From positions 1 to 64,000 of the forward strand of contig NZ_FUXP01000011.1 of assembly GCF_900167055.1 (NCBI RefSeq): a stretch of 64,000 nt of DNA, written 5' to 3'. The position numbers were made by a program, and so were the translations under genes. This document shows, in pieces, positions 1-64,000 of the stretch (position 1 is its first letter; each line of letters starts with the position of its first letter). The notes below the pieces were generated by a model. The model did not search any database. It saw only the letters and a list, made by a program, of their open reading frames with translations, and was not told where the DNA came from. The DNA is from Lysobacter spongiicola DSM 21749 (GTDB lineage: Bacteria > Pseudomonadota > Gammaproteobacteria > Xanthomonadales > Xanthomonadaceae).

Positions 1-245
1 TGCTCCAGCACCTGATCCACGATCCGTGGCGCTGTCGCGTGGGGACAGTGCCGCGGTCTCGAGGATCGATCGGTTAACCCGCCCGAACCTTCTTCCTTGA
101 ACCGTTTCAGCCACTTGTACGCTGTTCGAACGCTCACGCCGGCGGCGTGTGCGGCTTCTTCCACGCGCAGGCCCTGAATCAAGATGCGGTCCACGAGCAG
201 GGCTCGACCGCGAGGGCTAAGGCGGGCATGTTTATGCAGGTTCAT
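1..245 (-). CDS. IS481-family transposase, N-terminal part (cut by window edge)
   Basis: Reading the minus strand from the ATG at 245 gives MNLHKHARLSPRGRALLVDR followed by a helix-turn-helix segment (VEEAAHAAGVSVRTAYKWLK) and DRSSRPRHCP. This is the usual N-terminus of IS481-type DDE transposases, whose helix-turn-helix binds the terminal repeats. About 81 codons are visible; the catalytic core lies beyond the left edge. The element faces away from pilC. Whether the copy is complete cannot be seen here. Confidence 0.85.
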   Translation of the reverse strand, partial: MNLHKHARLSPRGRALLVDRILIQGLRVEEAAHAAGVSVRTAYKWLKRFKEEGSGGLTDRSSRPRHCPHATAPRIVDQVLE

Positions 246-327
246 CCGGGGCTCCTGGAGGGGTGGCTGATTCGCACCTCCAGTCTTCCGGGACCACCCC
301 GGATGAACAACCTACTGAGAGATCACA
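246..327 (-). mobile_element. Terminal region of the IS481-type element
   Basis: Between the transposase start and the pilC ribosome site lie about 80 bp with no gene. On the minus strand the outer edge reads TGTGATCTCTCAGTAGG from 327, and IS481-type ends usually begin with TGT. I infer that the element ends at or near 327. The other end and the target duplication are outside the window, so the boundary is approximate. Confidence 0.5.
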
Positions 328-342
328 TCTAGGGGTTCAAAC

Positions 343-1602
343 ATGTCCGCTACCCGATCCGCTGCCAAGCCGACCACTCCCGTGCGCCGTGCCGAGGCCG
401 CGACGATGTACGTCTGGGAGGGCACCGACAAGCGCGGTGTCGTGATGAAGGGCGAACAGCCGGCGAAAAACGCGAACTTCGTTCGTGCCGAGCTTCGCCG
501 GCAAGGCATCACCCCGAAAATCGTGAAGGTCAAGCCGAAGCCGCTGTTCGGCAGTGCGGGCAAGCGCGTTACGCCGCTCGACATCGCCATCTTCAGCCGG
601 CAGATCGCCACGATGATGAAGGCAGGCGTCCCGATCGTGGGGGCTCTCGAAATCATCGGAAGCGGTAACAAGAATCCGAAGATGCAGCAGTTGGTCAATG
701 CCATCCGCAGTGATGTAGAGAGCGGATCGTCGCTTAGCGAAGCGATCAGTAAGCATCCCGTCCAGTTCGACGAGCTTTACCGCAATCTGGTACGTGCGGG
801 TGAGTCGGCTGGCGTGCTGGAGACAGTGCTCGATACCGTTGCCACATACAAAGAGAACCTCGAGGCACTAAAAGGCAAGATCAAGAAGGCGCTGTTCTAT
901 CCGGCAGCCGTTGTGGCGGTGGCGCTAATTGTTAGCGCCATTCTGCTGATCTTCGTGGTTCCGACGTTTGAAGAAGTGTTCAACGGCTTCGGTGCAGAAC
1001 TGCCGGCCTTCACCAAGATGGTCATCGCGCTCAGCGATTTCATGGTCGCGTGGTGGTGGTTGATCCTGTTCGGTCTGGTCGCCGCCGGAATCGCCATCGT
1101 TATGGCGTTCAAGCGTTCACCAGCGTTCCAGCACTTTTTCGACCGGATGATCCTTAAGGTGCCGGTGATCGGGCAGATCATGCACAACTCAGCGATTGCG
1201 CGCTTTTCACGCACGTTGGCGGTGACGTTCAAAGCGGGCGTCCCGTTGGTGGAGGCGCTGGACACGGTCGCAGGGGCAACAGGCAACACGGTCTACGAGA
1301 AGGCGGTATTCCGAATCAGGGATGACGTCGCCGTCGGCTACCCGGTGAACATGGCAATGAAGCAGACCAACCTCTTCCCACACATGGTGGTACAGATGAC
1401 GGCCATTGGTGAAGAAGCCGGCGCGCTGGATACCATGCTGTTCAAGGTGGCCGAGTTCTACGAGCAGGAAGTCAACAATGCAGTCGACTCGCTGTCCAGC
1501 CTGCTCGAGCCGATGATCATGGTCTTCCTGGGCGTCGTGGTCGGCGGTATGGTCGTTGCCATGTACCTGCCGATCTTCAAGCTCGGCGCGGTGGTCGGCT
1601 AA
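343..1602 (+). CDS. pilC: Type IV pilus inner-membrane platform protein PilC
   Basis: 419 residues, normal for PilC. It is the polytopic inner-membrane platform on which the PilB and PilT ATPases act during pilus extension and retraction. It has the two repeated GspF-type cytoplasmic domains (about residues 70-190 and 275-395, each with a FSRQIATMMKAGVP or FSRTLAVTFKAGVP core) and three hydrophobic stretches near residues 185-210, 230-255 and 385-415. The start at 343 follows AGGGG at 331-335 with good spacing. pilD follows after 9 bp. A transposable element ends about 15 bp upstream, so the native promoter or upstream partner genes have been moved away; distal expression may now depend on the element or a promoter inside it. 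Confidence 0.96.
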   Translation: MSATRSAAKPTTPVRRAEAATMYVWEGTDKRGVVMKGEQPAKNANFVRAELRRQGITPKIVKVKPKPLFGSAGKRVTPLDIAIFSRQIATMMKAGVPIVGALEIIGSGNKNPKMQQLVNAIRSDVESGSSLSEAISKHPVQFDELYRNLVRAGESAGVLETVLDTVATYKENLEALKGKIKKALFYPAAVVAVALIVSAILLIFVVPTFEEVFNGFGAELPAFTKMVIALSDFMVAWWWLILFGLVAAGIAIVMAFKRSPAFQHFFDRMILKVPVIGQIMHNSAIARFSRTLAVTFKAGVPLVEALDTVAGATGNTVYEKAVFRIRDDVAVGYPVNMAMKQTNLFPHMVVQMTAIGEEAGALDTMLFKVAEFYEQEVNNAVDSLSSLLEPMIMVFLGVVVGGMVVAMYLPIFKLGAVVG

Positions 1603-1611
1603 GCTCCGCGG

Positions 1612-2475
1612 ATGGCATTCCTCGATCAGAACCCCGAAATCGGCTATCCACTGGTGGCCGGTTTCGGCCTCCTGTTGGGCAGCTTCCTCAACGTGGTCAT
1701 CCTGCGCCTGCCCAAGCGGCTGGAGTGGGAGTGGCAGCGCGACAGCCGGGAGGTGCTGGGCGAGCCGGACACCTACGATCCGCCTCCACCCGGCATTGTG
1801 GTGGAGCGGTCGCACTGCCCGCACTGCAAGCACCAGCTGTCGTGGTACGAGAACATCCCGGTCTTCAGCTGGCTGGCGCTGCGCGGCAAGTGCCGTAACT
1901 GCAAGGCGCCGATCTCGCCCCAGTACCCGCTGGTCGAGCTGCTGACCATGGTGTTGATGGTGGCATGCGTGTGGCGCTTCGGCTTCGGCTGGCAGGGCTT
2001 CGGGGCGATGGTGTTCACCGGGTTCCTGATCTCGCTGTCCGGTATCGACCTGCGCACGCATCTGCTACCGGATCAGCTGACCCTGCCGCTGATGTGGCTA
2101 GGGTTGATCGCCGCCGTCGACAATCTGTACATGCCCGCGAAGCCAGCGTTGATTGGCGCGGTGGTGGGCTATCTGAGCCTGTGGGTGGTCTGGTGGGTGT
2201 TCAAGCAGATCACCGGCAAGGAAGGCATGGGCCACGGCGACTTCAAGCTGCTGGCGGCCATCGGTGCCTGGACGGGGCTGATGGGGATTCTGCCCACGAT
2301 CCTGTTCTCGTCGCTGGTTGGGGCCATCATCGGTTCGGTGTGGCTGGCGATGAAGGGGCGGGACCGGGCTACGCCGATTCCGTTCGGGCCTTACCTGGCG
2401 ATCGCCGGTTGGATCACCTTTTTCTGGGGTGAGCAGATCGTCGGTGGCTATATGCGGTACTCGGGGCTGGGCTGA
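1612..2475 (+). CDS. pilD: Prepilin leader peptidase / N-methyltransferase PilD
   Basis: 287 residues, integral inner-membrane aspartyl protease. It cuts the short leader of type IV prepilins and type II secretion pseudopilins after the conserved Gly and methylates the new N-terminus. The N-terminal cytoplasmic loop has the paired cysteines (CPHCKH near residue 66 and CRNCKA near 95). The catalytic aspartates lie in GIDLRTHLLPD (about 145) and the GMGHGDFK motif (about 206). Several hydrophobic segments follow the cysteine loop. It is 9 bp after pilC and probably shares its transcript. The type II cluster at 51-62 kb has no peptidase of its own, so this enzyme probably serves both systems. 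Confidence 0.97.
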   Translation: MAFLDQNPEIGYPLVAGFGLLLGSFLNVVILRLPKRLEWEWQRDSREVLGEPDTYDPPPPGIVVERSHCPHCKHQLSWYENIPVFSWLALRGKCRNCKAPISPQYPLVELLTMVLMVACVWRFGFGWQGFGAMVFTGFLISLSGIDLRTHLLPDQLTLPLMWLGLIAAVDNLYMPAKPALIGAVVGYLSLWVVWWVFKQITGKEGMGHGDFKLLAAIGAWTGLMGILPTILFSSLVGAIIGSVWLAMKGRDRATPIPFGPYLAIAGWITFFWGEQIVGGYMRYSGLG

Positions 2476-2533
2476 GGCCGGTCCCTTCGCGACGACTCGG
2501 GCTCTTTGTCCCCAAGGGGACTTCCTTCGGGGC

Positions 2534-2643
2534 GTGGGAGCGGCTTCAGCCGCGATCGGGACCTGGCGGGCGCGAACAATCATCTGATCGCGGCTGAAGC
2601 CGCTCCTACAGGGGCGATGGGTCGCGACTTACGTCGCTCCTAC
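2534..2643. repeat. REP pair plus single type-B arm, with a preceding GTCCCC hairpin module
   Basis: Two inverted arms (2534-2557 and 2586-2609) of the GTAGGAGCGGC palindrome flank a variable spacer. The first arm has GTGGG in place of GTAGG. A third arm of the GCGAC-stem subtype lies at 2621-2643. Before them, 2507-2533 carries a CCCC/GGGG hairpin joined to CTTCCTTCGGGGC, also found beside the repeats near 7.5 kb and 19.8 kb. The cluster fills the pilD-coaE gap. Confidence 0.85.
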
Positions 2644-2690
2644 AGGTGGTAGGTGCCGCGGGGTTGGCCGGGCGTGGCATCCTGCGCGGC

Positions 2691-3311
2691 ATGAGTGATT
2701 ACATCATTGGCGTGACTGGCGGCGTGGCCTCCGGGAAGAGCGAGGTCACGCGCCGGTTCGAGGCGTTGGGCGTGTTGGTGGCCGACGCCGATATTGCGGC
2801 ACGGCAGGCGGTGGCGCCCGGCTCGGAAGGGCTGGCCGAGCTGGTGCGTGTTTTCGGGGCGGAATCGCTGGATGCCACCGGGGGGCTTGATCGCGCGGCG
2901 ATGAGGCGGCGGGTGTTCGCTGATCCCGCAGCCCGGTCCGCGCTTGAGGCGATCATCCATCCGCGGGTCCGGTCCTTGCTGCGTGCGCAGTGCGAGGCGG
3001 CCAGCGGAGCCTATGCGATCGCGGCGATCCCTCTACTGGCCGAAGGCGGCGGGCGCAGCGCCTATCCGTGGCTGGACCGGATACTGGTGGTGGATGTACC
3101 GGAGGCGGTGCAGCGCGAGCGGTTGATGCGCCGGGATGGCGTGGACCTGGCCCTGGCAGAGTCGATGATCGCGGCACAGGCGACGAGGGCCGAGCGGCTG
3201 GCGGTGGCGGATGACGTGCTGGTCAATGATGGGCCGCTGGAGGCGCTGGATGCGCACGTGGCGGCGTTGGATCGGCGGTGGCGGGTGTTGGCGGAGATGG
3301 CGGTTGGCTGA
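2691..3311 (+). CDS. coaE: Dephospho-CoA kinase
   Basis: 206 residues. It phosphorylates the 3'-hydroxyl of dephospho-CoA, the last step of coenzyme A synthesis, in the cytosol. The P-loop GGVASGKSEV lies at about residues 8-17, followed by the family's DADIAARQAV segment and IHPRVRSLL near residue 90. The start at 2691 (MSDYIIGVTG) is chosen because the family begins directly with the P-loop strand; an upstream in-frame ATG at 2646 would add 15 atypical residues encoded by repeat DNA. Pairing with pilC-pilD is common in gammaproteobacteria, but a repeat cluster separates it from pilD here. Confidence 0.95.
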   Translation: MSDYIIGVTGGVASGKSEVTRRFEALGVLVADADIAARQAVAPGSEGLAELVRVFGAESLDATGGLDRAAMRRRVFADPAARSALEAIIHPRVRSLLRAQCEAASGAYAIAAIPLLAEGGGRSAYPWLDRILVVDVPEAVQRERLMRRDGVDLALAESMIAAQATRAERLAVADDVLVNDGPLEALDAHVAALDRRWRVLAEMAVG

Positions 3312-3328
3312 CGGCTCGTTGAGCTGTT

Positions 3329-3459
3329 GTAGGAGCGACGTGAGTCGCGACCGCCCGAGATCGAGAAGAAGGTGCGGGTCGCGACTTACGTCGCTCCTAC
3401 AGGGGTGGCGGGCTTGCGTCGGGTATGTGGGTTTGGGTCGCGGCTGAAGCCGCTCCTAC
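3329..3459. repeat. Type-B REP pair and one type-A arm
   Basis: Arms at 3329-3348 (loop GTGA) and 3377-3400 (loop GTAA in the arm's own reading direction) form an inverted pair with the GCGAC/GTCGC stem. A single type-A arm ends at 3459. The group occupies the gap between the convergent coaE and the Nudix/ThiE-like gene. No other signal was seen there. Confidence 0.85.
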
Positions 3460-3514
3460 AGGGGAGGCGTCTCACCGGGCTGGGGTCATCAGGTGGCCCG
3501 GGGACCGGCGGAAG

Positions 3515-4516
3515 TCACTCCGGCCAGAGGGCGCGGATGGCGGCGATGCCTTGGGCGCCTTGTTGACGGGCTGCGGGGATGTCTTCGGGGGTGAGTCCGC
3601 CGATGGCGTAGAGGGGGATCGAGACGTGTTCGCGCATCCTGGCGAAGGCGTCCCAGCCGATGCCATTCTGGCCGGGGTGGCTCGGGGTTTCGCGGATGGC
3701 GCCGACCACGGCGAAATCGCAGCCCAGGGCTTCCGCGGCTCGGAGTTCTTGCACGCTGTGGCAGGACGCGGCCAAGGGGACCCCAGCCGGGACTGGGCGC
3801 TCGCCCTGCCCCGCCAGCTGTAAAGCGGTCAGGTGCACGCCGATACGGTGCTCGTTCGCAAGCTCCGTGTCGGCATTCACCAACACCTCGGCGCCGGCAC
3901 GGCGACAACGGTCCACGGCTTCTTCCACCAAGCTGCGCCAGTTGCCGAGTTGGGCTTCCGCCGCCACTTGGCCGTCTCCGCCACCGGTTGGATTTGCACC
4001 TGCAGCGCGCAGCTGGACCCGCCGCACACCTGCCGCCAAGGCTCGGTCCAGAGCATCCAGCCACGCGTCTTCCTCGCCGTGCCGGGGAGCGGGCGTCACC
4101 AGGTACCGGTCGGGCTGCAGCAATGCCGCCACCACCGGCACGTCGGCCGGCGGCATCGAGTAGTTCGGCAGCTTCTGCATCGGCACCCAGGCGAGTGCCT
4201 GGTTCTCGCGGCCACGGGCGGGGCCGCGCCAATGCCGGATGTCCCGCACGTCCAGCCGCAGGCGCTTGCCCGGGTAGTCCTGGGGCACGGAGATCAGCGG
4301 CTCGCCAATCTCGACGGTAATACCGAGCTCCTCATGCAGCTCGCGCGCCAGTGCCGCCTCGGGCGACTCCCCCGGCTCGACCTTGCCGCCGGGGAATTCC
4401 CAGCGGCCGGCCAGGTCACGGCCCTCGGTCCGGCGGGCCAGCAGCACCCGCCCCCGGTTGTCGCGGATCACTCCGGCGACGACGTGGACGGGGCGACTCG
4501 GAGGTTCGTCACTCAT
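3515..4516 (-). CDS. Nudix hydrolase fused to a thiamine-phosphate-synthase-like domain
   Basis: 333 residues. The N-terminal half is a MutT-type Nudix domain: the Nudix box runs from GGKVEPGESPEAAL to ELHEELGI at about residues 40-62. It would remove oxidised nucleotides such as 8-oxo-dGTP. The C-terminal half (about 140-330) resembles ThiE (VLVNADTELA, GVHLTALQL, AIGGLTPEDIPAARQQGAQG). The second domain's activity is unproven because ThiE pyrophosphate-binding residues are not clearly conserved. The start at 4516 (MSDEPPSRPVHVVAGVI) is preferred over the longer open frame, whose first 61 residues are low-complexity shadow of secA. It lies 19 bp after secA, as mutT does in many proteobacteria. 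Confidence 0.88.
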   Translation of the reverse strand: MSDEPPSRPVHVVAGVIRDNRGRVLLARRTEGRDLAGRWEFPGGKVEPGESPEAALARELHEELGITVEIGEPLISVPQDYPGKRLRLDVRDIRHWRGPARGRENQALAWVPMQKLPNYSMPPADVPVVAALLQPDRYLVTPAPRHGEEDAWLDALDRALAAGVRRVQLRAAGANPTGGGDGQVAAEAQLGNWRSLVEEAVDRCRRAGAEVLVNADTELANEHRIGVHLTALQLAGQGERPVPAGVPLAASCHSVQELRAAEALGCDFAVVGAIRETPSHPGQNGIGWDAFARMREHVSIPLYAIGGLTPEDIPAARQQGAQGIAAIRALWPE

Positions 4517-4535
4517 CGGTGGGGCGCGGGGCTCC

Positions 4536-7277
<2,742 letters not shown>

Positions 7278-7316
7278 GTGCGGTCCGAAAGAGGGTCCGA
7301 AGATCGGTCGCCAACG

Positions 7317-7340
7317 AAAACGGGGCGCCAGGCGCCCCGT
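7317..7340 (-). terminator. Hairpin with U-run in the secA leader (attenuator-like)
   Basis: On the minus strand an 8-bp stem ACGGGGCG/CGCCCCGT with a 5-nt loop is followed directly by TTTTCG, the form of a rho-independent terminator. It ends only 40 nt before the secA start, leaving little room for a promoter after it. It could attenuate secA, end read-through from upstream, or stabilise the 5' end of the mRNA. Confidence 0.5.
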
Positions 7341-7355
7341 CGTGGCGAAACGTTC

Positions 7356-7361
7356 ATTGTA
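7356..7361 (-). promoter_or_regulatory. Possible secA -10 box (TACAAT)
   Basis: TACAAT on the minus strand is a good -10 sequence about 80 bp before secA. No convincing -35 box is seen at 16-18 bp; a TTGATA lies 22 bp away. If used, transcription would begin near 7349, right before the leader hairpin. Confidence 0.35.
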
Positions 7362-7416
7362 GCGTGGGGGGGCTGGAGGCGCCTATCAAGGGGGGCGGCG
7401 TCGGATGCGGGCTGTT

Positions 7417-7522
7417 GTAGGAGCGGCTTCAGCCGCGATCGGGACTCGGCGCGGGCAGACGATCATCCGATCGCGGCTGAAGCCGCTCCTACGCCCCGAA
7501 GGAAGTCCCCCCGGGGGACAAA
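7417..7522. repeat. REP pair with GTCCCC hairpin module
   Basis: Inverted type-A arms lie at 7417-7440 and 7469-7492. They are followed by GCCCCGAAGGAAGTCCCC and a GGGGGAC complement, the same accessory hairpin as beside the repeats at 2.5 kb and inside murF. It lies between secA and the M23 gene. Confidence 0.88.
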
Positions 7523-7562
7523 GAGCCGGGAAACGAAGCGACGGGGCAGATCGCCACAAACG

Positions 7563-7586
7563 AAAAAGGCCCGCGATTCGCGGGCC
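7563..7586 (-). terminator. Rho-independent terminator of the M23 peptidase gene
   Basis: The minus strand shows an uninterrupted 8-bp stem GGCCCGCG/CGCGGGCC with an AAT loop followed by TTTTT, 18 bp after the stop codon of the M23 gene. This suggests secA is transcribed separately. Confidence 0.85.
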
Positions 7587-7603
7587 TTCGGGCAACTCCA
7601 GGC

Positions 7604-8512
7604 TCAACCGTACAGCGGCGAGCGCTGGGCGAGGAACTTGCGCGGGTCGACCACCTTGCCTTCCTGCCACACCTCGAAGTGCACGTGGGCACCGGTGGAG
7701 CGACCGGTCGAACCGGCCTTGGCGATCTCCTGCCCGGCACGGACCAGCGAACCGACCTTCAGGGTCAGCCGCGAGTTGTGCGCGTAGCGGGTTACGAAGC
7801 CGTTGCCGTGGTCGATCTCGACGGTCTTGCCGTAGCCCGAGCGGCTGCCGGCATAGCTGACCACGCCGTCGGCAACCGCCAGCACCGGATCGCCGGTACG
7901 GGCCTTGAAGTCGATGCCCTTGTGCATCGCCCGGCCACCACGGAACGGATCGGCGCGGTAGCCGAAGTTCGAGGTGATGTAGCTGTCGATCGGCTCGCGC
8001 GAAGGCACCGAGTTCATGTCGAGCTGGCGGTTGAACAGCAGCGATTCGAGTACCGAGAGCTGCTCGCCGGACGCTTTGAACCGCGCATCGAGCTCGGACA
8101 TGTCGCGGGTGAGCTCCCCGTGCGGCATGTCTTCCACCAGCCCGCCGCCACCGACGCCGACCGGCTTGTTGAAGTCGAACTCGCCGTCCTGCAACTGGCC
8201 GATCCGGGTGAGCCGCTCGCCCAGGGCGTTGAGCCGGTTGGCTTCGGCCTGGAGTTCGCCCAACCGGGCGGCAAGTGCGTTGATTTCGCGCTGGGCGTCG
8301 GCGCGGGTGGCGTCGATGCTGGCCTGCTGCTCGGCTACCTTGGCCTGCAGCGAGAGGTTGGCAACGATGCCGCCGCCGGCGCCCGCCGCCAGACCCGCGC
8401 CCAGCAGGAGGCTGGCGGCGATGCCCGGACGTTGCACGCCCTTCTGGAGCATCCGGTGCAGCAGTGAAGCGAACCTGCCCCGGGAATTGTTTACGATGTC
8501 TTGATAGGTCAT
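7604..8512 (-). CDS. M23-family (LytM-type) murein endopeptidase, membrane-anchored
   Basis: 302 residues. A short cytoplasmic N-terminus precedes one transmembrane segment (RPGIAASLLLGAGLAAGAGG, about residues 29-48), then a coiled-coil-like stretch (about 60-105). The C-terminal peptidase domain (about 190-290) has the zinc ligands H and D in HKGIDF and the HVHFEV motif, so it is probably catalytically intact and cuts peptidoglycan cross-bridges in the periplasm. The start at 8512 (MTYQDIV) is chosen because upstream codons overlap dciA. It diverges from dciA with touching start codons. A clear terminator follows. The usual neighbours of such genes are lpxC and secA, as here. Confidence 0.9.
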   Translation of the reverse strand: MTYQDIVNNSRGRFASLLHRMLQKGVQRPGIAASLLLGAGLAAGAGGGIVANLSLQAKVAEQQASIDATRADAQREINALAARLGELQAEANRLNALGERLTRIGQLQDGEFDFNKPVGVGGGGLVEDMPHGELTRDMSELDARFKASGEQLSVLESLLFNRQLDMNSVPSREPIDSYITSNFGYRADPFRGGRAMHKGIDFKARTGDPVLAVADGVVSYAGSRSGYGKTVEIDHGNGFVTRYAHNSRLTLKVGSLVRAGQEIAKAGSTGRSTGAHVHFEVWQEGKVVDPRKFLAQRSPLYG

Positions 8513-8519
8513 GTGTACG

Positions 8520-8969
8520 ATGTCTGATTTCAGGTCCAACCCGCCGCGCCGCCCTTCGGCCCCCACCGCCGCGCTCGATGCGCTGCTGGCGGAGCCTGCT
8601 GGCGACCCGATTCGTCGTGCCCTCTGGCTCGACGAGCTGGACCGTCGGTTACGCCCCCTCCTGCCGTTCCCGCTTGCCGCGCATGCGCGGCTGGCGAACT
8701 ACGAGCGCGGCAGGCTCGTGTATGTCGTCGACGCTCCGGTCTGGCGGGCCAGGTTGCGCCTGCTTGCCCCGGAACTGCTCGACGCCACCCGGTCCATCGG
8801 GTTGGTCGTGGCCGAATTCGTCATCAAGACGAGCGTGGATCCCATCGCGCCCCCAAGGGAGGCGCCGCGGAAACCGGTGACCATGTCGCCGGCTGCGAAG
8901 GAAGCCCTCGAAGCCGCGCTGGCATCACTGAAACCCTCTGGAACGACCGGATCCGGCGACGCCAAGTGA
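8520..8969 (+). CDS. dciA: DciA (DUF721), replicative helicase loader/operator
   Basis: 149 residues. DUF721 proteins are DciA, the ancestral partner that loads DnaB helicase at the origin in bacteria lacking DnaC or DnaI. The region around residues 25-100 (LDRRLRPLLPFPLAAHARLA, VDAPVWRARLRLLAPELLDA) fits the KH-like fold of the family. The tail is Ala/Pro/Lys-rich and probably disordered. The start at 8520 is preferred because an AGGT lies at 8506-8509; an in-frame ATG at 8511 is also possible. It runs opposite to the surrounding genes and converges on lpxC. Confidence 0.85.
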   Translation: MSDFRSNPPRRPSAPTAALDALLAEPAGDPIRRALWLDELDRRLRPLLPFPLAAHARLANYERGRLVYVVDAPVWRARLRLLAPELLDATRSIGLVVAEFVIKTSVDPIAPPREAPRKPVTMSPAAKEALEAALASLKPSGTTGSGDAK

Positions 8970-9190
8970 CCGCTTGGAATGCCCTTCCGCGTTATCCGCG
9001 TGAAGGCCGAGTGATCACCGACGGGGCATCCTAAGACGCACCATGCGGCCGTTTGTTAAGAATCAGGAAGCATTTCGTAAATAAAACGTTACGAGCTCAC
9101 GGAGGATTCACATCCGTGACGAGGCGCACACTGCCTGTTTTTGACGCCAATGATGTGGTTGTGCCCCGGCGGGGCACCCCCCAAGGGCTT
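8970..9190. other. Convergent intergenic region with a GC hairpin
   Basis: This region separates the ends of dciA and lpxC. The only clear structure is a 7-bp stem GTGCCCC/GGGGCAC at 9161-9177, 14 bp beyond the lpxC stop. It has no U-run on either strand, so it is at best a weak or factor-dependent terminator. No gene is seen. Confidence 0.4.
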
Positions 9191-10105
9191 TCAGGCAGCC
9201 GGCACCGGAAGATAGCCGACAGGCGCCGGCGTGGCTTCGTCGCCGCTGAAGCTCACCAGCTCCCAGGCGGACTGCTCCGCCATCAGCGCACGCACGAGCT
9301 TGTTGTTGAGGGCGTGGCCGGATTTGTAGCCCTCGTAGGCGCCAATGATGGCGTGGCCGGCGAGGTACAGGTCGCCCACGGCGTCGAGGATCTTGTGCCG
9401 CACGAACTCGTCGGCATAGCGCAGGCCATCCTCGTTGAGGACGCGGAACTCGTCCAGGACGATGGCATTGTCCATCGAACCGCCGAGGCCGAGGTTGCGC
9501 TCGCGCATGTATTCCAGGTCACGCATGAACCCGAAGGTGCGCGCCCGGCTGACTTCCTTGATGTAGTTCGCGGTGGAGAACTCCACCTCGGCCCGGGACT
9601 GCGACTCCGGGAAGGCCGGGTGGTCGAACTGCACGGTGAAACCCAGGCGGTAACCGTCATAGGGTTCGAACCGGGCGACCTTGTCGCCGTCGCGCACTTC
9701 CACAGGATGCTTGATGCGGATGAACCGCTTGGGTGCCTCCTGCTCGGCGATGCCCGCAGATTGCAGCAGGAACACGAAGGGACCGGCGGAGCCGTCCATG
9801 ATCGGCACTTCCGGCGCCGACAGTTCTATATAAGCGTTGTCGATGCCCAGGCCGGCCAGCGCCGACAGCAGGTGCTCGACCGTCTGCACCTTGGCCGGGC
9901 CGCAACTGAGGCCGGTACACAGGGTGGTCTCGGTGACCAGATCGGCGCGCGCATCGACCTCCACGACCGGATCCAGATCGACGCGTCGGAACACGATGCC
10001 GGTATCGGCCGGGGCCGGCCGCATCGTGAGGAAGACCTTTTCGCCGCTGTGCAGCCCCACACCGGTGGCGCGGATGACGTTTTTCAATGTGCGCTGGCGC
10101 AGCAT
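9191..10105 (-). CDS. lpxC: UDP-3-O-acyl-N-acetylglucosamine deacetylase LpxC
   Basis: 304 residues, full length. Zinc-dependent deacetylase catalysing the committed step of lipid A synthesis. Visible motifs are N-terminal [39 protein letters not shown] with the first zinc His (about 79), and the [12 protein letters not shown] segment carrying the other His and Asp ligands (about 238-242), then [13 protein letters not shown]. It is the last gene of the dcw block. Two hairpins separate it from ftsZ, and a possible promoter lies at 10140-10169, so it can be partly uncoupled from ftsZ transcription. Confidence 0.98.
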
Positions 10106-10139
10106 GGGCTATTGAAAGGCCTATCGGAAAATCGGCGCA

Positions 10140-10169
10140 AGATTACCACGCAAGCACCTGAACCTGAAC
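10140..10169 (-). promoter_or_regulatory. Possible lpxC promoter
   Basis: On the minus strand GTTCAG (10164-10169) and TAATCT (10140-10145) are separated by 18 bp and lie 35 bp before the lpxC start. The match to sigma-70 boxes is moderate. Confidence 0.35.
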
Positions 10170-10224
10170 GGAAAACGATTATCCACCGGCGCTACCGGCA
10201 GGGATCGTGAAAGCCGGCCGGCCG

Positions 10225-10281
10225 CCTGCCCCTGAGGGCAGGCACCGGCCGAAACGTGCTCCCCGAAAGGGCCGGGGAGCA
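10225..10281 (-). terminator. Two consecutive hairpins between ftsZ and lpxC
   Basis: An 8-bp stem TGCTCCCC/GGGGAGCA (10257-10264 with 10274-10281) and a 7-bp stem CCTGCCC/GGGCAGG (10225-10231 with 10236-10242) follow the ftsZ stop. Neither has a U-run. They may partly terminate or stabilise the ftsZ mRNA end. Confidence 0.45.
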
Positions 10282-10314
10282 AAAGGGACATGGTGGCGCA
10301 GCGTCGGGAGGGCC

Positions 10315-11526
10315 TCAGTCGGCCTGGCGACGCAGGAACGCCGGGATGTCCAGGTAGCTGCTGTCGTTGCCGAAATCAGCCGCAGCCGGTGCGGCCGTTT
10401 CCGCGGCGGTGCTCGCGCTGGCGCGCAGGCTGCCTCCGAAGCTCGGGGCCGACGGGGCGACGGCGTCGTCCATCGGGAACTCGGGCTGGCCGGTGGTGGC
10501 GTTGCGCACCAGCTGGATCGGGGCGCGCTGGCCCTGCTCGTTCGGCGCACCCTTGCGCACCGCCGCCCGGTTGAGGCCGGTGGCCACCACGGTGACCTTG
10601 ACCTCGTCCTGCATGTCCGGATCGAGCACGGTGCCGAGCACGACCGTCGCGTCCTCGGAGGCGAAGGCTTCGATGGTGCGGCCGACTTCGTCGAACTCGG
10701 CCATCGTGAAGTCCGGACCAGCGGTGATGTTGACCAGGATGCCATTGGCGCCGGAGAGGTTGACGTCGTCGAGCAGCGGGTTCTGGATCGCCGCTTCCGC
10801 CGCGGCCTGGGCGCGGTCATCGCCGCGTGCCGAGCCGGTACCCATCATCGCCAGGCCCATCTCGCTCATCACGGTGCGCACGTCCGCGAAATCGACGTTG
10901 ATCAGGCCCGGGCGCACGATCAGGTCGGCGATGCCCTGCACGGCGCCGAGCAGCACGTCGTTGGCGGCGCGGAAGGCCTGGATCATGGTCGCGTTGCGGC
11001 CCAGTACGGTGATCAGCTTCTCGTTGGGGATGGTGATCAGCGAGTCGCAGTGGTGGCTGAGTTCCTCGATGCCCTTGAGCGCGACCTGCATGCGCCGGCG
11101 GCCTTCGAACGGAAACGGCTTGGTGACCACGGCCACGGTCAGGATGCCCATCTCCTTGGCCAGCTGTGCCACCACCGGCGCCGCGCCGGTCCCGGTGCCG
11201 CCGCCCATGCCGGCGGTGATGAACACCATGTCGGCGCCCTCCATCGCATCCATCAGGCGCTCGCGGTCCTCGAGCGCGGCCTGGCGGCCGACCTCGGGGT
11301 TCGCGCCCGCGCCCAGGCCCTTGGTGACGTTGCTGCCCAGTTGCAGCTGCAGCTTGGCGCCGCAGTTCTTGATCGCCTGCGAGTCCGTGTTCGCGGTGAT
11401 GAACTCCACCCCGTCGACGTTGCCGCTGACCATGTGTGCCACGGCGTTGCCGCCGCCGCCGCCGACGCCGATCACCTTGATGATCGCGTTGGGGGCCATG
11501 CTCTCTACCAGTTCGAAATGCGCCAT
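10315..11526 (-). CDS. ftsZ: Cell division GTPase FtsZ
   Basis: 403 residues. Tubulin-like GTPase that forms the cytokinetic ring. The nucleotide site is intact: [10 protein letters not shown] near residue 20 and the tubulin signature [10 protein letters not shown] near residue 105. A variable linker (about 325-385) leads to the conserved C-terminal peptide [13 protein letters not shown], the docking site for FtsA, ZipA and ZapD. It lies 143 bp after ftsA, the largest gap inside the dcw block apart from the ftsZ-lpxC gap; extra ftsZ promoters commonly lie in such regions. Confidence 0.99.
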
Positions 11527-11669
11527 GTCCGTGTCCTCGATGTCTAGTTATGTGGTGCTGTGTTGATGCTTGTCGCTGCCGTCTTGTCGCGTGTCGCGTG
11601 TTGCCGCCCCCAATGCGTCACCCGGACATCGTCGTCCGGGCTGTTTCCCCTTCCGTCCCGCGCGGTCCA
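11527..11669 (-). other. ftsA-ftsZ intergenic region with a small dyad
   Basis: The only structure seen is an imperfectly spaced dyad CCCGGAC/GTCCGGG near 11621-11641. It has no U-run. It may slow transcription or process the mRNA between ftsA and ftsZ; no clear promoter was found by eye. Confidence 0.35.
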
Positions 11670-12920
11670 TCAGAATTCCCCGCGGTACCAGTTCTTGAGC
11701 TTGTTGAAGAACGAACCCGCGCGGCCGGTGGAGATCACCGGGCGCCGCGGGTTCTCGATCTGGCTGCCCATCAGCAGCAGGCCGACACCGGTGGCGTGCA
11801 CCGGGTTGCCGACCACTTCGCCCAGGCCGGTGACGTGCTGGGGGATACCCACCCGCACCGGCATGTGCAGCATTTCCTCGGCCAGTTCGACCACGCCTTC
11901 CATCTTCGAGGCGCCGCCGGTCAGGACCATGCCCGCCCGCACGTGCTGCTCGAATCCGCTGCGCCGCAGCTCGGCCTGGACCATCTCGAAGATCTCCTCG
12001 TAGCGGGCCTGCACCGCCTGCGCGAGCGATGCGCGCGGCATGCGCCGCGGTGGCCGGTCGCCGACGCTCGGCACCTGGATGCTTTCCTCGGCGGTGGCCA
12101 TCTGGGCCAGCGCGCAGGCGTAGCGCACCTTGATCTGCTCGGCCTCTGGCGTGGGGGTGCGTAGCATGTGCGCGATGTCCTCGGTGACCTTGTCGCCGGC
12201 GATGCCGAGGCTGGCCGAATGGGCGATCGCGCCATTGACGAACACCGCGATGTCGGTGGTGCCGGCGCCGATGTCGACCAGCACCACGCCGAGCTCGCGC
12301 TCGTCGGAGGTCAGCACCGCGTGGCTGGAAGCGAGCACGCCCAGGATCAGATCGTCCACCTGCAGGCCGCAGCGCTGCACGCACTTGCTGACGTTGGTCG
12401 CCGCCGACTGCGCGCAGACCACCAGGTGCGCGTGCACCTCCAGCCGCACGCCGCTCATGCCGACCGGGTTGCGGATGCCTTCCTGCGAGTCGTCGAGCAC
12501 GTAGTCGCGCGGGATCGCATGCAGGATCTTCTGGTCGGCCGGGATCGCGACCGCCTTGGCCGCCTCCAGCACCCGGTCGAGGTCGCCGAAGGTGACCTCG
12601 CCATCGCGGATCGGTGCGATGCCCTGCGAGTTCCGGCACTGCACGTGGCTGCCGGAGATGGAGGCGTAGACCGAGCGGATCTCGCAGCCGGCCATCAGTT
12701 CGGCCTCTTCGATCGCCCGCTGGATCGACTGCACCGTGGACTCTATATCCACCACCACGCCGCGGCGCAGGCCGCGCGATTCGTGCGAGCCGATGCCGAT
12801 CACCTCGATCGGGTTGCCCGAGCGGTTGTCTTCGGCCGTGTACTCGCCGACCAGTGCCACCACCTTCGACGTACCGATGTCGAGGCCGACGATCAACGAT
12901 TTGTCACCCTTGCGATTCAT
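11670..12920 (-). CDS. ftsA: Cell division protein FtsA
   Basis: 416 residues. Actin-like ATPase that tethers FtsZ to the membrane and recruits later division proteins. It shows the phosphate-1 loop VGLDIGTSKV (about 10-19), the phosphate-2 region VDIGAGTTDIAVF (about 205) and the adenosine loop LTGGASKMEG (about 335). The C-terminal FFNKLKNWYRGEF is an amphipathic membrane-targeting helix. It overlaps the end of ftsQ by 4 bp, so translation is probably coupled. Confidence 0.98.
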   Translation of the reverse strand: MNRKGDKSLIVGLDIGTSKVVALVGEYTAEDNRSGNPIEVIGIGSHESRGLRRGVVVDIESTVQSIQRAIEEAELMAGCEIRSVYASISGSHVQCRNSQGIAPIRDGEVTFGDLDRVLEAAKAVAIPADQKILHAIPRDYVLDDSQEGIRNPVGMSGVRLEVHAHLVVCAQSAATNVSKCVQRCGLQVDDLILGVLASSHAVLTSDERELGVVLVDIGAGTTDIAVFVNGAIAHSASLGIAGDKVTEDIAHMLRTPTPEAEQIKVRYACALAQMATAEESIQVPSVGDRPPRRMPRASLAQAVQARYEEIFEMVQAELRRSGFEQHVRAGMVLTGGASKMEGVVELAEEMLHMPVRVGIPQHVTGLGEVVGNPVHATGVGLLLMGSQIENPRRPVISTGRAGSFFNKLKNWYRGEF

Positions 12921-13651
12921 GACTGTCCTTGCGTGTTCACTGGCGGGGCCTCCGGGAGCGGGGCCCAGCTCAGTGCGAAACCATTGGTGTAGCGCAGGTC
13001 GGCGCGTACCAGCCGCTGGACCTGCTGCGCCAGCAGTTGCGGCATCAGCCGGACGAAGCGGCCCATGCGTGCGCGTGCGGCGCTGCGTCCCACCACCACC
13101 TCGGCGCCGTTGTCCAGGCCGAGCGTCCAGCTGCCGCGTGCGTCCAGCTTCACCGCGCGCACGCCGACGCCGATCGGCTGGAACATGGACCGGGCCTCGT
13201 TGTAGATCTCGACGACTTCACCGGTCCGGGTATCGGGGCCGTCGAGCAGCGGCAGCCCTTCCGGCACTTCGATGCCCTGCGCCGGGAACAGCCGCCCGTG
13301 TTCGGACAGCAGCCGGTCCTCACCCCAGCGTGCGAACGGCACGTGCTCGACCACCACCACTTCCAGCACGTCCGGCCAGCGCTTGCGCACTTCGGCACTC
13401 TCGACCCAGGGCAGGCGGGCGACGGCGGCCTGCGCATCGTCCAGCCGGATCGCGAAGAAGCCGGAACGGGCGTGCGGCAGCAGGGTCTCGCGCAGCAGCG
13501 CCTCGTCGACACGGTCGAACTGCCCGGTCGCGCGCAGCTTGGTCAGCGGCCAGTGGTTCGCGCCGACCCAGCCGTTGAGCACGGCCACGACCGGCAGCAC
13601 GACCAGCCCGACCGCGAGCAACCAACCCAGCAGGCGCAGGAGTGGCATCAC
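12917..13651 (-). CDS. ftsQ: Cell division protein FtsQ
   Basis: 244 residues. Bitopic inner-membrane divisome protein linking early and late proteins, working with FtsB and FtsL. One transmembrane segment ([21 protein letters not shown], about 7-27) is followed by a POTRA domain (about 35-110, with [19 protein letters not shown]) and the beta domain. Overlaps of 4 bp join it to ddlB upstream and ftsA downstream. Two adjacent Met codons at the start make 13651 or 13648 possible. Confidence 0.95.
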
Positions 13652-14634
13652 GGCGTGAGGCCCTCCCCCGTGGTCCCTTCAAGTACCCGCCAGCACAGCT
13701 CCTCGAAGCCGATGCCGACCTGCGCCGCAGCCTTCGGCACCAGCGAGTGGCTGGTCATGCCGGGGGCGGTGTTGATCTCCAGCAGCAGGAAGGCGCCGCT
13801 GGTGCGATCGCGCATCACGTCGACCCGGCCCCAGCCGCTGCATGCGGCCGTTTCGAAGGCGGCCAGCGCCAGCCGGCGGATCTCGTCCTCGGCACGCCCC
13901 TCCAGCCCTGGGCAGAGATACTGGTTATCGTCTGCAACGTACTTGGCGTTGTAGTCGTACCACTCGCCCGCCGGCACGATCCGGATCGACGGCAACGTGT
14001 GGTGGGTGGTGCCGTCGGCCAGTATGGCGACGGTGAATTCATCGCCCACCACCATCTGTTCCATCAGCAGTTCGCCGGGATAGCTGGTGGCAACCTCCAC
14101 CGCGTCGTCGAGGTCGGCTTCGGTCAGTACGCGCGAGACCGCCACGCTGGAGCCCTCGCAGGAAGGCTTCACGAATACCGGCAGGCCGAGCTCACGCGCC
14201 GCATTGCGGATGTCCTCCGGACCACGGTCGTCACCACCGGGCAGACGTACGTAGCGCGGCGTCGGCAGACCGGCCGCCATCCACACCTGCTTGGTGCGGA
14301 TCTTGTCCAGCGTCAGCGCCGAACCCAGAACTCCGGGGCCGGTATAGGGCACGCCCAGCGCCTGCAGCAGGCCCTGCAATACGCCGTTCTCGCCGTCACC
14401 GCCGTGGAGGATGTTGAACACACGGTCGACCCGGCCCTTGCCGATCAACTCGACGAGCGCGGGCACACCGTCGACCCCGAAGGCATCGACGTCGCGCGAG
14501 CGCAGTGCTTCCAGCACGTTGCCGCCAGATGCGAGCGACACCTCGCGCTCGGCGCTGGTGCCGCCCATCAGCACGGCCACGCGGCCGAACACGGCGGGAT
14601 CGCTCACCCTGCAGGGGCCCGGCATGGTGCTCAT
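13648..14634 (-). CDS. ddlB: D-alanine--D-alanine ligase
   Basis: 328 residues. ATP-grasp enzyme that joins two D-Ala to supply the terminal dipeptide for MurF. Family motifs are [17 protein letters not shown] (about 20-36), [30 protein letters not shown] and the metal-binding [15 protein letters not shown]. It sits between murC and ftsQ with 4-bp overlaps on both sides. Confidence 0.97.
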
Positions 14635-16082
14635 TCGGCGCCCTCCCGTGCAGTGAAGCCTTGTGTCGCCACCTGCTGCGCCGCCTGTCCGATGTCGCCG
14701 GCGCCCATCATCAGCAGCAGGTCGCCGTCCTCGAGCACGTCGGCGAGGACGGATTGCAGTTCCTCGGCGCCACCGACCACCACCGGATCGACCCGGCCAC
14801 GGGTACGGATTGCGCGGGCGAGCGCCTTGGCGTCGGCACCGGCGATGGGCGCCTCACCGGCGGCATAGACCTCGGTCAGCACCAGCGCATCGACGGTCGA
14901 CAGCACGCCGGCGAAATCATCGAACAGGTCGCGGGTGCGGCTGTAACGGTGCGGCTGGAACGCGACGACGACACGCTTGTCCGGCCAGCCGCCACGGGCC
15001 GCCGCGAACACCGCCTCCAGCTCCTTGGGGTGGTGGCCGTAATCGTCGACCACCGTCACCATGCCGCCGCGCGGCAACGGCGTCTGCGAGAGCAGGTTGA
15101 AGCGGCGACCGATGCCGGCGAAACCTTCCAGCGCGCGCGCAATCACTTCCGGCTCGACGCCGAGCTGCCAGCCCACGGCGGCCGCGGCCAGCGCGTTCTG
15201 CACGTTGTGGCGGCCTGGAAGCGCAAGGGTGACGCGGCAGCTGGCGTCGTCGGGCAGGCGCAGGGTGAACTGCATGCGTCCGCCCTGCTGGGTCACGTCC
15301 TCCGCGCGCACGTCGGCCTTGGGATCGAAACCGTAGGTCATGACGTGGCGGGGCGTCCGGTCGGCCAGCTCGGCGACTTCCGGATCGTCGATGCAGAGCA
15401 CTGCGAGTCCGTAGAACGGCAGGCGATGCATGAACTCGGTGAATGCCGCCTGGACCTTGGCGAAGTCGCCTTCGTAGTTGTCCAGATGGTCGGCGTCGAT
15501 GTTGGTGACGATGGCGATCTGCGGGTTCAGCCGCAGGAAGCTGCCATCGCTCTCGTCGGCCTCGGCCACCAGCCACTCGCCGCCGCCCAGCCTGGCGTTC
15601 GCGCCGGCCGCAAGCAGCTGGCCGCCGATGACGAAGGTCGGGTCGATGCCGCCCTCGGCCAGCACGCTCGCCGCCAGCGAAGTAGTGGTGGTTTTGCCGT
15701 GGGTACCGGCGACCGCGATGCCGCGCTTGAAGCGCATGAGCTCGGCCAGCATTTCCGCGCGCGGCACCACCGGGATGCGCTGCGCGCGCGCCTCGGCCAG
15801 CTCCGGGTTGTCGGGCTTGATCGCGCTGGAAACCACGACGCAATCGGTCCCCAGCACGTTGCCGGGCGCGTGCTCGCGATGCACGGTCACGCCCAGCTTC
15901 GCCAGCCGGCGGGTGACGGCGTTGTCGGCCTTGTCCGAGCCGGAAACCTGGTAGCCCAGCGTGCACATCACCTCGGCGATGCCGCTCATGCCGGTGCCGC
16001 CGATGCCGACGAAGTGCACCCTCGGGAATGCCTTGGCGAGGTCACCGCTGTGTTGCAGGCGGCGGCGCACGGTACTGCTCAT
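14631..16082 (-). CDS. murC: UDP-N-acetylmuramate--L-alanine ligase MurC
   Basis: 483 residues. Adds L-Ala to UDP-MurNAc, the first peptide step of peptidoglycan precursor synthesis. N-terminal Rossmann motif [16 protein letters not shown] (about 22-37), ATP site [11 protein letters not shown] (about 117-127), and central [20 protein letters not shown]. The start at 16082 ([13 protein letters not shown]) gives an ATGA overlap with the murG stop; an upstream ATG at 16124 would run into murG coding sequence. Confidence 0.97.
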
Positions 16083-17188
16083 GCAGCCTGCTCCTTGTCT
16101 GATTGGGTATCGGGGGATGCGCACTGCAGGACGGCATCGGCAACCCGCGCCGCGGCGTCGGGGCGTGCCAGGGCGCGTGCGGCGCTTGCGAACTGCAGCA
16201 GGTCGATGCGCTCGGCAAGGATCTCGAGCGTCGCCGACAGCCGTTCGGCGAGTTCGCCCGTCGAACCGCCTTCGGCGATGAGCTGGGCGGCACCGCGGTC
16301 GACCAGGTACTGCGCGTTGCGGGTCTGGTGGTCATCGACGGCCTGCGGGAACGGCACCAGCAGGCTGCCCACGCCCACGGCGCACAGCTCCGCCAGCGTC
16401 AACGCGCCCGCGCGGCACACCACGACATCGGCCCAGCCATAGGCTTGCGCCATGTCGGCAATGAAGGGTTCCACGCTGGCGGAGATGCCGGCCTTGCCGT
16501 ATTCGGCAATGGCGTGCTCCCGATGGCGCTCGCCACACTGGTGGCGCACCTCCACCCCGGCGATGCGCCCGCGCAGGCCTGCCAATGCCATCGGCAGGGC
16601 GATATTCAACGACCGCGCGCCCTGGCTGCCACCGAGCACGAGGATTCGCAACGGTCCTTCGCGTCCAGCGAAGCGCTGCTCGGGCGGCGGCACCGCGGAG
16701 ATTTCTGTCCGGACAGGATTGCCGACCACCACTTCGCCCGGGAAAGTGTCCGGGAAACCGGTCAGCACTTCATCGGCCAGTCTTGCCAGGACCCGGTTGG
16801 TCAGGCCGGCGGCCCTGTTCTGCTCGTGCACCACCAGCGGGATCCCCGCCAGTCGCGCGGCCAGCCCGCCGGGCCCCGCCGCGTAGCCACCAAAGCTGAT
16901 CACCGCCCTCGGCCTGCGCCGGCGCAGCACCGCGCGGGCCGCCTGCACGGCGCCGACGAGCCGGAACGGCGTCATCGCGAGGGCGGCAAGGCCTTTGCCA
17001 CGCATCGCCTTGATCGAGATGGTATCGATCTCGATGCCATGCTGCGGCACCAGCCGCGTTTCCATGCCCCCGTCCGCGCCCAACCACGTGACCGGGATGC
17101 CGCGATCGAGCAGCTCCCGCGCCACGGCCAGGCCCGGGAAAATATGGCCGCCAGTGCCGCCGGCGAGGATGGTCACGGGGCGGCTCAT
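16079..17188 (-). CDS. murG: Lipid II synthase MurG (UDP-GlcNAc transferase)
   Basis: 369 residues. Peripheral inner-membrane glycosyltransferase (GT28) that adds GlcNAc to lipid I. It shows the lipid I-binding [17 protein letters not shown] near the N-terminus, [18 protein letters not shown], and the UDP-GlcNAc site [13 protein letters not shown] and [15 protein letters not shown]. Overlaps of 4 bp join it to ftsW and murC. Confidence 0.98.
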
Positions 17189-18519
17189 GCCAAGCCTCCG
17201 AGGGTCGGTTCGACGCGCTGGCGCAGCCGGCTGGTGCCACGACGTGATGGCGTGGCTGCAGTCGACGGCGTCGCGGCGGCGCCCGCGACCTGGGCACGCG
17301 CGGCCGCCGGCGCGACGGGCGCGACAGGAGACGGCGTTTCGCGAACGGCCTCACCACGCAGCCTTGCCACCTGGCGCTGCGCCCGGTCGAGCTCGTAGGA
17401 CACACGCAGCAGCAGGCCAATGGCGGCGCAGGTCATCAGCACGCTGGAGCCACCGGAAGAGATCAGCGGCAGGGTCAGGCCCTTGGTCGGCAGCAGCCCC
17501 AGGTTCACGCCGATCGACACGAAGCTCTGCAGGCCGATCCACAGCGCGATGCCGAAAGCGCAATAGCCGGAGAAGTGCCGGCGCATGTCCACGCACTTCA
17601 GGCCGATCCACAGCGCGCGTCCCACCAGCAATCCGTACAGCGCGATGACCACGCAGACCCCCACGAATCCCAGCTCCTCGCCGATGACGGCCAGGATGAA
17701 GTCGGTATGCGCTTCCGGGAGGTAGGACAGCTTCTGCACCGAGCCGCCCAGGCCGACGCCCAGCCACTCGCCACGGCCCACGGCCATCAGGGCGTTGGTC
17801 AGCTGGTAGCCGGAATTGAAGGGGTCCGCCCAGGGATCCAGGAAGGAGGTGAGTCGCCGCACCCGGTAGGGTTCCGCGATGGCAACCACCGCCAGTGCCG
17901 GCAGCAGCACCATCACCGGGCCGAACATCCGCGGCATGTTGACCCCGCCGAGCACCAGCATGCCGCCGGTGATCGCCAGGATCAGCGAGGCGGAGCCGAA
18001 ATCGGGTTGCAGCAGCATCAATGCCACCAGCGCGACCGCCACGCCCAGCGGCTTGAGCATCGCCGGCCAATTGGCGCTGACCTCCTCGCTGTAGCGCTTG
18101 AGGTAGCTGGCGAGCCAGACGATGTAGAGCAGCTTTACCGCCTCGACCGCCTGGAAGTTCGACACGCCCAGGTTGATCCAGCGACGCGCGCCGTTGACCT
18201 CGTGGCCGATACCGGGCACGAAGACCGCAACCAGCAGACCGAAGCAGCCCAGCAGCAGCCATTGGCTGTGCTGCTCGATGGTCTTCAGGTCCGTGCGCAT
18301 CAACCAGATGGCCAGGCCGATGCCGCCGACCAGGAACAACACGTGGCGGACCAGGTAGTGGAACGGCCCGAGGTCGTAGTCGATCGCGATGGCAATCGAG
18401 CTGGACCCGACCATCACCACGCCCAGGCACGCGAGCACGCCCGCCACGCCCAGCACCCACGGGTCGAAGCGCCCCGTGATGGCATCAAGTCGTGTCGCCT
18501 GGCGTACCGATTCGCTCAT
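17185..18519 (-). CDS. ftsW: Lipid II glycan polymerase FtsW (SEDS family)
   Basis: 444 residues with about ten transmembrane segments. SEDS protein that polymerises septal glycan with FtsI. Family landmarks are [40 protein letters not shown], the [19 protein letters not shown] loop and [19 protein letters not shown]. The start at 18519 ([11 protein letters not shown]) shares one base with the mraY stop (TGATG). A C-terminal tail of about 50 residues is Ala/Pro-rich and cytoplasmic. murD, usually between mraY and ftsW, is absent. Confidence 0.96.
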
Positions 18520-19601
18520 CAGCGCACCTTCAACGTGGCCAGGCCGACCAGCACGAGCACGACGGAGATGATCCAGAAGCGCACGATCACGCGCGGCTCC
18601 GGCCAGCCCTTGAGCTCGAAGTGGTGGTGGATCGGCGCCATCCGGAACACGCGCTTGCCGGTGAGCTTGAACGAGGCCACCTGGATCATCACCGAGAGCG
18701 TCTCGATCACGAACACACCGCCCATCACCACCAGCACCAGCTCCTGGCGCACGATTACCGCGATCGTGCCCAGCACCGCGCCCAGCGCGAGCGCACCGAT
18801 GTCGCCCATGAACACCATCGCGGGGTAGGTGTTGAACCACAGGAACCCGAGCCCCGCGCCGGCAATCGCGGCGCAGATGATGACCAGCTCGCCGGCGCCC
18901 GGCACGCGTGGGATCTGCAGGTATTCGGAGAACTGTGCATGGCCGGAGGCGTAGGCGAACACGCCCAGCGCGCATGCGACCAGCACGGTCGGCATGATCG
19001 CCAACCCATCGAGGCCATCGGTGAGGTTGACCGCGTTGGAAAAGCCGACGATCCAGAAGTACGCGACCACGATCAGCCCGGCGCCGATCGGCAGGGCCAG
19101 GTCCTTGAACAGCGGCACGTAGAAGGTCGTCAGCGCCGGTACGTCGGCGGTCATGTACAGGTAGACGCCGGCGGCGAGTCCGAACAGCGACTGCAGCGCG
19201 TACTTGGTGCGCGACTTCATGCCGTTGGGGTCGCGCCGGACGATCTTGATCCAGTCGTCCCACCAGCCGATCACGCCGAACGCCACCATCACCGCCAGCA
19301 CCACCCACACATACTTGTTGCGCAGGTCACCCCACAGCAGCACCGAAGCCAGCACCGTGAACAGGATCAGCGCACCGCCCATGGTCGGGGTGCCGGCCTT
19401 GGAGAAGTGGCTCTGCGGCCCATCGGTGCGGATCGGCTGGCCGCCCTTGTACTGGGCCAGCTTGCGGATCACGGCTGGCCCCCACCACAGTGAAAGCGCA
19501 AGCGCCGTCAGCGCGCTGAGGATCCCGCGGAAGGTGAGGTAGTTGAACAGCCCGAACAGGCTGTCCAGTTGTTCGAGCCAACGGGCCAGCTCAAGCAGCA
19601 T
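18519..19601 (-). CDS. mraY: Phospho-N-acetylmuramoyl-pentapeptide transferase MraY
   Basis: 360 residues, ten predicted transmembrane segments. Transfers phospho-MurNAc-pentapeptide to undecaprenyl phosphate, making lipid I. Signature segments are [16 protein letters not shown], the aspartates in [30 protein letters not shown], and [22 protein letters not shown]. The start overlaps the murF end by 11 bp. Confidence 0.98.
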
Positions 19602-21090
19602 CGGTGTCGCCCTCCTGCCCCTTCGGGCCCTGTGCCGGCAGGAGCGCCGCCACGATCCTGTCCATCGCGCTGCCGCGCGAACCCTTCACCAGCACCCGGA
19701 CGGCAGCGCCGTTGTCCCCGGCTTCTGTAGGAGGGGCTTCAGCCCCGATCGACAACCGGTTTCCAACCGGCGCTGAAGCCCCTCCTACGCCCCGAAGGAA
19801 GTCCCCTTGGGGGACAAGGGCGAGCGCTTCGCGCAGCGCGGCGATCAGCGCGTCGTGGCTTCCGAACTTGCGGCCGCCCTCGCCAAAAGCCTCCGCAGCG
19901 GCAGCGCTGAGCGGCCCGAGCGCAAACAGGCGCTTGATGCCCGCGGCCTTGGCGCGCCGGCCGGCTTCGGCGTGCATCGCTTCCCCGTCCGGGCCGAGTT
20001 CGCGCATGTCGCCCAGCACCAGCCAGCCCTCGGCGTTCGCCTGCGCCAGCGTGTCGATGGCAGCGGCGAGCGACCCGGGGTTGGCGTTGTAGCTGTCGTC
20101 CACCAGCACGACGCCGTTGCCGAGCTCGTGCGAGGCCAACCGCCCGGCGACCGGCACGGCGGCGTTGAGTCCACGGGCGATGGTTTCGATTCCCACCCCA
20201 AGACCCAGCGCCAGGCCAGCGGCCGCCATCGCGTTGCTGACGTTGTGCCGCCCCGCGAGCGCCAGCTGGACCGGCGCCTCGCCCTGCTCGCAGACCAGGG
20301 TGAAGCGGGTGCCATCGGCAGTGGCGGCGATGTCGCGCGCGGTGACGTCGGCCGTAGCCTCGAGACCGAAACGGATCAGGCGCCGCCCGTGTGCGCGCTC
20401 GGCGAAGAACGGGGCGAAGGCGTCGTCGGCATTGATGACCGCCACGCCGCGCGGCGGCAGTGCGTCGTAGACCGCTGCCTTGGTATCGGCGACGGACAGC
20501 AGGCTGCCCATACGTTCCAGGTGCGCCGGCGCCACGTTGTTCACCAGCGCGACGTCGGGGCGGGCCACTGCGGTCAGGTAGGCGATGTCGCCCGGTTTTC
20601 CGGTGCCCATCTCGTAGATGGAGAACTCGGCATCCTCCGGCGCGTCCAACACCGCCAGCGGCAAACCGATTTCGTTGTTGCGGTTGCCGGGCGTGGCGTA
20701 GGTCTTGCCGGCGAGCCCGAGGATCGCCTGCAGCAGCGACTTCACCGTGGTCTTGCCGTTGCTGCCGGTGATCGCAGCCACCTTGCCGCCGCGTTCGCGC
20801 TGCACGGCCGCCGCGAACAGCGCCAGCGCGCGCTCGGTGTCGGCGACGAGGACCTGCGGCAGGTCAACCTTGAGCTGGCGCGACACCAGCGCGGCTGCGA
20901 CGCCGCTGATCGCCGCAGCCGCCACGTGTTCGTGTCCATCGAAATTCGCACCCTTGAGGGCGACGAACAGCACGCCTTCCCCAACAGGGAGCGCGCGCGT
21001 ATCGGTCGCCACGGTGTCGACCATGATGTCGGCGCCGACCAGCCGGCCGCCACACATCCGTGCGACATCGGACAGCTTCATCCGCCTCAT
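19591..21090 (-). CDS. murF: UDP-MurNAc-tripeptide D-Ala-D-Ala ligase MurF with a repeat-derived insertion
   Basis: 499 residues, longer than the usual ~450-460. Adds D-Ala-D-Ala to the UDP-MurNAc tripeptide. ATP site [15 protein letters not shown] (about 108), central [20 protein letters not shown], and C-terminal [17 protein letters not shown]. Between the last helix ([10 protein letters not shown]) and that final strand lie about 33 extra residues ([20 protein letters not shown] onward) encoded by a palindromic repeat unit at 19727-19815. The repeat keeps the frame open, so the protein is probably full length with a surface loop. Start 21090 gives an ATGA overlap with murE; ATG 21081 is an alternative. 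Confidence 0.95.
19727..19815. repeat. REP pair (GGGGC-stem subtype) with hairpin module, inside murF
   Basis: Inverted arms with stem GGGGC/GCCCC lie at 19727-19750 and 19764-19788. They are followed by GCCCCGAAGGAAGTCCCC and its GGGGAC complement. The same composite occurs near 2.5 kb and 7.5 kb in non-coding DNA, but here it lies wholly within the murF reading frame. Confidence 0.92.
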
Positions 21091-22574
21091 GGCCGCTGCT
21101 CCAGGGCTTCGCACGCCACCTGGGTGTCATCGAAGGGATGGCGCACGCCATTGATCTCCTGGTACGGCTCGTGCCCCTTGCCGGCGATCAGCACCACGTC
21201 GCCGGGACTTGCTTCGGCGATCGCGTGGCGGATCGCCCTGGCACGGTCGCGCTGCACCGTCACCGCGTCGGCGCGCATGAAGCCGGCGACGATCTCGGCA
21301 ATGATGCCGTCGCCATCTTCGGCGCGCGGATTGTCGTCGGTGACGATCACCACGTCGGCGTGGCTCTGCGCGACCGATGCCATCTGCGGACGCTTGCCAC
21401 GGTCGCGCTCGCCGCCGCATCCGAACACGCAGAACAGACGGCTTTCGACATGCGCTCGCAACGAAACCAGCGCCTGCTCGAGTGCGTCGGGCGTGTGCGC
21501 GTAGTCGACCACCACCAGCGGCGCACCGTCGCCACCACCCAGCCGGTTCATCCGGCCGTGGATCGGCTGCAGCTGCGACAACACGCCGGCGATGGTGGCC
21601 GGCGCCTGCTCCAGCGCCAACAACGCACCGGCCACGGCCAGCAGGTTGTCGATGTTGAACCGGCCCAGCAGCGGGGACTGCACCGCATGGCGCTCCTCTC
21701 CCGCCACCAGCTCGAAGCCCAGCCCCGAACCATCCAGCCTCAGCGACTCGGCACACAACGCGGCACCCTCGGCACCGCGCGATGAAATCCCGAGGACACG
21801 CACATCCTCCGGTATCACATCGGGCAGGGAGCGTCCGAACGCATCGTCCAGGTTCACCACCGCCGCCTTCAGGCCGGGCCACGCGAACAGCTTCGCCTTG
21901 GCGGCGCCGTAGCCGGCCATGTCGCCGTGGTAGTCGAGATGGTCGCGGCTGAGGTTGGTGAACACCGCCACATCGAAATGCACGCCGTCCACCCGCCCCT
22001 GGTCGAGCGCATGAGAGGAAACCTCCATGGCCACGGCGCGGGCGCCGGCCCCTTGGAGCTCGGCCAGCAACGCGTGCAACTGGAGCACCAGCGGGGTGGT
22101 GAAGCCGGTCGGCACCACCTGGCCGTCCATGCCGACCCCCAGGGTGCCGATGGTCGCGCCGCGTACGCCGAGCAATTGCCAGGCCTGGGCCAGCAACTGC
22201 ACCGTGGATGTCTTGCCGTTGGTACCGGTAACGCCCACGACGTCCATCCCGCGCGTGATGCCGCCATGGAAGCGGTCGGCAAGCACGCCCATGCGCGCGC
22301 GCAGGTTCGGGACGGCGATCGCGTCCGCGGGCGCGTCGAGCCCTGCCGGTGCCGGCGGTTCGAACAGGATCGCGGCTGCTCCCGCGGCGCGGGCCTGCTC
22401 CACGAAATGCAGGCCGTGGGTGCCGAAACCACCGATCGCCACGAAAGCGTCGCCCGGCCCGACCATGCGGCTGTCCTGCACCAGGCCATGGATCACCAGG
22501 TCCGGCGCGATACCGTGCACATCAGGGAGCAGCTCGGCCAGGTGGACCACGCCGCCGCGCGGATCACTGCTCAT
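21087..22574 (-). CDS. murE: UDP-MurNAc-L-Ala-D-Glu:meso-diaminopimelate ligase MurE
   Basis: 495 residues. Adds the third stem-peptide residue. ATP site [17 protein letters not shown] (about 112), [12 protein letters not shown], and the DNPR motif in [11 protein letters not shown] (about 408) that selects meso-diaminopimelate over lysine. Coupled by 4-bp overlaps to ftsI and murF. Confidence 0.98.
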
Positions 22575-24484
22575 GGCGCGCCTCCCGCCATGACCGGATC
22601 CGGAAGCTGCGGGCCTGTCGCGATCGGCGCGGGCGGCAACACGGGCATGGCATCGTCGCGCTTGCCACCGTTGGCCTTCAGCCGTTTTTCCTGGGCTTCC
22701 GCCTGCGCTGCCAGCCAGGTCTCGATGTCGTCCGGCGGCACGTCCATGAGCCGCAGCGCGCCGTCCATGACGTTCTTGAAGACCGGTGCAGCCACCGCGC
22801 CGCCGCCGTAGCCGTGGCCCTTGCTGGCATCGGGCTCGTCGACCACCACCACCATCGCGAAGCGGGGATTTTCCACCGGCACCACGCCGGCGAACAATGC
22901 GATGTACTTGTCCGAGTAGCCGCCACGGCCGCTGAACTTGCGCGCGGTGCCGGTCTTGCCGGCCACGTGGTAGCCAAGGATCGCCGCACCGGTCGCGGTG
23001 CCGCCGGTTTCGGTCACCGTCTGCATCATGCGCAGCACGGCACTCGCAATTCCGGCGTCGACCACCTGCTCGGCCTCGTTGGACTGCCCCTTGACGAAGG
23101 TCGGCGCCCTCAGCTTTCCGCCATTGGCCAGTGCCGCGTAGGCGGTCGCGATCTGCAGCGGCGTCGCAGACAGGCTGTAGCCGTAGGACAGCGCGGCCTT
23201 GTCGGTGCCCGACCAGCGCGAGGGCGGCGCCAGCAGGCCCGACGCCTCGCCAGGGAAGCCGCTGCCGGGCTTCTCGCCGTAACCGAAGCCGTGCACGAAG
23301 TCGTAGAAGTAGTCGTCGGGCAGGTTCAATGCCAGCTTCGCCGACCCCACGTTCGAACTCTTGGCGATCACCCCCGCCACCGTCAGGACGCCATAGTTGC
23401 GGAAGTCGTTGATCGTGTACCGGCCATTGCGCATGTAGCCGGGGTTGGTATCGACAATGGTGTCCGGCCGCACCTGCCCCGACGCCAGCGCGGCAGCCAC
23501 GGTGATCGGCTTCATGGTGGAGCCGGGTTCGACCACGTCGGTGACGGCGCGATTGCGGCGCGCGTCCATGCCCTGGCCGCGCAGGTCGTTGGGGTTGTAG
23601 CTGGGCAGGTTCGCCATGGCCAGCACCTCACCGGTGTCGACGTCCAGCACCACCGCCGAGCCCGCCGACGCCTTGTGCTCCTGCAGCGCCTTGCGAAGCT
23701 CGCGGAACGCCAGGTACTGGATCCGGCGGTCGATCGTGAGGGTCAGGTCGCGACCGGGTTCGGCGGCGCGGATCAGGTCGACGTTGCCGATGAAGCGGCC
23801 CTCGCCGTCGCGGATCACCCGCTTGGCACCCGGCTTGCCGCGCAGCCATTCGTCGAAGGCCAGCTCCAGTCCCTCCTGGCCGCGGTCGTCGATGTTGGTG
23901 AAGCCGAGCACGTGCGCGAGCGCCTCGCCCTGCGGATAGAAGCGGCGGAACTCGCGTTGGGAAAACACGCCCGGGATGTCGTGCGCGAGGATCCGGCGCG
24001 CCTGTCCCGGGCTGATCCGCCGCTGCAGGTACATGAACTCCTTGTCCGCACGTTGGCTCAGGCGCCGCGACAGCTCCTCCAGCGGCACGCCAAGTGCCTC
24101 GGCCAGCTCCGGCAGCCGGTCGGGGTGCTTGAGCAACTCGATCGGATTGGCCCACACCGATTCAACCGGGGTGGACACCGCCAGCGGCTCGCCGTTGCGG
24201 TCGGTGATCATGCCGCGCGAGGTGGCGATGGGGATCTCCCGCAGCGCTCGGGCGTCGCCCTGGCGCAGGTAGAACTCGCTGTCCAGCACCTGCACGTCGA
24301 ACGCGCGGCCGACCAGCGCCACCGAGCACAGCGCCAGCGTGCCGCCGACGAGGGCCAGGCGCTGGCGCACGTTGTAGCGCATGCGGCCGCGCGCCGGCTT
24401 GCCGTCGCCACGGGTGAACAGCCCCTTCAGCATCGCCCGGGGTGAACGCTCGGCACCGCGGGAAGGTCCGCTGCGACGGTTCAT
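22571..24484 (-). CDS. ftsI: Septal peptidoglycan transpeptidase FtsI (PBP3)
   Basis: 637 residues. Class B penicillin-binding protein that cross-links septal peptidoglycan with FtsW. A cytoplasmic basic N-terminus of about 40 residues precedes one transmembrane segment ([20 protein letters not shown], about 44-63). The transpeptidase motifs are all present: STMKPI (active Ser, about 318), SSN (about 367) and KTGTAR (about 511). The C-terminus is Pro-rich. It overlaps ftsL and murE by 4 bp each. Confidence 0.97.
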
Positions 24485-24747
24485 GGGCGGATCACCACGA
24501 TGTCCTCGCCTTCGGGGAACTTCATCCCCAGGCGTTCACGCGCGACCTGGTCGATGCGGTTGCTCTCGGCCCAGGTCGCCTGCTCCAGCTGCAGGCGGCC
24601 GAAATCGATGTTGAGCTCGTCGCGCGCCTTCTCCAGCCGGCTCAGCTCGACGAACAGCACGCGATGGCTGTGCCGCGCGTGCACGACCGCCAGCGCCGAC
24701 ACGATGTTCGCCGCGACCAACACCGTCAGCAGCAGGCGCAGCGTCAT
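24481..24747 (-). CDS. ftsL: Cell division protein FtsL
   Basis: 88 residues. Small bitopic divisome protein that binds FtsB and FtsQ and activates FtsWI. N-terminal transmembrane segment ([20 protein letters not shown], about 3-22) then a coiled coil (about 30-70) ending in [16 protein letters not shown]. Position between rsmH and ftsI, with 4-bp overlaps, supports the call. Confidence 0.93.
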
Positions 24748-25721
24748 GCGGCCACCCCGTCGGCTTCCAGCTTCTCGGCGATCCGGAGCACCGCACTGCG
24801 GGCACGCGGGTTGGACGCGGTCTCGTCGTACTCGGCCTTGATCGCACCACCGATGGCACGCAGGGTCGGGGTGAACTCGACCTCCACCGGCATGCGGCGG
24901 TTGGCCGGAGGCGCCTTGGCGTGCAGGTTGATGAACTGCTTGGTGATCCTGTCTTCGAGTGAATGGAAGCTGATCACCGCCAGCCGGCCGCCCGGCTTCA
25001 AGCGCGCATGGGCGGCGTCCAGTCCGGCCTCGAGGTCGGCCAGTTCGCGGTTAATGAAGATGCGGATGCCCTGGAAGCTGCGGGTGGCGGGATGGATCCG
25101 GCTCTTGTCCGAGCCCGGCTTGCCGCGTGGCATGACCGCCGCGATCAGCTCGGCCAGCTGCGCGGTGCGGGTGATCGGCTGTTCGGCCCGGCGCGCCACC
25201 ACGGCACGTGCGATGCGCCGGCTCTGGCGTTCCTCGCCGTAGGTCCACAGTACGTCGGCGATCTCGCGCTCTTCCGCACTCGCCAACCACTCCGCCGCAC
25301 TCTGGCCGGTGTCCGGGTCCATGCGCATGTCCAGCGGACCATCCTTGCTGAAACTGAAGCCGCGCTCGGCCACGTCCAACTGCGGCGAGGAAACGCCCAG
25401 GTCCAGCAGCACGCCATCGAGGCCGGCAGTGGTGGCCGGCCAGCGGGCGAGTTCGGCGAAGCTGCCACGGAAGATGGACACGCGCGGATCCGCGCCGAAC
25501 GCTTGCTCGGCGACCGCGATCGCGTCGGGGTCCTTGTCCATCAGCAGCAGCCGTCCTCCCGGTCCGAGTTGATCGAGCACGCCGCGTGCATGGCCGCCAC
25601 GCCCGAACGTGCCGTCCAGGTAGGTTCCGTCCCCACGCACCCGAAGGCCTTCCAGGACCTGCCGGTACATCACGGGAAGGTGGCCGGAAGGCGCCGAGCG
25701 CTCCATGCCACCGCCCGTCAT
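24744..25721 (-). CDS. rsmH: 16S rRNA (cytosine-1402-N4) methyltransferase RsmH
   Basis: 325 residues. Methylates C1402 of 16S rRNA in the decoding centre using S-adenosylmethionine. Motifs are [15 protein letters not shown] at the start, SAM site [16 protein letters not shown] (about 35-50), [19 protein letters not shown] and [13 protein letters not shown]. Second gene of the dcw cluster, with 4-bp overlaps to mraZ and ftsL. ATG 25706 ([11 protein letters not shown]) is an alternative start. Confidence 0.97.
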
Positions 25722-26164
25722 AGCTGCAGGTCGAGCAGGTCCTCGCTCAGATCCTCGTCAGACACGGTCTGGCGGATCTGCGCGTGGTGCGCCTGCTCGC
25801 TCCAAAGTTCGAACTTGTCGCCCATCCCAAGCAGCACCGCCTTCTTCTCGATGCCGACCGCGGCGCGGTGGCTGCCGGGCACGGTGATCCGGCCGTTGCC
25901 GTCGAGCTCGACGAAGGTGGCGGCGCCGACCAGCTTCAACTGCAGGTTGCGGTTGACCTTCTTGGCCTTGGGCAGCTTGTTGACCTGGTCGCGCACGCGC
26001 TCCCAGACGGCCATCGGGTACAGGTAGAGGGAACCGGACTCGAAGGGGTTGTAGGTGATGACCAGCTGGTTGCCGCATTCACGCGCAACGAGGTCACGGT
26101 GCGCGGTGGGAACCGCCAGCCGTCCCTTGTCGTCGATGGTGATGGCGGTCTCGCCCTGGAACAT
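25718..26164 (-). CDS. mraZ: Transcriptional regulator MraZ
   Basis: 148 residues. Ring-forming DNA-binding protein with two AbrB-like SpoVT halves. Each half carries the DXXXR-type signature ([13 protein letters not shown] near residue 11 and [15 protein letters not shown] near 88). MraZ represses its own operon by binding G-rich direct repeats near the promoter; a row of such repeats lies at 26236-26280. First gene of the dcw operon, overlapping rsmH by 4 bp. Confidence 0.97.
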
Positions 26165-26235
26165 TGCGCACCTGTTGTTGGCCCGCCTCTCCGGACGGTT
26201 CGCCTTCGGGACAACGGCCGATTCAGCCCGTTGCG

Positions 26236-26280
26236 GCCACTGGAAACCACGAAAACCCCGGATTTCCCTCTGATGCCCAC
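26236..26280 (-). promoter_or_regulatory. MraZ operator: five G-rich repeats at 10-bp spacing
   Basis: On the minus strand GTGGG (26276-26280), GAGGG (26266-26270), CGGGG (26256-26260), GTGGT (26246-26250) and GTGGC (26236-26240) recur exactly every 10 bp. MraZ is known to bind TGGG-type direct repeats with about 5-bp spacers. The first box overlaps the -10 element, so bound MraZ would block RNA polymerase. The last two boxes are degenerate. Confidence 0.8.
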
Positions 26281-26307
26281 CTTAGGCACGCCCTTTGGGG
26301 TTGTCAA
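26279..26307 (-). promoter_or_regulatory. dcw cluster (mraZ) promoter
   Basis: TTGACA (26302-26307, perfect -35) and TAAGGT (26279-26284, -10) are separated by 17 bp. The expected start is near 26272, giving a leader of about 108 nt before mraZ. The MraZ repeats begin within the -10 box. Confidence 0.8.
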
Positions 26308-26552
26308 CAAGTTCTCCGGCGCAATTTCATCAGGCACATCAATGGCTTGCGAGACACTTGAGAGTCTTATTCAAGACTTATCCACTAAGCGTTGATCCGT
26401 CTCATGTTTTGAGATCGAAGGTGTCGCCGATCACGTTGGGACATGAATTGGGCGTGACGGATCCGCCGCGTCGCTTTTGATGTTGCGCCGCAACATCAGC
26501 GTGGCATGACCCGACCCCGCCCGTGGATCAGCGCGGGCGATGAAGAAGGAAA
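26308..26552. other. Intergenic region with three dyads, between mraZ promoter and rnpB
   Basis: This stretch is visibly richer in A+T than its surroundings and has no convincing gene. It holds three small dyads: AGTCTT/AAGACT (26363-26378, loop ATTC), TCTCA/TGAGA (26400-26414) and GATGTTGC/GCAACATC (26479-26497). A DnaA-box-like TTATCCACT lies at 26378-26386. The dyads may be regulator sites upstream of the dcw promoter. Confidence 0.45.
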
Positions 26553-26930
26553 AGGTGGCGGAGCCGGCCGATAAGCCGGGTTCTGTCGTGGACAGTCATT
26601 CCTCTAGGCGCATCGTCACCGATACGCTCGAGCAACCTACCCGGACCCGACGCGGGCAGCGCCATGAGGTCCCTATTTGGTCTTGCTCCCGGTGGGGTTT
26701 GCCGTGCCGGTCTGTTGCCAGACTCGCGGTGCGCTCTTACCGCACCGTTTCACCCTTGCCACGCATCCCCGGAGGGACCGTTCGGCGGTCTGCTCTCTGT
26801 TGCACTTTCCGTCGGCTCGCGCCGCCCAGGTGTTACCTGGCACCGTGCCCTGTGGAGCCCGGACTTTCCTCGGCACCCGTCACCACCGAAGTGGATCAAG
26901 GTGACGCGACTGCCTGGCCGACTCCGCCAC
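26553..26930 (-). ncRNA. rnpB: RNase P RNA (type A)
   Basis: The minus strand shows the hallmark GAGGAAAGTCCGGGCTCCAC near the 5' end and AGAGGAATGACTGTCCACG followed by ACAGAACCCGGCTTATCGG near the 3' end. The ends pair (GGCGGAGTCGGCC with GGCCGGCTCCGCC) as helix P1. The RNA is the catalytic part of RNase P, which matures tRNA 5' ends. Ends are approximate, placed from P1. TAGAAT at 26935-26940 is a fitting -10 box just upstream, and a pyrimidine-rich CCTTTTCCTTC follows the 3' end. Confidence 0.97.
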
Positions 26931-26934
26931 GGGC

Positions 26935-26940
26935 ATTCTA
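26935..26940 (-). promoter_or_regulatory. rnpB -10 box (TAGAAT)
   Basis: TAGAAT on the minus strand ends 5 bp before the inferred 5' end of the RNase P RNA. No good -35 box was seen. The same TAGAAT occurs before the FMN riboswitch and lpoA. Confidence 0.5.
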
Positions 26941-27013
26941 TCCGTTGTGGCCGGCTCCCGGTGGTCCGCTTGCAGGTATCAGCTCTGTTCGCCAAAGCAA
27001 CCTCGTCCAGCAT

Positions 27014-27151
27014 GTAGGAGCGGCTTCAGCCGCGACCGTGGAGTCGGCGCGGACGGTCATGCATCCGATCGCGGCTGAAGCCGCTCCTACAAGTGCTGCC
27101 GCAGCCTCGGCCGACTCGGGGCGGACAGTTCGCGACTCGCGTCGCTCCTAC
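27014..27151. repeat. REP pair and one type-B arm
   Basis: Type-A arms at 27014-27035 and 27067-27090 form an inverted pair. A type-B arm with GCGA loop (in its own reading direction) lies at 27128-27151, just beyond the end of rsmI. Confidence 0.88.
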
Positions 27152-27174
27152 GGGGCAGTGTCGGCCGGCCGTGG

Positions 27175-27999
27175 TCAGCCGCTGCCGTAGAGCGATTTGC
27201 GGTGGGCGCCGCTGAGCTCGGCGGCGAGCTTGGCGGCGGTCGACGGTGGCAGGTGCCCGGCCAGCTTCTGGTAGAGCCGGCGGCCTTCCACCAGCCGCGC
27301 ATCCGTATCGTCACCGGCGCCCTGCACCACCAGGACGAATTCGCCCTTGCGCTGGTTGGCATCGGCCGCCACCTGTTCGCCCAGGCTGGCGAGGGTGCCG
27401 TCGAGCACGGTCTCGAACAGCTTGGTCAGCTCGCGGGCAAGCACCGCCGGACGTTCACCTCCGAATGCGGCGCCGAGGTCGGCCAGCGATTCCTCGATGC
27501 GGTGCGCGGACTCGTAGAAGATCAGCGTCCGTGCTTCGGCGGCGAGGTGGGACAGCCGCTCGCGTCGCGCCCCGCCCTTCGCGGGCAGGAAGCCTTCGAA
27601 GACGAACCGGTCCGAAGCGATGCCGGCGACGCTCAGCGCCGCGATGGCCGCGCATGCACCGGGCACGGGGGACACCCGGACCCCGGCAGCCCGCGCGGCC
27701 GCGACGAGGCGGAAGCCCGGGTCACTGACCAGGGGCGTGCCGGCATCGGACACCAGCGCCAGTTGATCGCCGGCCAGCATGCGCGCGACCAGTTGCTCCG
27801 ACTGCGCCTCCTCGTTGTGCTGGTGCAGCGCCAGCAAGGGCCGCTCCACACCGAAGTGCGACAGCAACTGCCGGGTGTGGCGTGTGTCCTCGGCACATAT
27901 CGCGTCGACGCCCTTGAGGGTGTCGAGCGCCCGTGGCGAGAGGTCGCCAAGGTTGCCGATCGGGGTTGCAACGACGTGCAGCGTGCCGGGCTTTTGCAT
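27175..27999 (-). CDS. rsmI: 16S rRNA (cytidine-1402-2'-O) methyltransferase RsmI
   Basis: 274 residues. Methylates the ribose of C1402, the base that RsmH (24744-25721) methylates on N4. Tetrapyrrole-methylase fold with LHVVATPIGNLGDLSPRAL at the N-terminus, ICAEDTRHTRQLL, ALVSDAGTPLVSDPG and VSPVPGACAAIAALSVAG. The start at 27999 (MQKPGTLHV) is chosen because upstream codons do not match the family. It diverges from lpoA, as in many gammaproteobacteria. Confidence 0.97.
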   Translation of the reverse strand: MQKPGTLHVVATPIGNLGDLSPRALDTLKGVDAICAEDTRHTRQLLSHFGVERPLLALHQHNEEAQSEQLVARMLAGDQLALVSDAGTPLVSDPGFRLVAAARAAGVRVSPVPGACAAIAALSVAGIASDRFVFEGFLPAKGGARRERLSHLAAEARTLIFYESAHRIEESLADLGAAFGGERPAVLARELTKLFETVLDGTLASLGEQVAADANQRKGEFVLVVQGAGDDTDARLVEGRRLYQKLAGHLPPSTAAKLAAELSGAHRKSLYGSG

Positions 28000-28089
28000 G
28001 CGGGGATGGTAGAGCCCGCAACCGGCGATGTCGCGCAACGGGGCGATCATCGCTGGCGTAGCGGGCCGGACGCCCACCGCCGGGCCGGT

Positions 28090-28095
28090 TAGAAT
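28090..28095 (+). promoter_or_regulatory. Possible lpoA -10 box (TAGAAT)
   Basis: TAGAAT lies 40 bp before the lpoA start in the 135-bp divergent gap to rsmI. The -35 region is weak. Confidence 0.4.
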
Positions 28096-28134
28096 CGGTG
28101 GGGTCCCCATACACGCCCTGCGCGGCGCCTCCAG

Positions 28135-29514
28135 ATGCCCATGAGCCGACCCGTCCGCCACTCCAGGATCCACTGGTTGCTTGTCCTTGCGCTGGCCACC
28201 GTCTTCATCGGCGGCTGCACGATGGTGCAGCCGCGTTCGGAGGTCGACCGCACCGCCCGAACCCAGCACCCGCTGGTCGCGCAGGCGAGCGCCCTGGCGC
28301 AGTCGCCGCAGGCGGCCGATGCCGCCGCGATCCAGGCGCTGCTCGCGCAGCTGGACGACGCCACCCTGTCCAGCGAAGCGGCCGCCCTTGCCCAGGGCGA
28401 CCCGCTGTACAACCACATGGGTCGCGAGCTGTTGCGCCGCGGCATCGCCCTGCCCCGCCCGCTCGAGCGGGCCGCCTGGCAGTTCGATGCCGGCAGCCGC
28501 CCGCCCGCTGACAACGACGGCTACCGGCCGCCCATGAAGGTGGCGGTCCTGCTGCCGTTGTCGGGTGATCTCGCCCGCGCCGCCGAACCGGTCCGGGATG
28601 GCTTCCTGGCGGGTTACTTCCATGAGCACCGCCGCCGCCCGGAGGTCTCCTTCATCGACACCCATGGCACGTCCGGCGGCGCCCTGGCCGCCTACGACGA
28701 GGCGGTGGCCGCCGCCAGCGACTTCATCGTGGGGCCCCTGGGCCGGGATGAAGTGGACGCGCTGTTCCGTCGCGGCAACCTGTCGGTGCCGGTGCTCGCG
28801 CTCAACCGCGGCGATGTGGACCCGCCCGCGGGCAACGCGAGCTTCGCGTTGTCGCCGGAGGACGAAGGCAGCGCCGCAGCCGACTTCCTGGCCCAGCAAG
28901 GCGCCCGGCGCGTACTGGTGGTCAGTGGGGGGGATGCGGTGCAGCGACGCTCGGTGGATGCATTCCGTACGCGCCTGACCGAACTGGGTGGCGAAGTCAC
29001 CGACGTGGCCACGTCCGGCATCGCCGACCTCACCCCATTCGCCACGCGGGAGGGCGGCATCGATGCCGTCTTCCTCGCCATCCGCGGCAACACCGCCCGC
29101 GAGCTGATGCCACGGCTGGCGATGGCCGGCCTGGCCGGCAAGCCGCGCGTCGCGACGTCCCACCTGTTGCAGGGCACCGGTGAGCCTGCCGAGGACCGCG
29201 TGCTCGACGGCACCGCCTTCCCGGGCGAGCACTGGACCAGCGGCGGCCACATCCCGGGCCTGCCCTCGGCCGACAGCGCCGCGCAGACGCTGCCGACGGC
29301 GCGTGGTGGCGCGGCCCGCCTGTTCGCTTTTGGCCACGATGCCTGGCTGCTGACCGCATACCTCGAAAAGCTGGCCTTCTCCGCCGCCAGTGAAGTGCGT
29401 GGCGCCACCGGGATGCTGAGCATCGACGAGCTCGGGCACGTGCGTCGCAACCCGGCATGGTCGACCTTCAGCGCCGGGGTTCCGGTCACGCTGGACAATG
29501 CCGGCCGCTATTGA
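28135..29514 (+). CDS. lpoA: LppC/LpoA-type outer-membrane lipoprotein, penicillin-binding protein activator
   Basis: 459 residues. LpoA proteins sit in the outer membrane and reach through the cell wall to activate PBP1A-type synthases. The signal peptide ends in a lipobox ([10 protein letters not shown], acylated Cys near residue 28). The C-terminal region (about 125-455) has the periplasmic-binding-protein-like LppC fold ([43 protein letters not shown]). The N-terminal helical part is shorter than in Escherichia coli LpoA, as usual outside enterobacteria. yraN overlaps its end by 17 bp. ATG 28141 is an alternative start. Confidence 0.88.
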
Positions 29515-29878
29515 CCGCCGCGCGCGCGGCACGGCCGTCGAGGCCGCCGCGCGCGACCAACTGGCGGCGGCCGGCCTGCGCCCGGTCGCCGCCAACGCCA
29601 ACTTCCGGCTGGGCGAGCTCGACCTGGTCATGCTCGATGGCGACACCCTGGTCTTCATCGAGGTGCGCTACCGCCGCGACGATCGCTTCGGTGGCGGCGC
29701 CGCTTCGGTGGATTGGCGCAAACAGCGCAAGCTGGTGCGCGCCGCGCAGTTGTTCCTGCAGCGACATCCGCGCTATGCCGATGGCCCCTGCCGGTTCGAT
29801 GTGGTGCAGGCCGAGGGCGATGCCGACGCCCCGGAGCTGACGTGGTTGCGCGACGCCTTCCGCGCCGACGATTGCTGA
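29498..29878 (+). CDS. yraN: YraN family (UPF0102) endonuclease-fold protein
   Basis: 126 residues, usual length. It has the PD-(D/E)XK-like core [21 protein letters not shown] (about 42-62) with the D, E and following lysine-rich helix ([16 protein letters not shown]). The cellular role is unknown; a nuclease link is inferred from the fold. Translationally coupled to lpoA by overlap, the standard arrangement. Confidence 0.92.
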
Positions 29879-29896
29879 ATCACCCGACGACGAGCC

Positions 29897-31276
29897 GTGG
29901 ACCTGCCCGCATCCCTGCTGAGTGAGCTGGCCGAGACGCTCGGCAACGCCGTGTTGCTGGACCCGTCCGAGCGCCTCGCCTACGCCTACGACAACTCCCG
30001 CCGCCAGGCACTACCCGATGCCGTGGCGCTGCCGACCAGCGCCGAGCAGGTCGTCGCCCTGGTCAAGGCATGCCGCGCGCACCGCGTCCCCGTCGTCCCC
30101 CGGGGCCGGGGCACCAACACCACCGGCGCGGCGGTGCCGGTGGCCGGTGGCGTCGTGGTCTCCTTCGAGCGCATGGACCGCATCCTGCAGGTCCGGCCGG
30201 GCGACCGCTGCGCCGTCGTCGAGCCGGGCGTGCTCAATGGCGACCTCCAGGCGGCGCTCGCACCGCACGGACTGTTCTGGCCGCCCGACCCCACCAGCGC
30301 TGCGTTCAGCACGGTCGGCGGCAATCTCGCCTGCAACGCGGGTGGTCCGCGGGCGGTGAAGTACGGGGCCAGCCGCGACAACGTGCTCGCCCTCACCGCG
30401 GTCACCGGCACCGGCGAGGTGATCCATTGCGGCACCGAGACGACAAAGGGTGCGACCGGCTACGACCTGCAGCGGCTGCTGGTCGGCAGCGAGGGCACCC
30501 TGGCGCTGATCGTGCAGGCATCGCTCCGGCTGGTGCCCGCGCCCACCGCGAGACGGGCGCTGAGGGCGATCTATCGCGACGTTTCCAGCGCCGCATTGGC
30601 AGTGGCTCGCCTGATGGCGCAGCCGGTGACGCCTTCCATGCTGGAGTTCATGGACGGGCAGGCGGTAAGGCTGGCGCGTGAAGTCGGTGGTGCCGACCTC
30701 CCACCGGAGGCCGGTGCACTGTTGATGATCGAGGCCGATGGCGACGAGGCGATCCTGGCGCACGACATCGACGCGTTGAAGCGCGCCGCCACGGGCGAAG
30801 GACTGCTGGCACTCGACGATGCCGCCGACGAAGCCGCGCGCCAGCGCCTGTGGGCGGCGCGCAAGGCGTTGTCTCCGGCATTGCGCACGCTGGCTCCCGG
30901 CAAGATCAACGAAGACGTAGTGGTGCCGGTATCGCGCATCCCCGAACTGGTGGGAGGCGTCCAGGAGCTGGCGCTGGCCTGCGCATTGCCGATCGTCTGC
31001 TTCGGCCATGCCGGCAACGGCAACCTGCACGTCAACCTGATGTATGACCCGGCTGATGAGCTGCAGGCGGCACGGGCCAGCGCCGCGATGTCGCAGGTCT
31101 TCGCGCTCGCGATCCGGCTGGGCGGAACGCTGTCCGGCGAACATGGCATCGGCATGGCCAAGCGCGATTTCATGACGGAGGCCGTCGACCCGGCCACGCT
31201 CATGCTGATGCGCCAGATCAAGTCGGTGTTCGACCCCGATGGCATCCTCAACCCGGGCAAGCTGCTGCCCCCGTGA
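29897..31276 (+). CDS. FAD-linked oxidase (GlcD / D-lactate dehydrogenase family)
   Basis: 459 residues. The N-terminal FAD-binding PCMH domain (about 40-220) has VPRGRGTNTTGAAVPVAGG and NLACNAGGPRAVKYG. The C-terminal FAD-oxidase domain contains FGHAGNGNLHVNLMYD (about 372) and SGEHGIGMAKRDFM, typical of enzymes oxidising 2-hydroxyacids such as D-lactate, glycolate or 2-hydroxyglutarate. The substrate cannot be told from sequence alone, and no iron-sulfur cysteine domain is attached. GTG start at 29897. The stop overlaps the next start (GTGA). Confidence 0.9.
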   Translation: MDLPASLLSELAETLGNAVLLDPSERLAYAYDNSRRQALPDAVALPTSAEQVVALVKACRAHRVPVVPRGRGTNTTGAAVPVAGGVVVSFERMDRILQVRPGDRCAVVEPGVLNGDLQAALAPHGLFWPPDPTSAAFSTVGGNLACNAGGPRAVKYGASRDNVLALTAVTGTGEVIHCGTETTKGATGYDLQRLLVGSEGTLALIVQASLRLVPAPTARRALRAIYRDVSSAALAVARLMAQPVTPSMLEFMDGQAVRLAREVGGADLPPEAGALLMIEADGDEAILAHDIDALKRAATGEGLLALDDAADEAARQRLWAARKALSPALRTLAPGKINEDVVVPVSRIPELVGGVQELALACALPIVCFGHAGNGNLHVNLMYDPADELQAARASAAMSQVFALAIRLGGTLSGEHGIGMAKRDFMTEAVDPATLMLMRQIKSVFDPDGILNPGKLLPP

Positions 31277-31908
31277 GCGATGCGCTCGACCGGCTGCTGG
31301 TGGAGATCCGCGCCTGCCGCGCCTGCGAGGCGTGCCTGCCGCTCGGCCCGCGCCCGGTACTCAGTGCCGGCGCCGACGCCCGACTGATGGTGGTGGGCCA
31401 GGCCCCAGGCAGGAAGGTCCACGAGAGCGGCATCCCCTGGGACGACGCCAGCGGCCGCCGGCTGCGCGAGTGGATGGGCATCGACAGCGACACCTTCTAC
31501 GATCCGCGACGCGTGGCGATCGTGCCGATGGGCTTCTGCTATCCGGGCAGGGCGGCCTCCGGCGATGCGCCTCCGCGTCCCGAGTGCCGGTCGCTCTGGC
31601 ATCCGCGGCTCATGCCGCTGCTGCCCAACATTGGGCTGACCCTTCTGATCGGGCAGTACGCGCAGGCGCACTTCCTGGGCGCACGGCGCAAGCGCAGCCT
31701 GACCGACACCGTGCGCAGCTGGCAGGACTACCTGCCGACCCACCTGCCGCTACCGCACCCCAGTCCGCGCAACGTCGGCTGGTTCAAGGCCAACCCGTGG
31801 TTCGAAGGCGAGGTGCTGCCGACCCTGCGGGGGCGCGTCGCGGCGCTGGTCGCCGACGATGGAGCTCCCGCCGACGTTTGTAGGAGCGGCTTCAGCCGCG
31901 ATCGGTGA
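31273..31908 (+). CDS. Uracil-DNA glycosylase superfamily protein with repeat-encoded C-terminus
   Basis: 211 residues. It shows superfamily motif A as VVGQAPGRKVHESGIPWDDA (about 35-54) and motif B as HPSPRN (about 158-163). CRACEAC near residue 14 recalls the iron-sulfur cysteines of family 4/5 enzymes, but the full set was not identified. A base-excision repair role is inferred. The last ten residues, VCRSGFSRDR, and the stop codon come from a palindromic repeat arm at 31880-31903 and its spacer, so the original stop has been lost or replaced. GTG start at 31273 overlaps the oxidase stop. Confidence 0.82.
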   Translation: MSDALDRLLVEIRACRACEACLPLGPRPVLSAGADARLMVVGQAPGRKVHESGIPWDDASGRRLREWMGIDSDTFYDPRRVAIVPMGFCYPGRAASGDAPPRPECRSLWHPRLMPLLPNIGLTLLIGQYAQAHFLGARRKRSLTDTVRSWQDYLPTHLPLPHPSPRNVGWFKANPWFEGEVLPTLRGRVAALVADDGAPADVCRSGFSRDR

Positions 31909-31954
31909 TCCGTTGGCCTGGGGCGGTTCGGATCGCGGCTGAAGCCGCTCCTAC
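31880..31954. repeat. REP pair overlapping the end of the glycosylase-like gene
   Basis: Inverted type-A arms at 31880-31903 and 31931-31954 lie between the convergent glycosylase-like gene and thiL. The left arm is translated, and the stop codon (31906-31908) sits in the spacer between arms. Confidence 0.92.
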
Positions 31955-31986
31955 AAGGGCTCGCAAGGGCCCGGAGGCGGGCGCGG

Positions 31987-33012
31987 TCAATCCTGGAAGT
32001 GGGTGTAACCGGTCCGCGGTGGCACCCAATCCTGCCCATCGGGCTGGAGGGCACGTACGCGATCGCCCGGCACGATCCGGCCGATCCGGGTAATCGGCAC
32101 CCCGGCATCGGCGGCGATCGTCTCGATTCGCCCGGCCATTTTCGGCGGCGCGGTGAAGCACAGTTCGTAGTCGTCGCCACCGATGGCCTGCAGCGCATGA
32201 CGGCGCGGGGGCTGGAAGGCATCGCGCAGTGCCGCCGAAGCCGGCAGCGCATCGAGATCCACTTCCGCGCCCAGACCGCTGGCGGCGCAGATGTGCCCGA
32301 GGTCGGACAGCAGGCCATCGGACAGGTCGATGGCCGCGTGTGCGATGCCTTGCAGGGTGCGGCCGATCGCCACCCGCGGCACGGGACGGTCCAGGCGCGC
32401 CTGCAACTGCTCGTGCAAGGCTCTCGCCGCGGACTCCTGCCCGGCAGCTGCTGGCAGCATCGGCCCCGCTTCGCAGACCATCGCCAACGCGGGTGTGTGG
32501 CGCTCCTGCAGCAGCGCCAGGGCCGCGGCCGCGTCACCGAGGGTGCCGGTCACCCAGACATCGTCACCCGCCTTCGCAGCGTCGCGCCGGAGCGCCCGTC
32601 CCGGCTCGACCAGCCCATGTAAGGTCACGCTGATCGACAACGGTCCGCGGGTGGTGTCGCCGCCTACCAGCGCAAGCCCGTGCAAGGTGGCCAGCTCGCC
32701 AAAACCGTCAAGGAAACCATCCAGCCATTGCTCGTCCGGCTCGGGCAGCGAGAGCGACAGCGTGCACCACGCGGGCTCCGCGCCCATCGCGGCCAGGTCG
32801 GACAGGTTCACCGCGAGCGCCTTCCAGCCGATGTCCGCCGGCGCCGTATCGACCGGGAAATGCACGCCGCTGTTGAGGGTGTCGGTGGCCACCACCAGTT
32901 GCCGGCCGGGGGGCACCTGCAGCACCGCGCCGTCGTCACCGATGCCGAGTACCACGTCATCGCGCACCACCGCGCGGGCGCGGATGCGATCGATGAGGTC
33001 GAACTCGGCCAA
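31987..33012 (-). CDS. thiL: Thiamine-monophosphate kinase ThiL
   Basis: 341 residues. Phosphorylates thiamine monophosphate to the active diphosphate. AIR-synthase-type fold with VVLGIGDDGAVLQVPPG near residue 20, VATDTLNSGVHFPVDTAPADIGWKA, LVGGDTTRGPLSISVTLHG and AIDLSDGLLSDLGHI. Last gene of the rib-nusB-thiL operon, 6 bp after nusB. Confidence 0.96.
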   Translation of the reverse strand: MAEFDLIDRIRARAVVRDDVVLGIGDDGAVLQVPPGRQLVVATDTLNSGVHFPVDTAPADIGWKALAVNLSDLAAMGAEPAWCTLSLSLPEPDEQWLDGFLDGFGELATLHGLALVGGDTTRGPLSISVTLHGLVEPGRALRRDAAKAGDDVWVTGTLGDAAAALALLQERHTPALAMVCEAGPMLPAAAGQESAARALHEQLQARLDRPVPRVAIGRTLQGIAHAAIDLSDGLLSDLGHICAASGLGAEVDLDALPASAALRDAFQPPRRHALQAIGGDDYELCFTAPPKMAGRIETIAADAGVPITRIGRIVPGDRVRALQPDGQDWVPPRTGYTHFQD

Positions 33013-33018
33013 AGGAAG

Positions 33019-33480
33019 CTACCGGTCCCGCGGCGCCTGGGCTTCGACCGAGCGCCACTCGGCGGCGGCATGGTCGAGCACGCCGTTGACGTAGGTGTGG
33101 CCGTGCTCGGCGCCAAAGCGCTTGACGCCTTCGATCGCCTCGTTGATCACTACCCGGTACGGCACGTCGGGGCGATGCATCAGTTCGTAGGCGGCGATGC
33201 GCAGGGCCGCCAGCTCGATCGCGTCGACCTGCGCGATTTCGCGGTCCAGGAAGGGCACCAGCGCCTTGTCGAGCTCGGCCCGGTGCTTGTCGACCCCGAG
33301 CACGAGATCCTCGAAGTAAGCCAGGTCGGCGACCTCGCGGGCCTGCTCATAGGCGAACTGCGCCACGACCTCGCGGGCCTGGCTGCCGGAAAGCTGCCAT
33401 GCGTAGACGGCCTGCAACGCACGACGGCGCGCGCGCGAACGGGCAACGGGATCGACCCCATCGGGGCGGCGACGGTTCAT
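33019..33480 (-). CDS. nusB: Transcription antitermination factor NusB
   Basis: 153 residues. All-helical protein that binds boxA RNA with NusE during rRNA transcription antitermination. The N-terminal [20 protein letters not shown] and C-terminal [27 protein letters not shown] are typical. Overlaps ribH by 4 bp. Confidence 0.95.
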
Positions 33481-33944
33481 GGCAGTTGCTCCAGCAGGTG
33501 TGACATTTCCAGCGCGACCAGCGCCGCTTCCTCGCCCTTGTTGCCGTGGCTGCCGCCGGCACGCGCCTCGGCATCCTCGAAGCGCTCGACCGCGAGCACG
33601 CCGTTGCAGACGGGCACGCCGGAGTCCAGCGCGACCCGCATCAGGCCGTCGGAGCAGCCGTCAGCCACCTGCTCGTAGTGGCGGGTATCACCGCGCACGA
33701 CACAGCCAAGCGCCACCACGGCAGCATGCTCGCCGGCGGCGGCGATGCGGGCGGCCGCCAAGGGAATCTCCCATGCACCGGGCACCCGGATCACGTCGAC
33801 CATGTCCTCGTCGACGCCATTGTCGGCAAAGGTCTTGCGCGCGGCGGCGACCAGGGTGTCGGTGATGCGGGGGTTCCAGCGGCTTGCGATGATCGCGAAA
33901 CGCGCGCCTTGGGGGCTGCGCAGGTCGCCTTCGATGTGGGGCAT
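33477..33944 (-). CDS. ribH: 6,7-dimethyl-8-ribityllumazine synthase
   Basis: 155 residues. Condenses the pyrimidine from the RibD branch with 3,4-dihydroxybutanone phosphate from RibB, the step before riboflavin synthase. [51 protein letters not shown] and the C-terminal [10 protein letters not shown] are family motifs. It follows ribBX by 57 bp and overlaps nusB. Confidence 0.97.
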
Positions 33945-34001
33945 CAGTCAGAACCTGTGAGGGACCGGAGCGCCAGAGTGGTCCCGGCGCGAACGGCCAG
34001 T

Positions 34002-35117
34002 TTAGCGTGCGGCCGGGGGCTCGACGTATTCGACCACTTCAAGGCCGAACCCGGCCAGGCCGATCTGGCGGCGCGGCGTGCCCAGCACGCGAAGCTTGCC
34101 GAGCCCGAGGTCGGCCAGGATCTGGCTGCCGACACCGTTGCGCCGCCATTCGCTCAGCGCCTGTCCGCGGGCGGGCGCGGTTTCGACTTCCGGCTCCTCG
34201 CGCAGGCGCGCCAGCAGGCGATCGACCGGGGCGTGGTCGCTGAGGACCACGAGGGCTCCGCTCCCCTCGGCTTCGATCGCCGCCAGCACGTCGCCCAGCG
34301 CAGGACCGAAGTCCGGCCGGCGCCAGCGCAGGGTGTCGGCGAGCGGGTTCTGCACGTGGACACGCACCAGGGTCGGCGTCGCCGGGTCCGGCTGCCCGCG
34401 CACGAGTGCGAAGTGCAGCGCGTGGCTGAGCCGGTCGCGATAGGTGAGCAGGCGGAACGGGCCGTGTTCGGTCTCGATCTCGCGGCTGTCGACGCGCTCG
34501 ACTGTGTGCTCGTTGTCGAGCCGGTGCCGGATCAGGTCCTCGATCGAGCCGATCTTCAGACCGTGCTCGGCGGCGAACTTCTCCAGCTCCGGGCGGCGGG
34601 CCATGGTCCCGTCCGGATTGAGGATCTCCACCAGCACCCCGGCCGGTTCCAGGCCGGCCATCAGCGCCAGGTCCGCCGCCGCCTCGGTGTGGCCGGCGCG
34701 GTTGAGCACGCCGCCGGGCTGGGCCTGCAGGGGGAAGATGTGGCCGGGCTGGTTGAGGTCGTCCGGCGAGGCGTCCGGGCGTACCGCGGTGCGTACCGTA
34801 TGCGCGCGGTCGTAGGCGGAGATGCCGGTGGTCACGCCCTCGGCGGCCTCGATGCTGACGGTGAAGTTGGTGTGGTGCTGGGAGGTGTTGTCGCGCACCA
34901 TCGGCGGCAGGCCGAGCTGCTGGCAGCGCTCGCGCGTCAGCGACAGGCAGACCAGTCCGCGGGCATGGGTGACCATGAAGTTGATGTCGCTGGGCTTGAC
35001 CAGCTCGGCGGCCATGATGAGATCGCCTTCGTTCTCGCGGTCTTCGTCGTCGACGATCACGACCATGCGGCCGGCGCGGATCTCTTCCAGCAGTTCGGGG
35101 ACGGGGGCGAAGCTCAT
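34002..35117 (-). CDS. ribB: 3,4-dihydroxy-2-butanone-4-phosphate synthase with degenerate GTP cyclohydrolase II-like domain (RibBX)
   Basis: 371 residues. The N-terminal DHBP synthase domain (about 1-205) is intact: VVIVDDEDRENEGDLIMAAE near residue 20 and DRAHTVRTAVRPDASPDD. The C-terminal half aligns with GTP cyclohydrolase II (TEHGPFRLLTYRDRLSHALH, SEWRRNGVGSQILADLGL) but has no cysteine where RibA has its zinc triad; that stretch reads RVHVQNPLADTLRWRRPDFG. It is therefore probably inactive as cyclohydrolase, as reported for RibBX-type proteins. Start 35117 (MSFAPVPELLEEIRAG) overlaps the ribE stop by 4 bp. Confidence 0.93.
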   Translation of the reverse strand: MSFAPVPELLEEIRAGRMVVIVDDEDRENEGDLIMAAELVKPSDINFMVTHARGLVCLSLTRERCQQLGLPPMVRDNTSQHHTNFTVSIEAAEGVTTGISAYDRAHTVRTAVRPDASPDDLNQPGHIFPLQAQPGGVLNRAGHTEAAADLALMAGLEPAGVLVEILNPDGTMARRPELEKFAAEHGLKIGSIEDLIRHRLDNEHTVERVDSREIETEHGPFRLLTYRDRLSHALHFALVRGQPDPATPTLVRVHVQNPLADTLRWRRPDFGPALGDVLAAIEAEGSGALVVLSDHAPVDRLLARLREEPEVETAPARGQALSEWRRNGVGSQILADLGLGKLRVLGTPRRQIGLAGFGLEVVEYVEPPAAR

Positions 35118-35764
35118 CGGGTCGGTTCCTGTGGGAGGGGGGCCGGCGCGGAGGCCGGGATGGCCGCGGCTTCGCGGCCCTGCAACAACCGCTCGACATA
35201 GCGGGCGACGAGATCGACTTCGAGGTTCACTGCATCGCCTGTCCGGGTGGCGGCGAAGGCGGTGTGGGCAACGGTATGCGGCACAAGCGCCACTTCGAAG
35301 CCCGTTTCGTCCACCTGGTTGACGGTGAGGCTCACGCCGTCGACGCAGATCGAACCCTTCATCGCGACGTAGCGCAGTACGGCGGCCGGGGCCTTGAAGC
35401 GCCAACGCTGGGCACGTGCATCCTCCCTGACCGACTCGACCGTTCCGACGCCATCGACGTGCCCGCTGACCAGGTGGCCACCCAGGCGATCGTCCGGACG
35501 CATCGCCCGCTCGAGGTTGACCGGCGAGCCAGCCGCAAGCTGGCCCAGCGTGGTGAGGCCGAGGGTTTCCGTGGAGGCGTCGGCATGGAACGAGGTGGCG
35601 TCGAACTCCACCACCGTCAGGCAGACGCCGTTGACCGCGATGCTCTCGCCCTGGCTGACGGCGTCGAACGGCAGCGTGCCGACTTCGATCCGCAGGCGGG
35701 CGTCGCCACCGCGCGCTTCACGTTCGGCCAGCCGGCCGACGCCTTCGATGATGCCGGTGAACAT
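35114..35764 (-). CDS. ribE: Riboflavin synthase alpha chain
   Basis: 216 residues. Dismutates two lumazine molecules to riboflavin. Starts with the diagnostic MFTGIIEGVGRL and has two lumazine-binding repeats (about 1-97 and 98-195), each with an INGVCLTV or VDGVSLTV segment. The start at 35764 is fixed by this motif. First gene after the FMN riboswitch and coupled to ribB by a 4-bp overlap. Confidence 0.97.
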   Translation of the reverse strand: MFTGIIEGVGRLAEREARGGDARLRIEVGTLPFDAVSQGESIAVNGVCLTVVEFDATSFHADASTETLGLTTLGQLAAGSPVNLERAMRPDDRLGGHLVSGHVDGVGTVESVREDARAQRWRFKAPAAVLRYVAMKGSICVDGVSLTVNQVDETGFEVALVPHTVAHTAFAATRTGDAVNLEVDLVARYVERLLQGREAAAIPASAPAPLPQEPTR

Positions 35765-35866
35765 CAGCGCACCTCCCGCGTTACGCCGAAGCGGGCGCAC
35801 GGAGGCCGGCCGGAAGAAGACTCTCTGGTATTGGACATGGAACGTTTCCCGCAAGGATGGACCGCG

Positions 35867-35888
35867 AAAAACGCCACAAGGCAGTGGC
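35867..35888 (-). terminator. Terminator of the FMN riboswitch expression platform
   Basis: On the minus strand the stem GCCAC/GTGGC with a 6-nt loop is followed by GTTTTTCG, 24 bp after the aptamer. The short stem and U-run fit transcription attenuation when FMN is bound. Confidence 0.7.
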
Positions 35889-35911
35889 AGGCACGGGCAG
35901 GCCCGCACCAA

Positions 35912-36060
35912 CCGTCTTCTTTCATCCGGACTGTGACCGTCGGCTCCGGCATCGGACCGGATCTGCTGACCCTTCGCGGCCTGGGCCACGGAGGCGCTCG
36001 CGGGCTCGTCGCATCGCGACCTACCGCCGGTGGGGAGTTTCGCCCCGCCCTGAAGACGTT
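35912..36060 (-). ncRNA. FMN riboswitch (RFN element)
   Basis: The minus strand carries the RFN core in order: a GGGGCGAAACTCCCCACCGG helix near the 5' end followed by CGGTAGG, then GAGCCCGCGAGCGCC, GGTCAGCAGATCCGGT, GCCGGAGCCGACGGT and CAGTCCGGATGAAAGAAGA. The outer strands CGTCTTC and GAAGACG pair as P1. It precedes ribE, so FMN should lower expression of ribE-ribBX-ribH-nusB-thiL, probably through the terminator at 35867-35888. ribD lies upstream of it. Confidence 0.97.
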
Positions 36061-36090
36061 ACGTATTGTTGCCGCCTGGGCGGCGCGTGG

Positions 36091-36096
36091 ATTCTA
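36091..36096 (-). promoter_or_regulatory. -10 box of the riboswitch-controlled operon (TAGAAT)
   Basis: TAGAAT on the minus strand ends about 30 bp before the aptamer. The -35 region is weak. It implies an independent transcript starting near 36084 after ribD. Confidence 0.5.
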
Positions 36097-36198
36097 GCAC
36101 CCGGCCCCTGCGCGCTCCGCCGCAATGGTGGAACGCAGCGTTGGTGGCGCTCCCCTTACCCGCCGGGCTCGGTGCTCCCGGTAAAACCCGGTGCTGTT

Positions 36199-36275
36199 GT
36201 AGGAGCGGCTTCAGCCGCGATCGGATGGTGTTTCGCTAGTAACAACTCCACGATCGCGGCTGAAGCCGCTCCTAC
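36199..36275. repeat. REP pair between ribD and the riboswitch promoter
   Basis: Inverted type-A arms lie at 36199-36222 and 36252-36275. The position 40 bp after the ribD stop suggests a role as mRNA 3' end or attenuator between ribD and the riboswitch unit. Confidence 0.88.
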
Positions 36276-36314
36276 AACGGCGGTGGAACCCTGGCTGCAG
36301 CGTGGCAGCCCGCC

Positions 36315-37415
36315 TCAGGCCGCCCCGCCCTTCGGCCGCAGCAGCACCCGGATGTCCTCGCCCAGGCGCCGCGTCTCCACCACGTCCAGTTGCATGCGCT
36401 CGGTCATGTGTTGGATGTCGAGGCCGTCAAACAACGGCCGGGCATGCGAGCCCAGCAGGACGGGAGCGACGTAGAGCAACAGCTCATCGACCAGCCCCGC
36501 CTCGAGGAACGCCGCCGCAAGCGTCGCGCCGGCCTCCACCTGCACCTCGTTGATGCCGCGCTGGGCCAGCAGCCGCAGCACGGCCTGCAGGTCGAACCGG
36601 CCCTTCTCCACCGCCACCACCGCCAGCTGTGCATCGATCGAACGGCTCAGCTTGGTCTGCGGCGCATGGACGTAAAGCGTGGGCGCATCGCCTTCGCGCA
36701 CCCTGCCGCGGGCGATGGTCGCCAGGCCCGGATCCAGCACGACCCGCAGCGGCGGTTCGAACGGGGTGTCGTCGCCCAGACGCACGGTCAGCGACGGATC
36801 GTCGACCAGTACGGTGCCGGCACCGGTGATGATCGCCCCGGCCCGGGCGCGCCAGCGCTGGACGTCATAGCGCGAGGCCTCGCCGCTGATCCACTTGGAT
36901 TCGCCGTTGGCCAGCGCGCTGCGGCCATCGAGACTGGTGGCCAGCTTGACCCGCACCCACGGGCGGCCCCGCACCATCCGGGAGAGGTAGCCGCGGTTGA
37001 GCGCCCGCGATTGCGCTTCCATCAGGCCGCTGGCGACTTCGATACCGGCGGCACGCAGGCGGTCGAAGCCGGCGCCGTCGACTTCGGGGAACGGATCGCG
37101 CATGGCCGCCACCACCCGCGACACCCCGGCCTCGAGCAGCGCATCGGTGCAAGGTCCGGTCCGGCCGGTATGCGCGCAGGGTTCCAGCGTCACGTACGCG
37201 GTGGCGCCCTTGGCCTCCGCGCCGGCGGCCTGCAGGGCCACCACCTCGGCATGGGCCTCGCCGGCGCGCTGGTGGAAGCCTTCGCCAACCACTTCTTCGC
37301 TCTTGGCGATCACGCAGCCAACCATCGGATTGGGACGGGTGGTGAAGGCCCCTCGCTCGGCCAGGCGCAAAGCCCGGGCCATCAGGGTGTGGTCGCTCGG
37401 GGAGAAATCAGCCAT
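36315..37415 (-). CDS. ribD: Bifunctional pyrimidine deaminase/reductase RibD
   Basis: 366 residues. Performs the second and third steps of the guanosine branch of riboflavin synthesis. The deaminase domain (about 1-150) has the zinc motifs HAEVVAL and PCAHTGRTGPCTDAL. The reductase domain (about 150-360) includes RVKLATSLDGRSALANGESKW and a VEAGATLAAAFLEAGLVDEL segment. It follows nrdR by 9 bp and lies outside the riboswitch unit. Confidence 0.97.
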   Translation of the reverse strand: MADFSPSDHTLMARALRLAERGAFTTRPNPMVGCVIAKSEEVVGEGFHQRAGEAHAEVVALQAAGAEAKGATAYVTLEPCAHTGRTGPCTDALLEAGVSRVVAAMRDPFPEVDGAGFDRLRAAGIEVASGLMEAQSRALNRGYLSRMVRGRPWVRVKLATSLDGRSALANGESKWISGEASRYDVQRWRARAGAIITGAGTVLVDDPSLTVRLGDDTPFEPPLRVVLDPGLATIARGRVREGDAPTLYVHAPQTKLSRSIDAQLAVVAVEKGRFDLQAVLRLLAQRGINEVQVEAGATLAAAFLEAGLVDELLLYVAPVLLGSHARPLFDGLDIQHMTERMQLDVVETRRLGEDIRVLLRPKGGAA

Positions 37416-37424
37416 CGGGTCGCC

Positions 37425-37946
37425 TCAGCGCTTGCGTGTCTTGGGCGGCGGCGCCGCATCGCCGCCGAGCAGGGGCAACTGGCCCTCGGCGGCATTGTCG
37501 TTTTCCAGCCGGTCCAGCTCCTCGCGGAAGTCGGCGACGTCCTCGAACGAGCGGTACACCGAGGCGAAGCGTACGTAGCCGACATGGTCCAGCTTGCGCA
37601 GCTCCGCCATCACGAACTCGCCGACCCGCATCGAAGGCAGCTCGCGCTCGGTGGTCCGGCGCAGCTGGTGCACCACCGAGCGCATGGCGGCTTCGATCTG
37701 TTCCTCCGAGACTGGCCGCTTCTGCAGCGCGCGGTCGAAGCCCGCGCGCAACTTGCGGGCGTCGAAGGCTTCGCGACGGCCGTCGGACTTGCAGATCACC
37801 GGCAGCTTCAGCTCGACCGTTTCCATCGTGCTGAAACGCTCGCCGCAGGCCTCGCAGACGCGCCGGCGGCGGATGGTGGCGCCGTCATCGGACACCCGCG
37901 AGTCGATGACCCGCGTGTCCACGTGCTGGCAGAAGGGGCAGTACAA
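37425..37946 (-). CDS. nrdR: Ribonucleotide reductase repressor NrdR
   Basis: 173 residues. An N-terminal zinc ribbon (CPFC near residue 3, CEAC near 31) is followed by an ATP-cone (about 48-138, [20 protein letters not shown]). It represses nrd genes in response to (d)ATP. The Lys/Arg and Pro-rich tail is longer than usual. It lies 3 bp after glyA and 9 bp before ribD, a conserved grouping. Confidence 0.97.
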
Positions 37947-37949
37947 GGC

Positions 37950-39203
<1,254 letters not shown>

Positions 39204-39331
39204 TGCCGCTCCGGGATAGTAGGTGGGAGAACCGCGAGTTTAGCGCCGCGGCAGGGGTGGGAGCCATGGCGCGGGTCTGGATCTCGGGTGGATCAACAGC
39301 GAAGAGCTGGCGGGAAGTGGTCTCGCGCTGC

Positions 39332-39442
39332 GGGAGGCGGGGTGGCGGGGATGGCTCTTCCGCTCGGTAGGACGTCCTGTCCTACTCGCGGCCGCAGGCC
39401 ATCCATGGCCTGCTCTACGCCATCCCCGCCACCCCGCCTCCC
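39332..39442. repeat. Cruciform-like element 1: 24-bp inverted arms enclosing two hairpins
   Basis: Exactly complementary 24-bp arms (39332-39355 and 39419-39442) enclose two smaller hairpins: 7-bp stem GTAGGAC/GTCCTAC (39367-39385) and 9-bp stem GCAGGCCAT/ATGGCCTGC (39394-39413). The inner part 39362-39420 shares its linkers (GCTCGG, CTCGCGGC, GCTCTACGC) with element 2 at 40370-40428 in opposite orientation. It lies between glyA and the exported-protein gene. Confidence 0.85.
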
Positions 39443-39463
39443 ACGTACCGATTCGTGCCATGT

Positions 39464-39476
39464 TTGGGGGGAGACA
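39464..39476. repeat. Left copy of a 13-bp inverted repeat around the exported-protein gene
   Basis: TTGGGGGGAGACA is the exact complement of TGTCTCCCCCCAA at 40328-40340. Together they bound an 877-bp unit holding one gene. Confidence 0.75.
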
Positions 39477-39530
39477 GCGGGATACGCTGTGGGCGGGCCG
39501 CCCCTGCGCTTAACCGGAGACGTGAAGCCC

Positions 39531-40235
39531 CTACGGCGACACTTCCGCGTGGTTGTCGGCCCAGGAATGGGCCCGGCTCGAGATATCGAAGGTGTTGAGG
39601 GGAGAGCTTCCCGGTTCATCGCGTGGCAGGTGGTACAGGACCTCAAGCTTCGCCGGTGCAACCCAGCGGATACCGACCGGTCCCGATCCGGGCGCGAATC
39701 TGTCGACCTGGTGAAGCACTTCGCCGGTGACGGGGTCCCAGATTGCCACTCGATTGGGTCCATAGCCGGCATCAATGTCGTACGAAACCGTCGCAAAGAC
39801 GCTGCCGTCCGGCGAGAAGAGGGGGCGATTGTCGATCCGGTGCTTGCGACCAGCTCCGGGGTCCAGCAGTAGGACTTCGAAGCCTTCCTGATCGAAGACT
39901 TCAACTACAACGTAATGGCCGCCGACGCGCTCCAGGAATGCGTAAGCCAAGCGGTCGTGCGCGGGAAGGCACGCTTCTCCGATCGAACTGGCCAGGCAGA
40001 ACGCGCGGGCAGTCCGGGAGAGCTCTATTCCGTGTTGGGCAGCTGCCGACGCCTCATGCTGTCGAAGGCAACCCGAAACGCCCGTCCCGGCTTCACAACC
40101 GAGACCTTCGGTCGGATCGGATGACTGGAAGCTCCCGGCATTCATCGCCGCCTGTTCTCGGCCGACGGCGCCAACAACAGAAATACACGCGACCAGAACC
40201 ACCCCGATCAACATCGAACAGAACACTTGCTTCAT
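39531..40235 (-). CDS. Exported protein of unknown function with beta-propeller-like blade
   Basis: 234 residues, family not recognised. Start 40235 (MKQVFCSMLIGVVLVACISV) is fixed by GGAGG 8 bp upstream and a clear signal peptide; it has no good lipobox, so it is probably periplasmic or secreted. Cysteines cluster in the first third (around residues 46, 55, 78, 87). The middle (FSPDGSVFATVSYD, NRVAIWDPVTGEVLHQVD, IRWVAPAKLEVLY) reads like one or two propeller blades of WD40/TolB type. G+C looks lower than in neighbouring genes. It is flanked by an inverted repeat and two hairpin elements, which suggests acquired DNA. Confidence 0.75.
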   Translation of the reverse strand: MKQVFCSMLIGVVLVACISVVGAVGREQAAMNAGSFQSSDPTEGLGCEAGTGVSGCLRQHEASAAAQHGIELSRTARAFCLASSIGEACLPAHDRLAYAFLERVGGHYVVVEVFDQEGFEVLLLDPGAGRKHRIDNRPLFSPDGSVFATVSYDIDAGYGPNRVAIWDPVTGEVLHQVDRFAPGSGPVGIRWVAPAKLEVLYHLPRDEPGSSPLNTFDISSRAHSWADNHAEVSP

Positions 40236-40312
40236 CGAACTGCCTCCATCCGTGGGACGCGTGGGCAAACTGCGACCTCGCGAACATGGCGCCCAGAACG
40301 ACCACGTCTCCC

Positions 40313-40340
40313 CTATTACCTTAAGCCTGTCTCCCCCCAA
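40313..40340 (-). promoter_or_regulatory. Possible promoter of the exported-protein gene using the inverted repeat
   Basis: On the minus strand TTGGGG (40335-40340, inside the right inverted repeat) and TAATAG (40313-40318) are 16 bp apart and about 80 bp before the start codon. The match is moderate. Confidence 0.35.
40328..40340. repeat. Right copy of the 13-bp inverted repeat
   Basis: TGTCTCCCCCCAA, exact complement of 39464-39476. It lies upstream of the exported-protein gene. Confidence 0.75.
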
Positions 40341-40369
40341 TCGCCGAAGCGGCGTCCTGCTTGGGCCAT

Positions 40370-40428
40370 GCGTAGAGCGGACATGGATGTCCGCGGCGGC
40401 GAGTCAGCCATGGATGGCTGACCGAGCC
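40370..40428. repeat. Hairpin element 2 (inverted relative to element 1)
   Basis: It consists of GCGTAGA, hairpin GCGGACAT/ATGTCCGC (40377-40394), linker GGCGGCGA, hairpin GTCAGCCAT/ATGGCTGAC (40403-40422) and CGAGC. Linkers match element 1 while both stems differ in sequence yet stay paired. The region from here to 40646 holds no gene; a GATAAT at 40574-40579 may be the ettA -10 box. Confidence 0.8.
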
Positions 40429-40646
40429 GAGGAGCATCGCCCAGGCAGGGCGCCGCTCCACCCGAAGCCCGCGCTTCCGTGCAGCTTTTGCTTTCCGGCC
40501 GGTCCTTGGACCCCGGCTCTGCCATGGCACATGCCATTCAGCCGCACTGATGGCAGCCGCACCCCATATCCGCGATAATGGGCGGTCCCCATTTCCCCCG
40601 GCCCTGCCCCGTCGCAGGTCGCCGCCGTACGCCTGCGGAGCATCGA

Positions 40647-42308
<1,662 letters not shown>

Positions 42309-42312
42309 GTCG

Positions 42313-42360
42313 CGTCACACGCCGCCCCGACCCGGCTCCCGTCGGGTGGGCGCGGTGACG
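42313..42360. terminator. Large hairpin between convergent ettA and fimbrial genes
   Basis: An imperfect long stem (outer CGTCAC/GTGACG, inner CCCGAC/GTCGGG) lies between the two stop codons. It lacks U-runs but its place suggests a two-way terminator. Confidence 0.5.
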
Positions 42361-42367
42361 TGCGGCT

Positions 42368-43423
42368 TCAGTCGTACTCGATGGTGAAGGTCGCGCGGGC
42401 GTTCGCCTTGCCCGGCCCGACGGGCCCGCTGGCGGTCTGGATGTAGCGCGCGCGCAGCGGCAGTTCGAATGTCTGGTTGCCCGGCTGGGTACGGCCCAGC
42501 GGGAGCCCATGGCCGAACGACACCGGCGTTTCCGCCGCCCCGTCCACCCTCACCACCTCCACTCCGATACGGGTGGCGGCGTCGGCACCGCCGTCGATCG
42601 CGATCACGCCGGGTTGGGACGCCAGTGCCGACGAGCTGTCCAGGCGCACCGCGATATCGTTTTGCTGGCCCTCGACGTTGCTGCCCTGGCAGGTCAGCCG
42701 GATCGAGAAGTCACGGGCGTCGGCGCGGGTGCCCGGGCCGCTGAAACGGCTGCTGGGCACCTGGCCGAAGTTCACCACGATGTTCTTGCTGCCCGCATCC
42801 ACTTTGCAGGTCGGGTAGACGATCGTGGTGCCGCGGCCCTTGAAGGTCGACGTGAGCACCGGGCGCCCGGGCTCTTCTGCGACGTAGTAGGTGGTGAACG
42901 GCCCGTTGTTGGCGATGGAACCGGAGCCGGTATTGGCCGCCGTCTTGACAAGCTCGACGATGAACTGGCCGCCGTCCAGACGCCACCGCTTGGTAGAAAA
43001 CCAGGACCAGTTGATGAGCTCGAAATCATGCGGGTAGAAGGTTGCGACCGTGCTGCCCTGCCGGAACACGCGGATTCCCACGCCTTCCACTTTGGTGGGA
43101 TACACGTTGTCGAACGTCGTCGAACCAGTGGCTTGCTCCGCCTGCTCGAATCGCCCACGCGCAACAGAGAAGCTCAGCGGCTCGCAGTAGATCGCGTTTT
43201 CCCGCTCGTTGATCGGGACCTCGATCCGCTTGATCACCGCGCCAATCGGCAGCTCAGGCGCTATCACGACCTGCCCCATGTCCATCTGGACGTCCTGAGC
43301 AACGAGACCCCGCGCCACGCCGCACTTCGCCAAGGCATCGGGCGCGATACTCAGCAGCGCCGCGGCCAGAAAGCCGTAGGCAAGTAGCCCGCCGGGCCAG
43401 GACCGGCCAATCACGCGTCTCAT
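42368..43423 (-). CDS. Fimbrial tip adhesin / two-domain minor pilin of a chaperone-usher system
   Basis: 351 residues. A signal peptide (LLAYGFLAAALLSIAPDALA, about 13-32) precedes a ~170-residue N-terminal domain without a recognised relative. A C-terminal pilin domain (about 210-351) has two Cys (YPTCKVDAG and RLTCQG) and ends in ATFTIEYD, the alternating hydrophobic strand with penultimate Tyr that chaperones bind. This two-domain form is typical of FimH-like tip adhesins. It overlaps the usher stop by 4 bp and is last in the operon. The receptor is unknown. Confidence 0.85.
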   Translation of the reverse strand: MRRVIGRSWPGGLLAYGFLAAALLSIAPDALAKCGVARGLVAQDVQMDMGQVVIAPELPIGAVIKRIEVPINERENAIYCEPLSFSVARGRFEQAEQATGSTTFDNVYPTKVEGVGIRVFRQGSTVATFYPHDFELINWSWFSTKRWRLDGGQFIVELVKTAANTGSGSIANNGPFTTYYVAEEPGRPVLTSTFKGRGTTIVYPTCKVDAGSKNIVVNFGQVPSSRFSGPGTRADARDFSIRLTCQGSNVEGQQNDIAVRLDSSSALASQPGVIAIDGGADAATRIGVEVVRVDGAAETPVSFGHGLPLGRTQPGNQTFELPLRARYIQTASGPVGPGKANARATFTIEYD

Positions 43424-46008
43424 CGGCACGCCGCCTCCAGTCGGGTGAATGCCACCGGCACCTCGCCATCGCGCTCCGGCACGGCGTAGTCGATCCGGCA
43501 TCGGCCGGTATCGCCATCGCTCCACTGCACGAGCAGGCTGCCGGCGTTGTCCTCGGTGCGCACGTACGCCAATCCGCCCTGTCCCACCATGCCGAGCACC
43601 TGTCCGTCCCCGTCGAGCACCCGGGCGCCGAAGGGCAGCGGCTCGCCCGACGGACGCGAAGCGTGGATCAGCAGCGCACGGCCCTGGCGGGTCTCGAAGC
43701 GCAGCCGGCTGATCGCGCCGGCGTAGGGGGCGATCGTCGCGCTGGTGCTCTGCAGTTCGATGTCGTGCGGCATGTCGTACGGATCCAGGGTGACGGTATT
43801 GAGCCGGTAGGGCGAGACGTACGGCACCAGCGCGAATCCGTTGCCGTCCACCCGCACGCCCGGGGCGTTCTGGACCCGCGCGCCCTCCGCGCCGGGAGCC
43901 TCGACCAGCACCATCGTGTCGCCACGCTGGGGCGCGAAGGTCGCGCCGCCGGAATGGACCACCACCGTACCCGAGACGCCGGCCGTGGCCTGCCGGTAGT
44001 CCGCGGCGTGGCTGTAGGAGCCGCTCAGCGCGGCCACCGGGGTGCGGTAGTCGGCCGTGCCCGAGACGCTGGTGCCGCCCTGCCCGGACTCCGACACCGC
44101 GACACCGTAGTTGAACGCATAATCCGGACCGGCCGAGCCGGTGATGCCGATGCGGCTGCTCGACCTGCCATCGCTGCCGGTGCCCACGTCCCCGGTAAGC
44201 GAGACCGGATTCACCGACCGCCCCAATGGCACGCTGAAGCTGAGCAGGTACTGCGTGTCCGCCTCGCCACCCGGTTCGAAGCTGCGCACCGCCGAGACCC
44301 CGTAGTTCAACCGCTTCCACGCGTTGTTGTAGCCGAACTGGAACTGGCGTGCGCGCTCCCGGTCACCCCAGAACTCGCGCACCGAGCCGGTGAGGTACAG
44401 CGCGCCGCGGCCTGGGCCGAGCGGCTGGTTGAGCGTCAGCTGGAACTGGCTGCGCTGGCGCAGCAGCTGGTCGGAGTCGACGCCGCGCTGGACCAGGTCG
44501 CGCGCCAGGATCGCATCTTGCAGGCCGAGGAAGTCCCGGGTGGAATACCGGTAAGCGGCGAGCGCGATGTTGGTGCCGGTCGCGCCGACCAGGTTGCTGT
44601 AGCCGACCCGGATGCTGCGGCCGCTGCGGCTCTCCGCCTCCTGCAGCGACGCGCGCGCGTGGGTGACGTCCACCGCGAACGCGCCCGCCGGCGTGGAGAC
44701 GCCGGCGCCGTACAGCACCGATTCGTAGTCCTCGCTGGCCGCGGCGCCGCCGTAGAGCGTAAGCCGGTTGGCGATGCCGCGCTGGTAGGTGGCCTGCGCG
44801 ACGGCGGGGGGATCCAGCAGGTTCGGGTTGCGTGCGCGGCCCACTGTGATCGCGTACCGCGAGCTGCCCGGCCGCAACATCTGCGCGACCGAACCGTAGG
44901 GGACGTTGAAGCCGCGACGGCGCCCGTCCGCTTCGACCACGGTCACCTCCAGGTCGCCGCCGTAACCGGTGGGATAGAGGTCGTCGATGACGAAGCTGCC
45001 AGGTGCCACGCTGACCGAATGGATCAGCTGGCCGTTCTGGCGGATCTCCACCTGGGCGCTGGTCTCGGCGATGCCGCGCACCACCGGGGCGTAGCCGCGC
45101 AGGGAGTCGGGCAGCATCCGATCGTCGCTGACGAGGCTGGCGCCGCGGTAGGCGATGGAGTCGAACAGCTCGCCGCTGGTGTGGGCATCGCCCAGGGTCA
45201 ACACCCCGCGCAGCGCCGGCAGCGGCCGCCGCAGGTAGGTGGCGATGTTCTCCCAGTCGCTGCCGTCGCGCTCGGACCAGGACAGGCTGGCGTCGTGGCG
45301 CAGTTGCCAACCGGCCAGGTTGAGGCCGCCGTTGAGCCCGAGGTAGGCGGTGCGGTGGTCGCGCCAGGCGCCTTCGCCCCGGCTGCGGCTGTCGATGGCG
45401 CTGAACTGGTACCCGAGATAGCCGGCGCTGATGCCCGGGTCCCACAGTGCCGGGCTGACGTAGCCGCGAGGGGTGCGGCGCATGAAGGCCTGGGGGATCT
45501 CCAGGTCGTAGCGCAGGTCGGCGGAGTCGAAACGTGCGCCTGCGTCCGGGATCCAGTCCGCCAGCGGCCGGCATGCCTCGCCGTCGGCCGCTACGTCCAG
45601 CACCGCGGTCGAATCGACGCCAAGCTCCTCCAGCACCGGCAACGTCAGGCACGCGGCGGCCGCGCCATCCGCGCCCGCCTTGAACTCCAGGTCCCGCCGT
45701 CCCGTCCAGCGGCCGTTGACGTACACGTCAACACGGTACATGCCGGCGACCACCGGGTTGCCGCGCGAGAATGCGGTGAGGTCGATTCCCGCCGCGGCGC
45801 CCGACAGGAAGGCCGGGTTGAACCGGGCTGCTTCGGGCGCATCGGCGCGTCCGGGATCACCGGTGGGGCCCGACGCCATCGCGGGAAACGCCACCGCCAC
45901 GAAAATGGCGGCGGCCAACATGCGCGGGGAATGCCGCATTGCCCGTCCGGCCGTCCGCGTGGAGAGGCCGTTGTTCAATCGATCTTCCAAGCCGCCCCCC
46001 TTGAACAC
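43420..46008 (-). CDS. Outer-membrane usher (FimD/PapC family)
   Basis: 862 residues from the GTG at 46008; ATG 45939 (MRHSPRMLAAAIFVAVAFPA) would give 839 residues with a cleaner signal peptide, so the start is uncertain. The mature N-terminus (RFNPAFLSGAAAGIDLTAFS) is the chaperone-subunit docking domain. It is followed by the beta-barrel region (GYVSPALWDPGISAGYLGYQ), the plug (DDLYPTGYGGDLEVTVVEAD) and C-terminal domains (FGARVLDGDGQVLGMVGQGG). It assembles fimbrial subunits and exports them. It lies 10 bp after the chaperone gene. Confidence 0.95.
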   Translation of the reverse strand: MFKGGGLEDRLNNGLSTRTAGRAMRHSPRMLAAAIFVAVAFPAMASGPTGDPGRADAPEAARFNPAFLSGAAAGIDLTAFSRGNPVVAGMYRVDVYVNGRWTGRRDLEFKAGADGAAAACLTLPVLEELGVDSTAVLDVAADGEACRPLADWIPDAGARFDSADLRYDLEIPQAFMRRTPRGYVSPALWDPGISAGYLGYQFSAIDSRSRGEGAWRDHRTAYLGLNGGLNLAGWQLRHDASLSWSERDGSDWENIATYLRRPLPALRGVLTLGDAHTSGELFDSIAYRGASLVSDDRMLPDSLRGYAPVVRGIAETSAQVEIRQNGQLIHSVSVAPGSFVIDDLYPTGYGGDLEVTVVEADGRRRGFNVPYGSVAQMLRPGSSRYAITVGRARNPNLLDPPAVAQATYQRGIANRLTLYGGAAASEDYESVLYGAGVSTPAGAFAVDVTHARASLQEAESRSGRSIRVGYSNLVGATGTNIALAAYRYSTRDFLGLQDAILARDLVQRGVDSDQLLRQRSQFQLTLNQPLGPGRGALYLTGSVREFWGDRERARQFQFGYNNAWKRLNYGVSAVRSFEPGGEADTQYLLSFSVPLGRSVNPVSLTGDVGTGSDGRSSSRIGITGSAGPDYAFNYGVAVSESGQGGTSVSGTADYRTPVAALSGSYSHAADYRQATAGVSGTVVVHSGGATFAPQRGDTMVLVEAPGAEGARVQNAPGVRVDGNGFALVPYVSPYRLNTVTLDPYDMPHDIELQSTSATIAPYAGAISRLRFETRQGRALLIHASRPSGEPLPFGARVLDGDGQVLGMVGQGGLAYVRTEDNAGSLLVQWSDGDTGRCRIDYAVPERDGEVPVAFTRLEAACR

Positions 46009-46018
46009 ACCGCTCAGT

Positions 46019-46738
46019 TCACGGTCCCACTGCCGAGGTGTACTCGGCGCGTCCGCCGTAATCGTTGACCGTCGTGAACGCGACCTGCCGGACCGCCCCG
46101 TCCACCGCCCAGCGGGCCTTCTCCCCCGGCGCCAGCATCCGCCCGCGCTCCTCCAGCGTCGCCAGCGCGGTGCCGTCGGCGCCGAGCGCCCGCAGTTCCA
46201 CCACGGTGACGTGGAACGGGGTCGGGTTGCTGACCTGCAGGGCGCCGCCTTCGCGGCGCCACTGCAACGCTGCCGGCGCCTCGTTCGCGGTGCCGGGCAG
46301 ACCTTGGGGCCGGTAGAACAGCTTGACCCGCGAACGGAACGCGACCTGCAGGTAGTTCTGCTCCGCGCCGGCCTCGGGCGCCGGCGGCACCTCCAGCACG
46401 TTGAGCCAGTACACCGACTCGCGCTGCGGCGGCAGCGCCTCGCCGGCGAAGATGATGCGCAATGCCTGCCCGCGGGCCGGTTCGATCCGGCTGATCGGCG
46501 GCGTGATCAGGAACGGCGCGGCGCTGTCTTCCGGCGCCTGGTCCGGGTCGCCGCTGTCGATCCATGCCTGTACCAGCGCCGGGCTGTCGCCGGTGTTGGT
46601 CAGCTGCACGGTCACCTCGCGCGCCTGCGCGGGGTAGACCACCCGGGTGCCGTTGATGATCACCCCGGCCAACGCCGGCGCGATGCAGGTCAACAGGAGC
46701 GTCGCGGCAAGCAGCGCCCGGGCGGGGAAATGGGTCAT
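46019..46738 (-). CDS. Periplasmic fimbrial chaperone (PapD/FimC family)
   Basis: 239 residues. Signal peptide MTHFPARALLAATLLLTCIA ending in PALAG. Immunoglobulin-like N-domain starts GVIINGTRVVYPAQAREVTV, with the subunit-anchoring Arg, and the anchoring Lys lies in FRSRVKLFYRP (about 140). It donates its G1 strand to pilins and delivers them to the usher. The start at 46738 is preferred because it begins the signal peptide; the longer open frame overlaps the pilin gene. Confidence 0.95.
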   Translation of the reverse strand: MTHFPARALLAATLLLTCIAPALAGVIINGTRVVYPAQAREVTVQLTNTGDSPALVQAWIDSGDPDQAPEDSAAPFLITPPISRIEPARGQALRIIFAGEALPPQRESVYWLNVLEVPPAPEAGAEQNYLQVAFRSRVKLFYRPQGLPGTANEAPAALQWRREGGALQVSNPTPFHVTVVELRALGADGTALATLEERGRMLAPGEKARWAVDGAVRQVAFTTVNDYGGRAEYTSAVGP

Positions 46739-46765
46739 CGGGTGCTGTCCGGCGTCGCGCCGGGC

Positions 46766-46791
46766 GGCACGGCGTCCAGGGACACCGCACC
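46766..46791 (-). terminator. Stem-loop between the major pilin and chaperone genes
   Basis: GTCC/GGAC capped by a 2-nt loop extends, with two G-U pairs, into GGTGCGG/CCGTGCC on the minus strand. There is no U-run. Such stems after a major pilin often give more pilin than chaperone mRNA. Confidence 0.45.
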
Positions 46792-46806
46792 GCCCCGCGC
46801 CGCGAA

Positions 46807-47340
46807 TCAGTTGTAGATGATGGTGTAGGCGACGCTGGTGGTGACGCCACCCGCGGTGGCCGCACCGGTGGCGTAGTACTCGGCGGCATAGTCGAGGTTC
46901 GCCGAGCCGTCGCCGGCCACGGTGACCCACTGCGAGTTCGCCTGCGCGGTGCCCGACGCCTGCACCGGGATCAGCTGGCCGTTGTCGCCCAGCAGCTGGA
47001 CCTGCACGTTGCCGGCCGTACCCTGGTTGTTCAGGCGGCCGCTGTCGTTGTCGACGGTGGCGCCGGGCTCGAAGTACGTGGCGACATCGCCACCGGTCGG
47101 GCAGTTCGCCAGGGTGATCGCAAACCCGGTGCGACCGGCGGTCTGGCCCGCTGTCGCCAGCGCGCTGCTGGCCACCGTCGGCAGGGTGACGGTGAAATCT
47201 TCGCCGCCCGGCGTGGTGATATCGCAGGTCTGGGCGGTGACTTCGCCGTTGAAGGTGATGGTGCCGTCTGCAGCGCTTGCCGAAAGCGGCGCGAGGACAG
47301 CAGCAGTAAGGCCAGCGGCCAGGACAATCGACTTACGCAT
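46807..47340 (-). CDS. Major fimbrial subunit (type 1 / FimA-like pilin)
   Basis: 177 residues. Signal peptide MRKSIVLAAGLTAAVLAPLS ending ASA-AD. The mature pilin starts DGTITFNGEVTAQTCDI, has the conserved disulfide pair C39 and C80, and ends TSVAYTIIYN with penultimate Tyr. It should polymerise into the fimbrial rod by donor-strand exchange. First gene of the operon; GGGGA lies 8 bp before the start. A CRP/Clp-like site is 73 bp upstream. Confidence 0.93.
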   Translation of the reverse strand: MRKSIVLAAGLTAAVLAPLSASAADGTITFNGEVTAQTCDITTPGGEDFTVTLPTVASSALATAGQTAGRTGFAITLANCPTGGDVATYFEPGATVDNDSGRLNNQGTAGNVQVQLLGDNGQLIPVQASGTAQANSQWVTVAGDGSANLDYAAEYYATGAATAGGVTTSVAYTIIYN

Positions 47341-47412
47341 TGGAATTCCCCATTACGGATGATGTGCGATGGCTTCTCCGGCAAGGCGCACTTCGAGCAT
47401 GCCGGCAGCGAA

Positions 47413-47428
47413 GGTGAAACTGATCACA
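47413..47428 (-). promoter_or_regulatory. CRP/Clp-like binding site upstream of the pilin gene
   Basis: The minus strand reads TGTGATCAGTTTCACC, matching TGTGA-N6-TCACA at nine of ten positions. Xanthomonads use the CRP homologue Clp, whose sites have this form. It is inferred to control the fimbrial operon. Confidence 0.55.
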
Positions 47429-47524
47429 GTTCGCCCGGGCAATTGTCACACAAGAAACGTGCCAACGCGCGCAACTTGCCCCACTGGGCTTCGCCAACCC
47501 CTCTTTGCTCAAATATGTCAGGAA

Positions 47525-47568
47525 GTGACGCAATCCGCTGACGCGACTCGTCCCATGCCTTGCGTCAC
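47525..47568. promoter_or_regulatory. TGACGC repeat array in the divergent fimbrial promoter region
   Basis: GTGACGCAA (47525-47533) and its exact complement TTGCGTCAC (47560-47568) flank a further TGACGC (47539-47544). The 321-bp gap 47341-47661 holds this array, the Clp-like site and no other gene. It looks like an operator for an unknown regulator. Confidence 0.45.
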
Positions 47569-47661
47569 CCGGGCATCGTGCCAAGGGTCACAGATCAACG
47601 ATCCCGTCCTCCAGCGAAGCACGCCCCGGCCGTCAACCCGGACGACTGACGGAGAGACGCG

Positions 47662-48036
47662 ATGCGAGGTACTGCACTTCTGGTGGGGCTGCTGGCTGCG
47701 CTTGCCGTTCCCGCGCCGGTCCTGGCAGACGGCCTGATACGGTTCAGCGGCCGGATCGTTGAAGCGCCCTGTGTCGCCAGCATCTCCGCGGCGAACGAAG
47801 TGATGCTCAGCAACTGCCCCATGGCGGCCGCTGGTTCCACACTGGAAATCAGCTCGCTCAGCGGACAGGGGCCAGCCCGGTTGGTGGATCCCGCTTCCGG
47901 TGCGGGCGCGGGCGAAGTGCCGGTGGCCGCCGAAACCATCGTCGACAACAAGCGCAACTTCTCGTCGCGCTATCACATCGAACCGGCCGCACAGGCTGCC
48001 GGGGGCACGTACATGTTGAGGATCGACTATCTCTGA
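47662..48036 (+). CDS. Orphan short pilin-like protein
   Basis: 124 residues. Signal peptide (ALLVGLLAALAVPAPVLADG, cleavage near residue 22). The start of the mature part, LIRFSGRIVEAPC, resembles type 1 pilins, with Cys 37 and 52, and the end YMLRIDYL has a penultimate Tyr as in chaperone-bound pilins. It is about 50 residues shorter than the major pilin. It lies alone on the opposite strand, diverging from the fimbrial operon, with GGAG 7 bp before the start. It may be a minor subunit, adaptor or assembly terminator; this is inference. Confidence 0.72.
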   Translation: MRGTALLVGLLAALAVPAPVLADGLIRFSGRIVEAPCVASISAANEVMLSNCPMAAAGSTLEISSLSGQGPARLVDPASGAGAGEVPVAAETIVDNKRNFSSRYHIEPAAQAAGGTYMLRIDYL

Positions 48037-48084
48037 CGGCCACCGGCCGGGATAATGCAGCCCTCGGGGCAGACGGAGTGGTCG

Positions 48085-48912
48085 ATGGAATTCATGCAGG
48101 CGCTCAGGCTGAGGTGGAGCGAGGCCGATTCGCTGGTATGCGTCGGGCTCGACCCGGAGCCGGCCCGTTTCCCGGTCGCGCTGGCCGACCACCCCGACGC
48201 GGTGTTCGAGTTCTGCCGCGCGATCATCGATGCGACGGCACCGTTCGTCTGCAGCTTCAAGCCGCAGATCGCGCACTTTGCCGCGCTGGGTGAAGAGGAT
48301 GCGCTGGCGCGGCTGATCGCCCACGTGCACGACGCCCATCCCGGCGTCCCGGTCATCCTGGACTCCAAGCGCAGCGACATCGGCAGCACCGCGCGCCACT
48401 ACGCGACCGAAGCCTTCGATCGCTACGGCGCCGATGCGGTCACCGCCAATCCGTACCTGGGGCGGGACTCGGTGCAGCCGTTCCTCGACCGGGCCGATCG
48501 CGGCGTCGTGATCCTGTGCCGCACCTCCAACCCCGGCGCTTCCGACCTGCAGGACCTCACCGTGCAATCAGGCGGCGGTCCGGGCCGCCCGCTCTACCAG
48601 CAGGTCGCCGAAACCATCGCGCAGGATTGGAACGGCAATGGCAACTGCGCGCTGGTGGTCGGCGCGACCTGGCCGGTGCAGTTGCGCGAGGTCCGGGCCA
48701 TCGTCGGCGACATGCCCTTCCTGGTGCCCGGCGTCGGCGCCCAGGGCGGCGATGTTGAGGCCGTGGTCCGCAATGCCAGGACCGCGGACGGGACCGGGCT
48801 GGTGGTGAGCTCGTCGCGTGCGGTGCTGTATGCGTCCAATGGCAGCGACTTCGCACAGGCCGCCGCCGATGCGGCGCGCGAGCTGCGCGACCGGATCAAC
48901 CGCTTCCGCTGA
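48085..48912 (+). CDS. pyrF: Orotidine 5'-phosphate decarboxylase
   Basis: 275 residues, the longer (type 2) form. Last step of UMP synthesis. [17 protein letters not shown] near residue 16, the catalytic [20 protein letters not shown] (about 92-111), [18 protein letters not shown] and [15 protein letters not shown] are family motifs. The start at 48085 follows GGAG by 6 bp; a further ATG at 48094 is possible. Single gene, convergent with the glycosyltransferases. Confidence 0.95.
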
Positions 48913-48934
48913 ACTCGCCAGCACCCCGCCTTGT

Positions 48935-49017
48935 GTAGGAGCGGCTTCAGCCGCGGCTACCGGGCCCCAGGGGATCAGGCGCGGCTACCGGGCCCCAGGG
49001 GATCAGGCGCGGCTGCG
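48935..49017. repeat. Lone REP arm followed by a 28-bp tandem duplication
   Basis: A type-A arm at 48935-48956 has no partner. It runs into two identical 28-bp units (48953-48980 and 48981-49008, each beginning GCGGCTACCGGGCCCC) and a partial third. The glycosyltransferase stop codon lies inside the second unit. Confidence 0.85.
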
Positions 49018-50034
49018 CCAACGGGCACGGACTGCGGCAATCGGGAAGCGCAGCCATATGGCGAGGAATACCGCCGTGGCGACCCAGGCCCCGCGGCGCT
49101 GCGCTTCGAACTTTCGGAAGTAGCGCCAAAGTCCGCGGTGCTTGTGCCATTCGACGAACAGCGGCCGGGAGCGGCTGGACACGCCTCGCACGTGCACGAC
49201 CCGCACCCGGTTGGCCACGGCGATGTTCGCGCCTGCCTGCGTGGCGCGCCGGCAGAGGTCGAGATCCTCGGCGTGGAGGCGATAGCCTTCGTCGAAGCCT
49301 TCGATCCGTTCGAACAACGGACGGGGCATGAACATCAGTGCGCCGGAGATGGCCTCGACCGGCTGCAGTTCCACGCGGTCATCGGCGGGAATCGCCATGC
49401 CGGTACGCGCGTCACCGCCCACGCGGCCCACACGCCCGGCGATGGCGCCCAGCATGGCGCCGAAATCGGGATGTCGGCGACGCGCCGCCGGATCCCGCAC
49501 GCCGTCCTCCCCCACCAGGTCCGCGCCCAGCAGGAAATCGCCGGTGTCACCCGCCAACGTCCGCAACCGCGAGAGCGTGTCGGCGTCGACCAGGCAATCC
49601 GGATTCACGAAGGCCAGCCAACGGCAATCCGCGGCGGTCACCGCTACGTCGGTCGCCCCCTGGTTGCAGGCGACCGCAAAACCCGGGTTGTCGGGGTTGC
49701 CGATGAAGCGCACGCGCGGATCGGCGCTGGCATGCCGGTGGAGGATCTCCAGGCTGCCGTCGTTGGACTGGTTGTCCACCACCCGGATCGCGCCCATGCC
49801 GGTCGCCGCCCGCAGCCGCAGCAGACACGCATCCAGCGTCGATGCACTCTGGTGGCTGACCACCACCGCCGCGATCGCCCCGAGGTCATCGGCGGCGACG
49901 TGCTGCCGGCAGTCGTCCGATGGGCTGCCGTTCGGCCGATTGCCGCTCGGCCGGGCCTGGTTTTGCTGGTGCTGGTTTTGCTGGTGCTGGTTTTGCTGGT
50001 GCTGGTTTTGCTGGTGCTTGTCCTGCCGGGTCAT
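49003..50034 (-). CDS. GT2-family glycosyltransferase (rhamnosyltransferase-like) with HQQNQ repeats
   Basis: 343 residues. A polar N-terminus of about 25 residues holds four HQQNQ repeats. The GT-A domain follows (AAVVVSHQSASTLDACLLRL, VVDNQSNDGSLEIL, NPGFAVACNQGA and the metal-site-like FVNPDCLVDADTL), then ISGALMFMPRPLFERIEGFD and AEDLDLCRRA. This layout matches WbbL/RfbN-type rhamnosyl or related transferases acting at the inner membrane on surface polysaccharide. The last residues (SRA) and stop are encoded in tandem-duplicated DNA. It overlaps the next glycosyltransferase by 4 bp. Confidence 0.85.
   Translation of the reverse strand: MTRQDKHQQNQHQQNQHQQNQHQQNQARPSGNRPNGSPSDDCRQHVAADDLGAIAAVVVSHQSASTLDACLLRLRAATGMGAIRVVDNQSNDGSLEILHRHASADPRVRFIGNPDNPGFAVACNQGATDVAVTAADCRWLAFVNPDCLVDADTLSRLRTLAGDTGDFLLGADLVGEDGVRDPAARRRHPDFGAMLGAIAGRVGRVGGDARTGMAIPADDRVELQPVEAISGALMFMPRPLFERIEGFDEGYRLHAEDLDLCRRATQAGANIAVANRVRVVHVRGVSSRSRPLFVEWHKHRGLWRYFRKFEAQRRGAWVATAVFLAIWLRFPIAAVRARWRSRA
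49961..50020. repeat. Four 15-bp tandem repeats encoding HQQNQ
   Basis: TTTTGCTGGTGCTGG occurs at 49961, 49976 and 49991 exactly and at 50006 with one change. The unit length is a multiple of three, so copy-number change alters protein length and not frame. Confidence 0.95.
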
Positions 50035-50921
50035 GGCGCCGCCCCGCCAGGACGATCCGTGCCGTTTCGCGGACCCGGTTCCGGCTCGTCCGGGAACAGT
50101 TCCGCCTGCGGCTCCGGCGGACCGGTGGTCGCCAGAAGCTCGGAGAGCCGATCACGCGCGGCACCGAGCGGATCGCGCATCAGGAAGCCGGCGACGCGGG
50201 CGTGCCAGTCCGGCCAGCGCACGGCCAGCCGTTCACCGTCGCCCTCGAATGCACTGCCTTCGCCACGCCGGACGACGAAAGCCGATTCGCACAGCGCATT
50301 GCGCCAGCCCAGCCCGGACAGCCGCAATGACAGGTCGATCAGCGCGGCATACCAGGAACCATAGCTGGCAGCGTCCAGCCCCTTGGCACGCAGGCGGGCG
50401 CTACCGCGCAACAGCACTGCGTGGGCCACGGCGGCGGGCAACTCGGGGTACGACAGGGGCATGCGCGCAGCGGCGCGAGCCAGCCGCTCGACGTCTTCGG
50501 GCGGGGCATTGATCTCCCCGATGCGCGGCCAGGCGACGGCTTCTCCTGCATTGCTCCAGGGGGTGGCCGTCGCAATCGCACCGTCAGCGGCCAGGCAGGC
50601 CGACAGGCGGACCAGCCACCCCGGCAGCGGCACCGAATCGCATGCGAGCACCGCCACGTCGGCATCGCCACAGGCGGCAAGCACCTCGTCCAGGTGCGCG
50701 ACCTCGCCAATGCTGCGTTGCCGCCGGGTGTAGTCGGCCTGCAACGGAGTCCGGGCCATCCAGCGCTCGATGATGGCGAACCCACGCGGGCCGGCCTGGC
50801 CGTCGTCGGCCAGCCAGACACGCGTCCCTGCCGGCGTGGACGCGTCCAGCGCCGCCAAGCATGCGTCCAGCGCCTCGTCGTCCGCACCCACCGGCACCAC
50901 CACGATCGGCCGCTCAGCCAT
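50031..50921 (-). CDS. Glycosyltransferase-like protein (GT-A fold, GT2-related)
   Basis: 296 residues. Begins ERPIVVVPVGADDEALDACL and carries VLACDSVPLPGWLVRLSACL where GT2 enzymes have the donor-metal site, then GEINAPPEDVERLARAAARM. The usual C-terminal catalytic motifs are weak, so activity is uncertain. The tail is Pro/Glu-rich. ATG 50921 is chosen because GGAG lies 5 bp upstream; GTG 50927 is possible. Lies 36 bp after gspD and overlaps the following glycosyltransferase by 4 bp. Confidence 0.7.
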   Translation of the reverse strand: MAERPIVVVPVGADDEALDACLAALDASTPAGTRVWLADDGQAGPRGFAIIERWMARTPLQADYTRRQRSIGEVAHLDEVLAACGDADVAVLACDSVPLPGWLVRLSACLAADGAIATATPWSNAGEAVAWPRIGEINAPPEDVERLARAAARMPLSYPELPAAVAHAVLLRGSARLRAKGLDAASYGSWYAALIDLSLRLSGLGWRNALCESAFVVRRGEGSAFEGDGERLAVRWPDWHARVAGFLMRDPLGAARDRLSELLATTGPPEPQAELFPDEPEPGPRNGTDRPGGAAP

Positions 50922-50957
50922 GACCACTCCTGCCCCCCATGCCAGGCGTTGCCACGT

Positions 50958-53240
50958 CTAGGGCTGGCGGTTGAGCGGCTCCAGCGCGCGGAAGCGGCGG
51001 CCGTATTCGTCGGTCAGGTCCCGCGCTTCCATCGGGTTGCGCACGATGGTCGGGGTCAGCAACACGATGGTTTCCTCGCGGCGGGTGCTCGATCGCTGGG
51101 TACCGAACAGGCCGCCGATGACCGGGATCCTGCTCAGGCCAGGGAAACCGGAAGAGCCGCGCGTCACCGAATCGCGGATCAGGCCGGCAAGCATGACCGT
51201 CTCGCCGCTCTGGATCGCCGCCTCGGTCTTGAGCTTGCGGGTATCGATGCGCACGTTGCCGAAGCGGTCCGGCTCGCCGCCCGGCGCACTCACTTCCTGC
51301 ACCACGTCCAGGAACACCATGCCGTCCTGGGTCACGCGCGGGCGCACCTTCAGGATCACGCCGGTGTCCAGGTACTGCACCTGGCTGTAGCTGGTGTCGT
51401 TGCCGATGCCGGGATTGACGGTGACCGACGACACCGGAATCCGGCTGCCGACGTTGAAGGTCGCCTCGGCGTTGTTGCGCACCACCACCGAAGGGGTCTG
51501 CAGCATGTTGACGTCGGTCACCTCGTCCAGCGCGCTGATCACCGCTGCGGCATTGCGACCGAGGAAAGTCCAGGCCAAGCCAGCCGGGTCGCCGGCGGCC
51601 GACTGGACGCTGCCTGCGATGGTGCTCCAGGTATCGCGGTCCACCGCGTTCGGCAGCCCGGCGTCGGTTACCGCGCGCTCGAAGAACCAGTTGACGCCGT
51701 ACTCCAGTGCGCCGCCCAGTTGCACTTCGACCACCTGCGCCTCGATGTGCACCTGCATCGGCATCACGTCGAGCTGCTCGATCACGTCCATGATCGACTG
51801 CCAGGCACGCGGGCTGGACCGCACCAGCAGCGCATTGGTTTCCTCGACCGCCGAGACGCCGACCCGGTCGCCTTCGATCTCGAGGCTGACGCTTGCGTTG
51901 CCGCTCTCCGCGGCACCCAGCGTCATCTCGCCACCCGAGCCGGCGCTGCCGCCGCTGCTGCTGGAACCCCCTGCGCCCTTGCCACCGATGCTGGCGGTGC
52001 TCTCGCCATCGCGCCCCGACTCGATCTCCACCGAATCCAGACCCGGCATGAGCGAGGGCGAACGGTCGCCCTCGTCGCTGCCACGACCCGCGGAGCCACC
52101 GAACACCTCCGACAGTCGATCGGCCAGATCACGCGCCTTGATGTACTTGAGCTGGTAGGAATACAGCCGCACGCCATCGCCGGCGCCGTCGATGCGCCCG
52201 AGCCATTGTTCGATGTCGTCGAGGTAGTCGGCCTGGGTGGTGATCACCATCACCGCGTTGGCGCCCTCCAGCGGCATGAAGCGGAACATGCCGGCCACGG
52301 GCGATTCGCTGGTTTCACCGAAGACCTTCTCCAGGTCCGCGACCACGCGCGTCGCCTTGCCCGACTGCAGCGGATAGACACCCACGGACATGCCGGACAG
52401 CCAGTCCACGTCGAACACCTCGATGGTGCGCAGGTAGTTCTGCAACTCCGCGCGGGTGCCGCCGACACTGATCACGTTGCGCGACGGATCCACCCCAACG
52501 ATCGCGTTCGGACGGGCGTAGGGCTCCAGGATCTTCTCCATCTCCGTCGCCGAGACGTAGCGCAGTGGGACCGTGCGCACCTCGAATCCCCGGGCATTGC
52601 TGGCGCTGCCGGTGCGCGGGGCGACGTTGCCGCCCAGGGCCTGGTCGGCGGGGACGATGTTGTAGCGGCCATCGGCGTAGATCATGCGGGCGTTGTTCCA
52701 GCCCAGCACCTGGTCGAGCAGGCTGATCGCCTCGGCCGGGCTCACCGGCTTGGGCGTGGCCAGGGTGACGGTGCCCTGCACGCCCGGTGCGATGACGTAG
52801 TTCTGGCCGAGCATGTCGCCCAGGATCGCCTTGGCCACCGCATGCAGGGACTCGCCCTCGAAGTTGAAGCTCGCTTCGCCGGTGGTGCCGCCCAGTCCGG
52901 GCGGCGGCGCACTGGCTGCGGCGCGATTGATGACCTGGCCGGTGCCACGGCGGACCTGCGGGCGCGGACCGGCATCGTCCTGCAAGGGCTGCGTCGCAAC
53001 GCCGTCGACCACTGTCACCGCGCCCTCAGTGCCTTCGGTCTGCATGCGCACGCCGGCAGAACCGGCCTGGCCGGCAGGATTGAAGGCACCCTCCCGTCGG
53101 ATGTCGGGCTTGGGCGTACTGGCGCAGGCGGCCAGCATGCCGGCCATCGCACCTGCAAGCAGCAGGCGCGCGAGGTGGCGGCGACGGGCGGCCGCGGGGG
53201 CGGCGCCGCTCGGGGTCGGGAGCGAGGGGCGTTGCTTCAT
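50958..53240 (-). CDS. gspD: Type II secretion secretin GspD (XpsD-like lipoprotein)
   Basis: 760 residues. Outer-membrane channel of the type II system. The signal peptide ends in a lipobox (MLAACASTPKPD, Cys near residue 38), so it is lipidated like XpsD and needs no separate pilotin. N0-N3 domains (about 110-500) include SFNFEGESLHAVAKAILGDM and a Gly/Ser-rich loop (GGKGAGGSSSSGGSAGSGG, about 445-465). The secretin core (about 510-740) has VPVSSVTVNPG and GLIRDSVTRGSSGFPGLSRI. It is 10 bp after gspN. Confidence 0.96.
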   Translation of the reverse strand: MKQRPSLPTPSGAAPAAARRRHLARLLLAGAMAGMLAACASTPKPDIRREGAFNPAGQAGSAGVRMQTEGTEGAVTVVDGVATQPLQDDAGPRPQVRRGTGQVINRAAASAPPPGLGGTTGEASFNFEGESLHAVAKAILGDMLGQNYVIAPGVQGTVTLATPKPVSPAEAISLLDQVLGWNNARMIYADGRYNIVPADQALGGNVAPRTGSASNARGFEVRTVPLRYVSATEMEKILEPYARPNAIVGVDPSRNVISVGGTRAELQNYLRTIEVFDVDWLSGMSVGVYPLQSGKATRVVADLEKVFGETSESPVAGMFRFMPLEGANAVMVITTQADYLDDIEQWLGRIDGAGDGVRLYSYQLKYIKARDLADRLSEVFGGSAGRGSDEGDRSPSLMPGLDSVEIESGRDGESTASIGGKGAGGSSSSGGSAGSGGEMTLGAAESGNASVSLEIEGDRVGVSAVEETNALLVRSSPRAWQSIMDVIEQLDVMPMQVHIEAQVVEVQLGGALEYGVNWFFERAVTDAGLPNAVDRDTWSTIAGSVQSAAGDPAGLAWTFLGRNAAAVISALDEVTDVNMLQTPSVVVRNNAEATFNVGSRIPVSSVTVNPGIGNDTSYSQVQYLDTGVILKVRPRVTQDGMVFLDVVQEVSAPGGEPDRFGNVRIDTRKLKTEAAIQSGETVMLAGLIRDSVTRGSSGFPGLSRIPVIGGLFGTQRSSTRREETIVLLTPTIVRNPMEARDLTDEYGRRFRALEPLNRQP

Positions 53241-53250
53241 TCCATACACT

Positions 53251-54051
53251 CTATCGGCTGTTGGCCGGCGGTGGGGGTGGCGGCTCCCCGCGCAGCTGGG
53301 CGCGGCGGGCCTGGATCCGGCGGCGGATTTCTTCCATCTGCTCCGCCTTGGGTGGCGGCGGGGGCGGATCGGCGCGCTGTTCCGGCTCGGCGGCATCGCG
53401 GGCCGTGGCTGGAGAGCCGGTTTCATCGCGAACGGGCGCGGGTGTCGCCGACTCCGCCGCGGCGGGCTGTCCACCACCTGAAGCCGCGCGGCCATCGCGC
53501 CTCTGTGCACCGGCATCGGCCGACTGCTGCGGTGTCGGCGCGGCGCCGCCCTCGCCGTCGAACACGCGCAGCACCAGGTTGCGCTGGCCTTCGGGACCTT
53601 CGAATACCGCGCTTCGCGGGCTGATGCCGATCAACCGCCAAGCCGGATGCGACTCCGGCGCCTGGTCGAGCCGGACCCGGACGGACTCGCTGCCGTCGGG
53701 CGGCTGGATGATCGCCAGCTTGGTGCCAGGCGTGATGAGCACGCTGGTCAGGACGTAATCGAAGGCGGTATCGTCGGCCTGCTCACCCTCTCCCTGCAGG
53801 AAGAATGGCTGCGGCTGGCGGTCCGGCGAGAACAACGGACGCGCGGCGATTTCGGCGAACTGGTCCAGCGGGCCGAGCCGGGAGGCGGATGCCGGCGCCG
53901 CGGCCGGAAGCGGCTTCAGCAACGACGGATCGTCGGGCAGCGGCTCGATCCGCCCGCCCATGCCGGCGGCTGCCAGCAGCCAGGCCAGCAGCGCCCAGCC
54001 CGCCACGCCCGCGAGCAGCCAGGTCGGAGCCCCCGCGTTTTCAAGGCGCAT
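53251..54051 (-). CDS. gspN: Type II secretion protein GspN/GspC-like (XpsN-type)
   Basis: 266 residues. One transmembrane segment (LLAGVAGWALLAWLLAAAGM, about 13-32) then a periplasmic HR-like domain (about 60-160, FAEIAARPLFSPDRQPQP and WRLIGISPRSAVFEGPEGQR). The C-terminal third is Ala/Pro-rich and ends in a polyproline stretch. Known XpsN links the inner-membrane XpsLM complex with secretin XpsD, the job GspC does elsewhere. The start at 54051 (MRLENAGAPTW) overlaps gspM by 11 bp. Confidence 0.85.
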   Translation of the reverse strand: MRLENAGAPTWLLAGVAGWALLAWLLAAAGMGGRIEPLPDDPSLLKPLPAAAPASASRLGPLDQFAEIAARPLFSPDRQPQPFFLQGEGEQADDTAFDYVLTSVLITPGTKLAIIQPPDGSESVRVRLDQAPESHPAWRLIGISPRSAVFEGPEGQRNLVLRVFDGEGGAAPTPQQSADAGAQRRDGRAASGGGQPAAAESATPAPVRDETGSPATARDAAEPEQRADPPPPPPKAEQMEEIRRRIQARRAQLRGEPPPPPPANSR

Positions 54052-54670
54052 CGGCGGCCTCCGTACGGGTGGGCAGGTAGCCATAAAGGTCGAAGGAGAC
54101 ATCGAGCCCGCCGTTGCCGGTGGGCGCTTCCCGGCCAGGGCTGAAGTACATGCGCTGGGCGAGGATGTTGAGGTTGTCCACGAACAGCCGCGGCGCGCCG
54201 CTCTCCAGCGAGTGCAGCACGCTGGCGAGCTCCGGGGTGCCGCAGCGCAGGCGGACCTGCACCACCACCCGTGTGAACTGTTCGCGGCTGCTCGGGTCGA
54301 GCGGCGACCGGTTGGTGATGGCGCAGCTGCGGTTGCCGGGGCTGGCCTGCCCGACCACCGTCTCGAGCCGCTGGATCAGGCTGGCGGTCGCGAGCTCGGG
54401 GTTCGCCTCTGGCAGGAATCCGGGGCGCTCGGCCTGGGTGGCGCGCACCTGCTCCAGCCGTTGGCTGACCGCGGGAGCCTGTTGCAATTGCATGCGTAGC
54501 CGCAACTCGCGCTCCTGCAATGCCTCCACCCGCTCACCGGCCTCGAGCATCGGCACCGTCCACCACGGATGTACCAGCACGGCATAGGCGAGCAACAGCA
54601 GGGCCAGCAGCAGCCCCAGTGCCAGCCAGCGGTCCCGCGAAGTCACCGCTTCAGGCGCCCGGGTCGTCAT
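54041..54670 (-). CDS. gspM: Type II secretion protein GspM
   Basis: 209 residues. Bitopic inner-membrane protein: transmembrane segment WLALGLLLALLLLAYAVLVH (about 14-33), coiled coil (about 40-80), then a ferredoxin-like periplasmic domain (EQFTRVVVQVRLRC onward). It partners GspL. The start at 54670 (MTTRAPEAVTSRDRW) lies within the gspL end, a 20-bp overlap. Confidence 0.88.
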   Translation of the reverse strand: MTTRAPEAVTSRDRWLALGLLLALLLLAYAVLVHPWWTVPMLEAGERVEALQERELRLRMQLQQAPAVSQRLEQVRATQAERPGFLPEANPELATASLIQRLETVVGQASPGNRSCAITNRSPLDPSSREQFTRVVVQVRLRCGTPELASVLHSLESGAPRLFVDNLNILAQRMYFSPGREAPTGNGGLDVSFDLYGYLPTRTEAADAP

Positions 54671-55841
54671 TGTCGACCTCCGGTCCGGGTTTGGCGGCAG
54701 CCGGGACTGGCGCAAGGCTGGCGGTCAGGGTGAAGCGGTCACGCCCGCTGGAGGGGTCCGGCTGCAGCGCGCCGGCCAACGCCGGCGACCGCCACAGCTC
54801 CGCCCCCTGCAGGCGTCCGATCAACCCGGCGGCCTCGCCGCTCAGGCCGATCAGCATGAGCTGGCGGTCGTCGAGCGAAATCTTCTCCAGATAGGTGCCG
54901 TCGGGGATGCGCCGAGTGAGTTCGTCGATGACTTCGGTAGCCGCCGGCCGTTGCGCCCGGGCGTTGTCGAGGAACGCCTGCCCGGCGATCAGGGTCGCCA
55001 GCTCCTGGCGTTGCGCACTGGCCTGTCGCCCGGCCCGGGCCTGCGTTGCGATCTCCTGCTCGAAGCGCTCGGCAGCAGCGCGCCGGTTGTCCAGCAACTG
55101 CCACATGCACGCCCCGACGCCAGCCAGCGCGACCGTCGCCAGCACCAGGTTCCAGCGCATCCACGGGTCGCGGGTGCGGCTGCGCCGGGCCGCGGGAAGC
55201 AGGTTGACCCCGAGCGGCATCCCGTCGGCAGCGGCGACATCGACCCCCGCCAGGGTGGGCGCGATCCGGCCGACGCGCTCCAGTTGGGGCTCCAGCACCT
55301 GCCGGGGCACCGCCACCAGTTCGGCATCGAGCTGGCCGTCGTTGTCGCGCCGTGCCAGCACGCGCGCATCGAAGGCGACATCGCCGGCGGTGAACGGCGT
55401 CTGGCGATCGATTTCGAAGCCGACCACGTCGCGCAGCCGGTCGCCGGCCGCGGCGGGCAGGCTGATGCGGCGGCGCAGGCTGTGGGCAGGCGCCAGCAGC
55501 AGCCACCGGGGCAGCTCGGACAGCCGGGCATCCAGAAGTGACGCCAGCGGGTCCGCGGGAAGGGGAGCGGCGGCGGCATCGTCGATGGCGTTGCCCGCGG
55601 CGAGCGGGACCACCGCGAGGTCACGCAATTCGCCTTCCTGCTGCAGGCGCAGGTGGACGGTGTCGCCATCGACCTGCAACAACAGCCTGCCGCGCCCGAT
55701 GCCCAGCAGGCGCCGCCAGCCGCGCGGCAACAAGGACGCAAGCGAGCGACCCCACCAGGACAGGAAGTCGCCCGTCCGCGGGACGAGCCGCGCACCGATA
55801 CGTCCCGGACGCGCGCCCGGGCTGGACCCCAACAGACTCAT
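54651..55841 (-). CDS. gspL: Type II secretion protein GspL
   Basis: 396 residues. An actin-like cytoplasmic domain (about 50-220) binds the GspE ATPase. A transmembrane segment (LVLATVALAGVGACMWQLLD, about 225-244) leads to a periplasmic coiled coil and ferredoxin-like domain (RIPDGTYLEKISLDDRQLML). It couples ATP hydrolysis in the cytoplasm to GspM and GspN. Overlaps gspK by 4 bp. Confidence 0.9.
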   Translation of the reverse strand: MSLLGSSPGARPGRIGARLVPRTGDFLSWWGRSLASLLPRGWRRLLGIGRGRLLLQVDGDTVHLRLQQEGELRDLAVVPLAAGNAIDDAAAAPLPADPLASLLDARLSELPRWLLLAPAHSLRRRISLPAAAGDRLRDVVGFEIDRQTPFTAGDVAFDARVLARRDNDGQLDAELVAVPRQVLEPQLERVGRIAPTLAGVDVAAADGMPLGVNLLPAARRSRTRDPWMRWNLVLATVALAGVGACMWQLLDNRRAAAERFEQEIATQARAGRQASAQRQELATLIAGQAFLDNARAQRPAATEVIDELTRRIPDGTYLEKISLDDRQLMLIGLSGEAAGLIGRLQGAELWRSPALAGALQPDPSSGRDRFTLTASLAPVPAAAKPGPEVDNDDPGA

Positions 55842-56707
55842 CGTGGTGAAGCTCCCTCCTCCCAGTGCAACGCGGAGTACGCCATCCCGGAACCGGCGAA
55901 GCCGCCCGCGCGCACCACGGCCCTCAACATCGACTGGCGACCATCAGCCAGCCGAGCGTGGCTGTCGATACTATACGTACCGCTGTGGCTCGCACCCTGA
56001 ACCCCCGCACCGGTGGCGTCTTCGCGTCCACGCTGCTCGACCAGCGCCGCGCCATCCAGGCCGATGGCGTCCAGCACCGGGGCGGATGCGAAGGCCGGCT
56101 GCGGTCGCGGCAGCTTGCTGTGCACGGTGACGTGCGGCGCCACCAGGGCGTAGATCTCCGGGGTGAAGCCGAGCACCTGTTCCAGTTCGGCAATGCCTTC
56201 GAACGGCGCATCCTTGGCCCCGTACGGGCGACCCGCCGAGGCATAGTCGGCATCCTCGGCGCCGCCGGCAGCCTGGGTCAGCGGGTCGGTGTCGCGCCAG
56301 TCGACCACCGCCGCCGCCAACCGCGCCGCTTCCACCTGCTCGATGCCGACGGCGCGGAACAGTTCACCCAGCAGGCCCGGGTCCGCCTCGTTGAGGTCGA
56401 CCTTGCCGCTCTCGTCGACGATGCGCACCTCGACCGTGGCACCGTTGTACTGCCATTGGTAGGGCCGCCCGTCGGGCTGCCAACGCGCCTGCGGGTCGGG
56501 CAACTGGAGCTGGGACACCGCGTATTCGAGCCCGGCGCGCGCGGCGTTGTCGGCCATCACGCCGCGCACCAGCACCAGGCCCTGCAGCCGCTCGATCCGC
56601 GCAACCATGGCGAAACCACCCACCAGCGCGGTGAGCAGCACGATCAGCCACAGCACCAGCAGCAGCGCCGCGCCTCGATGCCGCTTGCGCACCTGGGTGC
56701 CTTTCAT
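55838..56707 (-). CDS. gspK: Type II secretion minor pseudopilin GspK
   Basis: 289 residues. Prepilin-type N-terminus with basic leader and cleavage at HRG-AALLLVLWLIVLL. GspK lacks the conserved Glu5 of other pseudopilins, and the residue here is Leu. The large helical domain follows (GKVDLNEADPGLLGELFRAV, about 110-129, a helix-hairpin-helix-like region). It caps the pseudopilus tip with GspI and GspJ. Start 56707; it overlaps gspJ by 4 bp. Confidence 0.9.
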   Translation of the reverse strand: MKGTQVRKRHRGAALLLVLWLIVLLTALVGGFAMVARIERLQGLVLVRGVMADNAARAGLEYAVSQLQLPDPQARWQPDGRPYQWQYNGATVEVRIVDESGKVDLNEADPGLLGELFRAVGIEQVEAARLAAAVVDWRDTDPLTQAAGGAEDADYASAGRPYGAKDAPFEGIAELEQVLGFTPEIYALVAPHVTVHSKLPRPQPAFASAPVLDAIGLDGAALVEQRGREDATGAGVQGASHSGTYSIDSHARLADGRQSMLRAVVRAGGFAGSGMAYSALHWEEGASPR

Positions 56708-57342
56708 CGCAGCCCCCCCATGCCCGGCGGCGCACCCGCGCCCTGCGGCAGCGCCACCACCAAGGGCGGCCATTCACGGCCGTCGACGTCGGCGAAGGTC
56801 ACCTCGACCAGCATCGGCAACTGGTCGGCCTGCACCCACTCGTCCTGCCATTCGCCGAGCTCGCGTTCCGGAGTAAGCCCGCGATAGCGGAACCTGGCGA
56901 ACTCCAGTCCTTCGACCAGCGGTTCGGGGGGGCGGGCATCACTGTCTTCCACGGTTTCCCCCGCCAGCACCATCGACAGCCCCAGCACCATGCGCACGCC
57001 CTCGCCGTGCCGCTCCACCTGCAGGTCATGCAGGTAGGGGCCGCCCTGGCCGAGGTAGTTCGGCAGGTCGGCGACGAAGCGCACCCGGTCCGCGCTGCCG
57101 ACGAAGCGCTGCGGTACGAGGTTGACCTGCTCGGTCTCGTAGGCGAGTGGGCGGGCGGCAGCGAGACGCTTGCGCAGGAAGCCCTCCACCGCGCGCATGC
57201 GCTCGCCCCGTGTCGCCATCGCCTCGCCGCGGGTAGCGGTCTGGCTGGCGGCCGACAGGGTCGCGAACGCCAACGCCAGCCCGGCCGAAAGCAGCACCGT
57301 GGCCAGCAGCACTTCGATCAGGGTGAACCCGCGCGGCTTCAT
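56704..57342 (-). CDS. gspJ: Type II secretion minor pseudopilin GspJ
   Basis: 212 residues. Prepilin signal MKPRG-FTLIEVLLATVLLS with Glu5, then the pseudopilin globular domain (VRFVADLPNYLGQGGPYLHD, LVEGLEFARFRYRG). Part of the I-J-K tip complex. Start 57342; 4-bp overlaps on both sides. Confidence 0.92.
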   Translation of the reverse strand: MKPRGFTLIEVLLATVLLSAGLALAFATLSAASQTATRGEAMATRGERMRAVEGFLRKRLAAARPLAYETEQVNLVPQRFVGSADRVRFVADLPNYLGQGGPYLHDLQVERHGEGVRMVLGLSMVLAGETVEDSDARPPEPLVEGLEFARFRYRGLTPERELGEWQDEWVQADQLPMLVEVTFADVDGREWPPLVVALPQGAGAPPGMGGLR

Positions 57343-57767
57343 CGCGGCAGCCCCTGCATGTCGGCGGGTGCCAATCGCAACGACCGCAACTGCAGGCGCT
57401 CGCGCGGACCACCGTCGCCCCAGGTCACGTCCAGCGCCACCTCGTACAGTGAGTCGCCCGCCGGCTGGAGCGGCGCATCCACGCGAGCCGGGTCGCGCCA
57501 GGGCGCCACCTGCAGGGTCCAGCGATAGCGCCCGTCTTCGAACTCGCCAGTGCTCTGGCCCGGGCTCAGCGGCTCGCCGACGCCGACGGTGGCGATCAGT
57601 GACTGCGCGTGCAGTGCCGCCACGCCCGCATCGCCGGCCCAGCGCACCTGCCGCGTCGCGCCCGACAGCGTGCCCAGCAGCAGCGTGAGCGCCAACGCCA
57701 GCAGGGCGAACGCGACGATCACCTCGATCAGCGAATAGCCGCGTTGGGCGTGGCGCAGCGGCTTCAT
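57339..57767 (-). CDS. gspI: Type II secretion minor pseudopilin GspI
   Basis: 142 residues. Prepilin site QRG-YSLIEVIVAFALLALA with Glu5; small globular domain (YRWTLQVAPW). Nucleates the tip complex with GspJ. Start 57767 overlaps the gspH stop by 4 bp. Confidence 0.9.
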   Translation of the reverse strand: MKPLRHAQRGYSLIEVIVAFALLALALTLLLGTLSGATRQVRWAGDAGVAALHAQSLIATVGVGEPLSPGQSTGEFEDGRYRWTLQVAPWRDPARVDAPLQPAGDSLYEVALDVTWGDGGPRERLQLRSLRLAPADMQGLPR

Positions 57768-58237
57768 GGCGCTGCATCCGCGCGCGCCAGGCGGACCTCG
57801 CCGGTGAGCCAGGCAACATCGATGTTCCACGCCGCGCCCTCCCGCGACAGTTGCACGCGGCCACCGGTCGAGGCGCCATCGGCGAAGAACATCACCGCGC
57901 CCTCGCCCTGGCTGGGCTGGACCTGGCGGGCGCCGATGAACTTCACTTCGAGGTCGCCCGGGATCTCACCGGCATGGTCGCCGAGCGCCGTCCACGTGCG
58001 CGCCTGCGGGTCGATCACGAAGCGCTGTGGCTCCCCGGTCGAAATCGCGCGGGTACGGGTGTAGCGGAGTTCGGCGGCGATCTCCTTGGCCGCCGAGCGC
58101 AGCTGCATGCCCTTGGTGCCACCGGTGAAGGCCGCGGCCGCCAACAGGCTGGCGGCGGCGATCAGCCCCACCACCAGCAGCATCTCCAGCAGGGAGACGC
58201 CGGCCATCTTCCGGCTGGCGCCGCGCATGGTCGTCAC
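57764..58237 (-). CDS. gspH: Type II secretion pseudopilin GspH
   Basis: 157 residues from a GTG that overlaps the gspG stop (GTGA); ATG 58228 would give 154. Prepilin site MAG-VSLLEMLLVVGLIAAA; Val replaces the usual Phe at +1 while Glu5 is kept. The GspH beta domain follows (LRYTRTRAISTGEPQRFVID). Links the tip complex to the GspG rod. Confidence 0.9.
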   Translation of the reverse strand: MTTMRGASRKMAGVSLLEMLLVVGLIAAASLLAAAAFTGGTKGMQLRSAAKEIAAELRYTRTRAISTGEPQRFVIDPQARTWTALGDHAGEIPGDLEVKFIGARQVQPSQGEGAVMFFADGASTGGRVQLSREGAAWNIDVAWLTGEVRLARADAAP

Positions 58238-58725
58238 TCGTACCGGATGTCACCGTCGACGCTGCTACCGCCGACCTTGCCGTCCTTGCCGAGGATCACC
58301 AGGTCGAACGGGCCGCTCTCTCCGGGCGCGCGGTACTCGACCGGATGGCCCCAGGGGTCGCTGAGTTCGGCGGTCTTGGCATACGGGCCGAGCCAGCCGG
58401 GGGCATCGCCAGGTTCGGTCACCAGCTCGTCCAGCGCGGTCGGCAGGCGGCCGGTATCCATCTGGAAGGCTTCGACCTTCTGCGCCAGCGTCGTCACCTG
58501 CGACTTGGCCAGGTTGGCCTTGGCCCGGTCGGCGCCGCCGAGCACGCGGCTGCCGACGAAGGTCAGCACCGCGCCGATCAGCACGATGACGATGATGATC
58601 TCGATCAGGCTCATGCCGGCCTGGGCGGAGGGTGCGGGCGAGCGGGTCAGTGAACGTCGGTTTCGCATGGGTCGGGTGTTTCGCATGGGTCGGGCTTCCG
58701 TTTTTGCTTCGGGGGATCGGTTCAT
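58234..58725 (-). CDS. gspG: Type II secretion major pseudopilin GspG
   Basis: 163 residues as drawn; the start is uncertain (58725, 58686 or 58668). Prepilin site QAG-MSLIEIIIVIVLIGAV, with Met at +1 and Glu5. The helix and domain LAQKVEAFQMDTGRLPTALD and the C-terminal calcium-loop-like LGKDGKVGGSSVDGDIRYE identify GspG, the rod subunit. The leader is unusually long (up to 37 residues) because an 18-bp direct repeat at 58662-58695 encodes MRNTRP-type units. Confidence 0.93.
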   Translation of the reverse strand: MNRSPEAKTEARPMRNTRPMRNRRSLTRSPAPSAQAGMSLIEIIIVIVLIGAVLTFVGSRVLGGADRAKANLAKSQVTTLAQKVEAFQMDTGRLPTALDELVTEPGDAPGWLGPYAKTAELSDPWGHPVEYRAPGESGPFDLVILGKDGKVGGSSVDGDIRYE

Positions 58726-58738
58726 GGCCAGGCGGCGG

Positions 58739-59956
58739 TCAGCCGATGGCGTTGGTCAGGTCGTACAGCGGCGTCAGCACGGCCATCACCACCACGCCGA
58801 CCACGCCGGCCAGCACCACGGTGACGATCGGCACCAGCGCCGCCAGCATGCGGTCGAGCGCGACCGAGGTCTGGTGCTCGAAGGTCTCGGCGGTCTTCAC
58901 CAGCATCGCATCCAGCTCGCCGGATTCCTCGCCGACCTGGATCATCTGCAGCGCCAGCCGCGGGAAGCGCTTGCCGCGGGCGAGCGCAGTCGACAGGGCG
59001 ACGCCATTCTTGACCTCGTCGGCCGCGGCGGCGACATCGGCCGCCAGCACGCGGTTGTCCATCACCTTCTGGGCAATGCCGAGCGCGGCCATCAGCGGCA
59101 CGCCGTTGCGCACCAGCGTGCCGAGCGTTCGGGACACGCGGGCAGTCTCGACCTTGGCGACCAGCCCACCGAAGAACCGCCGCTTGAGGATCCACGCATC
59201 GAGCACTTCGCGGAAGGCGGGATCGCGCCGCTTGCGATCGATCCACAGCAGCGCAAGCGCCGGCACCACCACCAGCACGATCCACCAGTCGCGCACGAAC
59301 AGGCCGATCCACAGCACCACCTGGGTGAATGCCGGCAGCTCCGCCTCCAGGCTGTCGTACATCTGGGCGAACTGCGGCACCACGTAGCCGAGCAGGAACA
59401 GCAGGCTGAGGCCGACCATCACCAGCAGGATCGCCGGATAGATCAGCGCGTTGACCACCCGCCCCTGCATCGCGCGTGAGCGCTCCAGGTAATCGGCCAG
59501 CCGCGACAGCGTTTCGTGCAGGCTGCCACCGGCCTCGCCGGCACGCACCATGTTGATATACAGCCGCGAGAACGTACCGTGCTGGCGTTCCAGCGCCACC
59601 GACAGCGAAGTGCCGCCACGCACCGCGTCGCGCACGTCGCTCACCACCCGGCGCGCCGCCTCGTCCTCTGGCAGCTCCAGCAGGATGGTCAGCGCGCGGT
59701 CCAGCGGCTGGCCGGCGCCGAGCAGCGTCGCCAGTTGCTGGGTGAACTGCACCAGCCGCTCCCCGGCGAACGGCCGCGGCTTGAACAGGCTCCGCCACGT
59801 CGATGCGCCACCACCTTCGCTCGCCAGGCGTGCTTCCACTGGCAGGTGGCCCTGCTCCTGCAGGCGCGCGGCGACCTCGACATCGGTGGCCGCCTCCATC
59901 TGGCCATCCAGCATCTCGCCGCGGGCATTCAGCGCCTTGTAGGTGTAGAGCGGCAT
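58739..59956 (-). CDS. gspF: Type II secretion inner-membrane platform GspF
   Basis: 405 residues. Paralogue of PilC (343-1602) with the same two domains: FTQQLATLLGAGQPLDRALT (about 70) and VSRTLGTLVRNGVPLMAALG (about 275), and three transmembrane segments. It anchors the pseudopilus assembly motor. N-terminus PLYTYKALNARGEMLDGQME is typical. It lies 42 bp after gspE. Confidence 0.96.
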   Translation of the reverse strand: MPLYTYKALNARGEMLDGQMEAATDVEVAARLQEQGHLPVEARLASEGGGASTWRSLFKPRPFAGERLVQFTQQLATLLGAGQPLDRALTILLELPEDEAARRVVSDVRDAVRGGTSLSVALERQHGTFSRLYINMVRAGEAGGSLHETLSRLADYLERSRAMQGRVVNALIYPAILLVMVGLSLLFLLGYVVPQFAQMYDSLEAELPAFTQVVLWIGLFVRDWWIVLVVVPALALLWIDRKRRDPAFREVLDAWILKRRFFGGLVAKVETARVSRTLGTLVRNGVPLMAALGIAQKVMDNRVLAADVAAAADEVKNGVALSTALARGKRFPRLALQMIQVGEESGELDAMLVKTAETFEHQTSVALDRMLAALVPIVTVVLAGVVGVVVMAVLTPLYDLTNAIG

Positions 59957-59998
59957 GGTCAGCGGTCGCGTCGCCCTTGATGATCGCGTGCCGGCACG

Positions 59999-61726
59999 TT
60001 ACGCATCCTCGGTCACCCGCAGCACTTCCTCGATGGTGGTCAGCCCGGCGAGCGCCTTGGTGATGCCGTCCTCGTACATCGTGCGCATGCCGGCGTCGCG
60101 CGCGATGCGCTCGATCTCGCCCATGCCGGCGTGGCGCATCACCGCCCGACGGAGCTCGTCGTTCATCACCATGAACTCCATGATGGTGGTCCGGCCCTGG
60201 TAGCCGGTCGGCGCGGACGGGGAGCTGCCGGGGCGGTACAGCATGATCTCGCCCTCGGGCTGGTAGCGCCGCAGCGAGAACTTCTCGATCTCTTCGGGCG
60301 ATGCCGGGTAGCGCTGGGCCAGCGTCGGCTCCAGCCGGCGCACCAGCCGCTGGGCCAGGATGCCGTTGACGGTGGAGGTCAGCAGGTAGTCCTCCACGCC
60401 CATGTCGAGCAGGCGGGTGATGCCGCCGGCGGCGTTGTTGGTGTGCAGGGTGCTGAGCACGAGGTGGCCGGTCAGCGCGGACTGGATCGCGATGCGCGCG
60501 GTCTCCAGGTCGCGCATCTCGCCGATCATGATGATGTCCGGGTCCTGGCGCACGATCGACCGCAGCGCGTGCGAGAAGTCGAGCCCGATCTGCGGCTTGG
60601 CCTGGATCTGGTTGATGCCTTCGATCTGGTATTCGACCGGGTCCTCGACGGTAATGATCTTGACGTCCGGCGTGTTGAGCTGGCTCAGCGCCGTGTACAG
60701 CGTGGTGGTCTTGCCCGAGCCGGTGGGACCGGTGACCAGCAGGATGCCGTGCGGCTGCTCCAGCACCTTGCGGAACTGCGGCAGGAATTCGTCGGTGAAG
60801 CCGAGTCGTTCAAAGTCGAGCACCACCGATTCGCGGTCGAGCAGTCGCATGACCACCGATTCGCCGTGCGCGGTGGGCACCGTGCTGACGCGCAGGTCGA
60901 GCTCCTTGCCCTGCACCCGCAGCATGATGCGGCCGTCCTGCGGCAGGCGGCGCTCGGCGATGTTGAGCTTGGCCATGATCTTGATGCGGCTGATCACCGC
61001 GGCGGTCAGGTTCACCGGCGGGCTCTCGCCCTCCACCAGCACGCCGTCGACGCGGTAACGCACCTTCAGGCGATTCTCGAAGGGCTCGATGTGGATGTCG
61101 GAGGCGCGTAGCTCCACCGCGCGCTGGATCACCAGGTTGACCAGCCGGATCACCGGCGCCTCGGAGGCGAGGTCGCGCAGGTGCTCGACGTCGTCCAGGT
61201 CGCTGCCTTCGCCCTCGGCGGTGTCGATGATCGCGCCCATCGCACTGCGGCCCTGGCCGTGCCAGCGCTCGATCAGCTCGTCGATTTCCGAGCGCAGCGC
61301 GACACTGGCGTGGACGTCGCGGCCGGTGGCCAGGCGCACGGCATCGAGGGTGTAGGGATCCTGCGGATCGGCGGCGAGCACTTCGACCAGCGTTTCGGTC
61401 TCGGCGACGGGGCAGACCGCGAACTGCTTCATGAAGCGAGGCGACAGGACCACGCCCTCGGGTGGCAGCTCCGGGGCGTCCTTCGCGCTGACCAGCGGCA
61501 GGTCCATCACTTGGGCAACGGTCTCCGCGTGGTCGCGCTCCGACACCAGCCCCAGCCGGCCCAGCAGCGCAAGGAGGCTGCCGCCGGTTTCGGCCTGCAG
61601 GCGCCGCGCACGGCCGAGGTCGGCCTCCTTCAGCCGGCCCTTGGCGAGCAGCGCATCGACGATGCCCTCCTCCACGCCGCGGTCCACTTCCGGGTGTCCC
61701 GCAATGCTGTCTGCTGTGGCGTCCAC
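59999..61726 (-). CDS. gspE: Type II secretion ATPase GspE
   Basis: 575 residues. N-terminal domains for GspL binding (about 20-180), then the ATPase: RASDIHIEPFENRLKVRYRV, Walker A GPTGSGKTTTLYTAL (near 335), Asp box ITVEDPVEYQIEGINQIQ, Walker B RQDPDIIMIGEMRD, His box LVLSTLHTNNAAGGI. The stretch between QRLVRRLEPTLAQRYPASPE and TGYQGRTTIMEFM has no cysteine, whereas most GspE/PilB proteins carry a tetracysteine zinc site there. GTG start with GGGAGGG about 7 bp upstream. First gene of the cluster. Confidence 0.95.
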   Translation of the reverse strand: MDATADSIAGHPEVDRGVEEGIVDALLAKGRLKEADLGRARRLQAETGGSLLALLGRLGLVSERDHAETVAQVMDLPLVSAKDAPELPPEGVVLSPRFMKQFAVCPVAETETLVEVLAADPQDPYTLDAVRLATGRDVHASVALRSEIDELIERWHGQGRSAMGAIIDTAEGEGSDLDDVEHLRDLASEAPVIRLVNLVIQRAVELRASDIHIEPFENRLKVRYRVDGVLVEGESPPVNLTAAVISRIKIMAKLNIAERRLPQDGRIMLRVQGKELDLRVSTVPTAHGESVVMRLLDRESVVLDFERLGFTDEFLPQFRKVLEQPHGILLVTGPTGSGKTTTLYTALSQLNTPDVKIITVEDPVEYQIEGINQIQAKPQIGLDFSHALRSIVRQDPDIIMIGEMRDLETARIAIQSALTGHLVLSTLHTNNAAGGITRLLDMGVEDYLLTSTVNGILAQRLVRRLEPTLAQRYPASPEEIEKFSLRRYQPEGEIMLYRPGSSPSAPTGYQGRTTIMEFMVMNDELRRAVMRHAGMGEIERIARDAGMRTMYEDGITKALAGLTTIEEVLRVTEDA

Positions 61727-61867
61727 ACCGCCCTCCCAAGCCGTGAGCGCCCGACTTTAGCAGGTTGATCCGCGGTCATATTCGCCCGCGGTTCAGCCGC
61801 GCGGGCGGCTCTCCCAGCACGACAGGCTCGCCCAGGGTGGCTTTGTCCGGCCGGACTTCCAGCGGTT

Positions 61868-62033
61868 GTAGGAGCGGCTTCAGCCGCGATCCGGCGATGG
61901 GTCGCCCGTCCGGTTTCCGATCGCGGCTGAAGCCGCTCCTACAGGGGCGCTGCATTCCCACCTCGTAGGAGCGACGTGAGTCGCGACCGCGCAACTCCGG
62001 TGCCCGGGGGGTCTCGACTTACGTCGCTCCTAC
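61868..62033. repeat. Type-A REP pair and type-B REP pair upstream of gspE
   Basis: Type-A arms lie at 61868-61891 and 61919-61942. Type-B arms lie at 61975-61997 (loop GTGA) and 62011-62033 (loop GTAA). The 387-bp gap between purL and gspE holds these, a TAAAGT (61753-61758, minus strand) that could be a gspE -10 box, and nothing else recognised. Confidence 0.9.
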
Positions 62034-62113
62034 AACCGCCGGAGCTCCAGTTGGAGCGTAGAGCGGGCCACGGACCGTACCGGACCCGCCGCCCCTCGGC
62101 CCTCGGCCCGGCC

Positions 62114-64000
62114 TCAGCCGACGAACACCCGTGCGTTGCGGAACAGCCGCATCCATGGCGAATCCTCGCCCCACTCGCTTGGTGCCCAGCTCAGGTTGGC
62201 GGTGCGGGGGGTGCGCTCGGGGTGCGGCATCAGGATGGTGACCCGACCGTCGTCGCTGGTGAGGCCGGCGACCGAGCCGGTGGAACCGTTCGGGTTGGCG
62301 GGATACTCGGTGGCCGGGTTGCCGTCGCCATCGACGTAGCGCAGTGGTGCGTGCACGGCGGTCTGGTCCAGGCTGCTGGCGAACTCGGCGCGGCCTTCAC
62401 CGTGCGAGACCACCACCGGGATGCGTGAGCCCGCCATGCCCCGCAGCAGGATCGAGGGCGACTCGACCACTTCCAGCAGGCCCAGGCGAGCCTCGAACTG
62501 CTCGCTGCGGTTGCGCTGGAAACTCGGCCAGTGGCCGGCGCCGGGGATGATCGGCTTGAGCTGGCTGAGCATCTGGCAACCGTTGCAGGCACCCAGCGTG
62601 AAGCTGTCGTCGCGCTCGAAGAATGCGTGGAACTGGTCGCGCAGCGCATTGCGCTCGAGGATGCTCGTCGCCCAGCCGCGCCCGGCCCCAAGCACGTCGC
62701 CGTAGCTGAAGCCGCCACAGGCTGCCAGGCCCTTGAAGCCATCGAGCGTGGTGCGGCCCGCGATCAGGTCGCTCATGTGGACATCGAAGGCTTCGAATCC
62801 GGCGCGGTCGAATGCAGCCGCCATCTCGACGTGGCCGTTGACGCCCTGCTCGCGCAGGATCGCCACCTTCGGCCGTGCCCCGGTGTTGACGAACGGAGCG
62901 GCGACATCCTCGACGGGATCAAAGGTCAGCTTCGGCCGCAGCCCCGGCGCATTGAAGTCGCGCGCGGCGAAGCGCTCCTCGTCGGCGCAGTCCGGGTTGT
63001 CGCGCAGCTTCTGCATGGCGTGGGTGGTCGACCACCAGGCATCGAACAGCTCCTCCCAGCGCCATTCCGCCAGCGTCTCGCCGTCCTCCATCACCCGGAT
63101 CACCGGCGCCGTGGTCGGGCGGGCGATGCGCTGGGCGCAGTCGATCAGGCCATAGCGCGCCACCAGGTCGGCGAAGTCGGCACGGTCCTCGTCGGCCACC
63201 TGCACCACCGCGCCGAGTTCCTCGTTGAACAGGGTGCGGAACGGATCCTCGCCCCAACCGCTGAGGTTGATGTCGAGGCCAAGGTGCGAGCAGAAAGCCA
63301 TTTCGCACAGGGCGGCGAAGGCGCCACCGTCGGAACGGTCGTGGTAGGCCTGCAGCAGGCCGGCTTCGCGGGCGTCGCGGATGAGCTCGAAGAAATCACG
63401 CAGGCGGGCCGGGTTGTCGAGGTCCGGGGTGCCGGCGTTGCGGCGGCCATCTTCCGACGGCTGCCCGGCGAAGGCCGGCAGGTCGGTCGCACCCGCCTCG
63501 GGATGGACCTGGGCCAGCACCGAACCACCCAGGCGCTGCTTGCCGGCGCCCAGCCCGATCAGCCACAACTCCGATTCGCCCTCGCGCTCCAGCAGCGGCG
63601 TGAGCTGCTGGCGAACGTCCACCACCGGGGCGAAAGCCGTCACCACCAGCGACACCGGCGAGACCGACTTCTGCGGGCCGTCCTCGTCCTGCCACTGCGC
63701 CTGCATGGACAGCGAGTCCTTGCCGACCGGGATGCTCAGGTCGACCTCGGGGCACAGCTCCATGCCGACCGCACGCACGGCGTCGAACAGCAGCGCGTCC
63801 TCGCCATCATGGCCGGCAGCGGCCATCCAGTTGGCCGACAGCTTCACCCGATCCAACGATTCCACCGGCGCGGCGCACAGGTTGGTGATCGCCTCGCCAA
63901 CAGCCATGCGCGCCGCAGCGGCGGCATCCAGCAGCGCCAGCGGCGTGCGCTCGCCGATCGCCATGGCCTCACCGGTGAAGCCGTCGAAGCCGGCGAAGGT
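62114..64000 (-). CDS. purL: Phosphoribosylformylglycinamidine synthase PurL, C-terminal half (cut by window edge)
   Basis: 628 C-terminal residues are visible; the frame is open to the window edge (FTGEAMAIGERTPLALLDAA). The large single-chain PurL of gammaproteobacteria is about 1300 residues. Visible are the second half of the synthase domain (SIPVGKDSLSMQAQWQDEDG, AYHDRSDGGAFAALCEMAFC) and the complete glutaminase domain with nucleophile Cys in LGACNGCQMLSQLK and the His/Glu pair in LMPHPERTPR. It makes FGAM in purine synthesis using glutamine ammonia and ATP. Confidence 0.97.
   Translation of the reverse strand, partial: TFAGFDGFTGEAMAIGERTPLALLDAAAAARMAVGEAITNLCAAPVESLDRVKLSANWMAAAGHDGEDALLFDAVRAVGMELCPEVDLSIPVGKDSLSMQAQWQDEDGPQKSVSPVSLVVTAFAPVVDVRQQLTPLLEREGESELWLIGLGAGKQRLGGSVLAQVHPEAGATDLPAFAGQPSEDGRRNAGTPDLDNPARLRDFFELIRDAREAGLLQAYHDRSDGGAFAALCEMAFCSHLGLDINLSGWGEDPFRTLFNEELGAVVQVADEDRADFADLVARYGLIDCAQRIARPTTAPVIRVMEDGETLAEWRWEELFDAWWSTTHAMQKLRDNPDCADEERFAARDFNAPGLRPKLTFDPVEDVAAPFVNTGARPKVAILREQGVNGHVEMAAAFDRAGFEAFDVHMSDLIAGRTTLDGFKGLAACGGFSYGDVLGAGRGWATSILERNALRDQFHAFFERDDSFTLGACNGCQMLSQLKPIIPGAGHWPSFQRNRSEQFEARLGLLEVVESPSILLRGMAGSRIPVVVSHGEGRAEFASSLDQTAVHAPLRYVDGDGNPATEYPANPNGSTGSVAGLTSDDGRVTILMPHPERTPRTANLSWAPSEWGEDSPWMRLFRNARVFVG

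Follow-up and report, generated by a model that had tools for sequence, protein, structure and literature searches.

What is a single gene of low G+C content doing between two copies of one folded element, set in opposite orientations, in an intergenic region of Lysobacter spongiicola DSM 21749? The original prediction saw here either a non-autonomous mobile unit or a structure-recognised integration site carrying a cargo gene. The locus lies in a window of 64,000 nucleotides (positions 1 to 64,000 of contig NZ_FUXP01000011.1), part of an assembly of 3.10 Mb in 31 contigs, and was compared with related genomes (labelled G, with G000 the own genome and G001-G009 its congeners) and with further element loci (labelled L).

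The locus between glyA and an ettA-like gene

The element, gene, element order is found between glyA (minus strand) and, on the plus strand, an ettA-like gene (Table 1).

Table 1. Features of the cassette and its neighbours (window coordinates)
Feature	Position	Strand	Basis
glyA (serine hydroxymethyltransferase), left neighbour	37950-39203	-	Pfam SHMT, E 8e-176
Left element, 24-bp perfect outer stem enclosing two hairpins	39332-39442	-	Folding; R1 match 39339-39436, 88.2 bits
Left arm of 14-bp inverted repeat, TTGGGGGGAGACAG	39464-39477	+	
Cargo gene for a 234-aa protein, either exported or lipoprotein-like	39531-40235	-	Open reading frame
Right arm of 14-bp inverted repeat, TTGGGGGGAGACAG, one base from the right element's 5' end	40327-40340	-	
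Right element, ~19-bp outer stem enclosing two hairpins	40342-40469	+	RF01731 alignment 40342-40463; R1 96.1 bits; folding
ettA-like ABC-F ATPase gene, right neighbour	40647-42308	+	Pfam ABC_tran, two stretches

The predicted drop in G+C content was confirmed, with 61.8% in the cargo gene compared with 68.8% for the window, and GC3 of 0.69 compared with 0.92 in both neighbours. A longer frame of the gene begins at 40340. Its product is presumably exported or lipoprotein-like, since a signal peptide and an LVAC lipobox were read by eye; an AlphaFold2 model from the single sequence (mean pLDDT 46) was set aside. Neither Pfam, NCBIfam nor the plasmid collection gave a match for the gene, and no transposase was seen among the frames read inside the cassette, as had been predicted. 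It fits host codon use poorly, which alone could also mean that 39531-40235 is no real gene, but one clear relative among 395 genomes of the family (41% identity, E 1.3e-45) argues that it is genuine. No element was detected in the 3.6-kb locus of this relative by the element model R1 (see below). A second match in the 395 genomes is weak (27%, E 4.5e-10), and weaker still are two distant genome matches and one at E 1e-3.

The original prediction had proposed looking for empty sites in relatives. Eight of nine congeners have glyA next to the ettA-like gene, and the cargo gene was found in none of the nine. The intergenic region measures about 188-335 bp in seven congeners and about 880 bp in G007, compared with 1443 bp here; the 1.5 kb examined in G003 (L015) contained no ettA-like gene. 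Two element matches lie in the G007 region, one weak (24.7 bits) and the other weaker still (16.5 bits, E 0.03), and the G009 region holds a GTAG-type REP pair. Upstream of glyA in G007 (L020) there is also a second repeat type, with two neighbouring hairpins that share a core, CAGTCGCTCCACGATATTCGC, and have different stems. The window itself carries REP pairs in inverted couples at 2534-3459, 7417-7492, 27013-27091, 31878-31956, 36193-36281 and 61846-62055, made of GTAGGAGCGGCTTCAGCCGCGATC and GTAGGAGCGACGT variants; the name GTAG-type is taken from the accessible text of PMC3733652, and the assignment is our own.

The inverted repeat inside the elements, first described as 13 bp long, is present and extends to 14 bp. 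Since the window contains three perfect 14-bp inverted repeats no more than 1.2 kb apart (30027/30478, 37451/38633 and 39464/40327), it is not beyond chance by itself. It is unexpected within the 60 nt that adjoin each element on its inner side, where one of 3000 Markov shuffles reached 14 bp and all 38 swapped-locus controls scored lower, and the core GGGGGAGACAG occurs only at the two arms in the whole genome. Unusual inner-flank matches were seen at four of 20 pairs (the window locus, L099, L102 and L081, the last only through an internal REP), and the 14-bp repeat is no regular part of the other pairs. Its proposed role as the terminal repeat of a unit was rejected because such repeats are ordinary window-wide; for the boundary, the tails at the outer ends of the elements are the stronger candidates.

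Structure and distribution of the elements

The left element has perfect outer arms at 39332-39355 and 39419-39442, with minus-strand hairpins at 39394-39413 (loop ATGGAT) and 39367-39385 (loop AGGAC); in the right element the hairpins lie at 40377-40394 and 40403-40422, both with ATGGAT loops, and the outer stem of about 19 bp is nearly perfect. The predicted pair of two-hairpin elements in opposite orientation, one with 24-bp arms, is therefore present, except that both are wrapped in an outer stem and not one alone. The right element ends in an outer tail, CGCTCCACCCGAAGCC, read from the sequence at 40454-40469, which the left element lacks. Both fold stably on either strand (z -6.4 to -11.7; none of 200 shuffles as stable). 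A family model, R1, was built from 19 aligned elements of five genomes, both window elements being in the training set; in this alignment 17 of 27 pairs changed on both sides, and the covariation score of 0.357 (0.133 in shuffles) was reached by none of 500 shuffles. Folding and covariation together place the elements beyond chance.

The motif CA(N)GGA occurs in both loops of all 19 aligned elements, and by a simple positional count 87 of 109 copies carry A(N)GGA at both loop positions where it is expected, 16 at one and six at neither; the loops are thus putative CsrA/RsmA-type sites. At least 12 outer base pairs are formed in 66 of the 76 copies with a placeable core, the other 33 of the 109 having been dropped by the loop pattern before this count. 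Compared over 65 copies, an arm agrees at 84% with the complement of the arm it pairs with and at 63% with that of other copies in the same genome, and random GC-rich words give 50%. The right element (window 40353-40452) and a copy on contig 17 (L150, 2100-2198) have identical cores and different, well-paired outer arms. Such unlike yet paired arms could come from template-switch correction of quasi-palindromes or from selection on structure, and they make the family suitable for testing recognition of structure against recognition of sequence. In a variant of the element, seen in L079, L090, L096, L098, L100, L103 and L116, other GC-rich hairpins replace the second hairpin, and in G003 (L105-L109 and L111) the element core is embedded in a longer shared repeat, of some 300 bp or more.

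An outer stem enclosing two A(N)GGA-loop hairpins is the architecture of TwoAYGGAY (RF01731), a structured RNA on record since 2010 that is not known to have a role. The right element aligns with this model over its full length, but its 32.3 bits (E 0.009) do not reach the gathering score of 43, and neither does the highest score in the genus (37.5 bits; ten genomes); the left element has no TwoAYGGAY match in Rfam and only chance-type microRNA matches. At the gathering threshold the Rfam matches in the window are confined to bacterial RNase P RNA (26556-26925, minus strand) and an FMN riboswitch (35910-36061, minus strand). On shared architecture and the R1 model the elements are best filed as probably TwoAYGGAY-like.

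At E values no higher than 0.05, R1 matched in 19 of the 40 genomes scanned, with 9 copies in the own genome and 0-28 in the nine congeners (G000-G009: 9, 1, 0, 10, 12, 0, 0, 28, 0 and 7). The four congeners with zero copies, at 2.8-2.9 Mb each, speak for the specificity of the model. RAYT transposases (PF01797) have no match in G003, G004, G013 and G017, genomes with 10-22 elements, and do match in G005 and G006, which have none, so RAYT was rejected as the mover because its presence does not follow copy number. No larger unit with an internal transposase was seen: the wide intervals in G013:C23, G003:C1 and G088:C2 hold ordinary-looking genes, and of seven long stretches the reading covered two (all except L159-L163). 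RAYT counts and three wide intervals between elements thus yielded no mover. The right element has no match in the plasmid or phage collections, and a core pattern has no exact match in the viral contigs.

Pairs, spacers and sites in relatives

Rescanning 80 fetched loci and the window with R1 gave 109 copies in 81 sources, 54 of which have a single copy. Neighbouring couples within 1 kb number 28, of which 25 are divergent, two tandem and one convergent. For the main count, loci of G051 and G020, chosen because they showed pairs, and of G017, taken in part, were left out; in the remaining eight genomes (G000, G001, G003, G004, G007, G009, G013 and G018, with 93 of 97 R1 matches fetched) 21 of 23 couples within 1 kb are divergent and two tandem, a binomial probability of 3e-11 against a chance of 1/4, with copies treated as independent, which they are not fully. 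A further genome, G088, has two such couples, both divergent; a third divergent couple there, with elements 2 kb apart, encloses an ordinary-looking gene. Three G020 couples, one of them L156, read as convergent and have weak scores. Partners of a pair are no more alike than other copies, and an origin of the pairs by inverted duplication of one element was rejected for this reason. Some genomes appear to pair elements of different types, an observation that carries no weight because the clusters were made after the fact.

Spacer lengths lie between 35 and 916 bp, and most spacers are unrelated between loci. The check proposed at the outset, whether different cargo lies between recurring inverted pairs, thus came out in favour of the original prediction; stretches common to several loci resemble REPs or parts of the variant element. 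Two G004 spacers carry coding sequence, for an HI1420-type antidote protein (E 5e-42) and for an HNH protein (E 1e-6). A terminator-like site was found by set criteria in none of 25 spacers, with 1.2 expected. A divergent pair between two genes in G088 (L195) has a 101-bp spacer with a terminator-like hairpin, which may be native DNA. Elements mostly adjoin the 3' ends of genes, and at 69 element loci with both neighbours called these are convergent in 27, co-directional in 36 and divergent in six, making the place of the window pair between divergent genes unusual.

The flanking genes of 12 further pair loci were searched in the genus, and at five loci or more they lie side by side in one to eight other genomes, with gap lengths taken from our own gene calling. 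At the L099 site the gaps are 51, 84, 84, 68, 170, 258, 6 and 6 bp in eight genomes (906 bp with the pair), at L079 46, 79, 76 and 95 bp in four (822 bp), and at L100 84, 83, 12, 85, 187 and 78 bp in six (841 bp). One genome each gave 40 bp at L112 (734 bp with the pair, and about 1.0 kb in G004) and 112 bp at L103 (635 bp). Longer gaps at L099 and L100 contain GTAG-type REPs. The other seven loci showed no comparable adjacency among the matches listed; the flanking genes of L116 are about 0.8 kb apart in G005, compared with 1278 bp. At the L099 site a lone element is present in G007. G003 carries one element at the L100 site and, about 250 bp on, the partner's tail alone beside similar spacer ends, from which it follows that some single copies are decayed pairs; the L100 pair probably predates the separation of G003 and G004, and movement there was then not recent. 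Neither of the outcomes named at the outset as counting against the original prediction, conservation of the gene and both flanks at this locus in all relatives or elements that never occur as pairs, was observed.

All 21 exact matches to the tail GGCTYCGGNNNGAGCG in 44 loci lie at the outer ends of elements or remnants, while four of eight one-mismatch matches lie elsewhere. The tail is present at both ends of five G004 pairs and of the G003 pair, barring one end cut by a contig. In G017 a whole pair, its 35-bp spacer included, is present at two separate places (L144 and L148), and copies identical in core and adjoining arms are found at unrelated loci, such as L102 and L098 of G004. Target duplications, also suggested as a check, were not detected: in 24 pairs the longest common word of the outer flanks came to 6.08, compared with 6.13 in swapped controls.

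Interpretation and comparison with known systems

We give a probability of roughly 0.6 to the reading that the stretch of about 1.15 kb (roughly 39320-40469) is a non-autonomous, cargo-carrying mobile unit with TwoAYGGAY-like ends, its mobility being deduced from structure, divergent recurrence, mostly unrelated spacers, short gaps in relatives and the duplicated pair. The ends would be divergent elements with 5' ends inward and tails outward, and the unit would have delivered a single foreign gene of lipoprotein-like type to the space between glyA and ettA. A recombinase acting in trans may recognise the ends by their outer tails or by their fold and move the whole unit into intergenic DNA, after which either element could decay. 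This is argued for by the divergent pairing (21 of 23, and both G088 couples), by mostly unrelated spacers, some with genes, and a cargo gene absent from all nine congeners, by flanking genes joined by only 6-258 bp elsewhere at no fewer than five of 12 pair loci, and by the doubled pair in G017, the identical copies at unrelated loci and the tails outermost in 21 of 21 cases. Of the original proposal, the recurrent inverted pairs and differing cargo are supported, and the inverted-repeat boundary and target duplications are not. Against a mobile unit weigh the lack of a mover in what was read and of a target-duplication signal, the tailless left element, the single-copy loci, the convergent G020 couples, partners no more alike than other copies, the G088 pair whose spacer may be native DNA, the lack of plasmid, phage and viral-contig matches, and the age of the L100 pair.

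The many single-copy loci would also be expected if REP/BIME-like repeats settled singly in intergenic DNA with an orientation preference, the gene having been acquired separately in a tolerant site, and the G088 spacer with its terminator-like hairpin and the position of most elements beside gene 3' ends agree with this. We regard it as rather unlikely because the spacers at the five sites, of 161-535 bp, are longer than the entire native intergenic region (6-258 bp) in most relatives and so are not native DNA, because a whole pair has been duplicated, and because terminator-like sites are absent from the 25 spacers. An RNA-regulatory role, in which the elements would be CsrA/RsmA-binding transcript hairpins or decoy RNAs and the gene arrived separately, draws on the covarying stems, the A(N)GGA loops of 87 copies and the CsrA binding proposed for TwoAYGGAY in the accessible part of PMC4333381. 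The elements are absent from four congeners, the varied neighbour orientations imply that most are not leaders of divergent genes, and no common promoter region was seen across pair spacers, which together make this role improbable. A structure-recognised integration site accepting gene cassettes, like the attC sites of integrons, would account for strongly folded ends, single-gene cargo without a transposase and contents that differ by site; it is very improbable, as the pairs are inverted and not head-to-tail, and no cassette arrays were seen.

If the cargo-carrying unit is real, the TwoAYGGAY family gains a testable genomic role, and single genes have one more route into intergenic DNA, with a mover that awaits discovery. 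A broader proposal, that TwoAYGGAY relatives form the paired ends of an undescribed class of transposase-less cassettes, each with a single foreign gene and moved by a recombinase that reads folded, CsrA-site-bearing ends, is offered tentatively, as one that would sooner prove wrong than right. A limited search of the open-access literature found no description of a cassette arrangement with TwoAYGGAY-like ends.

The elements share with TwoAYGGAY RNA the two A(N)GGA-loop hairpins in an outer stem and a full-length model match, but score below the gathering threshold and are multi-copy, patchy and paired divergently round unrelated DNA, an arrangement that the accessible parts of PMC4333381, PMC2864571 and PMC11701678 do not mention. 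The family is typed as Cis-reg in Rfam, in contrast to its listing in the available text of PMC2864571 as probably RNA and probably not cis-regulatory. Integron cassettes also have single-gene cargo and folded ends resembling recombination sites, but form direct arrays, unlike the inverted pairs here (21 divergent and 2 tandem of 23). REPs are likewise intergenic palindromic repeats and, in the portion of PMC3733652 available, often inverted couples with spacers mostly of 20-100 bp; the GTAG/CGTC REPs and BIMEs differ in that each element here has two same-orientation hairpins and an outer stem, spacers reach 916 bp and hold genes, and element number is not tracked by RAYT genes. MIC231, the Tn3-type MICs of Xanthomonas and MITEs, as described in the accessible text of PMC1196294 and PMC6304161, have passenger DNA between inverted ends and are presumed to be moved in trans. 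Inverted ends, passenger DNA and the lack of an internal transposase are all found here, with the left end tailless, whereas the ends are structured and TwoAYGGAY-like, and neither a parent transposon nor target duplications were found. The closest known kinds are mobile insertion cassettes and REP dimers, with either of which the locus agrees only in part.
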